A stretch of 33,128 nucleotides of DNA, from the NCBI GenBank assembly GCA_903847095.1, contig CAINCQ010000030.1:1-33128 (forward strand), given 5' to 3'. The DNA comes from an uncultured bacterium (GTDB taxonomy: Bacteria > Patescibacteriota > Minisyncoccia > Minisyncoccales > UBA5738). Under the pieces are notes generated by a model. It searched no databases. It had not been told where the DNA came from and worked only from the letters and a program-made list of their open reading frames with translations. The position numbers and the translations under genes are program-made. Of the stretch, positions 1 through 33,128 are shown piece by piece. How positions within the stretch are numbered: the first letter of the stretch is position 1; each line of letters opens with the position of its first letter.

Positions 1-175
1 CGATCTTCCTTTTGATATCTTTTGCCTGAGAGGCGACCGTCGAAACCTCGGGATCAGCGCTGAATTTTGTCAGGGCCGCCAAGCGCGCCGGCCCCACCAG
101 CTGAAGCAGCAATTCATCCGAGCAAAGATTAATGGAAACAATCGGCCCGTTGGTTCGGGACGCCTCAGCCAGCAT
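1..175 (-). CDS. ABC transporter substrate-binding protein, BtuF/FecB type (5' part only)
   Basis: The minus strand is open from an ATG at 175 to the window edge and reads MLAEASRTNGPIVSINLCSD, then ELLLQLVGPARLAAL and FSADPEVSTVASQAKDI. The pattern VSxNLCxDELLL, then a (D/G)PxR(L/I)AALT-like stretch, then a DP..STVA stretch is the typical start of the mature domain of periplasmic or lipoprotein binding proteins for cobalamin, haem or siderophore ABC importers. About 58 residues are visible, and the rest lies left of the window. An upstream in-frame ATG at 208 is possible, but neither start shows a ribosome binding site or a convincing signal peptide. Such importers are typical of Proteobacteria and odd for a Patescibacteria segment, so a transferred gene, a truncated remnant or a contig chimera are all possible. 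The family call rests on motif memory alone. Confidence 0.55.
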   Translation of the reverse strand, partial: MLAEASRTNGPIVSINLCSDELLLQLVGPARLAALTKFSADPEVSTVASQAKDIKRKI

Positions 176-605
176 GAAAGACTCAAAGACTCTCGCTAAG
201 ATCGCCATTCATGCGGGAAGAGTTGCCCTTGCAACCACCGCCCTGGCAAAAGACCAAGGATCGCTGGAGACCCTCACCCTGGCCCAACGCTGGATCGACG
301 GTGAAGATGTCAAGGACAATCTGGAAACCGCTACGATGGAGGCAAGCTTAAAAGCACGGAAGGAAAGAAATAAATCGGCCAAAAATTCTCTGGTCCATGA
401 GGTTATTGCCTCAATTGGCCATGGCGCGCTGATGATGAGGCTAACGGATGGATTGGATATCCGGAAAGTCTCTGGAGTCGCGACGTCGCTCGGCGCGGAC
501 ATATTCGGTACTGTACCCCTGATTATCAGGGTGAACGCGGAAAAAGAAGCCCCGGCAATCCTGGAAAAGCTTCTCACGGAAGTAAAAGAACTGGCCACGC
601 AATAA
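174..605 (+). CDS. Hypothetical helical protein, start uncertain
   Basis: This open frame encodes 143 residues from the ATG at 174, or 157 from an in-frame ATG at 132. The product looks all-helical, with an early AIHAGRVAL segment, an AQRWIDGE motif around residues 38-45, and a later ASIGHGALM segment. The layout weakly recalls small proteins annotated as putative immunity proteins, but I would not assign that function. The 174 start is preferred because the region left of 175 reads well as a minus-strand gene, and the two starts share the bases CATG. Neither start has a ribosome binding site, unlike almost every other gene here, so the true 5' end may be lost at a junction. A terminator follows at 622-657. 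Confidence 0.6.
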   Translation: MKDSKTLAKIAIHAGRVALATTALAKDQGSLETLTLAQRWIDGEDVKDNLETATMEASLKARKERNKSAKNSLVHEVIASIGHGALMMRLTDGLDIRKVSGVATSLGADIFGTVPLIIRVNAEKEAPAILEKLLTEVKELATQ

Positions 606-621
606 GCCGTATCGTGCAGTT

Positions 622-657
622 AGCCCATGGCGCCAAGCTATGGGCTTTTCTTTTTTA
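622..657 (+). terminator. Intrinsic terminator
   Basis: The stem AGCCCAT/ATGGGCT is followed by a T-rich run. It closes the gene ending at 605. Confidence 0.8.
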
Positions 658-660
658 TTC

Positions 661-688
661 TTGACTAACCTAAAAAAAGTGTTAATGT
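661..688 (+). promoter_or_regulatory. Promoter of the 720 gene
   Basis: TTGACT at 661-666, a 16-bp spacer, and TAATGT at 683-688. It lies directly after a terminator and before the AAAGGAGGT ribosome binding site at 704-712. Confidence 0.55.
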
Positions 689-719
689 CATCCCAGCACT
701 TTTAAAGGAGGTATTTGGT

Positions 720-1199
720 CTGATTAGATTTCAAGCGGAAGATTTACTGGGCGTTTATCCGGAAATAGCACAAGAAGTGGGTAAAAAATTCAATTATTTT
801 ACCAGGCATCATGAATTTGCGCTGGTCCCGGTAATGCATTTGCTGATCAAGAAAGCATTCGAGAGCATCGAAAAAAATCCTGACGGCTGGGGCGTAACCG
901 ACTCCACCACTGCAAACGTACCCCAAGTGATCAGGATCCTGGCGTTCAACGGCCATATTTTGAAAATCGACGGGGGTAAAACCCAATGGTATAACGATGA
1001 ATGCACGGACTCCCTGTCTTTTGACAACGGCTTGTATATTTACGGCAAAGAAGAAGCTTGTCAGGATTTTCTCGAAAATTTGCTCGGGTTTGCCAAAACC
1101 CTCGACCAAGACACTTTAATGTCGGAAGCAAAAGGACTCATTGGAAATTCCGGCATATTGCCCATACCCTGGGAATGGAAGGAATTTTACGATCTTTAA
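720..1199 (+). CDS. Family C small protein, unknown function; probable CTG start
   Basis: The frame gives 159 residues if it starts at CTG 720, seven bases after a perfect AAAGGAGGT. The only later standard start in the first part is GTG 777, which has no ribosome binding site and would remove the N-terminal motif shared with its relatives. That motif is a LxxVYPEI segment near residue 10 followed by VPVMHLLI. It matches MFPDAG...LCPILHESI in the gene at 1320 and LFPELV...LKPLIHVSI in the gene at 2642. The C-terminus ends WKEFYDL, comparable to MKQFYGI and IRRLYGV in those two. No signal peptide or membrane segment is visible. It is a single-gene unit with its own promoter and terminator. Function is unknown; family membership is inferred by eye. 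Confidence 0.72.
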   Translation: MIRFQAEDLLGVYPEIAQEVGKKFNYFTRHHEFALVPVMHLLIKKAFESIEKNPDGWGVTDSTTANVPQVIRILAFNGHILKIDGGKTQWYNDECTDSLSFDNGLYIYGKEEACQDFLENLLGFAKTLDQDTLMSEAKGLIGNSGILPIPWEWKEFYDL

Positions 1200-1228
1200 A
1201 ACCATGGATTAACCCATGGTTTTCTTTT
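1199..1228 (+). terminator. Intrinsic terminator
   Basis: The stem AACCATGG/CCATGGTT begins immediately after the TAA stop and is followed by TTTCTTTT. Confidence 0.8.
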
Positions 1229-1257
1229 GAATCATCAAAAATAGCCGCTCGCCGCCC

Positions 1258-1286
1258 TTGACCTAAGAGTAATTTTCCATTAACTT
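1258..1286 (+). promoter_or_regulatory. Promoter of the 1320 gene
   Basis: TTGACC at 1258, a 17-bp spacer, and TAACTT. The hexamers are moderate but the spacing is ideal. Confidence 0.45.
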
Positions 1287-1319
1287 CAAGCCAGCTCATT
1301 TAATCATGGAGGTATAAAA

Positions 1320-1835
1320 TTGAATAAAAAAGACTTCTCGATCTCGGTTAAAGAATTCAGGACAATGTTTCCGGATGCCGGATTAGAAAATGTTTCCGAC
1401 AATGCTCTTTGCCCGATCCTGCATGAATCAATAAAATTGTTCTCGATTGCTCATTGCCTGAATGGAGAAGACTGGCAGATTAAAAACCGGATCAAAAACA
1501 AACAAACCCTAGCCTTGCTTACTTGGCATGGCGTAGCGGTTGTTTTGCAAATCGACTTCGAAAACCTGCTTAAAAACCGTTCGGGCCAAAAACCTCTTTA
1601 CGCGGCCAGACGGATAGCGCTATACGACTTTAAAAGCGATCGGGAGCTTACGGCCGGAGAAGATGAATACTTGAGTGAATGCGAGATCATCGACAAAATA
1701 CGCGATTTTATCGCCCAAAAAACCTGGACGGAGCTCTTGGAGATCGGCAGCGGTTTCTTCCCGGACGGACGGACAAAATACGTATCGAAAAAAATCCGCC
1801 GGTTATACGGCGTTGAAGACTGGCACCTCGGCTGA
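1320..1835 (+). CDS. Family C small protein, unknown function; TTG start
   Basis: The gene encodes 171 residues starting at TTG 1320, seven to eight bases after GGAGGT; no better-placed ATG exists. The order of elements matches the genes at 720 and 2642: an N-terminal EFRTMFPDAG, then ALCPILHESIKLF near residues 30-43, a mid-protein hydrophobic strand region (LLTWHGVAVVLQI), and a C-terminal RRLYGVEDWHL. These suggest a diverged paralogue. The product is soluble, with no signal peptide and no recognisable catalytic motif. The TGA stop lies inside the stem of its terminator, so stop and terminator overlap. The gene is a single-gene unit on the plus strand. Function is unknown. Confidence 0.8.
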   Translation: MNKKDFSISVKEFRTMFPDAGLENVSDNALCPILHESIKLFSIAHCLNGEDWQIKNRIKNKQTLALLTWHGVAVVLQIDFENLLKNRSGQKPLYAARRIALYDFKSDRELTAGEDEYLSECEIIDKIRDFIAQKTWTELLEIGSGFFPDGRTKYVSKKIRRLYGVEDWHLG

Positions 1836-1853
1836 ACAACAGCCGTTTTTTTA
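1829..1853 (+). terminator. Intrinsic terminator overlapping the stop codon
   Basis: The stem CGGCT/AGCCG contains the TGA stop at 1833-1835, and T7 follows. Confidence 0.8.
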
Positions 1854-2000
1854 TTCCGAACCGACCCCGGACTTAGCCGAAAATCGAGGGAATAAGAAGT
1901 CCAGAGAAAACTTCCTCTTATTGCCGCCGGTGGAAACGTACCCCGCGAGGCGAAATTCCTACGGAAAAATATAAGGCAATGAATTAATCTTTGCAATAAT

Positions 2001-2025
2001 AAACGGCGAAGTTCATTCGCCGCTC
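2001..2025 (-). terminator. Intrinsic terminator overlapping the stop codon
   Basis: The stem CGGCGAA/TTCGCCG spans the last codons and TGA stop of the minus gene at 2013. On the minus strand it is followed by TTTATTATT. The 160 bases between the two convergent terminators hold no gene that I can support. Confidence 0.75.
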
Positions 2026-2513
2026 AAAAATGTCAAATCCAAGGGATAGACATATGGACTATCCGAATCATCCCAAGCCGGAAACTCGTTTCCATACTCC
2101 CTTTCGGTGGCCGCTCTATCCAGGTTTGCCAGGTTCTGTCTGGACAAACGGTATTCAAAATGACCAATCCGACCCATATTGGTTAGATCTCTATCTTGGT
2201 GGAAAATCCATTTGATCGGTCCGGCCATCCGCTGGATCCTTAGCAATTCTTCAACTCCATTTTCGTAGTCCCCGTAAAATTTTACTTGGAGAACTTTGAT
2301 CTCCGGCGAAAGCGGATACTCCTGCCTAAAAGCAATTATGGCTTCTAGGCCGGAATCAAATTCCACCATCGCCTGCATAGCAGTTCGGGGGACGTTCGCG
2401 CAAAGATCGAATCTATGCACCAGCCCGATTGGCTTCCCCGTCAATCGTTCCAATTGCACCAAAGCGTCGTTTAATTCGCTTGGCACAAATCCAACCCAAT
2501 GATTACCCTTCAT
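2013..2513 (-). CDS. Hypothetical protein, 166 aa
   Basis: The ATG at 2513 follows GAGGTGG with good spacing and lies downstream of a near-perfect promoter at 2554-2582. The product is soluble and mixed alpha/beta. It has a hydrophobic VKFYGDYENGVEELLRIQ segment near the middle and a charged, tyrosine-rich end (DSDSPYVYPLDLTFL). I do not recognise the family and see no signal peptide, membrane helix or metal-binding cluster. It is a single-gene unit convergent with the gene at 1320. Confidence 0.78.
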   Translation of the reverse strand: MKGNHWVGFVPSELNDALVQLERLTGKPIGLVHRFDLCANVPRTAMQAMVEFDSGLEAIIAFRQEYPLSPEIKVLQVKFYGDYENGVEELLRIQRMAGPIKWIFHQDRDLTNMGRIGHFEYRLSRQNLANLDRAATEREYGNEFPAWDDSDSPYVYPLDLTFLSGE

Positions 2514-2553
2514 TCTTCCACCTCATTTCCGTATTATAAAACAATATTACTTT

Positions 2554-2582
2554 ATTATAATAAAAAATTATTAATTTGTCAA
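2554..2582 (-). promoter_or_regulatory. Consensus promoter of the 2013 gene
   Basis: TTGACA at 2582-2577, a 17-bp spacer, and TATAAT at 2559-2554. All twelve positions match the housekeeping sigma consensus. Confidence 0.85.
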
Positions 2583-2593
2583 GCCTACACCCG

Positions 2594-2620
2594 ACAAAAA
2601 AGCGCAATTTTATTGCGCTC
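2594..2620 (-). terminator. Intrinsic terminator of the 2642 gene
   Basis: The stem GAGCGCAATA/ATTGCGCT is followed on the minus strand by TTTTTTG. It sits just upstream of the next promoter. Confidence 0.8.
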
Positions 2621-2641
2621 TGGAGTTTAATCGGCTAAAGA

Positions 2642-3220
2642 TCAAGTTTGAGTTTTAGCCATAGCCGCTGTATTCATATCGGTAATACCGTAAAATTGCT
2701 TCATGTCTTTCCGGATTACGGATGGATCGACTGCCAGCAATAAGCGCTTAGCTTCTTCTTTTAGTTCTAAAAGAGGTGTCTTGGAAAGGAATTCCTTCGA
2801 TGAATCCGCTATCATTTGGCAAAGAACTTTTGCATCGCCCAAGGGATCGGCATACAGGCCGTCATTCAGGAGCAAATCGCTCCGGTCAAGACTGATATCG
2901 TATATCCCTCTCCAAATAGCAACCCCAACAAGCTTGAATAGTCCCAAGCATGTAGCAGGAACCCCTTTAAGCCGCGTCTGGATCGGCAACACCGGGATCA
3001 TTGCAAAAGCTTTTATTTCCGTACCCTCGTTGGGACTTTCCGGAAAGATCAAACCGTGATTCCAGAATGACTCGGGGTTGGTATTCGCTTCCTCGCTTCT
3101 CCGCATCTCCGCTTCCAGCCTTCCGATCGAAACATGGATCAGGGGTTTAAGAACGTAGCGATCTTCTCTTACCAATTCGGGAAACAACTCCCGAATTACG
3201 GAATCGTCCACTATTATCAT
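2642..3220 (-). CDS. Family C small protein, unknown function
   Basis: The gene encodes 192 residues from ATG 3220, after GTGGAGG. It opens with VIRELFPELV and VLKPLIHVSIGRLEAEM, matching the N-terminal motif of the genes at 720 and 1320. Near the end it has ELKEEAKRLL and MKQFYGITDM, matching SEAKGLI...WKEFYDL in the 720 product. The central part contains two hydrophobic strands and the motif LLLNDGLYADPLGDAK, comparable to SFDNGLYIYGKEEACQ in the 720 product. The DNGLY/NDGLY match is the clearest identity between two members. The product is soluble with no recognised catalytic residues. It has its own consensus promoter and terminator. Function is unknown. Confidence 0.8.
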   Translation of the reverse strand: MIIVDDSVIRELFPELVREDRYVLKPLIHVSIGRLEAEMRRSEEANTNPESFWNHGLIFPESPNEGTEIKAFAMIPVLPIQTRLKGVPATCLGLFKLVGVAIWRGIYDISLDRSDLLLNDGLYADPLGDAKVLCQMIADSSKEFLSKTPLLELKEEAKRLLLAVDPSVIRKDMKQFYGITDMNTAAMAKTQT

Positions 3221-3248
3221 ATTGCCTCCACATTAAAGAACAGTCTGA

Positions 3249-3277
3249 ACTATAAAGTAATAATTTTACGATGTCAA
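3249..3277 (-). promoter_or_regulatory. Promoter of the 2642 gene
   Basis: TTGACA at 3277-3272, a 17-bp spacer, and TATAGT at 3254-3249. Confidence 0.8.
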
Positions 3278-3291
3278 ACGTCAAAGTAAAC

Positions 3292-3314
3292 AAAAAGCGC
3301 AAGTATTCTTGCGC
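3292..3314 (-). terminator. Intrinsic terminator of the 3431 gene
   Basis: The stem GCGCAAG/CTTGCGC is followed by TTTTTG on the minus strand. It lies about 115 bases past the stop, so the transcript has an unusually long 3' untranslated stretch. Confidence 0.7.
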
Positions 3315-3430
3315 CCGATTAAACTTTTGACAACAAGCCGCGGTTATTGGAGCGGACAAAGCCTAAAAGGCAAACATTATCCACCGAAACTAGCCATCTT
3401 TAAGATCGTGCAACCTCTTAGCCGCCTTCC

Positions 3431-3820
3431 TTAAGGACAACGCGGTGCGCCATATATATGCGACGGATGAATCTTTTTCCCCGCCAGATACGCGTCCAAA
3501 TGGCTAATAATATAGGTTTTTATCCTCTCGTTTCTAGAAGTGTCCGACGTAAAATCAATTTCTCTCGTTACAAAATCGATGTGAACCGGTTCGTCATCCA
3601 GCAACTCCGGCCTTGAAACGGTCCAAACGATACGGCCAGCCACTTCTGCCGAGATAGCAGTCCATCTCATTTCTTCTTCTGATTCTTTCTTGAATTGATC
3701 GATGATGCAGATAGTTCCTTTGGCTATTTCTCCATAGCAAGCTAAGATTTTAAAATCAGTCACGGCAAAACCGCAGGATATCATTATCCAATGTTCGTTC
3801 CATTGATATAAAGGCTCCAT
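3431..3820 (-). CDS. Hypothetical protein, 129 aa
   Basis: The ATG at 3820 sits four bases after GGAGG. The first 40 residues are rich in hydrophobic strands and aromatics (WIMISCGFAVTDFKILACY). The middle has EEEMRWTAISAEVAGRIVW, and the C-terminus has a helical RIKTYIISHLDAYLAGKK. The product is soluble. I do not recognise it and cannot place it in families A, B or C. It is a single-gene unit with a TTGACA promoter at 3866-3893. Confidence 0.72.
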   Translation of the reverse strand: MEPLYQWNEHWIMISCGFAVTDFKILACYGEIAKGTICIIDQFKKESEEEMRWTAISAEVAGRIVWTVSRPELLDDEPVHIDFVTREIDFTSDTSRNERIKTYIISHLDAYLAGKKIHPSHIYGAPRCP

Positions 3821-3865
3821 TAACCCTCCTGGACCACTCGAATCCGGTTTTTAAAGAAGACTTTC

Positions 3866-3893
3866 ACTGTACAACTTTAATTAATTATGTCAA
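3866..3893 (-). promoter_or_regulatory. Promoter of the 3431 gene
   Basis: TTGACA at 3893-3888, a 16-bp spacer, and TACAGT at 3871-3866. Confidence 0.65.
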
Positions 3894-3986
3894 TATCAAT
3901 TTTATATTTTTCGGATGATATTCAGCCAGCGTGGACCAAGCAGGCGACAGTTAAAAACTCGCAACTCAAACAACCTTGTCTCTTTA

Positions 3987-4015
3987 TTGACAAATGTGCT
4001 ATTTTATCCCACAAT
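3987..4015 (+). promoter_or_regulatory. Promoter of the 4032 gene
   Basis: TTGACA at 3987-3992, a 17-bp spacer, and CACAAT at 4010-4015. The -10 is weak at its first position. The gene's ATG lies only 16 bases past the -10, so the leader is very short and no good ribosome binding site is visible. Confidence 0.5.
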
Positions 4016-4031
4016 TCAGGCGTGATAAAAA

Positions 4032-4508
4032 ATGGCTAAAGATAAAGCCGTATTGAACCTCCCAGCCCTCGATCAAATTGAGGAAGGAGATCTGGATGCG
4101 ATCAAGATTGCCATCAACAGAGCCATCGACATCCTGGAATCGGTAATCGCTTTGAACCCCGGTGAGAGCGCCATTGAACAAAAAATCATCATTCAATTTG
4201 CGCGTCTCGATACCAGCGATCCGGATATCCGGCAAGGAACAGAATATCAAAACGCTTTATCCCATAACGAAAGATACGCAACCGATTGGTATCACATCGT
4301 TTCCAGAAGAATGGGAAAAGAATACGTCTGGCAATGCGAATTATGCCGGCTCGTCAAAGACCTTGTGCATGTATTGCGGATTTTAGCGGATGGACCTGGT
4401 TCTAACGGCGAATTTTATGCCCTAAGAATCGCCTTGGAAAGAATTTTAATCCTAGCACCTCCCCTATTGGAAAAAGAAGCATGGAAAGCAGCAAAGCACC
4501 CTCTATGA
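4032..4508 (+). CDS. Hypothetical all-helical protein, 158 aa
   Basis: The ATG at 4032 opens MAKDKAVLNLPALDQIEEGD. The rest is predicted almost entirely helical, with the repeating amphipathic stretches AIKIAINRAIDILESVIAL, VKDLVHVLRILADG and FYALRIALERILIL. A single CxxC (CELC, near residue 103) is present, which is too little to call a metal site. No clear Shine-Dalgarno is visible, and the promoter sits so close that the message may be nearly leaderless. A strong terminator follows at once. I do not recognise the family. Helical composition and separate regulation are all that can be said. Confidence 0.72.
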   Translation: MAKDKAVLNLPALDQIEEGDLDAIKIAINRAIDILESVIALNPGESAIEQKIIIQFARLDTSDPDIRQGTEYQNALSHNERYATDWYHIVSRRMGKEYVWQCELCRLVKDLVHVLRILADGPGSNGEFYALRIALERILILAPPLLEKEAWKAAKHPL

Positions 4509-4535
4509 AGCTTGCGCGTAACGCAGGCTTTTTTC
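4509..4535 (+). terminator. Intrinsic terminator
   Basis: The stem GCTTGCG/CGCAGGC (one G-U pair) is followed by TTTTTTC. Confidence 0.75.
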
Positions 4536-4580
4536 ATACGGTTATATTGCGTTCCTTGCCGGGCACCGAAAAAAACTATC

Positions 4581-4606
4581 AAAAAAATGGACCTTACCGG
4601 CCCATT
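4581..4606 (-). terminator. Intrinsic terminator of the 4594 gene
   Basis: The imperfect stem TGGGCC/GGTCCA is followed by ATTTTTTTG on the minus strand. It overlaps the 3' end of the coding region. Confidence 0.55.
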
Positions 4607-4926
4607 ATTAATGGAATTTCATCGACCCATTCTTTTGCGCCCGCTCTATGGCGCTTAGCAAGAATTGCCATCGCGCCATAAATTGCCAAGCATTCCACGG
4701 TACTGTCAAACTTAGACCGCTCAAGCAGCGCCATCAGCTCTTCTGGATCAACTCTTGATAATAGATCTGTTAGAAGGCCCATACCGGCGTTCAATACGAT
4801 CAAAGCATCAATGTTTTCTACCGATTTGTATTCCGGCTTCAAGTCGCGTAATACCGCGGCCAGATGCGGCACCTGGCTCTGCAATTTTACGATTATTGCA
4901 TCTAATTCCAACGTATCTTCTTCCAT
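4594..4926 (-). CDS. Hypothetical helical protein, about 110 aa
   Basis: The best start is ATG 4926, six bases after AAGTGGGTGAT, which resembles the full anti-SD match AAGGAGGTGAT. A GTG four codons upstream lies inside that site and is unlikely. The product is helical and acidic at the N-terminus (MEEDTLELDAIIVKLQ), with a hydrophobic LIVLNAGMGLLTDLLSRV stretch and a CLAIYGAMAIL stretch too short for confident membrane helices. I do not recognise a family. The gene is divergent from the gene at 5037, and the two promoters share the 4940-5030 interval. Confidence 0.7.
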   Translation of the reverse strand: MEEDTLELDAIIVKLQSQVPHLAAVLRDLKPEYKSVENIDALIVLNAGMGLLTDLLSRVDPEELMALLERSKFDSTVECLAIYGAMAILAKRHRAGAKEWVDEIPLIMGR

Positions 4927-5036
4927 GAAATCACCCACTTCTTAATAACATACCTTATAAAAAAATCAAATATTCCCGGCGCTCCCGGTCTTGCTAAAAT
5001 GGATTGATGGTGTTAATATTCCGGAGAGGTGATTTA

Positions 5037-5333
5037 ATGTTTAAAATAGAAGCGGGTAAAAGAATATCTTCGCTGACGGGACCAGACATGTCTGTTTCGG
5101 CCATAACTTTGTGTTGCGGTTCTGATTTCTCCCTAACGCTGAACAGGTTTGCCAAAGCAAGCTTCGATCAAATAGCCGCTGCCAAAGGAGTAAGAAAAAT
5201 TGCCGAAAACGCCTGCATTATCGAAGGAGTTTTGTTCCAAAACAAGCCGGTAGTTCTGGGGATCTATCACGATGAGTCGTTTTTTCCATCGGAATTCGCG
5301 ATTCCGGAAAAATTCCGGCACATTCTAAAATAA
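5037..5333 (+). CDS. Hypothetical protein, 98 aa
   Basis: The ATG at 5037 is preceded by GGAGAGGTGATTTA, which decides the start over an in-frame TTG at 5004 that lies ahead of the ribosome binding site. The product has a VSAITLCCGSDFSL strand region with a CC pair, a central helix around KASFDQIAAAKGVRKIAE, and ends FRHILK. No known domain is recognised. A terminator follows at 5354-5385. The next genes are the convergent minus-strand rRNAs. Confidence 0.72.
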   Translation: MFKIEAGKRISSLTGPDMSVSAITLCCGSDFSLTLNRFAKASFDQIAAAKGVRKIAENACIIEGVLFQNKPVVLGIYHDESFFPSEFAIPEKFRHILK

Positions 5334-5353
5334 ATTGAAACAGTTCTTAATTG

Positions 5354-5385
5354 TACGGTACCGATTAAAATCGGGCCGTTTTTAT
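5354..5385 (+). terminator. Intrinsic terminator of the 5037 gene
   Basis: The stem ACGG...ACCGAT/ATCGGG...CCGT is followed by TTTTTATTT. Confidence 0.7.
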
Positions 5386-5394
5386 TTATTTTGC

Positions 5395-5480
5395 GAAAAG
5401 TCGTCTTTATTATGGAAAAACCGCCCAAATGGCGGTTTTCCCCTGTTCTTGCGAATAGAAAAAGGCTACCTACTTTCTTC
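5395..5480 (-). repeat. Partial duplication of the 5S 3' end and flank
   Basis: GCTACCTACTTTC at about 5464-5476 repeats the 3' end of the 5S gene at 5548-5560. AAAAGTCGTCTT at about 5397 repeats the 5S flank at about 5525. The two matched segments occur in the same order and at similar spacing, which suggests a decayed tandem copy of the 5S tail. Confidence 0.45.
5414..5442 (-). terminator. Terminator of the 23S-5S unit
   Basis: The perfect stem AAACCGCC/GGCGGTTT has a short AAAT-type loop and TTTTTCC on the minus side. It is nearly symmetrical and could also act on plus-strand transcripts. Confidence 0.75.
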
Positions 5481-5511
5481 GAAAGCGCAAAGAACATCCG
5501 GCTGCGCTTTC
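5481..5511 (-). terminator. Hairpin downstream of 5S
   Basis: The perfect 9-bp stem GAAAGCGCA/TGCGCTTTC lies between the 5S gene and the terminator at 5414. It lacks a T run, so it may be an RNA-processing hairpin rather than a terminator. Confidence 0.5.
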
Positions 5512-5536
5512 ACTTCGTAACTTAAAAGTCGTCTTC

Positions 5537-5650
5537 ACTGTAAGAAAGCTACCTACTTTCGCCTTGCGACTATCATCGGCCTTGGGAGATTTCACTTCTG
5601 TGTTCGAGATGGGAACAGGTGGAGCACTCCCAGTATAGCTTCCTTACAGT
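5537..5650 (-). rRNA. rrf: 5S ribosomal RNA
   Basis: The minus strand contains the conserved 5S core: a CCACCTG followed by TTCCCATCTCGAACACAGAA, then GAAA and a GGCGAAAGTAGGTAG tail. The ends pair (ACTGTAAG with CTTACAGT), giving helix I, so the boundaries are supported to within a few bases. It lies about 80 bases downstream of the 23S gene in the same direction. Confidence 0.92.
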
Positions 5651-5729
5651 ACAGACGACTGCACTGTTTGAATAGGTTAGTTTAAATCTTTAAAACTTGC
5701 AATAAAACAATACGATCACTAATTGCTAG

Positions 5730-8700
5730 CCAGGGCGTTTCACCTTATTAGTACTGCTCGGCTTAATTCCTTGCGGAACTTGCACCTGCAGCCTATCGAC
5801 CTCCTGTTCTTGAAGGAAGTTAATAAAGAGTTCTAATCTTGAGGTTGGCTTCGAGCTTAGATGCTTTCAGCTCTTATCCGTTCCCGACTTAGCTACCCAG
5901 CGATGCTCCTGGCGGAACAACTGGCACACCAGAGGTCAGTTCAACCCGGTCCTCTCGTACTAGGGTCGACTCCTCTCAAAACTCTAACGCCTGCGGTAGA
6001 TAGGGACCGACCTGTCTCGCGACGGTCTGAACCCAGCTCACGTACCATTTTAACCGGCGAACAGCCGGACGCTTGGGAGCTTCTCCACCCCCGCGCTATG
6101 ATGAGCCGACATCGAGGTGCCGAACAGGGCCGTTGATATGGACTCGTGGGCCCTACTAGCCTGTTATCCCCGGGGTAACTTTTGTTTGATGATCTCTGCC
6201 GATTCTAATAACCAGCATCGGTTCACTAAGTTCTGCTTTCGCATCTGCGCGGCATACACGCCTTGCAGTTAAGCCGGCTTATGGCTTTACCCGACATGCA
6301 CGATTTCCATCCGTGCTTAGCCGACCTTTAAACGCCTCCGTTACTTTTTAGGAGGCAAGCGCCCCACTTAAACTGCCCGAGTGACACTGTCACCTTTCAG
6401 ATTAGAATAATGAATTTTAAAGATGGCTATTTCACTGTTGGCTCCTCTATTCCCGAAAGAACAGACTCAAAGCCTCACCACTATTCTACGCATCAAAACC
6501 CAAAACTCAATATCACCCTACAGTAAAGCTCCCGGGGTCTTTCCGTCTAGCCGCAGGGAGTCGGTATCTTCACCGACATTACATTTTCACCGGATAATTC
6601 GTGGAGACAGTTCTCAGATCGTTATACCTTTCATGCGGGTCACAACTTACGTGACAAGGGACTACGCTACTTTAACACGGTCAGAGTTACCGCGGACGTT
6701 CACCTGTGGCTTAGACCGGTTAGCTACTCCCTGCCTTGCGGCAAAAAGCAACCGCCGATTTTAACGCACGGGCACTGGTCAGGTCTCAGCCCCTATATTT
6801 CCTCTTACGAGTTTAGCAGGGACCTGTGTTTTTGATAAACAGTCGCCTGAGAATCCTTCGCTGCGTCCCCCACACTGCTGTGGGGGAAAGGCATATTCCG
6901 AAGTTACGCCTACTTTTTTGCCTAGTTCCTTCACGAACTTTCATCCGTTCACCTTGGCAAATTTACGCCAATCCACCTGTGTCGGTTTACGGTACGATTC
7001 CCGCATAAAATTAACCCTCAAAGAAATTTTCTGGGAAACTTGCTCATTTGGATCTGTCCTGGCGAACCAGAATATTTTGCCGGCGCTTCTTCACCCTTGC
7101 GGGATGGTCATGCCGTCAACAAGAATCCAATCACTCGCCCAAACTACTAAGCTTCGTCAATCTTTGAAGTTCTATGCGGAAGGTCTGGAATATTAACCAG
7201 ATGTCCATCAGCTACGCCTCTCGGCTATGCCTTAGGATCGCCTAACCCTTGACTGATCAACATTGTCAAGGAACCCTTGGATTTTCGGTGTCAAGGGATC
7301 TCACCTTGATTGTGGTTACTCATGCCAACATTCTCACTTCCCAACGCTCCACCAAACCTTACGGTTCGACTTCGCTGCATTGGAAACGCTCTCCTACCAA
7401 ACCGCCTTGCGGCGGAGTCCTTATCTTCGGTATCAGGCTTTAGCCCCGTGAATTTGCGGTGCAAAACTCCTTAGCTAGTAAGCTATTACGCACTTTTTAA
7501 AGGATAGCTGCTTCTGAGCTAACCTCCTAGCTATCACTGGAATCTCACTTCCTTAGCTTGCACTTAGCCTGATTTGGGGACCTTAGATGAAGGTCTGGGC
7601 TTATCCCCTCTTGAGCGCGGACCTTAGCGCCCGCGTTCTTACTGCCTTGCCAATTTTCCGGCATTCGGAGTTTGATAGAAATATCTGAGTTTCCCCAAGA
7701 AATTTCTTTCAGTGCTCTACCTCCGGAAAGTGATGCAAGACGCTAACCCTAAAGTTATTTCGGAGAGAACCAGCTATTACCAAGCTCGATTAGCTTTTCA
7801 CTTCTTACCACAACTCATCCGAGAATTTTGCACGGTTCACCGGTTCGGTCCTTCCCCTACCTTTCGGGAGGGTTCAACCTGGTCATGGCAAGCTCGCCTT
7901 GGCTTCGGGTCTTTACCAACTAGTACCCCTTGCGGGATGCGCCCTATTAAGACTTGGTTTCCCTGTGCCTCCGCGTCAGAGACGCTTAGACAAACTAGTT
8001 AATAAAACTCGTTGGCTCGTTCTACAAAAAGCACCCCGTCACCCCACTTGCGTGGAGCTCCGAGTCTTTGTAAGCAAGATGGTTTCAGGTTCTATTTCAA
8101 CGGGGTCACCCCCCTACTTTTCACCTTTCCCTCACGGTACTTGTGCACTATCGGTGACTGGTTAGTATTTAGCCTTAGCTGTATAGTCCAGCTTGCTTCC
8201 CACAGGACTTTCGTTTCCCGTGGTACTTAAGGACAGGAGTTCAAAGCTTGCAATGATTTTCGCCGACGGGGCTATTACCCTCTATGGCTCCCCTTTCCAG
8301 GGTGCTTTGGCTAATCATTACATATTGATTGGCTCTGCCCCGCATAAATGCGGGGACACTCCGCCTTACAACACCCGCCCAAATTTTTGCACCGGATCAA
8401 TCGATCCGTCTCGCTTCATTCATAATACAAAAATTTAGGCGGGTTTAGGCTCCTCCCTTTTCGCTCGCCGCTACTAGGGGAATGTTTTCCGCTTGCGCGG
8501 AATTTTTTTTATTTTCCTCTGCGTACTGAGATGTTTCCCTTCCGCAGGTTCGCCTCCCGCGATTAATCGCGGGATTTTCTCGCTCAACACGAGAAAGAGT
8601 TTCCTCATTCGGACATCTCGGGATCAAAGGTTGCTTACCACCTCCCCCGAGCTTAACGCAGGCACGCCACGTCCTTCTTCGCCTTCCAGTCCCAAGGCAT

Positions 8701-8735
8701 CCACCATCTGCCTATAAAATACAACCCTTGGCTAG
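5730..8735 (-). rRNA. rrl: 23S ribosomal RNA
   Basis: The minus strand carries the full 23S landmarks. These include the 5' GGTGGATGCCTTGGGACTGG-like segment near 8700, the PTC-region and sarcin-ricin neighbourhoods near 6020 and 5920 (AGTACGAGAGGACC appears inverted at about 5950-5963), and end-pairing ATTGCTAGCC/GGCTAGCAAT at 5722-5731 and 8729-8738. Length is about 3.0 kb, close to normal, so I see no large intron. No tRNA lies in the spacer to 5S, and no 16S lies within the 24 kb upstream on this strand, so the rRNA operon is split. Ends are approximate to 10 bases. Confidence 0.95.
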
Positions 8736-8863
8736 CAATTAATAACAATATTGTTAATTAATTGTTGTAAAGACTTTGGAATTACTAATGGTTCGATGTA
8801 GGATCCATTAGTAAATTAAACTAACTATTCAATTGACAACGTCCTTTCCATTCAATCAACCAA

Positions 8864-8922
8864 GAAAAAAACCGCTCGGTGAAGCGGCGTAAAAATTCAA
8901 TGATTTTGAATTTAACCGCTTC
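8864..8922 (-). promoter_or_regulatory. Attenuator-like hairpin pair in the 23S leader
   Basis: Reading the minus strand, a strong hairpin comes first (GAAGCGG pairs CCGCTTC, and inside it AAATTCAA pairs TTGAATTT; 8922-8881). It overlaps a second stem, CCGCT/AGCGG (8887-8872), followed by T7 (8871-8865). The CCGCT strand is used by both structures, so they exclude each other, as in antiterminator/terminator switches. It sits between the 8965-8993 promoter and the 23S gene. Regulation is inferred; the hairpins could instead be a leader-processing signal. Confidence 0.5.
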
Positions 8923-8964
8923 TCTTCTTATCGTTTATTTCGTTCTTTACCATACAACAGTGAT

Positions 8965-8993
8965 ATCGTAGCAAAAGTAAAAAAGCGTGTCAA
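8965..8993 (-). promoter_or_regulatory. Promoter upstream of 23S
   Basis: TTGACA at 8993-8988, a 17-bp spacer, and TACGAT at 8970-8965. It reads into the hairpin pair at 8864-8922 and then the 23S gene. Confidence 0.75.
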
Positions 8994-9075
8994 TACCTTA
9001 TTCTTTCACATTATTCATGGATAGATCCAACGGTCCAAAAAAGTCCGGAGAAGTGGAAAAAACCGGCCTTTCCAA

Positions 9076-9335
9076 CAAAAAACAGCTTTTCGAAAGTCAT
9101 CGGTCTTTTCAATTACACTAGAGTGTCCCGATTTTTTCTGAAGCTGTTTTTTTATCTTGCAAACAAAGAGATAATTTCCGCAGTGCGCGCTGCCTCGCTA
9201 AAGATGTTAGCGGGCGCCAATGAAAGAATAAATTCTTTTAAATTCTATTAACAAACACCGAACGGTTTAAACCGCAGGTCATGGATAATAGTTAGTTGGT
9301 GATGCACTGCCAAACTAAGAGATCATTCACTCGAT
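9076..9335 (-). ncRNA. Candidate structured noncoding RNA upstream of 23S
   Basis: The segment begins about seven bases after a perfect promoter (9342-9370) and ends in a large hairpin whose outer stem is AAAAAACAGCTT/AAGCTGTTTTTT, with ATCGG/CCGAT inside it. Internal pairings include GCAGTGC with GCACTGC (long range), CGCTAA/TTAGCG, and CGGTTT/AAACCG. The longest ATG frame here is about 14 codons with no ribosome binding site. I tried 6S, tmRNA, RNase P and SRP signatures and matched none. It may be an independent RNA of about 260 nt or the 5' leader of the rRNA transcript. Confidence 0.5.
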
Positions 9336-9341
9336 AAAACA

Positions 9342-9370
9342 AGTATATCAGATATCGATTTATTTGTCAA
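9342..9370 (-). promoter_or_regulatory. Consensus promoter of the RNA candidate / rRNA P1
   Basis: TTGACA at 9370-9365, a 17-bp spacer, and TATACT at 9347-9342. It lies just after the terminator at 9403-9429. Confidence 0.8.
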
Positions 9371-9402
9371 TACCCCTGGAGCGTTGGAAGCCAATTTCGG
9401 GC

Positions 9403-9429
9403 GAAGAAAGACCCTGCTTGTTTGCAGGG
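9403..9429 (-). terminator. Intrinsic terminator of the 9458 gene
   Basis: The stem CCCTGC/GCAGGG is followed by TCTTTCTTC on the minus strand. Confidence 0.7.
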
Positions 9430-9457
9430 CCTTGGCGGCAATAACAAGTCTTACAAC

Positions 9458-9652
9458 CTAAACGTTGATTCTAACCACTCCAATAGCCACCATGATAAGA
9501 CCGGTCTCCACTCCCGCTATGCCTATTAAAGCAGTTGGTTCGCTAAGAATGTTTGGAACTTTTGTAACAACCAAAATTCCACCAGTGGCGATAATAAAAA
9601 TCATAACCACTAAAATGATGACTTTCAGCCACCACAAACTATCATCTGCCAT
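9458..9652 (-). CDS. Small two-helix membrane protein, 64 aa
   Basis: The ATG at 9652 follows AAAGGAGGT with ideal spacing. The short product has two predicted membrane helices. One runs from about residue 8 to 28 (KVIILVVMIFIIATGGILVV). The other runs from about 41 to 61 (ALIGIAGVETGLIMVAIGVV) and contains one buried glutamate. There is no signal peptide cleavage motif and almost no soluble part. I do not recognise a family. Its own promoter (TATAAT at 9677-9682) and terminator support a real gene. Confidence 0.8.
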   Translation of the reverse strand: MADDSLWWLKVIILVVMIFIIATGGILVVTKVPNILSEPTALIGIAGVETGLIMVAIGVVRINV

Positions 9653-9676
9653 TAATACGAAACCTCCTTTTTTTAT

Positions 9677-9704
9677 ATTATATAGTAATTTCTCATTCTG
9701 TCAA
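9677..9704 (-). promoter_or_regulatory. Promoter of the 9458 gene
   Basis: TTGACA at 9704-9699, a 16-bp spacer, and TATAAT at 9682-9677. Confidence 0.8.
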
Positions 9705-9755
9705 GTAAGCGGAAAGAAATTAAACTAGCCTTTGCTTTTCAGGCAATTTAACCAA

Positions 9756-9779
9756 AGAAAAAAGCCTTGGGTAAGGCTT
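9756..9779 (-). terminator. Intrinsic terminator of the 9780 gene
   Basis: The stem AAGCCTT/AAGGCTT is followed by TTTTTTC, and abuts the stop codon. The AAGCC/GGCTT theme recurs only at the paralogue at 13469. Confidence 0.8.
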
Positions 9780-10133
9780 CTATTGTTTTGGAAAAAACAT
9801 CTCTCTGTCTTGGCCGTCAAACAGATCCTGGTCAATGATCCGCAAAACGTCCCCCTTGATCTGCGGCCAGATATCGGCGACCATCCATAGCGTGAAAGAA
9901 CTGTCGAACAGAATCAGTTCCTTTAACGCCGGCTTGCCGTCAAATTGCAGCGACATCAAATGTTCAACCATCTGTCTGCATTTGGGCAGAATCGTTGGGT
10001 TTGCCATATCGGCCGCGGATAAAATATGGGGCGTCGCCTTGCAATTATGCAATATGTCTATCGGCAGTATAAAACCCACGCTGCCGTTCTTATATCTTGG
10101 TTCTTCGCAAATTACCGAGCTAAGTTTTTCCAC
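9780..10133 (-). CDS. Family B small protein (Nfu_N-like core), GTG start
   Basis: GTG 10133 lies eight bases after GGAG and gives 117 residues. An in-frame ATG at 10166 overlaps the -10 box of its own promoter and cannot be the start. It pairs with the gene at 13469: VGFILPIDIL aligns with VFFLPTVLEG, ALKELILFDSS with AIKRILVFDNS, and IWPQIKGDVLRIIDQDLFDG with AWGNIGDDIVLILHQGLYPG. The last two segments match the core of the other family B members (an LFxIxGVxxI strand, then Wxx..I..L). I infer an Nfu_N-like alpha/beta domain without the NifU CxxC domain. Function is unknown; an iron-sulfur role is not supported. Confidence 0.75.
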   Translation of the reverse strand: MEKLSSVICEEPRYKNGSVGFILPIDILHNCKATPHILSAADMANPTILPKCRQMVEHLMSLQFDGKPALKELILFDSSFTLWMVADIWPQIKGDVLRIIDQDLFDGQDREMFFPKQ

Positions 10134-10164
10134 CCTTATCACTCCTGATTGAATTTGTATTATC

Positions 10165-10192
10165 ATTATAATGAATTATTAAAATTTGTCAA
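10165..10192 (-). promoter_or_regulatory. Promoter of the 9780 gene
   Basis: TTGACA at 10192-10187, a 16-bp spacer, and TATAAT at 10170-10165. It rules out the upstream ATG start of the gene. Confidence 0.85.
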
Positions 10193-10217
10193 TAAATCTG
10201 CTTAATTTTACGGTTAA

Positions 10218-10242
10218 ACAAAAAGAGCGTTTTGGCGCTCTT
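10218..10242 (-). terminator. Intrinsic terminator of the 10242 gene
   Basis: The stem AGAGCG/CGCTCT is followed by TTTTTG on the minus strand, at the stop codon. Confidence 0.75.
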
Positions 10243-10961
10243 CAATTTTTTCTTTTTAAACGCAATACCGGCCGGGAGAACATATCTACAAACGGTCCGT
10301 TGCGATAAAGACCGAAAGCAAAAGCCGGTTCCCAATGTTCCTGGTGGCATTTATCAACGCCAGCGGGCCAGCGCACTTCCAATACCGAATTCTGAAAATC
10401 CGCCGTTGCCCTATTGTGTTTTTGCCTCCATTCATCATGCAGTTCTACTCTTTGTTGACCGTCGATGAAATCATAGAACAACGAGTTTAACTGCGGCTGT
10501 TTGGGCAATCTTCTGGAATTGTTCTTCGGAATTTCGAATTGCTTAACCAGCCAATCCAGATACACAACCCGAACGTGGTTGATAAAATTTTCGCGCCACA
10601 TTTCCTTGGCTTCGGATAAAACCAGGACGTATTCATCCCACAAACAAAAACTCAAGCCTAGCTCGAACAGAGCTCCTTCGATCGCGTCATGATAAATACT
10701 GCCGCTAAAATAAACTTCCTGGCGGCTGTCGAACAGCGGCGCGTTCCCTATCGGATCGGCCACGAAGTTCTTGGGTACGTCAAATTGCGCCCGGTGCTTT
10801 CTAAGGCTAAGATCCTCAAGACAAATATAACGAGGGTCGTAAATTTGCCTCACAACGTCGGTTATTTCACCCGGCCATTTTTTGACCGCGGGTAAAAAAT
10901 AGTATTTGGTGCAATAGTCCACTTCCTTTTTAACCAGCCACCTGCTCCAGTCAAACAACAT
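10242..10961 (-). CDS. Family A protein, unknown function, 239 aa
   Basis: The ATG at 10961 follows AAAGGAAGTGG. Three segments recur in the genes at 29717 and 30625. ADPIGNAP near residue 68 matches RDPIRDAP in 30625. YVLVLSEAK...FINHVRVV (about 111-133) matches YAAFVCESK...YLRQVRIV and YAVFMARAA...YFRQLRIV. AFGLYRNGPFVDMFSRP (about 215-231) matches VFGL...RIWSM and RFGL...RMWSQP. An early CTKYYF also resembles CTRYYF in the family B gene at 12921. The product is soluble and aromatic-rich, with no catalytic motif I know. Its promoter shares ATTCTG[CA]TAGATT with that of the 29717 gene. Function is unknown. Confidence 0.8.
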   Translation of the reverse strand: MLFDWSRWLVKKEVDYCTKYYFLPAVKKWPGEITDVVRQIYDPRYICLEDLSLRKHRAQFDVPKNFVADPIGNAPLFDSRQEVYFSGSIYHDAIEGALFELGLSFCLWDEYVLVLSEAKEMWRENFINHVRVVYLDWLVKQFEIPKNNSRRLPKQPQLNSLFYDFIDGQQRVELHDEWRQKHNRATADFQNSVLEVRWPAGVDKCHQEHWEPAFAFGLYRNGPFVDMFSRPVLRLKRKN

Positions 10962-10994
10962 TTAACCACTTCCTTTTTAAACGAGCTTTTTGCC

Positions 10995-11022
10995 AATCTA
11001 GCAGAATATCTCCGCCTGTCAA
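10995..11022 (-). promoter_or_regulatory. Promoter of the 10242 gene
   Basis: TTGACA at 11022-11017, a 16-bp spacer, and TAGATT at 11000-10995. The -10 and adjacent spacer match the promoter of the paralogue at 29717. Confidence 0.75.
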
Positions 11023-11046
11023 CAATAATATCCAAAGGCGGAACTT

Positions 11047-11072
11047 AAAACAAAACCCATTGTAAAATGGGT
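11047..11072 (-). terminator. Intrinsic terminator, CCCATT/AATGGG type
   Basis: The stem ACCCAT/ATGGGT is followed by TTTTGTTTT on the minus strand. It is one of five near-identical terminators (also at 12321, 12880, 15524 and 16046). Confidence 0.8.
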
Positions 11073-11092
11073 CCCTGGCGGCTGCGCAGCCG

Positions 11093-11608
11093 CTATTCGC
11101 TAAAATTGATCTTTAAATTAACCTCTACGGACTCGACCATATCGCCTACTTCACCAAGCAGGCCAGAGAGTATCTCTATGATGGCATCATCCATACCTAG
11201 AATCTCCGCCGGATCCGGATCCTTATCTCCCGCTTCCGTGGGAAAATCGCCGTCCTCGACCGGAACCACTTCAACCTCCTCGCCTGAATACAGACCCTTC
11301 AGAATATCAACGACGCCTTGATGAATGCCGTCATCCTGCCACTCGGCAGCCACTATCTTGATCACATCAAGTTGGGTATTCTGGACTTCCAGCTTGTTGA
11401 CACCCGGAATCTCCAGGATCTTTTTTATCACTTCCTGTGTTTCGGCGGCGATTTTGAAATCGGCCAGGGCGGTGATATCAGTTATGTTGCAGATACCGGT
11501 GATCCCTTGCATCATTTGAACCTGCACGTAATAGGTCACCCGGCTTCTCTTGCTTTCCGAAGCATCGAACTTGATCCTCGGCTTCATTGCTTGCTTCCTT
11601 CTTGCCAA
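11093..11608 (-). CDS. Family B small protein with acidic C-terminal extension
   Basis: TTG 11608 is seven bases after AAGGAGG and gives 171 residues. The next ATG (11587) gives a product opening MKPRIKFDASESK, which aligns exactly with MKPGMRYDASKSG of the gene at 15560, so either start is possible. The core KILEIPGVNKLEVQ (about 63-76) followed by IVAAEWQDDGIHQGVVDILKGLYSG matches LFEIEGIKNIKVE and ASEWLADGIHEAICEVLKTDLYPG in 15560. This is the Nfu_N-like pattern LFxIxGV...W...I..L. Residues 115-171 are strongly acidic and have no counterpart in the relatives. No CxxC is present. Confidence 0.8.
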   Translation of the reverse strand: MARRKQAMKPRIKFDASESKRSRVTYYVQVQMMQGITGICNITDITALADFKIAAETQEVIKKILEIPGVNKLEVQNTQLDVIKIVAAEWQDDGIHQGVVDILKGLYSGEEVEVVPVEDGDFPTEAGDKDPDPAEILGMDDAIIEILSGLLGEVGDMVESVEVNLKINFSE

Positions 11609-11659
11609 TTTATTTCCTCCTTATTTTTAATCTGCTCAAGCCAATCGGCTTTCGGAAAA

Positions 11660-11687
11660 ATACTAACATAAACTAAAAATGTGTCAA
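11660..11687 (-). promoter_or_regulatory. Promoter of the 11093 gene
   Basis: TTGACA at 11687-11682, a 16-bp spacer, and TAGTAT at 11665-11660. Confidence 0.7.
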
Positions 11688-11708
11688 TAATCACTCGTAA
11701 AATAAACG

Positions 11709-11834
11709 GCCCCGGGAAAAACCCCGAGGTATTCCTCTCCGCTCCGCTATCGCTACGCGGATAGGTAAAGTTTGTTAATCCTCCGCTTCGCTCCGGGCTG
11801 GCAAACATTGCCGGGGCAAAGCCCCGGGGTATTC
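11709..11834. repeat. GC-rich noncoding element with paired hairpins
   Basis: A hairpin of the form CCCGGG..CCCCG ending GAGGTATTC lies at 11709-11733. A similar one, CCGGGGCAAAGCCCCGG ending GGTATTC, lies at 11810-11834. The stretch between is rich in CTCCGCT motifs (CTCCGCTCCGCTATCGC, then CTCCGCTTCGCTCC). The codon-like frames here look non-coding. It resembles a REP/BIME-type intergenic element. Confidence 0.45.
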
Positions 11835-11844
11835 TGCCAGATTA

Positions 11845-11876
11845 ATAAAAAGGGCTGATTTGTTTCAGCCCTTCAT
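11845..11876 (-). terminator. Intrinsic terminator of the 11865 gene
   Basis: The stem GAAGGGCTGAAAC/AATCAGCCCTTT type is followed by TTTTTA on the minus strand. It overlaps the last codons of the gene. Confidence 0.7.
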
Positions 11877-12251
11877 TACCATCGCGATCTTTGACGGCAT
11901 ATCCAGATTTTGTTTTTTTTCCAGCTTTTCGGCCAGTTTGCACAATTTCCGTAAAAAACCGCTGGCCTCATAAAACTTTTTTCTGCCAAAATGCTCAGTA
12001 TCGCATAAACCATACTCAACCAGCAACTGCAGGTCGCCGCTCAAAGTCGATGATGCCAGTTTCTCGCCGTATTTTTTAAAATACAACTCGTTGATCTTGT
12101 CGGCATCGCAACCGGGATTATAATTAATTACGTCCAGAACCCTCAACCGGCGCGGCTTGTCGGCGATCCTTACCGCCAGCAATTTACAAAAACCAACCGC
12201 TAAAAGAATTTCGCTATTCTCAATATCTCCGACTTTTAATCCTTTGGCCAT
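11865..12251 (-). CDS. Winged-helix DNA-binding protein, ArsR-like
   Basis: The ATG at 12251 lies eight bases after AAGGAGG. Residues about 35-95 read as a winged helix: RRLRVLDVINYNPGCDADKI (helix 1 and turn), INELYFKKYGEKLASSTLS (recognition helix region), then LLVEYGLCDTEHFGRKKFYE (wing). The C-terminal helix KLCKLAEKLEKKQ could dimerise. Length (128 aa) fits ArsR-like regulators. Two cysteines flank the domain, but no metal-sensor motif is clear. It is the only evident cytoplasmic regulator among the small genes, and the target is unknown. It is a single-gene unit with its own promoter. Confidence 0.75.
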   Translation of the reverse strand: MAKGLKVGDIENSEILLAVGFCKLLAVRIADKPRRLRVLDVINYNPGCDADKINELYFKKYGEKLASSTLSGDLQLLVEYGLCDTEHFGRKKFYEASGFLRKLCKLAEKLEKKQNLDMPSKIAMVMKG

Positions 12252-12286
12252 CCATACCGCCTCCTTATTGGCCTGATTTGTTTTAA

Positions 12287-12315
12287 TTTATAAGGTTTTT
12301 TTATATTATTGTCAA
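12287..12315 (-). promoter_or_regulatory. Promoter of the 11865 gene
   Basis: TTGACA at 12315-12310, a 17-bp spacer, and TATAAA at 12292-12287. Confidence 0.75.
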
Positions 12316-12320
12316 AATTT

Positions 12321-12347
12321 AAAACAAAACCCATTAAAAAATGGGTT
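12321..12347 (-). terminator. Intrinsic terminator, CCCATT/AATGGG type
   Basis: The stem AACCCAT/ATGGGTT with an A-rich loop is followed by TTTTGTTTT on the minus strand. It is nearly identical to the one at 12880. Confidence 0.8.
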
Positions 12348-12358
12348 AAAAATCAACT

Positions 12359-12760
12359 CTAGATATCTGTTGGAAACGCACAGCCCTTGATGAATTTGAT
12401 ATCGAGCTTTTCGCCAAAGCGCCGTTTGAAATCTTTTTCCAGCGCCTGACATGCCAGATTAAAAACTCCATCCTGCTCCGCCGTTTTCCAGTCCGCCACC
12501 ACTTTCTTGTGTATCTGGATCGCATTTGGATAGACCCATAGGAAATTGACACCAGTCAAGCCAAAGATCGTGGCAATCAGGTCCTGGAAATCCTTGAAAA
12601 TGACGGATTCTTTCCCGGTGATCTCAGACGCTTGCGAGATTCGCTTTGCTTCTTTAGTCAAATCTGGCAAGACATAAAGCTTAACGCAATTACAACTGTC
12701 TGAGCTCAAGCCCGACTTTTCCTTATCGTCCGCTCCGGACGCATCGACTTTCACTTTCAT
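12359..12760 (-). CDS. Family B small protein (Nfu_N-like core), 133 aa
   Basis: The ATG at 12760 follows AAAGGGGA. The core is IFGLTGVNFLWVYPNAIQIH (about 65-84), then VVADWKTAEQDGVFNLACQA (about 87-106). It aligns closely with MINIPGVRYIWVYPYALYVR and VIADWTDKLEGTGVHDNIYG of the gene at 12921. The N-terminal VKLYVLPDL corresponds to the opening strand YYVQPSL of the 15560 product. A CNC pair sits at residues 23-25. The domain fits the Nfu_N pattern but lacks the NifU C-terminal CxxC. The conserved WVYP after the GV motif is specific to this and the next gene. Confidence 0.8.
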   Translation of the reverse strand: MKVKVDASGADDKEKSGLSSDSCNCVKLYVLPDLTKEAKRISQASEITGKESVIFKDFQDLIATIFGLTGVNFLWVYPNAIQIHKKVVADWKTAEQDGVFNLACQALEKDFKRRFGEKLDIKFIKGCAFPTDI

Positions 12761-12799
12761 TTACACATTCCCCTTTTTAAGCCAATTGGCTACTTTTAC

Positions 12800-12828
12800 A
12801 TTTTAATACAAGTTCACTGTTTTGTCAA
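12800..12828 (-). promoter_or_regulatory. Promoter of the 12359 gene
   Basis: TTGACA at 12828-12823, a 17-bp spacer, and TAAAAT at 12805-12800. Confidence 0.75.
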
Positions 12829-12879
12829 GGGGAAGTCTTCTTGATCAATCATTACTCGGTCTTGACCCTGTTGATTTAA

Positions 12880-12906
12880 AACAAAACCCATTTAAAAAAT
12901 GGGTTG
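12880..12906 (-). terminator. Intrinsic terminator, CCCATT/AATGGG type
   Basis: The stem AACCCATTT/AAATGGGTT is followed by TTTTGTTTT on the minus strand. Confidence 0.8.
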
Positions 12907-12920
12907 ATCTCTTCAGGAAG

Positions 12921-13361
12921 TCATACTAGCGGTTCATTTCCGGCCATCCATTTAATTCTAAGCGGCGAATTCGGAAAAGCCACCTTGAGAGCTTCCTTAA
13001 GCAATCCATATATATTGTCGTGGACACCTGTTCCCTCTAATTTATCCGTCCAGTCGGCGATAACCTCCTTGCGGACATATAGGGCGTAGGGATAAACCCA
13101 AATATACCTGACGCCCGGAATATTGATCATCTGCACAATCAAATCCCGGTATTCCGGCTCGATCGTGGAATTTACTTTCCGAACATCTTCCTCCTTACTG
13201 ACAAGAGATCGCGCGCTGGCAATTTTCAGCCAGAAGTAGTATCTGGTACAATTGTCCAGTTCGGCATCTTCACTGTCCCGGCACAAACTACTGGAATTCC
13301 CGAAATCCACCTTCACATTACCCAAGTCATCCTTCATTTTATCTTTTACATTGCTGTCCAT
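12921..13361 (-). CDS. Family B small protein (Nfu_N-like core), 146 aa
   Basis: The ATG at 13361 follows AAGGTGG. The core INIPGVRYIWVYPYALYVRK (about 80-99) and VIADWTDKLEGTGVHDNIYG (about 100-119) pair it with the gene at 12359. The polar N-terminus (about 35 residues) carries NCTRYYFWL, which resembles YCTKYYFLP of the family A gene at 10242 and hints that families A and B share an opening strand. It has its own promoter with TATATT and a family-type terminator. The product is soluble with no catalytic residues recognised. Function is unknown. Confidence 0.8.
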   Translation of the reverse strand: MDSNVKDKMKDDLGNVKVDFGNSSSLCRDSEDAELDNCTRYYFWLKIASARSLVSKEEDVRKVNSTIEPEYRDLIVQMINIPGVRYIWVYPYALYVRKEVIADWTDKLEGTGVHDNIYGLLKEALKVAFPNSPLRIKWMAGNEPLV

Positions 13362-13404
13362 TTATCATCCACCTTCCTAATATTTGACCCAATGGCCGTC
13401 CCTC

Positions 13405-13433
13405 AATATAACAGGATTACGACATTCTGTCAA
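13405..13433 (-). promoter_or_regulatory. Promoter of the 12921 gene
   Basis: TTGACA at 13433-13428, a 17-bp spacer, and TATATT at 13410-13405. Confidence 0.75.
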
Positions 13434-13447
13434 TGGTTTAACAGAAA

Positions 13448-13470
13448 GAAAAAAGCCAGGTTGTGGCTTT
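13448..13470 (-). terminator. Intrinsic terminator of the 13469 gene, AAGCC/GGCTT type
   Basis: The stem AAAGCCA/TGGCTTT is followed by TTTTTTC on the minus strand. The theme matches the terminator of the paralogue at 9780. Confidence 0.75.
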
Positions 13471-13849
13471 ATAGCTTGGTTATGCCGTATACGACAATTT
13501 TTTTTCCGGGATAAAGACCCTGGTGAAGGATTAACACTATGTCGTCGCCGATATTACCCCAGGCCACGTCTTCGGGAAACCGCATAGCCATCGAATTGTC
13601 GAAGACTAGAATCCTCTTGATCGCCTGCTTGCCGTTGACACTAAGTTCCAGCAAGCGCCAAAACATTCTCTTGAATTGCGGCCTTACGCAATCGCAATCA
13701 TTTTGGCCTGCGATATCCTGGACCGATGTCAGAACTGGCGCCTCAAACGCCCGCCCCTCCAAAACGGTTGGCAAAAAAAACACCGACGCGCCGGGTTCAG
13801 GACCGCTCATCCGAGAGAAAGCCAAATAGCTTTCGATTTGTTCCTCCAT
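13469..13849 (-). CDS. Family B small protein (Nfu_N-like core), 126 aa
   Basis: The ATG at 13849 is nine bases after GGAGGT. A TTG three codons upstream abuts the ribosome binding site and is rejected. The closest relative is the gene at 9780: VFFLPTVLEG, then MFWRLLELSVNGKQAIKRIL, then VFDNSMAMRFPEDVAWGNIG and DDIVLILHQGLYPGKK follow the same order and spacing. The ending GLYPGKK also matches DLYPGHK of the 15560 product, which ties the 9780/13469 pair to the rest of family B. A CDC sequence lies near residue 52. The product is soluble, and function is unknown. Confidence 0.77.
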   Translation of the reverse strand: MEEQIESYLAFSRMSGPEPGASVFFLPTVLEGRAFEAPVLTSVQDIAGQNDCDCVRPQFKRMFWRLLELSVNGKQAIKRILVFDNSMAMRFPEDVAWGNIGDDIVLILHQGLYPGKKIVVYGITKL

Positions 13850-13885
13850 TTTCCACAACCTCCTTTTTAATTTGTTGCTATTCCC

Positions 13886-13913
13886 AATATAACGATATTA
13901 TATGTTTTGTAAA
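13886..13913 (-). promoter_or_regulatory. Promoter of the 13469 gene
   Basis: TTTACA at 13913-13908, a 16-bp spacer, and TATATT at 13891-13886. It lies back to back with the plus promoter at 13937. Confidence 0.65.
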
Positions 13914-13936
13914 GGTAAAATCCAGGCTTTTTATCG

Positions 13937-13965
13937 TTGACACCAATAAAATAATATGTTATAGA
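13937..13965 (+). promoter_or_regulatory. Promoter of the 13999-14563 operon
   Basis: TTGACA at 13937-13942, a 17-bp spacer, and TATAGA at 13960-13965. Confidence 0.75.
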
Positions 13966-13998
13966 CATGGCAGACCTTTTTAAAGGAGGCAGATGTAA

Positions 13999-14553
13999 AT
14001 GAAGTGGATAATATTAGTAATACTGATAGCAGCTATGCTCTCAGCCAACACACTGGCGGCAACGACTTTCAACGGAAACATGACGCTGGCTATCAAAGAT
14101 AACGGGAATTTTTCTTTGTCCTTGATAAATCCGGCAACAGGCAATCTTTGCCTCATCGGCGACGGAAAATTGAGCAACGGAGCCCAGACTCTCGACATTC
14201 TGGAGCAAGCCATGGAAAAGGAGAAAGAACCCGAACGCGCCCCAGCCAACCGCATTGTGATCAATAAGGTCATCGTGGGCGGAGAAAGCGATCACTATGT
14301 CCAAGTGGAAATAGTAAACACTTTCGCCTCTCCCCAAGCCGTAATTTTAAACGGCGTAGATTACACAATCGTTCCCGGGACAAGCCTGACGATGCTGGAA
14401 GGAAACAATAAAGTTATTACAATGATGCAGGGACCCACACGAGCTATGTATAACTCTATACTTGACATGGTGGCCGTTCCCGGCAACGGCCACGGCGTAT
14501 ACGGAAGATCGCCGGAAATTACCGGCACGTGGGGATATCTATATAGTCATTAA
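13999..14553 (+). CDS. Secreted protein, tandem paralogue 1
   Basis: The ATG at 13999 follows AAAGGAGG. Residues 1-20 are a signal peptide (hydrophobic core IILVILIAAMLSA, cleavage likely after TLA). The mature N-terminus has LAIKDNGNFSLSLINPATGN, matching LSVEDNGYFSLAIKDPASGT of the next gene, a small beta-type repeat of the form DNGxFSLxIxxPxxG. A charged helix MEKEKEPERAP follows, then IVINKVIVGGESDHYVQVEI. It forms a two-gene operon with 14563 (9-base gap, shared promoter). The product is probably exported and extracellular or cell-surface. No known domain; function unknown. Confidence 0.82.
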   Translation: MKWIILVILIAAMLSANTLAATTFNGNMTLAIKDNGNFSLSLINPATGNLCLIGDGKLSNGAQTLDILEQAMEKEKEPERAPANRIVINKVIVGGESDHYVQVEIVNTFASPQAVILNGVDYTIVPGTSLTMLEGNNKVITMMQGPTRAMYNSILDMVAVPGNGHGVYGRSPEITGTWGYLYSH

Positions 14554-14562
14554 GGAGGTAAA

Positions 14563-15099
14563 ATGTCGATAAAATTAACCTTTTTATTGGCGCTTTGCCT
14601 GCTAATGATCAATAGCGCCGCAGCATTCAACATTGACCAGGGAATTCTGAGGTTAAGCGTTGAAGACAACGGATACTTCTCGTTGGCAATAAAAGATCCG
14701 GCTTCGGGAACTTACTACCGGATAGCCACGGGAGACGGCCTGGATATCAGCCGGTTGAACGCCTCAACGAAGGCTATCGCCGGGAAAAAAAGCGGCTGTC
14801 GGATCAGCGGTGTAAAATTACTTTCCGTTAGCTACGCGGGATCAGGCGCGCCTTGCTATAAAATCTCCTCCGTCGCGGTGCAGATCGCCAACGAGGATCC
14901 GATACCCCAGACCGTTTACGTTCTCGGAAAATCCGCGACAGTGGCCGCAAACTCCCAGGCATCCGTCAGTTCGGACGGTTACTGGCCATGTCTCGGGCCG
15001 ATAATACTGTCATCGGACTCCGCCGCATTCAACGTGCTGGACAGTTACAGCTTCCCGCCAGATACCGATTGGACCACAGGGCAAAAATCATTTGCGTAA
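14563..15099 (+). CDS. Secreted protein, tandem paralogue 2
   Basis: The ATG at 14563 follows AAGGAGG directly after the previous stop. The signal peptide spans residues 1-21 (core LTFLLALCLLMI, cleavage likely after AAA). The DNGYFSLAIKDPASG motif near residue 35 shows common descent with the 13999 product. Later segments SVAVQIANEDPIPQTVYVLG and VEIVNTFASPQAVILNG of the 13999 product also align. Here two cysteines (GCRISG and APCYKIS) may form a disulfide that the neighbour lacks. Two terminators follow. Function is unknown. Confidence 0.82.
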   Translation: MSIKLTFLLALCLLMINSAAAFNIDQGILRLSVEDNGYFSLAIKDPASGTYYRIATGDGLDISRLNASTKAIAGKKSGCRISGVKLLSVSYAGSGAPCYKISSVAVQIANEDPIPQTVYVLGKSATVAANSQASVSSDGYWPCLGPIILSSDSAAFNVLDSYSFPPDTDWTTGQKSFA

Positions 15100-15117
15100 C
15101 GCGCTTAACGCGTTTTA

Positions 15118-15147
15118 AGAGGCCAGCAAGCCTCTTTTTCTTTTTCA
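15118..15147 (+). terminator. Terminator of the secreted-pair operon
   Basis: The stem AGAGGC/GCCTCT is followed by TTTTCTTTTTC. A further palindrome, AACGCGCTTAACGCGTT, precedes it at the stop codon. Confidence 0.8.
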
Positions 15148-15211
15148 AAATCGAAGGGGAAAAAATCCCGGTCTCCGCGGCCCAATGCCCCAAAATGGGT
15201 TCTTAATGTTA

Positions 15212-15384
15212 AAAGCTGGCGTATGTATGCCAGCTTTCTTTGAACACCACCTCTTTTGGAGGTATCGGTGCCCCTGTCCCCTCAATCGCTCCTTTTACTT
15301 CTCTCTCGGCGAATCCGATATAGCTATCTAACTAATATTATTGATTTCTATCATTCATTCCAAATAATATTGTCTAGGTTCTAC
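15212..15384 (-). ncRNA. Candidate stand-alone noncoding RNA
   Basis: On the minus strand a perfect promoter (15391-15419) starts a transcript of about 170 nt that ends at the hairpin AAGCTGGC/GCCAGCTT plus TTTT (15212-15237). No convincing coding frame fits: the only ribosome-binding-site-like spots lead to a frame that runs through the terminator or to a peptide of about 11 codons. Internal pairings include AATATTATT/AATAATATT and CACC..CCTC/GAGG.GGTG. No minus-strand gene lies just downstream, so it is not a leader. I could not match it to a known RNA family. Confidence 0.6.
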
Positions 15385-15390
15385 ACCTTA

Positions 15391-15419
15391 ATTATAGCAT
15401 AATAGAAGCATTTTGTCAA
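15391..15419 (-). promoter_or_regulatory. Perfect promoter of the RNA candidate
   Basis: TTGACA at 15419-15414, a 17-bp spacer, and TATAAT at 15396-15391. All twelve positions match consensus. Confidence 0.88.
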
Positions 15420-15523
15420 TCAAAAACCGCCCGGTTTTCTTGCCTATTTTATGCCTTTTTTATGGTTAACCCGCAATTCCCTATCCGCTATCTTTAGGAG
15501 ACGCGGCCATGCCGGATCAAAAG

Positions 15524-15545
15524 AAAAACCCATTGTAATGGGTTT
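15524..15545 (-). terminator. Intrinsic terminator, CCCATT/AATGGG type
   Basis: The stem AACCCATT/AATGGGTT is followed by TTTTTCTTTT on the minus strand. It ends the gene at 15560. Confidence 0.8.
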
Positions 15546-15559
15546 GGATATAGCAGAAG

Positions 15560-15943
15560 TTATTTTTCCGGGAAATCGCACCCTGGCAAAGGACGAATAT
15601 CAACATTCTTATGGCCAGGATACAGGTCGGTTTTCAAAACTTCGCAGATCGCCTCATGAATGCCGTCCGCAAGCCATTCCGAGGCTATAATCTTTTCCAC
15701 GGAAATGATAAGATCTTCCACCTTTATGTTCTTAATCCCCTCGATCTCGAAAAGTTTTTTCACGGTTTCCATCGCTTTGGCCGCGGCCGGCGTATAACCT
15801 ATTGCCACCGCTGAATCGTTAGCGAAGCTGGCTTTGTCGATATTGTACTTACCGGTATAACCGCCCAGCAGCGAAGGCTGGACGTAATAAACCATTACAT
15901 TATTCCCGCTTTTACTGGCATCATATCTCATTCCCGGTTTCAT
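15560..15943 (-). CDS. Family B small protein (Nfu_N-like core), 127 aa
   Basis: The ATG at 15943 follows AAAGGAGGA. This is the cleanest family B member. It opens MKPGMRYDAS, has an opening strand VMVYYVQPSLLGGYT (about 17-30), then a variable loop, then AMETVKKLFEIEGIKNIKVE (about 57-76), then VEKIIASEWLADGIHEAI (about 82-99) and LYPGHKNVDI. The spacing of the opening strand, LFxIxGV and the W...I..L segment agrees with Nfu_N domains, which are about 85 residues long. The DAS motif and ends align with the 11093 product. There is one cysteine in the tail (GCDFP), also seen as GCAFP in 12359 and GDFP in 11093. Function is unknown. Confidence 0.82.
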   Translation of the reverse strand: MKPGMRYDASKSGNNVMVYYVQPSLLGGYTGKYNIDKASFANDSAVAIGYTPAAAKAMETVKKLFEIEGIKNIKVEDLIISVEKIIASEWLADGIHEAICEVLKTDLYPGHKNVDIRPLPGCDFPEK

Positions 15944-15979
15944 CTTAATCCTCCTTTTTTTTGGATAATACTTTTCATA

Positions 15980-16008
15980 ATTTTAACATTATATTTATAT
16001 CTTGTCAA
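15980..16008 (-). promoter_or_regulatory. Promoter of the 15560 gene
   Basis: TTGACA at 16008-16003, a 17-bp spacer, and TAAAAT at 15985-15980. Confidence 0.75.
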
Positions 16009-16045
16009 GACAAATGTCGAGGTTGTATTTCAACGCGCCTTTTAA

Positions 16046-16070
16046 AAGAAAAACCCATTGAAATGGGTTT
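16046..16070 (-). terminator. Intrinsic terminator, CCCATT/AATGGG type
   Basis: The stem AACCCATT/AATGGGTT with a GA loop is followed by TTTTTCTTTT. It ends the unrelated membrane protein gene at 16081, so this terminator type is not confined to family B. Confidence 0.8.
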
Positions 16071-16080
16071 GATACCGGAA

Positions 16081-16323
16081 CTATATCATTGAATTGTCCC
16101 AATTAAAAACCATATAGCAACAATCCATCAAAGCCGCGACTATGGCCAGAATACCCAACGGAAGCGCGCTGGCCCGCCATTCGCCAGACTCAACGGCCAG
16201 CAAAAAAATAAACACCCCGAGGCCAAGCTCGAAAACAACAAGCGGAAACATTGCCCGAAACACTTCAATAAATCTTTTTATACTTTTATCTTTCCCAAAC
16301 GCCCTGCTTTGCCTGTTCAACAT
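16081..16323 (-). CDS. Small membrane protein, 80 aa
   Basis: The ATG at 16323 follows AGGAGAGGGG. An upstream in-frame start exists at 16458, but it precedes both the promoter and the ribosome binding site. Two predicted membrane helices lie at about residues 24-46 (FPLVVFELGLGVFIFLLAV) and about 56-74 (LPLGILAIVAALMDCCYMVF), and the N-terminus is basic. The family is not recognised. It is divergent from the secreted YbjN-like gene at 16488, and their promoters lie within 50 bases of each other. Confidence 0.75.
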   Translation of the reverse strand: MLNRQSRAFGKDKSIKRFIEVFRAMFPLVVFELGLGVFIFLLAVESGEWRASALPLGILAIVAALMDCCYMVFNWDNSMI

Positions 16324-16487
16324 CAACCCCTCTCCTATTCGGACGGAGCTGAAAACATTATTGATTATTTTAATAACCCCGTCAAGAAACTTCGACAAAA
16401 AACCATTAACTTTGGTCCGCCCAATAATTGACTTTCTTGGAAAAAAAGGCAAAATCATTTTAAAGCACCTTAAAAGGAGCTGGTTGA

Positions 16488-16988
16488 ATGAAAAAAATTA
16501 TAGCAGCGTCGCTGGTAATTTTCGCCGTGTTTTTTGGCGTAGCGTTCGCGCAGAGCGAAACAGCGCAAAAGCCCGCGATAACCCTGGACTGGATCAAAAA
16601 CGCTTTAACCGAATCGGGATTTACTTTCATAGAGTATACCCAAGACGGAAGCCTGGCCATGCGGCCCATACCCGGCGGAAGCATCCTCCTTTCCATTCCG
16701 GAAGGCAAAGGGATGATCAATATGACCACCTACTGGGTCTTGAAAGGAAGTGCGGATCCGGCCAGCCGGGACTTTACGGAAAAGCTGACGGAAGCCAACA
16801 GACAATTTGAGTATAACAAAGCTTCCTACTCCGAAGACCAGAACATAAAGGCCATAAAGATCGAATCGAATATCACGATCGAATCGATCAAAACGAGCCA
16901 GAACATGACCGACGCGGTCTACGCCCGCATGAAAGACGACGTATATACTATGGTAAGGACCGGCCTTACGGACTATGTCGGCAGCTAG
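16488..16988 (+). CDS. Secreted YbjN-like protein
   Basis: The ATG at 16488 follows AAAGGAGC. Residues 1-21 are a signal peptide ending AFA. The mature part has LDWIKNALTESGFTFIEY (about 33-50), LSIPEGKGMINMTTYW, then FTEKLTEANRQFEYNKASY and a final helix DAVYARMKDDVYTMVR. This order (a D-W-helix at the start, a central sheet, then a helix with LxxxNxxF) matches YbjN-type sensory/chaperone-like domains (PF10722), here exported. YbjN proteins have no known catalytic site. The promoter is probably at 16428 (TTGACT). A terminator follows at 16993-17018. Confidence 0.72.
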   Translation: MKKIIAASLVIFAVFFGVAFAQSETAQKPAITLDWIKNALTESGFTFIEYTQDGSLAMRPIPGGSILLSIPEGKGMINMTTYWVLKGSADPASRDFTEKLTEANRQFEYNKASYSEDQNIKAIKIESNITIESIKTSQNMTDAVYARMKDDVYTMVRTGLTDYVGS

Positions 16989-16992
16989 CCAT

Positions 16993-17018
16993 GAAGCTTG
17001 AACAAAGCTTCTTTTTAT
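16993..17018 (+). terminator. Intrinsic terminator of the 16488 gene
   Basis: The stem GAAGCTT/AAGCTTC is followed by TTTTTATTT. Confidence 0.8.
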
Positions 17019-17137
17019 TTGGCACCGGAACAATAAATAGTTATCTATCCGCTCATTAATCAAATGATCAAAAATATCGCTAAATTTAGGAGCATTGTGG
17101 AAACGGTTAAAAACACCACTTTAAAAAATCAGGGAAA

Positions 17138-17713
17138 TCATTTCAGGTTGAAATATTTTCGGATGGCTTCGTCGGCTTCGATCTCGGAAGCCGAAATGAC
17201 TTTCATTTCACCGGTATCCAAACCGAAAAAATCGCGCAGGATATCCATTTCTTTTTTAAATTCATAGGGGCAGACCCAAACGCTTTTCTGCAGTTGGAAC
17301 AAACCCAACTCTTTCAGTTTTCCGCGGAGCGCTTCCCTTTTCGCCTTGTGAATATCTTGGATATCAAAGATCAGCACGCGCCATTTTTTATCCCATTGCT
17401 GTTGTTTTTTTATCTCAAGCTCATCGATCTTATATCTGCCCGCTTTCTTCTTTCCTTGGTCGGTCAAGGAAAAATACATTTGATTTCCGCGGTACTCAAT
17501 ATCAAGCAGCTTGTTTCTTTTTAAATAATAAAAAGCGTTGTAATATTTTTTCCGGTCTTTGCCGCTTAACCCGTTTTTGCGCTTTTCCGAATTAAGAAGA
17601 TGCGCCATCATGACCCTGCTAAAACGCGGCGACGCGCAAGCAACCGTAATCAAGCCGGCCGCCAGCAATACCTTTAAGATCGATTTTACCGCTTCCCCTC
17701 TTTTTGTATCCAT
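17138..17713 (-). CDS. PaaX/Cas2-like protein with N-terminal membrane segment
   Basis: The ATG at 17713 lies 12 bases after GGGAGG and gives 191 residues. A hydrophobic segment at about 11-28 (SILKVLLAAGLITVACAS) is a membrane helix. A winged-helix-like middle follows (KDRKKYYNAFYYLKRNKLLD, then YFSLTDQGKKKA). The C-terminal about 80 residues read as a Cas2-like ferredoxin fold: KKWRVLIFDIQDIHKAKREA, GLFQLQKSVWVCPY, then DILRDFFGLDTGEMKVI. Patescibacteria carry many such proteins, annotated as PaaX-like regulators or Cas2. No cas1 or CRISPR array is present here, so adaptation activity is unlikely. A perfect hairpin lies at 17771-17808 just upstream. Confidence 0.78.
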   Translation of the reverse strand: MDTKRGEAVKSILKVLLAAGLITVACASPRFSRVMMAHLLNSEKRKNGLSGKDRKKYYNAFYYLKRNKLLDIEYRGNQMYFSLTDQGKKKAGRYKIDELEIKKQQQWDKKWRVLIFDIQDIHKAKREALRGKLKELGLFQLQKSVWVCPYEFKKEMDILRDFFGLDTGEMKVISASEIEADEAIRKYFNLK

Positions 17714-17770
17714 GGTGATGATGATCCTCCCGCCAACCCCTCCCTTTTTTTGGTGAAAATAAAATACCAC

Positions 17771-17808
17771 ATCCTGCTAAATTTAGCCATAGCTAAATTT
17801 AGCAGGAT
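17771..17808. repeat. Perfect 17-bp inverted repeat upstream of the PaaX/Cas2-like gene
   Basis: The arm ATCCTGCTAAATTTAGC and its exact complement flank a 4-base loop. There is no T run, so it is not a standard terminator. Its core GCTAAATTTAGC is itself palindromic, and close variants occur at about 17074 (CGCTAAATTTAGG) and 17914 (GCTAATTTTAGC). It could be an operator or a mobile-element end. Confidence 0.7.
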
Positions 17809-17993
17809 TAAGGTTTGGGAAAGGAAGATGGACTACGAACGATTTGGGGATTAGCAAGGGGAAATTTGGGTTGGAGATGGGTTGGAGGCCGGATTTTTGG
17901 CGTGCATTTTTATTGCTAATTTTAGCGATAGCTGGATTTGGCAATGTTGGGGGAACAATACGGGAGGGTGATAAGGGGAAGATCGAGGCAAAC
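17809..17993. other. Purine-biased intergenic stretch without a supported gene
   Basis: The plus strand is strongly purine-rich (many GGGA and GGTT runs). Open frames exist on both strands, but both are low-complexity and have no ribosome binding site or recognisable domain. I see nothing here beyond the GCTAATTTTAGC palindrome. Confidence 0.5.
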
Positions 17994-18025
17994 AAAAACT
18001 CCCGCCGGAGTACGGGGGAGTTTTT
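17994..18025 (-). terminator. Terminator of the pilin gene
   Basis: The stem AAACTCCC/GGGAGTTT with a long inner pairing is followed by TTTTTG on the minus strand. Confidence 0.8.
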
Positions 18026-18054
18026 GGCGAATCTTGGGAAATTATTCCGTCAGA

Positions 18055-18603
18055 TTAGCGGGTAACACAAATTGCTGCACTGCCAGGCAATGCTCCCTCA
18101 ACGCCATTCGGTGCACAAACTTTAACCCTTCCGTTAGCATCCCTTTCAACAGTATATTTTGTATCATAAGTGTCGCCAGAGCCACTACATGCATCATTGG
18201 TACATTTATTTATTCCGTCAGTTGGGTCAACCGGTAATTCAGTTATATATGTTGGCACTAAGCAAGCGCGAATATTCTTCCCCGCCAATGAAAGGTTTTC
18301 AACACCGGCCGAAACGGGCAAATCTTCACCTGCCGTATAACAAACAGATGTGGTGTCGCTAGGATCTATAAATAGGCCTTTATTGTCAGCCATTCTTTGA
18401 CCAATCGCGTTCAAAATCGCATTGACGTTGCTGGTTCTTTGGGTGTTCCTTCCTTGGGCAAACTGCCGCGCCGGGTTAATGGCGATGATGACAATGGTGG
18501 CCAAGATGGCGATCATGCCGATCACGACCAGGATCTCGATCAGGGTGAAACCGGCTTGCTTCTTTAATTCTTTTTTATTTGTTTTGTTCATAATTTTTTT
18601 CAT
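18055..18603 (-). CDS. Type IV pilin-like protein
   Basis: The ATG at 18603 follows GGGAGGG; a second ATG at 18591 is possible. The prepilin signal is classical: a basic leader ending KKQAG, then FTLIEILVVIGMIAILATIV with Glu at mature position 5. The helix continues with AINPARQFAQGRNTQRTSNV, a stretch common in Patescibacteria pilins. The globular part carries five or six cysteines (CYTAGED, ACLVP, KCTNDACSG, VCAPNG, ICV), suggesting disulfides. It has its own strong promoter and terminator, unlike the rest of the pilus genes, which fits a highly expressed major pilin. The prepilin peptidase is not in this window. Confidence 0.9.
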   Translation of the reverse strand: MKKIMNKTNKKELKKQAGFTLIEILVVIGMIAILATIVIIAINPARQFAQGRNTQRTSNVNAILNAIGQRMADNKGLFIDPSDTTSVCYTAGEDLPVSAGVENLSLAGKNIRACLVPTYITELPVDPTDGINKCTNDACSGSGDTYDTKYTVERDANGRVKVCAPNGVEGALPGSAAICVTR

Positions 18604-18676
18604 TCCCTCCCGGTTCTTTTGTTTCTTCTTTCCTATCGAATCTGTCCGACCTTTTATTGTTTTTTGATTAATCGTG

Positions 18677-18705
18677 ATTATATACTGAATACCTTGTTTT
18701 GGCAA
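18677..18705 (-). promoter_or_regulatory. Promoter of the pilin gene
   Basis: TTGCCA at 18705-18700, a 17-bp spacer, and TATAAT at 18682-18677. It lies directly after the adhesin stop codon. Confidence 0.75.
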
Positions 18706-18728
18706 GTGCCAGCGCGCCCCGTCCTTCC

Positions 18729-21700
18729 TTACTGCTCCGTCCAGGAAGTGATGTCAATGTTCGTCGGAGACGGGACCGGCGGAGGCGGCGCCGGATTGGC
18801 CGTGCAAATAATAACGCAGGTGTTAGTTTCGCCCTTGCCGACCTTACCCGTACAATCGGCGAATTCGCTAAAGCTGTAGTGTTCGTCGCTGCCGGTAGCA
18901 TCGGGCAAGGCAACTACGTGGTAATTTTGATCGGGAATAAGATTGGTCAACATAACGCCGGTGTCCGAACCAGCATAATCGGCCGGGGACGGATTGTCAA
19001 TCGTGAAGTGAAAATCAGGCGCGAGTTTTGGCACAAAATAGGTCGCGGCAACATTGTTGACCGAGGTCACCACCACCAAGGTGGCCGGAATGCTGTCGAG
19101 AGGCGGAGGCGGAGGCGGAGGCGACACACTGATGACCGGCGTGGTTGGAATATCGTCATAGATCAGCGAACAGGTTACACTCTCCCCGACCGCCAGATTA
19201 CTTTTGCAATTGTCGCTTTTGGTCAGCAAGTAATCGGGATCGGCCGGCGCGACAACCTCGTAATCTCCCGGATTGTGCAGGATCACATCAACCCCGGCCT
19301 CGCTGCCATCAAAGGCCGCGGGGGTTGGTGAGCCGCCGGTCACCGTGATCGCAAAACCGCCGGCGGTTTTCTTGTTCACAATATTATTGTCGTTGATAAC
19401 GTGAGTGACAACCGATACAGTCGTAGGCGGCGTGGCCGGAGGCTGGGGCGCGGGCGGCAGCGTGGGCGTTGGCGGCGTGGGCGGAATATCATAGTTGGAT
19501 ATCGTGCAGGTGATCGTTTGGCCGGCCGCAATCGTGCCCGAGCACATATCAGGATCGAAATAGGAATCGTATCCGGTCATCGCATTTTCGCTGACGCCAT
19601 AGCTTCCAGGGCTTAACGTAATTTTTTCGCCCGGCGCGGCAACGCCATTAAAAAATGTTTCCGAAGGATTGATGCCGGTCACGTTCAGCGAAAAATCGCT
19701 TGATTTTGCGGAACCGCCGTTGTCATTGTTGACGGATGTGATGACATACAACGTTCCGGTGGTCGGCGGCGTTGGCGGCGTGTAAGTCAGCGCCGGACAG
19801 ACTTTCTTGCCAATATCGGTAAATATCCCGGCCATATCGGCCGATGTCGGAGAAATGTAGAAATTATCCCCATCGCAATTTTCCCCCGAATTACCGGAAG
19901 CGCAATTCATATTCACGGTTTGGGTCGTGTAATGGATCTTTACAGTAACGTAATTCACGTTAACCGTGGTTCCACTGGAAGAGTTGTTGGTCAGGCGCAA
20001 AATGAATTGGCTGTCGGCAAAATTGCCGGAGTTCCAGACTTGTCCCCAAGTATCGGTTGAATTGTTGCCGCTCGGATTTTGTGCCGTTTCGGTCCCGGTC
20101 AAAATCGCTGTTTTTGAACCAGTCCAAGTACTGCCGCCGTTTGAGGACAAGCTCACAGATATCTGGCTGCTGCTGAGTAAAGGCGTGTAATTAATTACAA
20201 CCGATATTTGCGATATGCGGACTGAAGCCGAACTGGTGTTCGTTTTAATAATTCCAAAACCAACGGCAGATATATCTTCAACCTTGCCCCAAATTGCGTT
20301 CGTAATTGGATTTTTTGTCCAAGTCGGACCGCTAAAGCTACCGAAAGAAGATGATGATAAACTGCCGGTGACCGGATAATCGGATTGTGCGCCGGATCCG
20401 GTTCCGTTTTCGACCCGTAAAGAGAAAGTTGGCGTTCCGCTGCCGCCCTTTTGGCCGCGAACGCTAAGCGTAATCGAGTTGATCACGGAACCAGCCGGGA
20501 TCGCTGATGTATCCAATTTAAAGGTCTGGGCACTTCTATTCACATTGGTCGCAATATATGTAGAATCGGTATTGGTTGTGTCTTTTACCGCATTAATTTT
20601 GCCGGTATCGGAAGATAACCCACCATTCGTACCCCATTGCGAGGAAGGATCGAAATTACCGACTGCATTGGGATAGACTGTCGCGTTTTGCGCGCTTGTC
20701 GTAACCTTTCCATCAACAACAACTTCAATACCGTTAATGATGGCGGTACCGGGGATGGCGGAAACGCCGAAGTGAGAGTAAGTTTGCTGCTGGTTTAAAA
20801 CCGAGCTAGACGCGAAATTGCTATCATTGGCATAAACATAAGTCGGATTTGTCCAGTTGCTGGGCGTTGCGGTAGCGGTCGGATATTTTACTCCGGTATC
20901 GCTACTCGTCGTTATATAATTAACCGCGGAATTATTAGCCAAGGAAGCCAGATAATCCTGGCTCGTGCCATAACCGGTTGTTGCGACTACGCTTCCAAAA
21001 TTAACGGTGTAAATTTGAGTACCGGCATTTTTTGCATTGGTTGCTGCGGTCGCAGCGGTTGCAACAGCATCACAATTCCTGGTATTACAGGTATTGGGTT
21101 GACCATCTGAAAGCATTATTAGCACTTTCGGTTTTGTATCGGCTTTGCTTTGCAATTCAATATTGCTTTTAGTTATTGCGTCTTCAATGTTGGTGGAATA
21201 TTGATACGTCGCCAGATTGCTATCAATGTCATTTTTATAACTTGTGTAGTTAGTATTAAGATGATCGAATATGTTCGCACTGGCCGCAAAAGAACCTATG
21301 CCAAGCAAGGGATGGGTTAACAACGGGTTATAAAGGTCCACGAGTGCTTTGGCAGCAGCTCTTTCCCCCGCTATCCATTCGGGATGATTGTTGTAATAAG
21401 GATCATTATCACCAAACATACTGGGAGTACGGTCCAGCATCATGACCGTATCGGCGCAGTCGGGCACGGGCGGAGGATTTTGGTTGATGGCAATGGTACA
21501 GGTTTTAATGTCGCCGGACAATAAATTAACCGTGCCGTTGGCAGTACAATCCTGACCCCAACCGGATGCCGGTGTGTAGCCAGCGGGCACGCCCGAAAAA
21601 GTGACCGTGTGGGTACCTGGTTTCAAACTGCCGACGGCCGCACCCGAAGTCGTGACACCTCCGTCAAGCTTTAAAGCGATCGCTGATGGCGCCAGCGTGC

Positions 21701-23621
21701 CTCCATATTTGTTGTTAACGTTGGCCACCACGGCCAAAGTTGCGGTATTTAAGATGTCGTTATTCTTGATAACACAAACATACGCATTATAGTTTCCGGC
21801 CACGCCCTGACATAAGTGTCCATTAGTCCCCGAATTGTCATAGGATGTCTGATAACCGGACGGCCCGGTTTGAGTAATGTTGAAATTACCCGAATCGATC
21901 TCAACTGTCGTTCCACTCGCGCCGGGAAAAGTTGTTTGTGAAGGATGCCCGGCTGTTACATTAACGGTGAAATCCGCCGGTTTGGCAGACCCGCCATAAT
22001 TGTTTATTGTTTGGACCACCACCTTGACCGATGCGCGGGGTGCCGGCCGCAACGAGACGTTGATCTGACAGGTTTTGTAGCGATTGTACCCCGCAGACCA
22101 AGCCACTGTCCCGCCGGCAGCGCAATCACCGCCCCAAGCGGTAATATCGTAATCGCTGGGCAACCCGGAATAATAAACCTTATACGAACCTTGGAGCAAA
22201 CCGCTTTTTGAACTGCCAAAGTCCATATTTTCGGCAACTATGTTCCCGCCGCTGTCTTTGATACCCCAGCTGAATCCGGCCGGCGGCGTACCGGTAAAAG
22301 ATGCCGCCGCGGTCACAGTGAATGTGTTGGGTTGTTCGACATCAGTGATCACGCAAACATAACCGGTGCCCTTTTGGGCCGTTCCTTGGCAATTCTGATA
22401 AGTAGTTTTGTAATTATTAAAAGGTTTCTGCGTCACGTTAAAAGTGCCCGCATCGACATTAATTATCGTGCCGCCATTTCCGTCCGCGCCCGAATCCTCC
22501 CCGGCAAATTCGGACTTGGCGGGATTATTAGCGGCAACGTCAACGGTAAAATCGGAAGCTTTTGCCGATCCGCTATAACTGTTGACCACTTGCAATACGA
22601 CCTTCAACGCCGCCTGGCTGGAAACCGGATTTTTATTGTAGGCAAGGGCGCAAACCTTATTGTCCCCTTTTTTGATTAATACTTGGCCGTTGTCATAAGC
22701 TCCGGCGCAATCGGTCCCTGACCAATCCGAAACACTATAATTGGCCGTGTCATAGTTGCCGATCGCAAGGTTAAAGGGTTTATTGCTGCCGTCGGCGTTA
22801 AGTTCCGATTGCAGGATTATTTTTCGCGAGTCCTGCGGCATATATGACGTACCGTCGATAGTCAAGCTACCAGGCATAGTCCCGTCGCTGGAGGAAATGA
22901 TTACCGTCAGTGTCGCGGTTTGTGGTTTGATGGTGTTTAAAATGTTACAAGTTTTGTAATCGTTGGCCCCAAGCTGTAAATTGCCGGATGCGTCACAGTC
23001 GCCGGCATAAGCAGTGGTATAGTTAGCCTCATCCGCAGTTTCAGTGATCAGGTAGGCACCCTGCGAAAAAATCTTGGTATCGCCGGAATTCATTGAAACC
23101 GGACTTGCGCCTCCGGTAACCATTATCGGATTGAAATGGTCCGGAGTATCGGCCCCGACGCCATAAGTAAATACTCTCGCCGTAATTTTTGACGGGGCCG
23201 CGTATTGCGGATCCTGGATGGTGGAACCGGTCTCAATTTTACTGAAAGTGCCGTTATCCGCCGGATATTGGGCGGTGGCAACGATCCTGGCGGTCTTTTG
23301 GTGGTTAGGGTCGTATCCGGAAACCGGATCGTATACTATGGGCAGGATCCGGCAACCGGGAGGAGAAATAAAATCGCCGTTAACCGGATCGACGGTATTG
23401 TAGTTGGGATCCTCGGCGATCTTTAAAAGCGCGATATTGATGCAAGATTCGGCCAGTCCCTTGCTGATCTTTTTGTATTCGGCGTCAAGCGAGCCAAACC
23501 TTGAAAAATAACCGGCCTGGCTAACGCCAAAAGTGATACCGACCAGCATTATCGAGATAATGATGGCGGAGATCAATGCTATATACCCGGTTTGTTTATT
23601 TTTCAAAATTTGTTGGTCCAT
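18729..23621 (-). CDS. Large VWA-domain pilus-associated adhesin, 1630 aa
   Basis: The N-terminus is pilin-like (KQTGYIALISAIIISIMLVG at about 9-28) but has no Glu5, as in PilX-type minor pilins. From about 200 to 720 and again from about 1285 to 1600 run prealbumin-like beta repeats, each with VVxxVNNxxGGSAKxxDF, a PGxY/GxF turn and a closing TC.I stretch. A VWA domain starts near residue 722 (MMLDRTPSM, a DxTxS variant of the MIDAS motif; later VLIMLSDGQPNTC). It is interrupted after about residue 905 by about 330 residues of other beta domains and finishes with NFYISPTSADMAGIFTDIGK near 1250-1270. Proline-rich linkers join the C-terminal repeats, and there is no C-terminal anchor. It is probably the PilY1-like tip adhesin. 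Confidence 0.88.
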   Translation of the reverse strand: MDQQILKNKQTGYIALISAIIISIMLVGITFGVSQAGYFSRFGSLDAEYKKISKGLAESCINIALLKIAEDPNYNTVDPVNGDFISPPGCRILPIVYDPVSGYDPNHQKTARIVATAQYPADNGTFSKIETGSTIQDPQYAAPSKITARVFTYGVGADTPDHFNPIMVTGGASPVSMNSGDTKIFSQGAYLITETADEANYTTAYAGDCDASGNLQLGANDYKTCNILNTIKPQTATLTVIISSSDGTMPGSLTIDGTSYMPQDSRKIILQSELNADGSNKPFNLAIGNYDTANYSVSDWSGTDCAGAYDNGQVLIKKGDNKVCALAYNKNPVSSQAALKVVLQVVNSYSGSAKASDFTVDVAANNPAKSEFAGEDSGADGNGGTIINVDAGTFNVTQKPFNNYKTTYQNCQGTAQKGTGYVCVITDVEQPNTFTVTAAASFTGTPPAGFSWGIKDSGGNIVAENMDFGSSKSGLLQGSYKVYYSGLPSDYDITAWGGDCAAGGTVAWSAGYNRYKTCQINVSLRPAPRASVKVVVQTINNYGGSAKPADFTVNVTAGHPSQTTFPGASGTTVEIDSGNFNITQTGPSGYQTSYDNSGTNGHLCQGVAGNYNAYVCVIKNNDILNTATLAVVANVNNKYGGTLAPSAIALKLDGGVTTSGAAVGSLKPGTHTVTFSGVPAGYTPASGWGQDCTANGTVNLLSGDIKTCTIAINQNPPPVPDCADTVMMLDRTPSMFGDNDPYYNNHPEWIAGERAAAKALVDLYNPLLTHPLLGIGSFAASANIFDHLNTNYTSYKNDIDSNLATYQYSTNIEDAITKSNIELQSKADTKPKVLIMLSDGQPNTCNTRNCDAVATAATAATNAKNAGTQIYTVNFGSVVATTGYGTSQDYLASLANNSAVNYITTSSDTGVKYPTATATPSNWTNPTYVYANDSNFASSSVLNQQQTYSHFGVSAIPGTAIINGIEVVVDGKVTTSAQNATVYPNAVGNFDPSSQWGTNGGLSSDTGKINAVKDTTNTDSTYIATNVNRSAQTFKLDTSAIPAGSVINSITLSVRGQKGGSGTPTFSLRVENGTGSGAQSDYPVTGSLSSSSFGSFSGPTWTKNPITNAIWGKVEDISAVGFGIIKTNTSSASVRISQISVVINYTPLLSSSQISVSLSSNGGSTWTGSKTAILTGTETAQNPSGNNSTDTWGQVWNSGNFADSQFILRLTNNSSSGTTVNVNYVTVKIHYTTQTVNMNCASGNSGENCDGDNFYISPTSADMAGIFTDIGKKVCPALTYTPPTPPTTGTLYVITSVNNDNGGSAKSSDFSLNVTGINPSETFFNGVAAPGEKITLSPGSYGVSENAMTGYDSYFDPDMCSGTIAAGQTITCTISNYDIPPTPPTPTLPPAPQPPATPPTTVSVVTHVINDNNIVNKKTAGGFAITVTGGSPTPAAFDGSEAGVDVILHNPGDYEVVAPADPDYLLTKSDNCKSNLAVGESVTCSLIYDDIPTTPVISVSPPPPPPPLDSIPATLVVVTSVNNVAATYFVPKLAPDFHFTIDNPSPADYAGSDTGVMLTNLIPDQNYHVVALPDATGSDEHYSFSEFADCTGKVGKGETNTCVIICTANPAPPPPVPSPTNIDITSWTEQ

Positions 23622-23646
23622 TTTTTTAAAAATATAATTTATTGCG

Positions 23647-24135
23647 TTATTTGCGCAGGTAAACGGTGGAAGAAAAATCGTCAGAGAGCAGAGCCCCGTT
23701 TGACGACAGGGTCGTGAGCGTAAAACCGTAATTTACGCCGGCGGGCCGGTCGCCGCTAGCCTCGATCTTCACGAAAAAAAGAACGGGAACTTTTTCGTTG
23801 CTATTGTTCAATTTGAGACCGGGATTGCTGTTTCTAAGCAAAAGTAAATTTTGCACGCCAACCTCGGGTTTGAATTCCAGCGTACCGGACGCGGTGGCCA
23901 GCTGTAAATCGCCGGCGGTTGGAATGGTGATGTTTTGGGCCTGCGATAGCGCCCAGTTGATCTTGGCGGCGATAAAATTGCCGTCTTCCTGCAACATCAC
24001 TTTCGCCTGGTTGCGGCCCGAAGATTCCAAAATGTTAAACACGCAAACGATCACTCCCGAAAAAATCATGCCGAACAACGCCAGATAGATAAGCGTTTCG
24101 ATCAAAGTGAACCCCGATTGTTTGATATTTTTCAT
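23647..24135 (-). CDS. Pseudopilin, PilW/GspJ-like
   Basis: The ATG at 24135 begins MKNIKQSGFTLIETLIYLAL, a full prepilin signal with Glu5, and is 162 residues long. After the helix the globular part reads as beta strands (VLFFVKIEASG, VNYGFTLTTLSSNG). Position in the operon and size suggest a priming minor pseudopilin of the J/W type. It lies two bases after the propeller gene and 25 bases before the adhesin, so all are co-transcribed. There is no obvious ribosome binding site because it is tightly coupled to the upstream gene. Confidence 0.85.
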   Translation of the reverse strand: MKNIKQSGFTLIETLIYLALFGMIFSGVIVCVFNILESSGRNQAKVMLQEDGNFIAAKINWALSQAQNITIPTAGDLQLATASGTLEFKPEVGVQNLLLLRNSNPGLKLNNSNEKVPVLFFVKIEASGDRPAGVNYGFTLTTLSSNGALLSDDFSSTVYLRK

Positions 24136-24137
24136 AA

Positions 24138-25427
24138 TTATGGCGCGATCACGAAAATTCGTCCCTGGCTTCCATCGCTAGATCCGACAAAAAAAGTATT
24201 CTTTTCACAATCAAAGACCGGCTCGATCCCGCTTCCGGAACCGGGCAGACTTAAAAATTCGGACGCGCTACCGCCGGGCGTCCAGGGAGACAACCCGCCC
24301 GTATCCCAAACCTGGAATTGGGTTTTGGTAAGCAAAAAGGCCAGATCGCGCGAAACCGACGCGGAAAGATCAAGGCCGGTGCGCACGATTACGCCGTCGA
24401 CGCTCTCGCCGATCTCTTTATTGCTTATCTCGGAAATATTCAGCGGGTCGCTGTTGTTTAAAATATAGAGTTCCGGACCCGACGAAGGAATTGTTCGGCC
24501 AAGATAAAGATTATCGCCCCGCAGATAAAGGCTTTTACCGTTGCCTCCTCCGGTCGGCGCAAAGTTGCCAACCGGTTTTGGACTGGAAGGATTGCTCACA
24601 TCCAGGACTATCAGATTGTTACTGTTGGGCGTAGCCAGATAAGCGTATTGATTACGGATATAGATCGCGTTGATATCGTTGCCAACCGCGTAGGTGCCTC
24701 CGCTCACCAAAGCCGGATTTTGCGGATTATGAACATCGATTATGTAAAATTCCGGAGCCAGCCCATCATTAGTTAAACCTAGGTAGATATACCCGTTTTT
24801 GTAAGCAATGCTGTTTCCATGCTGGATGCTAGTACCAATCGGCAAAAGCGTGTTTGTCATCATTACCGGCGGTACAAGATCAGATCCGCTTTCAGCCACT
24901 TTTATCACTTGGAAATGCTTACCAACGGTGCTGGCAACAAAAGCGTAGACCGGCTTGGGATTTGTTGGCCAAGCCGGATCTTCAGCCACGACTACGGCTT
25001 TTAGTCCACTGTGAACACCAAGGTCGTTGTCAACGCTGGAAATAGGCATAATATTTGACGGATCGGTGATGTCGAAAACAAAAAATGTCGGCACGGTCAA
25101 AGTTGAAGAACTGCTGTTATCGACCGTTATGTACAGCCTGTTTTTGTAAGCATCGATATCGGTGATCGGAAAATCGTCGGTCGGAAAACCGGCCTGATTG
25201 GCGATATCGGCGTTTGAAACGCTTTTTATGATACGCGGGATTTTCCAAGCTCCGGCATCGGGATTGCCGGCCGCATCAGTTAAAATCGAACTGCAGGTAT
25301 CGCCGCCGACAGCGTTGTTGAAGTTGGTGACCAAGGTTGTAAGTGTGGTTTTGCCGCGCCGGCCCGAATCCTCGGGATAATCGACGGTCGCGGTCACGAG
25401 CTTGGTGAAATAGTCCTTTTGTTCCAC
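24138..25427 (-). CDS. LVIVD-type beta-propeller, C-terminal part of a pseudopilin
   Basis: The frame opens with GTG 25427 immediately after an in-frame TAG and has no ribosome binding site. Its first 45 residues (DYFTKLVTATVDYPEDSGRR and TTLTTLVTNF) are the usual C-terminal strands of a GspI-like pseudopilin, so they belong with the frame at 25428-25691. The rest holds propeller blades of the LVIVD type: FFVFDITDPSN, FYIIDVHNPQNP, LIVLDVSNPSSP and LYILNNSDP, each preceded by a YIYLG-like or YAYLAT-like strand. One intact protein of about 517 residues would be a pseudopilin tipped with a propeller. Either the TAG is read through, or the gene is broken, or there is a sequence error. Confidence 0.8.
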   Translation of the reverse strand: MEQKDYFTKLVTATVDYPEDSGRRGKTTLTTLVTNFNNAVGGDTCSSILTDAAGNPDAGAWKIPRIIKSVSNADIANQAGFPTDDFPITDIDAYKNRLYITVDNSSSSTLTVPTFFVFDITDPSNIMPISSVDNDLGVHSGLKAVVVAEDPAWPTNPKPVYAFVASTVGKHFQVIKVAESGSDLVPPVMMTNTLLPIGTSIQHGNSIAYKNGYIYLGLTNDGLAPEFYIIDVHNPQNPALVSGGTYAVGNDINAIYIRNQYAYLATPNSNNLIVLDVSNPSSPKPVGNFAPTGGGNGKSLYLRGDNLYLGRTIPSSGPELYILNNSDPLNISEISNKEIGESVDGVIVRTGLDLSASVSRDLAFLLTKTQFQVWDTGGLSPWTPGGSASEFLSLPGSGSGIEPVFDCEKNTFFVGSSDGSQGRIFVIAP

Positions 25428-25691
25428 CTAGACACCGTAAGTAAACCGGTCGACGGTAGCGGCACTCACCGGATTAACCAGATTGAAATCCTTCCGGGCG
25501 TCGGCCTGGGCTTTTTCCATCAAGCCTTGCGCGATATTTATCGCCTCGGTATTGGCCTGGCCGTCAATGATCATTGACTGGTTGCCAAACGAAACGCCGA
25601 TTACCGCGGTAATCGCCATGATAAATATAAACATCGCCAAAAGTATTTCCAGCGTTGAAAAACCGCTTTGATCGTGTTTTTTTTGACTCAT
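25428..25691 (-). CDS. Pseudopilin, GspI/PilV-like, N-terminal part
   Basis: The ATG at 25691 opens MSQKKHDQSGFSTLEILLAM, a prepilin signal with Glu5. Upstream in-frame starts would add residues ahead of the leader and overlap the preceding gene. The helix continues AMFIFIMAITAVIGVSFGNQ, then the product ends at RFTYGV with TAG. At 87 residues it lacks the C-terminal beta strands of pseudopilins, and these are found in the same frame right after the stop (24138-25427). The interruption is a single codon, the only one in 517. See the finding at this position. Confidence 0.75.
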   Translation of the reverse strand: MSQKKHDQSGFSTLEILLAMFIFIMAITAVIGVSFGNQSMIIDGQANTEAINIAQGLMEKAQADARKDFNLVNPVSAATVDRFTYGV

Positions 25692-25731
25692 TGGAACATT
25701 AATATAAATCACGAAATAAATATTATCGATT

Positions 25732-26322
25732 TTAGTTCGTCCAGCTAATCCGGCCCTCGGAATTAACATCGATAACCGACGTATTCCCGGCCTCGTCTTT
25801 TAAAATCAAGCTGGTACTTGCGGCATTCAACAGGTTGCCGCTCAGACGGTCAAAAATAATGTCTATCGGATCAGTGGTTGAGCTATCAACATATACCGTA
25901 AAGCTGGAAAATTGCGCCGGCTCGTCAACCAAAGCGTCATCGGCGGTATCATGAAAATTAACGCCCTGGAAAATGATGAATTTATCGTCGTCGGCGTTGC
26001 CTTTGGGATAAAATCTTACGCCGTGAGGTTTGCCGTCGGTACAGCTTGATCCGCGACAGACGTTATTGATCGACTGTGCCCGCGCCCGCTGGAGCATCGA
26101 CACTGCCGCGTCACGATCGTTGCGAAAAGAACCGGAGCGATAACTGTTCATACCGACCAGCATCGATAGGCCGGCAATAACCGCCAGCATCGCCATCACC
26201 ACCACAATTTCAAGCAGGGTGAAACCTTTTTGAGAATCACCCCGTTGATACCCGCTTTTTCCATTTACAGGAAGCGAGCCTTTCCGAATTAATTTAGGGA
26301 CGCAAATTTTGGGTGATACCAT
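25732..26322 (-). CDS. Pseudopilin, GspH/FimT-like
   Basis: The signal SQKGFTLLEIVVVMAMLAVI (Glu5 present) is typical, and the globular part has SMLQRARAQSINN, HGVRFYPKGNADD and a closing SGNLLNAASTSLILKDEAGN, as in H-type pseudopilins. The only in-frame standard start is ATG 26322, which overlaps pilC by 29 bases and adds a leader of about 30 residues. It also overlaps the next gene's reading frame slightly if that gene starts upstream of 25691. Translational coupling is likely, as no ribosome binding site is evident. Confidence 0.83.
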   Translation of the reverse strand: MVSPKICVPKLIRKGSLPVNGKSGYQRGDSQKGFTLLEIVVVMAMLAVIAGLSMLVGMNSYRSGSFRNDRDAAVSMLQRARAQSINNVCRGSSCTDGKPHGVRFYPKGNADDDKFIIFQGVNFHDTADDALVDEPAQFSSFTVYVDSSTTDPIDIIFDRLSGNLLNAASTSLILKDEAGNTSVIDVNSEGRISWTN

Positions 26323-27541
26323 AGATGGGAGTGATTATCGACATCGCGATGAAACCGACCAGCAGGCCCATGAAGATCATCAGGACCGGTTCGATGCTGG
26401 TGGACAGGTTTTTCGTCATATTGTTCATTTCGTCCTCGTGCATTTCGGAAAGATAAAGAAGGCTGGAGCTTAAATTACCGGCCGTTTCCCCGACCGAGAC
26501 CATCTGAGTGGCCATGGACGGGAAAAGCAAGCGGTCGCGCATACCAACAGATATCAATTCGCCCCGGCCTACGCCCTCCGAGATCCGGTAAAATTCCTTC
26601 CGGTAAGCACTGTTCCCGAGCGTGTCGCCAACGATCCGCAGAGACTCGATTATCCCGAGGTCGCTTTTCAGAAGCAAGCCCAGAGTTCTCGTAAAATTGG
26701 CAACGTAGTAGCTTCGAAACATCGAGCCGAAAAGCGGTACGCGCAAGCTATTGCGGTCAAGCCACAATTTAACGGCCGGAATCCTGGCGATAAGCGCGAG
26801 AAAAACGGACAAACCGGCAATCGCAGCCAGCAAAAACATCCAGTAATGCTGGAGGCCGTTGCTCACCGCCATCAAAAGCCGGGTGCTCCAGGGAAGCTGA
26901 GCTTTAAAACTGGCAAAAATCGGCAAAATTTTGGGAAAAACATAAACAGTCAGCAGTATCGTTATTCCGAAGGTGGCAACAACAATAAATGAAGGATAAA
27001 CCATGGCACCAACAATGTTCCTGTTTAATTCCTGTTTTTTCTTCAGTTCGTCGGCCAGGTAAGTGAGATTTTGCGTGAGGGTCCCACTGACTTCCCCGAC
27101 GCGGACGATATTGACCGCGAAGCGGCCAAAGATCTTTTCGTAGTCCTTTAACCCGTCACTTAAAGACTGGCCTTTTTCCACGCGCTCTTTAATGCTTTTG
27201 AAAATTTTGGCGGTACTGCGCGAATCGGCCTGCTTTTCCAGCATATCAAGGGCCGTAAGGATGGGAATCCCGGATTTGATGAGAATGGCCAAGCGCTTGG
27301 CAAAAAGGATCTGGTCCTGCACGGATATCCCGACGAAAAGATTGCCAAAAGAAAATTTCTTTTTTTCCACGGCGCTCTCGACGGCCGCGCGCGGATGATA
27401 GCGGCGCCCGAATTCCTGAACCGCCGCCGCTTCTTCAATCTTTGCCGGATTTTTCACGGCCAGCGGAAGAGACAGGGAAAAACTAGCGAATTTCGCTTTG
27501 ATGGCCTCTTTGGAAAAAATGTCTTTTTTTGAATTATTCAT
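26294..27541 (-). CDS. pilC: Type IV pilus inner-membrane platform protein PilC
   Basis: The product is 415 residues, normal for the GspF/PilC family. Two repeated T2SSF domains are visible: one from about 75 to 198 (FAKRLAILIKSGIPILTALD, then VRVGEVSGTLTQNLTYLADE) and one from about 275 to 400 (FTRTLGLLLKSDLGIIESLR, then VSVGETAGNLSSSLLYLSEM). Three membrane helices follow the family pattern: IVVATFGITILLTVYVFP, WMFLLAAIAGLSVFLALI and LMIFMGLLVGFIAMSIITP. The ATG overlaps the pilB stop by eight bases (ATGAATAA), which indicates coupling. It should recruit PilB to the membrane for pilus assembly. Confidence 0.95.
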   Translation of the reverse strand: MNNSKKDIFSKEAIKAKFASFSLSLPLAVKNPAKIEEAAAVQEFGRRYHPRAAVESAVEKKKFSFGNLFVGISVQDQILFAKRLAILIKSGIPILTALDMLEKQADSRSTAKIFKSIKERVEKGQSLSDGLKDYEKIFGRFAVNIVRVGEVSGTLTQNLTYLADELKKKQELNRNIVGAMVYPSFIVVATFGITILLTVYVFPKILPIFASFKAQLPWSTRLLMAVSNGLQHYWMFLLAAIAGLSVFLALIARIPAVKLWLDRNSLRVPLFGSMFRSYYVANFTRTLGLLLKSDLGIIESLRIVGDTLGNSAYRKEFYRISEGVGRGELISVGMRDRLLFPSMATQMVSVGETAGNLSSSLLYLSEMHEDEMNNMTKNLSTSIEPVLMIFMGLLVGFIAMSIITPIYGITQNLRP

Positions 27542-28748
27542 AGAGCATTCTCAAAACTTCTTCGATGGTCGTGATTCCGTTTTGAGCTTTAATAAATCCG
27601 TCTTCAATGAGAGTTATCATGCCTTGTTTGGCGGCAATCTTTTTTATTTCGCTGGCCGACGCCTTTTTAAGCACGGCTTCGCGAATGGATTCGTTGGGCA
27701 CCAACACTTCATGGATGCCGACGCGGCCCCGGTATCCCGTATTGCCGCATTGGTCGCAACCCTTTCCGAAATAGAATTCGTTGGTTCTACCCATTATCTC
27801 GGCGCCAATAATGCTCTTCAAGCTTTTCCTTTCCGCGTCGGTTATTTCTAGCAAGGTTTTGCAGTGTTCGCAAATTTTGCGCACCAGGCGCTGGCCGATG
27901 GCCACATTGACGGTGGAAGCAATGAGGTAGCTTTCGATCTTCATATCCAAAAGCCGCGGCAAAGTCGTGGCCGCGTCATTGGTATGGATGGTTGATAACA
28001 CCAGATGCCCGGTGAGAGCGGTATTGACCGCGATACCCGCGGTTTCGGCGTCGCGGATCTCGCCCACCATGATGATGTTGGGATCCTGGCGTAAAATACT
28101 ACGCAAGCCGGTGGCGAAAGCGAGGCCCGAACGGGAATTCACCTGGATCTGCTCAATGCCGTCGACGGCGTATTCGACCGGGTCTTCAATGGTAATAATG
28201 GAAACGTCTTTGGTATTTAAAATTTTTAAAAGGGTGTAGAGCGTAGTGGTCTTCCCCGAACCGGTCGGCCCGGTAGCCAGAATCATGCCGTAGGGCTTTC
28301 TGATGGCTTCGCTGATTTTTTCCGCGTTCTCGGCGGAAAATCCGAGCGACGACAAATTAAACATTTCGGAATTATCGGACAGCAGACGCAAAACCGCGTT
28401 TTCCCCATGGTAGGTTGGAACAACCGATACGCGGACGTCGATCGGGCGAGCATCGGTCCCGACGCGAAAACGGCCGTCCTGGGGCGCCTGGTGTTCGTCG
28501 GTGCGCAAACCCGCCATGATCTTGATGCGGCTGATGATCTCGGCGTGAAGCCGCCGAGGCAGATCGTGAGTATCGGAAAGCCGGCCATCGATTCGATAGC
28601 GTACGCGCAATGTTTCCCTTTGCGGATCAAAATGAATGTCCGACGCCCTCATTTCCTGGGCTTCGTCAATCAGCAAAGAAACAAGTTTAATGATGGATAC
28701 TGCCGCTCCTCCCTTCGCCAGTTCCTCTTCGACAAATCCTTGGATCAT
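27534..28748 (-). CDS. pilB: Type IV pilus assembly ATPase PilB (short form)
   Basis: The product is 404 residues. Motifs are complete: ASDIHFDP near 35, Walker A GPTGSGKTTT at about 160-169, Asp box ITIEDPVEY at about 185-193, Walker B IIMVGEIRD at about 225-233, His box TGHLVLSTIHTND at about 247-259, and the four-cysteine zinc site CEHC/CDQC at about 293-296 and 331-334. The zinc site marks PilB/GspE rather than PilT. The usual N-terminal GspE_N domain (about 150 residues) is absent. A promoter at 28781-28809 and a terminator just upstream show that no N-terminal sequence is missing. GGGAGG lies about 17 bases before the ATG, so initiation might use a nearer non-AUG codon. Confidence 0.94.
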   Translation of the reverse strand: MIQGFVEEELAKGGAAVSIIKLVSLLIDEAQEMRASDIHFDPQRETLRVRYRIDGRLSDTHDLPRRLHAEIISRIKIMAGLRTDEHQAPQDGRFRVGTDARPIDVRVSVVPTYHGENAVLRLLSDNSEMFNLSSLGFSAENAEKISEAIRKPYGMILATGPTGSGKTTTLYTLLKILNTKDVSIITIEDPVEYAVDGIEQIQVNSRSGLAFATGLRSILRQDPNIIMVGEIRDAETAGIAVNTALTGHLVLSTIHTNDAATTLPRLLDMKIESYLIASTVNVAIGQRLVRKICEHCKTLLEITDAERKSLKSIIGAEIMGRTNEFYFGKGCDQCGNTGYRGRVGIHEVLVPNESIREAVLKKASASEIKKIAAKQGMITLIEDGFIKAQNGITTIEEVLRMLYE

Positions 28749-28780
28749 ACGGCTTTCGCTAGTATCCTCCCGTGCTGCAT

Positions 28781-28809
28781 GCTATAACACAAACAATTAA
28801 ATTTGTAAA
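28781..28809 (-). promoter_or_regulatory. Promoter of the pilus operon
   Basis: TTTACA at 28809-28804, a 17-bp spacer, and TATAGC at 28786-28781. The expected transcript start lies about 25 bases before the pilB ATG. Confidence 0.65.
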
Positions 28810-28838
28810 CAAAAGAAGGGCCGGAAGCCCTTCTTTTT
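28810..28838 (-). terminator. Terminator of the MscS-like gene
   Basis: The stem AAGAAGGGC/GCCCTTCTT is followed by TTTGTTT on the minus strand. It separates the 28856 gene from the pilus operon. Confidence 0.85.
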
Positions 28839-28855
28839 GGCAACACCTTAAAAAA

Positions 28856-29536
28856 TTATTCGGAAAGCTTGTTGCGGATGTTCTTGATCAGATCGGCGGC
28901 GGCGTCCTTTCCGCCCAAGCCAAACGCCAGTCCGAACGCCAATGCGAACATCCCGACAATACCCATGACCAGAGTATTGATGATGCTGGGAGCCACTCCT
29001 AACTGGATAAAGATGGCAAAAATCGCGAAAATGTAAATCGCCCATCTCACCATCGCGCCGAGGAATTCGGCGTATTTGATCCCGATCTCGCGCACCGAGG
29101 CATTAATGACCTTCTCGAGAATATCGGCGATGATCACCGAAGCCACGAAAATCGCGGCGGCAATCACGATATTGGGCAGCCAAGCGATCACCTCTTTCAA
29201 GAACAAGGCGAATTGGCCGAAGCCCAGAATCTCGACAAAGATCAAAAGAAAAACGATGACCAGAATCCACTTCACGATCGCGCCGATGAATTCCGAGGGA
29301 CGTACTTTGATATCGGCTTTTTCCAACGCGCTCTTCCATCCCCCTTTTTGAAAAATACGGTCAAATCCCATTTTCTCAAGACCGGCCGCTATCACTTTTC
29401 CGACGCCAGCTGAAACCAGCCAGCCAATGACGAAAATGAGCAAACCGATCAAAAGCTTGGGCAGAAACTCCACTGTTCCCATCCAAGAATTTTTTAAAGC
29501 ATCAGTTGTGATTATTGACCAACTATTAGCATCCAT
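28856..29536 (-). CDS. MscS-like conserved-TM-helix membrane protein
   Basis: The product is 226 residues with four predicted membrane helices: LPKLLIGLLIFVIGWLVSAG, WILVIVFLLIFVEILGF, LPNIVIAAAIFVASVIIADI, then WAIYIFAIFAIFIQLG and an LVMGIVGMFALAFGLAFGLG segment. The glycine-rich ending with GLGGKDAAADLIKNI resembles the TM3 pore helix of MscS channels. The repeated PxLxIGLxIFVxGW pattern is that of the conserved TM helix repeat (PF05552). The soluble MscS beta domain is absent, as in other short Patescibacteria members. A small-conductance channel role is inferred, not shown. There is no clear ribosome binding site before ATG 29536. Confidence 0.8.
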   Translation of the reverse strand: MDANSWSIITTDALKNSWMGTVEFLPKLLIGLLIFVIGWLVSAGVGKVIAAGLEKMGFDRIFQKGGWKSALEKADIKVRPSEFIGAIVKWILVIVFLLIFVEILGFGQFALFLKEVIAWLPNIVIAAAIFVASVIIADILEKVINASVREIGIKYAEFLGAMVRWAIYIFAIFAIFIQLGVAPSIINTLVMGIVGMFALAFGLAFGLGGKDAAADLIKNIRNKLSE

Positions 29537-29579
29537 AATTTTTTTATTTACTTATTATTAATTGACCTTTATTTATTAT

Positions 29580-29608
29580 ATTCAACACAATATCAATCCT
29601 TTTGTCAA
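29580..29608 (-). promoter_or_regulatory. Promoter of the 28856 gene
   Basis: TTGACA at 29608-29603, a 17-bp spacer, and TTGAAT at 29585-29580. The -10 is weak. Confidence 0.45.
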
Positions 29609-29694
29609 GAAATAAAAACGCGCCACCAACAACATCCGGGACTCTGTGAAATTGCGGAAAAGAGAAAAAAGTTGGAGTGTCGGGTAATTTATTT

Positions 29695-29724
29695 AGTAAA
29701 AAAGGTTGAATATTCTTCAACCTT
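29695..29724 (-). terminator. Terminator of the 29717 gene, AAGGTTG/CAACCTT type
   Basis: The stem AAGGTTGAA/TTCAACCTT is followed by TTTTTTA on the minus strand. It is the same type as the three at 30503-30627. Confidence 0.85.
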
Positions 29725-30436
29725 TTGGCGGATGGGCAAGCTCCGCCATGCTCCAAATCCTTAAAACCGGATAACGTTTATCTTCGACCATCAAGCCGAA
29801 AACTAATTCCTTTGCGGCCTTCTCTAACGCAATTCGTTTGTCGGAAAAACGGCTATTAAGCTTTGAGCGGTCGAGCCATCTCTGGTCTTGGGTGCAAATA
29901 AACAGCAGAATAAGATCTTGAAGATTTATATTCTGGTCGATCGAGAATTTTTCCAGCGGAATCGTATTACCATTAAGTTTGATGGTTTCGATTCCGAATA
30001 TCTTTGTAAGGGCTTCCTTGGAAACAATCCTTACCTGACGCAAATACCCTGTGACCCGAGGATTTTTTGATTCACAAACGAATGCCGCGTAATCCCTCAT
30101 ATCGGGGTCCAGGCGGAAAAAATCCAGTAAATTGCCGATATAACCCATTTCATTTGGGTCAAAATAAGCCACCATTCCCCGAGTGTGGGACAAATGGTGA
30201 GGTCGCATGACATCCTGGCAATCGATACCCCAAGTTTGTTGATACATATCCAGGATCGCGTCGTAATGGGTAAAAAAATCCAGATTTCCGGGTTGGTCCT
30301 TGTTCTGCTCCGCTCCCGGCCAGATCGGCGGGAAGAAAAACACGCCTTTGGCCACATAGCCTTTCACGTCGACTTTTAAAGTCTTTTTTTTAAACCAAGA
30401 CTGCTCTTTTGAACCATTCAATGCTCTTTTAACCAT
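29717..30436 (-). CDS. Family A protein, unknown function, 239 aa
   Basis: The ATG at 30436 follows AGGTGATC; an upstream in-frame ATG lies ahead of the promoter. Shared segments with the genes at 10242 and 30625 are YAAFVCESKNPRVTGYLRQV (about 116-135), then IVSKEALTKIFG, and near the end VFGLMVEDKRYPVLRIWSM (about 212-230). An internal GMVAYFDPNEMG matches EVYFSGS and GVFYLNT in the paralogues. The early VFFFPP resembles the opening strand VFFLPT of the family B product at 13469. The product is soluble, and function is unknown. The promoter (TTGACA, 16 bp, TAGATT) matches that of the 10242 gene. Confidence 0.8.
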   Translation of the reverse strand: MVKRALNGSKEQSWFKKKTLKVDVKGYVAKGVFFFPPIWPGAEQNKDQPGNLDFFTHYDAILDMYQQTWGIDCQDVMRPHHLSHTRGMVAYFDPNEMGYIGNLLDFFRLDPDMRDYAAFVCESKNPRVTGYLRQVRIVSKEALTKIFGIETIKLNGNTIPLEKFSIDQNINLQDLILLFICTQDQRWLDRSKLNSRFSDKRIALEKAAKELVFGLMVEDKRYPVLRIWSMAELAHPPKG

Positions 30437-30473
30437 TCGATCACCTGTTTTTAAAGTACAAGATATTGAAATC

Positions 30474-30501
30474 AATCTATCAGAATTTGATTTTGTGTCA
30501 A
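30474..30501 (-). promoter_or_regulatory. Promoter of the 29717 gene
   Basis: TTGACA at 30501-30496, a 16-bp spacer, and TAGATT at 30479-30474. Confidence 0.75.
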
Positions 30502-30502
30502 A

Positions 30503-30531
30503 CAAAAAGGTTGGAAGGCGGAAGCAACCTT
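30503..30531 (-). terminator. Orphan terminator hairpin 1
   Basis: The stem AAGGTTG/CAACCTT is followed by TTTTTG. No gene ends here. Confidence 0.65.
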
Positions 30532-30548
30532 AACCTCGGGTTGATAAA

Positions 30549-30580
30549 CAAAAAAGGTTGGAACGCTGGGGCAACCTTTA
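30549..30580 (-). terminator. Orphan terminator hairpin 2
   Basis: The stem AAAGGTTG/CAACCTTT is followed by TTTTTTG. No gene ends here. Confidence 0.65.
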
Positions 30581-30598
30581 CACTCGTTTATAAATAAA

Positions 30599-30627
30599 TA
30601 AAAAGGTTGAATTTAAATCAACCTTTA
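30599..30627 (-). terminator. Terminator of the 30625 gene, AAGGTTG/CAACCTT type
   Basis: The palindromic stem AAAGGTTGATTT/AAATTCAACCTTT is followed by TTTTATTT. Confidence 0.85.
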
Positions 30628-31272
30628 TCTTTTTTCGTTATATATCGGGATCTGGGGATAGTACGGCTGGGACCACATGCGGTAAACACCGTCGTTGTGC
30701 ACGTTTCCGTGGCTCTCAACCTTAACGCTCCGTTCAACCGTCAAGCCAAACCTTATCCGGCCTCTTATCCTTTCGCCCTCAAACTCCTCGTAAGCGTCCC
30801 TCCGCCCCGCGTTGCAACTATTGACCTCTTCGCCCATGAAACGCCAGAACGCTTCACCAACCCCGCAAACTTGCCGGGGGAATTCTTCGCATTCGTCTTC
30901 GTTAAGCGCGCCGTAATAATCGCGCAGGGCGTAATTGGTCACAATCCTCAACTGCCGGAAATAGTTTTCCTCTTGAGGATTAGCCGCCCTGGCCATAAAC
31001 ACCGCATAACGCGTTTTCCTTGAATTGATCCCCGCGTTGAAAAGCTCCTGCTGGAAACTGTCGCGCGACGTCATGGTGTTAAGGTAGAATACCCCTCCGC
31101 GCGCCCGTCTTTTGGGCGCGTCGCGGATCGGATCCCTCAAAAAACAACCGGTTCTCGGATTGGAATCCTGGGCCCAAAGCGAGAAATCGCCCGGATAAAT
31201 ATCGAGCGCCATCCCTTTTGGCCAATCTTTTTTCAAACAGACTATCCCGTCCAATACATTTTTTTTCGTCAT
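30625..31272 (-). CDS. Family A protein, unknown function, 215 aa
   Basis: The ATG at 31272 follows AAAGGATTGATGGA. Segments shared with the other family A genes are RDPIRDAP (about 46-53; ADPIGNAP in 10242), GGVFYLNT, YAVFMARAANPQEENYFRQL (about 89-108), then RIVTNYALRDYYG (against RIVSKEALTKIFG in 29717), and RFGLTVE...VYRMWSQP near the end. This gene shows that all three proteins share one architecture. The middle is cysteine-containing (ECEEFPRQVCGVG) and very charged. The terminator is of the same type as that of 29717, with two orphan copies between them. Function is unknown. Confidence 0.8.
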   Translation of the reverse strand: MTKKNVLDGIVCLKKDWPKGMALDIYPGDFSLWAQDSNPRTGCFLRDPIRDAPKRRARGGVFYLNTMTSRDSFQQELFNAGINSRKTRYAVFMARAANPQEENYFRQLRIVTNYALRDYYGALNEDECEEFPRQVCGVGEAFWRFMGEEVNSCNAGRRDAYEEFEGERIRGRIRFGLTVERSVKVESHGNVHNDGVYRMWSQPYYPQIPIYNEKR

Positions 31273-31340
31273 TCCATCAATCCTTTCTTCTATTCTGATT
31301 TTTAAAATGCAACGGCAAGCCTTTTAAGCTTGACCATATA

Positions 31341-31368
31341 ATTTTAACATTACTGCTGGTTTTGTCAA
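31341..31368 (-). promoter_or_regulatory. Promoter of the 30625 gene
   Basis: TTGACA at 31368-31363, a 16-bp spacer, and TAAAAT at 31346-31341. Confidence 0.7.
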
Positions 31369-31390
31369 CAAAAATCGGCGGCCATGCAAA

Positions 31391-31417
31391 AGAAAAACTC
31401 CAAAATAATTGGAGTTC
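31391..31417 (-). terminator. Terminator of the Ig-like surface protein gene
   Basis: The stem AACTCCAA/TTGGAGTT is followed by TTTCTTTTG on the minus strand. Confidence 0.8.
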
Positions 31418-31450
31418 CAAGAGCCACCTGGCAATTACGGCCTTCTATAA

Positions 31451-33128
31451 TTAGTTTCCGATCAGCTGGTTGATCGCCTGCCGGGTTTTTAAACCCACGA
31501 ATCCATTCCCTTGGGTTAGTCCGAAAGGCGTTAGAATGTCGCTTTGGTGCTTTTCTTGAAAACGGATAACCGCGGCTTTGGTCATTTGGTAAAAATTACC
31601 GGTAATTCTGGCTTCCGGATAAATTACGGCGCCTTGGTCGGTTAAAAACTCCTGCAAGCAATACACCTGCGGATCGTTAGCTATGCCAAAATAAAGGTTT
31701 TTAACAATGACAGCGCAGGAATATTTATTACCAAGCATACTGCCTGAATTTGCCATACCCAGCAAACTTTGCAGACGCGAAATTTCTTGTTGAATATTTT
31801 GAATTTGGTTGGATACTTGCAATTGATTGCTGTAAGAAGGCTTTTGCAAAGAACCGCATTCGGTCTTAAATGTTTCATCTCCGCCTATCGCTTCATTGCC
31901 CGCTTCGTCTTTCGATATCGCGCGGTAATGATAGGTCGAACAGACGTCCAAGCCGGAGAGATTAACGGAATGGCCGGCTACTCCGGCCGTGATATCGGTT
32001 TCTTCGGTAAACTCGCCGTAAGAATCAGTTAACCCATATTCCACTTTGGAACTCGCCGCTTCATCGGTATTCCAGGAAATAGCGCTGGCTGTTCGGCTGG
32101 TAGTTGCGGTGGTTTCAGAAATGGTTGGCGCGGTATTGTCCAGGATCGCAAAAACAGTAACCACCCCGCTTTCATTGTTCGCCGCGTCTTTTGATTGAAC
32201 GTGGAGATAATAGGTACCGTTGCCGCCGGCTTGAGTTGCTGTAGTTACCTCAACGTATTCTCCGATTGCGGTCCAGCTCGGATTTTGATCGATGGCAAAC
32301 CGGAATGTTGTTTCGGCTTCCCCGCTCCAGTTCCAGGTTTTGGATTTCGCGCGCGCCAGATCATCGGCTAATTCCGAAATCGAGGGCGGTGTCACATCGA
32401 TCCCGCCGATTGCCTCCGAGATTTGATAAGCGGCATTGGCAGCGGTATCAATCGCTTTATAACAAATCCTTTTTCCATTATCGGATTCAGAAACAAAAGT
32501 GTGATCAGTGTAAGAAATAAAAATCAAAGAACCATCGCAAACCAATCCCGTATTAATGCTCATGGTCAAAAGGCCATCGGATGTTATCGCGGTCAATATT
32601 TTGCTTTGGGCCTTATCGGTGTTCGGATCGGTGACCGTGATCGTTGGCGCGGTATTGTCCAGGATCGCAAAAACAGTAACCACCCCGCTTTCATTGTTCG
32701 CCGCGTCTTTTGATTGGACGTGGAGATAATAGGTACCGTTGCCGCCGGCTTGGGTGGCGGAAGCGACATCGCCGTATTCCCCTTCCAAAGTAGTAGTGGC
32801 ATTCCGGTCAACAACAAATCGGAACGTATCGCCGGTTTCCCCGTTCCAGGTCCAGATTTTGGTCTTGCGCGGCGTTGAGTCATCGCTCAATTCGCTGATC
32901 GTTGGCGCGGTTTGATCCGTAACGTAAACCAGGCGCGTCGCGGTTATTGCCGGGTTACCCGCGATATCGGTAGCATTGTAAGTAATGGTGTAATCGCCTA
33001 AAACTGCGGTATTGACCGAACCGCCGGAAGTTACCGCGACGCTGCTGTCGATATTGTCGGTCGCGGTCGCGCCGCTGTCGGTATAGGTTGAACCTTGCGC
33101 GACGGTTACCGGATCAGCGCCGCTGACC
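31451..33128 (-). CDS. Large Ig-like surface protein with C-terminal peptidoglycan-binding domain (3' part)
   Basis: The frame is open from the right edge to TAA at 31451, so 558 C-terminal residues are visible and the start lies outside. A TTG at 32890 is only an internal codon: the frame upstream continues as an Ig-like domain with YTDSGATATDNIDSSVAV, then GDYTITYNATDIAGN. Next come two copies of a domain with STYYLHV-type strands (GGNGTYYLHVQSKDAANNES), a fibronectin-III-like domain (SKVEYGLTDSYGEF, then STYHYRAISKDEAGNEA), a coiled-coil (NQIQNIQQEISRLQSLL), and a PG_binding_1-like end (NDPQVYCLQEFL, GNFYQMTKAAVIRFQEKH, GLKTRQAINQLIG). The last module is typical of Patescibacteria wall-anchored proteins. 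Confidence 0.88.
   Translation of the reverse strand, partial: VSGADPVTVAQGSTYTDSGATATDNIDSSVAVTSGGSVNTAVLGDYTITYNATDIAGNPAITATRLVYVTDQTAPTISELSDDSTPRKTKIWTWNGETGDTFRFVVDRNATTTLEGEYGDVASATQAGGNGTYYLHVQSKDAANNESGVVTVFAILDNTAPTITVTDPNTDKAQSKILTAITSDGLLTMSINTGLVCDGSLIFISYTDHTFVSESDNGKRICYKAIDTAANAAYQISEAIGGIDVTPPSISELADDLARAKSKTWNWSGEAETTFRFAIDQNPSWTAIGEYVEVTTATQAGGNGTYYLHVQSKDAANNESGVVTVFAILDNTAPTISETTATTSRTASAISWNTDEAASSKVEYGLTDSYGEFTEETDITAGVAGHSVNLSGLDVCSTYHYRAISKDEAGNEAIGGDETFKTECGSLQKPSYSNQLQVSNQIQNIQQEISRLQSLLGMANSGSMLGNKYSCAVIVKNLYFGIANDPQVYCLQEFLTDQGAVIYPEARITGNFYQMTKAAVIRFQEKHQSDILTPFGLTQGNGFVGLKTRQAINQLIGN
32125..32238 (-). repeat. Near-identical direct repeat, copy 1
   Basis: About 114 bases are nearly identical to 32644-32757 (two to five differences by eye). 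They encode the GGNGTYYLHVQSKDAANNES part of an Ig-like domain. Surrounding domain sequence is much less alike, so this part was recently copied or homogenised. Confidence 0.8.
32644..32757 (-). repeat. Near-identical direct repeat, copy 2
   Basis: This is the partner of 32125-32238, 519 bases upstream in the gene. It encodes the same Ig-like segment. Confidence 0.8.

Follow-up and report, generated by a model that had tools for sequence, protein, structure and literature searches.

The window, that is, the whole stretch of 33,128 nucleotides that we analysed, carries on its minus strand a run of type IV pilus genes in which one reading frame is divided by a TAG codon. The genes and features concerned are as follows, in the order in which they are read.

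27534-28748, minus strand: PilB/GspE-like assembly ATPase
26294-27541, minus strand: PilC/GspF-like platform protein
25732-26322, minus strand: H-like (GspH/FimU-type) pseudopilin
25428-25691, minus strand: 5' part of the divided gene, a pseudopilin start with the class III signal motif SG-FSTLE, a long hydrophobic helix and a first strand; 87 codons plus TAG
25428-25430, minus strand: the in-frame TAG, at residue 88, inside strand 83-91 of the pilin sheet, where relatives have variable polar residues
24138-25427, minus strand: 3' part of the divided gene in the same frame, holding the other pilin strands and an LVIVD-type (Pfam) beta-propeller with about seven blades; 429 codons without a further stop
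23647-24135, minus strand: J-like (PilW-type) pseudopilin, assigned from an N_methyl match and gene order
18729-23621, minus strand: large K-like (PilX-type) protein containing SpaA_2 repeats as well as a von Willebrand A (VWA) domain bearing a DRTPSM MIDAS-type motif
18055-18705, minus strand: major-pilin-like protein, start uncertain

A pilin gene divided within its second strand

The sequence-only reading had proposed that a contiguous, in-frame TAG separates a pseudopilin from its propeller, and that the intact protein would have about 517 residues. Both points hold. The TAG at 25428-25430 divides a single 517-codon frame running from 25691 to 24141 on the minus strand; the codons across the junction are TTT ACT TAC GGT GTC TAG GTG GAA CAA AAG GAC, and the frame is open on either side, from 25769 to 25428 and then from 25427 to 24138. 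Reading through the TAG from the ATG at 25691 gives 517 residues, a count that includes the stop codon.

The upstream fragment has the G-FxxxE class III signal motif (as SG-FSTLE) followed by a long N-terminal helix, and G10, T13 and E15 are invariant across the 24 aligned sequences. Pfam N_methyl does not match this fragment, and its matches to PilV/ComGE models are weak and under the curated cut-offs. The downstream fragment passes the gathering cut-off for the LVIVD repeat (PF08309; 30.2 bits against 20.2), and scores 24.3 bits with the choice-of-anchor B family (TIGR04312), below the curated cut-off of 100.

An AlphaFold model of the read-through sequence, built with 24 sequences and a placeholder residue at the stop (pLDDT 85.6, pTM 0.85), has a helix at residues 13-67, a four-stranded sheet at 75-122 and, from about residue 153, a propeller with some seven blades. 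The TAG, at residue 88, falls within the second strand of this sheet (83-91). One chain with a pilin sheet and, behind it, an additional folded module is thus seen in the model and, as described below, in the intact relatives, while in the window's sequence the TAG interrupts it. The same two sources bear out the earlier proposals that pseudopilin and LVIVD propeller form one protein and that the downstream frame opens with pilin-type strands. With the sheet broken at this strand, a pilin that carries a propeller is not expected from either fragment: judged by the model, the upstream stub lacks most of the sheet, and a product restarted downstream lacks the helix and the signal.

Foldseek against the PDB returned generic WD40-like and other propellers, with no functionally informative match, and a profile search of PDB sequences gave no match. 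The PilY1-type propeller (PF05567) had no Pfam match in the window's protein, nor any in the five genomes of the family, in a search whose controls were uninformative.

Relatives with one uninterrupted frame

A scan of GTDB genomes yielded 27 loci of the propeller-pilin gene, from Nomura-, Zambryski-, Kaiser-, Staskawicz-, Doudna-, Nealson-, Taylorbacteria and others. The fusion is encoded as one ORF in 25 of them; one of the other two is cut by a contig end and one (locus L099, in genome G004) has a TAG inside the propeller. With a class-wide search added, there are at least 32 distinct intact fusions, all from Paceibacteria/Parcubacteria, and a search of neighbouring genomes turned up single-ORF relatives within the window's genus, within its family and within its order. 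Both halves of the divided frame align to single-ORF relatives across the junction at 25-54% identity, the nearest orthologues being 48-54% identical, and the frame is the sole clear case of its kind in 333 kb of the genome; the split frame is more than a chance arrangement.

Most loci share one gene order: ATPase, platform protein, H-like pilin, propeller pilin, J-like pilin, K-like protein and often a major pilin. The propeller-pilin gene therein sits between the H and J pseudopilins, which is the position of the GspI/PilV-type I subunit. Since relatives encode both parts as one ORF, mostly in this conserved pilus cluster, the fused state is ancestral. Instead of the two parts as separate genes, the relatives have one ORF. 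Two ORFs are indeed what the window's sequence presents, as expected of a small pilin beside a soluble propeller protein; however, the junction has neither a gap nor spare residues, and in the model neither part holds a complete pilin domain. As the ancestral state, separate genes are refuted by the single-ORF relatives, and we consider that reading of the window's two ORFs extremely improbable.

At the position of the TAG the relatives have D, E, K, S, T or N, making it a tolerant polar position. No relative shares the window's stop; all 24 aligned relatives have a sense codon at the site. The gene of G004 has a single in-frame TAG (4985-4987 of L099), at a different codon of the gene from the window's, in the propeller, at a site that is also tolerant and mostly polar; that assembly is only 71% complete. 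A TAG therefore interrupts the propeller-pilin gene in two of the five family genomes, a higher share than expected, or in one of four when the window's genome, which was selected for its stop, is left out; the intact relatives beyond the family all lack such a TAG. This difference is suggestive at most. As a control, the PilC homologues of the class had no TAG or TGA stop within the homologues among the matches listed, and a few TAA counts; these are probably terminal, because a TAA inside the homologue of genome G330 proved to be its terminal stop. Sister strains were sought in viral contigs by DNA pattern and by protein, in scans that may lack the window's own and very near records, and none was found.

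Ordinary TAG usage and the origin of the stop

The draft genome comprises 42 contigs and is 96% complete; stop usage and split genes were scanned in a 333-kb sample of it (L077-L091). None of the 44 tRNA genes found has a CUA anticodon, although at 96% completeness a missing tRNA is conceivable. The RF1-type release factor is intact, with GGQ and PLT (PxT-type) motifs; its score is slightly under the NCBI equivalog cut-off, as it is in all five family genomes. TAG terminates 42 of the 261 strong ORFs in the sample, where no second clear in-frame split gene occurs: on inspection, the other in-frame neighbouring coding stretches looked like normal adjacent genes, mostly with a start codon close behind the stop, or like antisense noise. 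TAG thus serves this genome as a normal stop, and genome-wide recoding is rejected on the absent CUA tRNA, the intact RF1, the TAG-ended ORFs and the lack of a second split gene in the sample. No tRNA-Asn was found among the 44 either, probably owing to the incompleteness of the draft.

Leaky or programmed readthrough of this one TAG, giving a small amount of full-length protein sufficient for a rare tip protein, would accord with the open downstream frame, which evolves at a rate similar to that of intact relatives, with the tolerant polar position of the stop and with the TAG in the same gene of G004. The tRNA set and RF1 argue against it. Moreover, no relative has a stop at the same place, the TAGs of the window and of G004 lie at unrelated positions, and the RNA flanking the stop is no more stably folded than shuffled sequences (z -1.1). 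We regard readthrough as improbable.

It had also been pointed out that the downstream frame lacks a ribosome binding site. This is true and yet uninformative: Shine-Dalgarno-like 4-mers precede 11% of long ORFs, the figure for random positions being 12%, and the genuine start at 25691 is without one too. Since real starts here show no Shine-Dalgarno signal, a missing one carries no weight, and with no enrichment in the sample translation starts seem to be chosen otherwise. The absence of such a site is accordingly no objection to termination at the TAG followed by reinitiation at the GTG that immediately adjoins it, yielding two polypeptides that work jointly. Many relatives, however, have valine at this codon (GTT, GTG or GTA), which marks it as an ordinary strand residue. 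In the model the split cuts a strand of the sheet in two, and the second product would have no export signal. Such a restart is highly improbable, in our view even more so than readthrough.

The age of the stop can be approached through the frame behind it. Under neutrality, a further downstream stop should arise after a median of 0.021 substitutions per site, and in 95% of cases by 0.088. All of the roughly 428 codons after the TAG are still open, so the change is either recent or an assembly error. With the topology fixed, the window's tip accounts for 1.43% of total tree length upstream of the stop versus 2.14% downstream; the ratio of 1.49 lies within the spread of intact genes (0.44-6.67), and this comparison of branch lengths gives no clear relaxation downstream. 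Because the downstream part is without clear decay, the stop would be young, false, or tolerated with the protein still being made.

Taking these results together, the best explanation is that the intact gene encodes a modular minor pilin, broken here by one nonsense codon that is either a recent mutation or an error, a reading to which we give a probability of roughly 0.85. Within it, a recent real mutation or strain polymorphism is somewhat the better bet. The other branch, in which a base-call or assembly error (a mixed-strain consensus included) hides a true gene that is intact, is rather unlikely by our estimate: the assembly is a draft in 42 contigs, the frame is otherwise undamaged and every relative outside the family is intact, but the 333 kb contain no other clear single-base gene break, and so the assembly is not generally error-ridden. 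Four origins had been left side by side in the sequence-only reading. That it is one of two, a recent nonsense mutation or a base or assembly error, stays likely; readthrough loses ground on the missing CUA tRNA, the intact RF1, the unshared stop and the lack of RNA structure. Phase variation has no support: by eye, the site shows no repeat or slippage tract.

On this reading, the ancestral product is an I-type (GspI/PilV-position) pseudopilin of a type IV pilus cluster with a beta-propeller grafted at its C terminus. Translation should now terminate at the TAG and leave a stub of 87 codons, which covers the membrane helix and roughly one and a half strands of the sheet. No propeller would then be made or, upon a restart, it would come without an export signal, and its display, along with a presumed adhesive role, would probably be lost. 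The pilus could still assemble, minus this propeller, if the I-type function is dispensable or if another pilus system substitutes. With three PilC-like platform matches, this genome may have other pilus or secretion systems; a second propeller gene of the same kind was not found in it.

Modular pilins and proposed tip adhesion

The protein belongs to a known class, the modular pilins, of which more than 1,200 proteins in 264 architectures have been described, CPR bacteria included (PMC8179133), and which expose additional domains on pili, the tip being the probable site (PMC8179133; PMC9934059). The main text of neither study mentions LVIVD, the propeller type found here. From pilin biology, the window's protein when intact would be placed at the pilus tip. 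It resembles PilB and PilC of Streptococcus sanguinis in having an N-terminal pilin module and a C-terminal globular module that is likely tip-exposed (PMC8179133; PMC9934059). In those proteins, however, the extra module is a VWA or lectin domain, whereas here it is an LVIVD propeller and the gene is interrupted.

Another parallel is PilX2 of the Saccharibacteria strain TM7x, a CPR minor pilin with a C-terminal propeller, seven-bladed in that case; its deletion roughly halved host binding, and PilX2 is non-essential (PMC12206443). The repeats of PilX2 are of the RCC1 type and its signal is non-canonical, while the present protein has LVIVD-type blades, the I position among the pilins and the G-FSTLE motif. 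By analogy, an intact copy would act as an adhesin at the tip and could be lost without necessarily killing the cell, and the propeller domain of the relatives probably grips surfaces or hosts.

The VWA domain of the K-like protein recurs in loci L092, L100, L108, L109 and L112, and weakly in L117, and the K-like neighbour often carries SpaA_2 repeats too. Most of the VWA-bearing K-like proteins have a DRT/DRS-type metal-binding motif; in L100 the motif lay outside the aligned stretch. As in the PilY1/PilC tip adhesin (PF05567), a beta-propeller would be presented by a minor-pilin tip complex. PilY1 of Pseudomonas aeruginosa combines VWA and propeller in one protein (PMC8179133), a single non-pilin protein with a propeller of another family, whereas here the propeller sits on an I-like pilin and the VWA domain in its K-like neighbour. 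This comparison suggests that two pilins may share between them a PilY1-like tip in these very small organisms, which are presumed episymbionts.

The TAG is probably nothing out of the ordinary, and the intact gene is of greater importance: many Paceibacteria lineages retain a minor pilin with a propeller within a conserved pilus cluster, and this pilin and the VWA-bearing K-like protein are candidate genes for host attachment. It is conceivable, though in our view of little likelihood, that low-level TAG readthrough, or frequent mutational loss and regain, restricts propeller display to some cells or pili in this family; if so, pressure on this gene would account for the TAG that G004 carries at a second site.

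Elsewhere in the window, 23S and 5S rRNA genes lie at 5540-8732, with no 16S gene alongside and no tRNA in the window. The minus strand between 11093 and 16000 encodes several small proteins of about 125-170 amino acids that by eye seem related (for example at 11093-11608 and 15560-15943), a possible family expansion.
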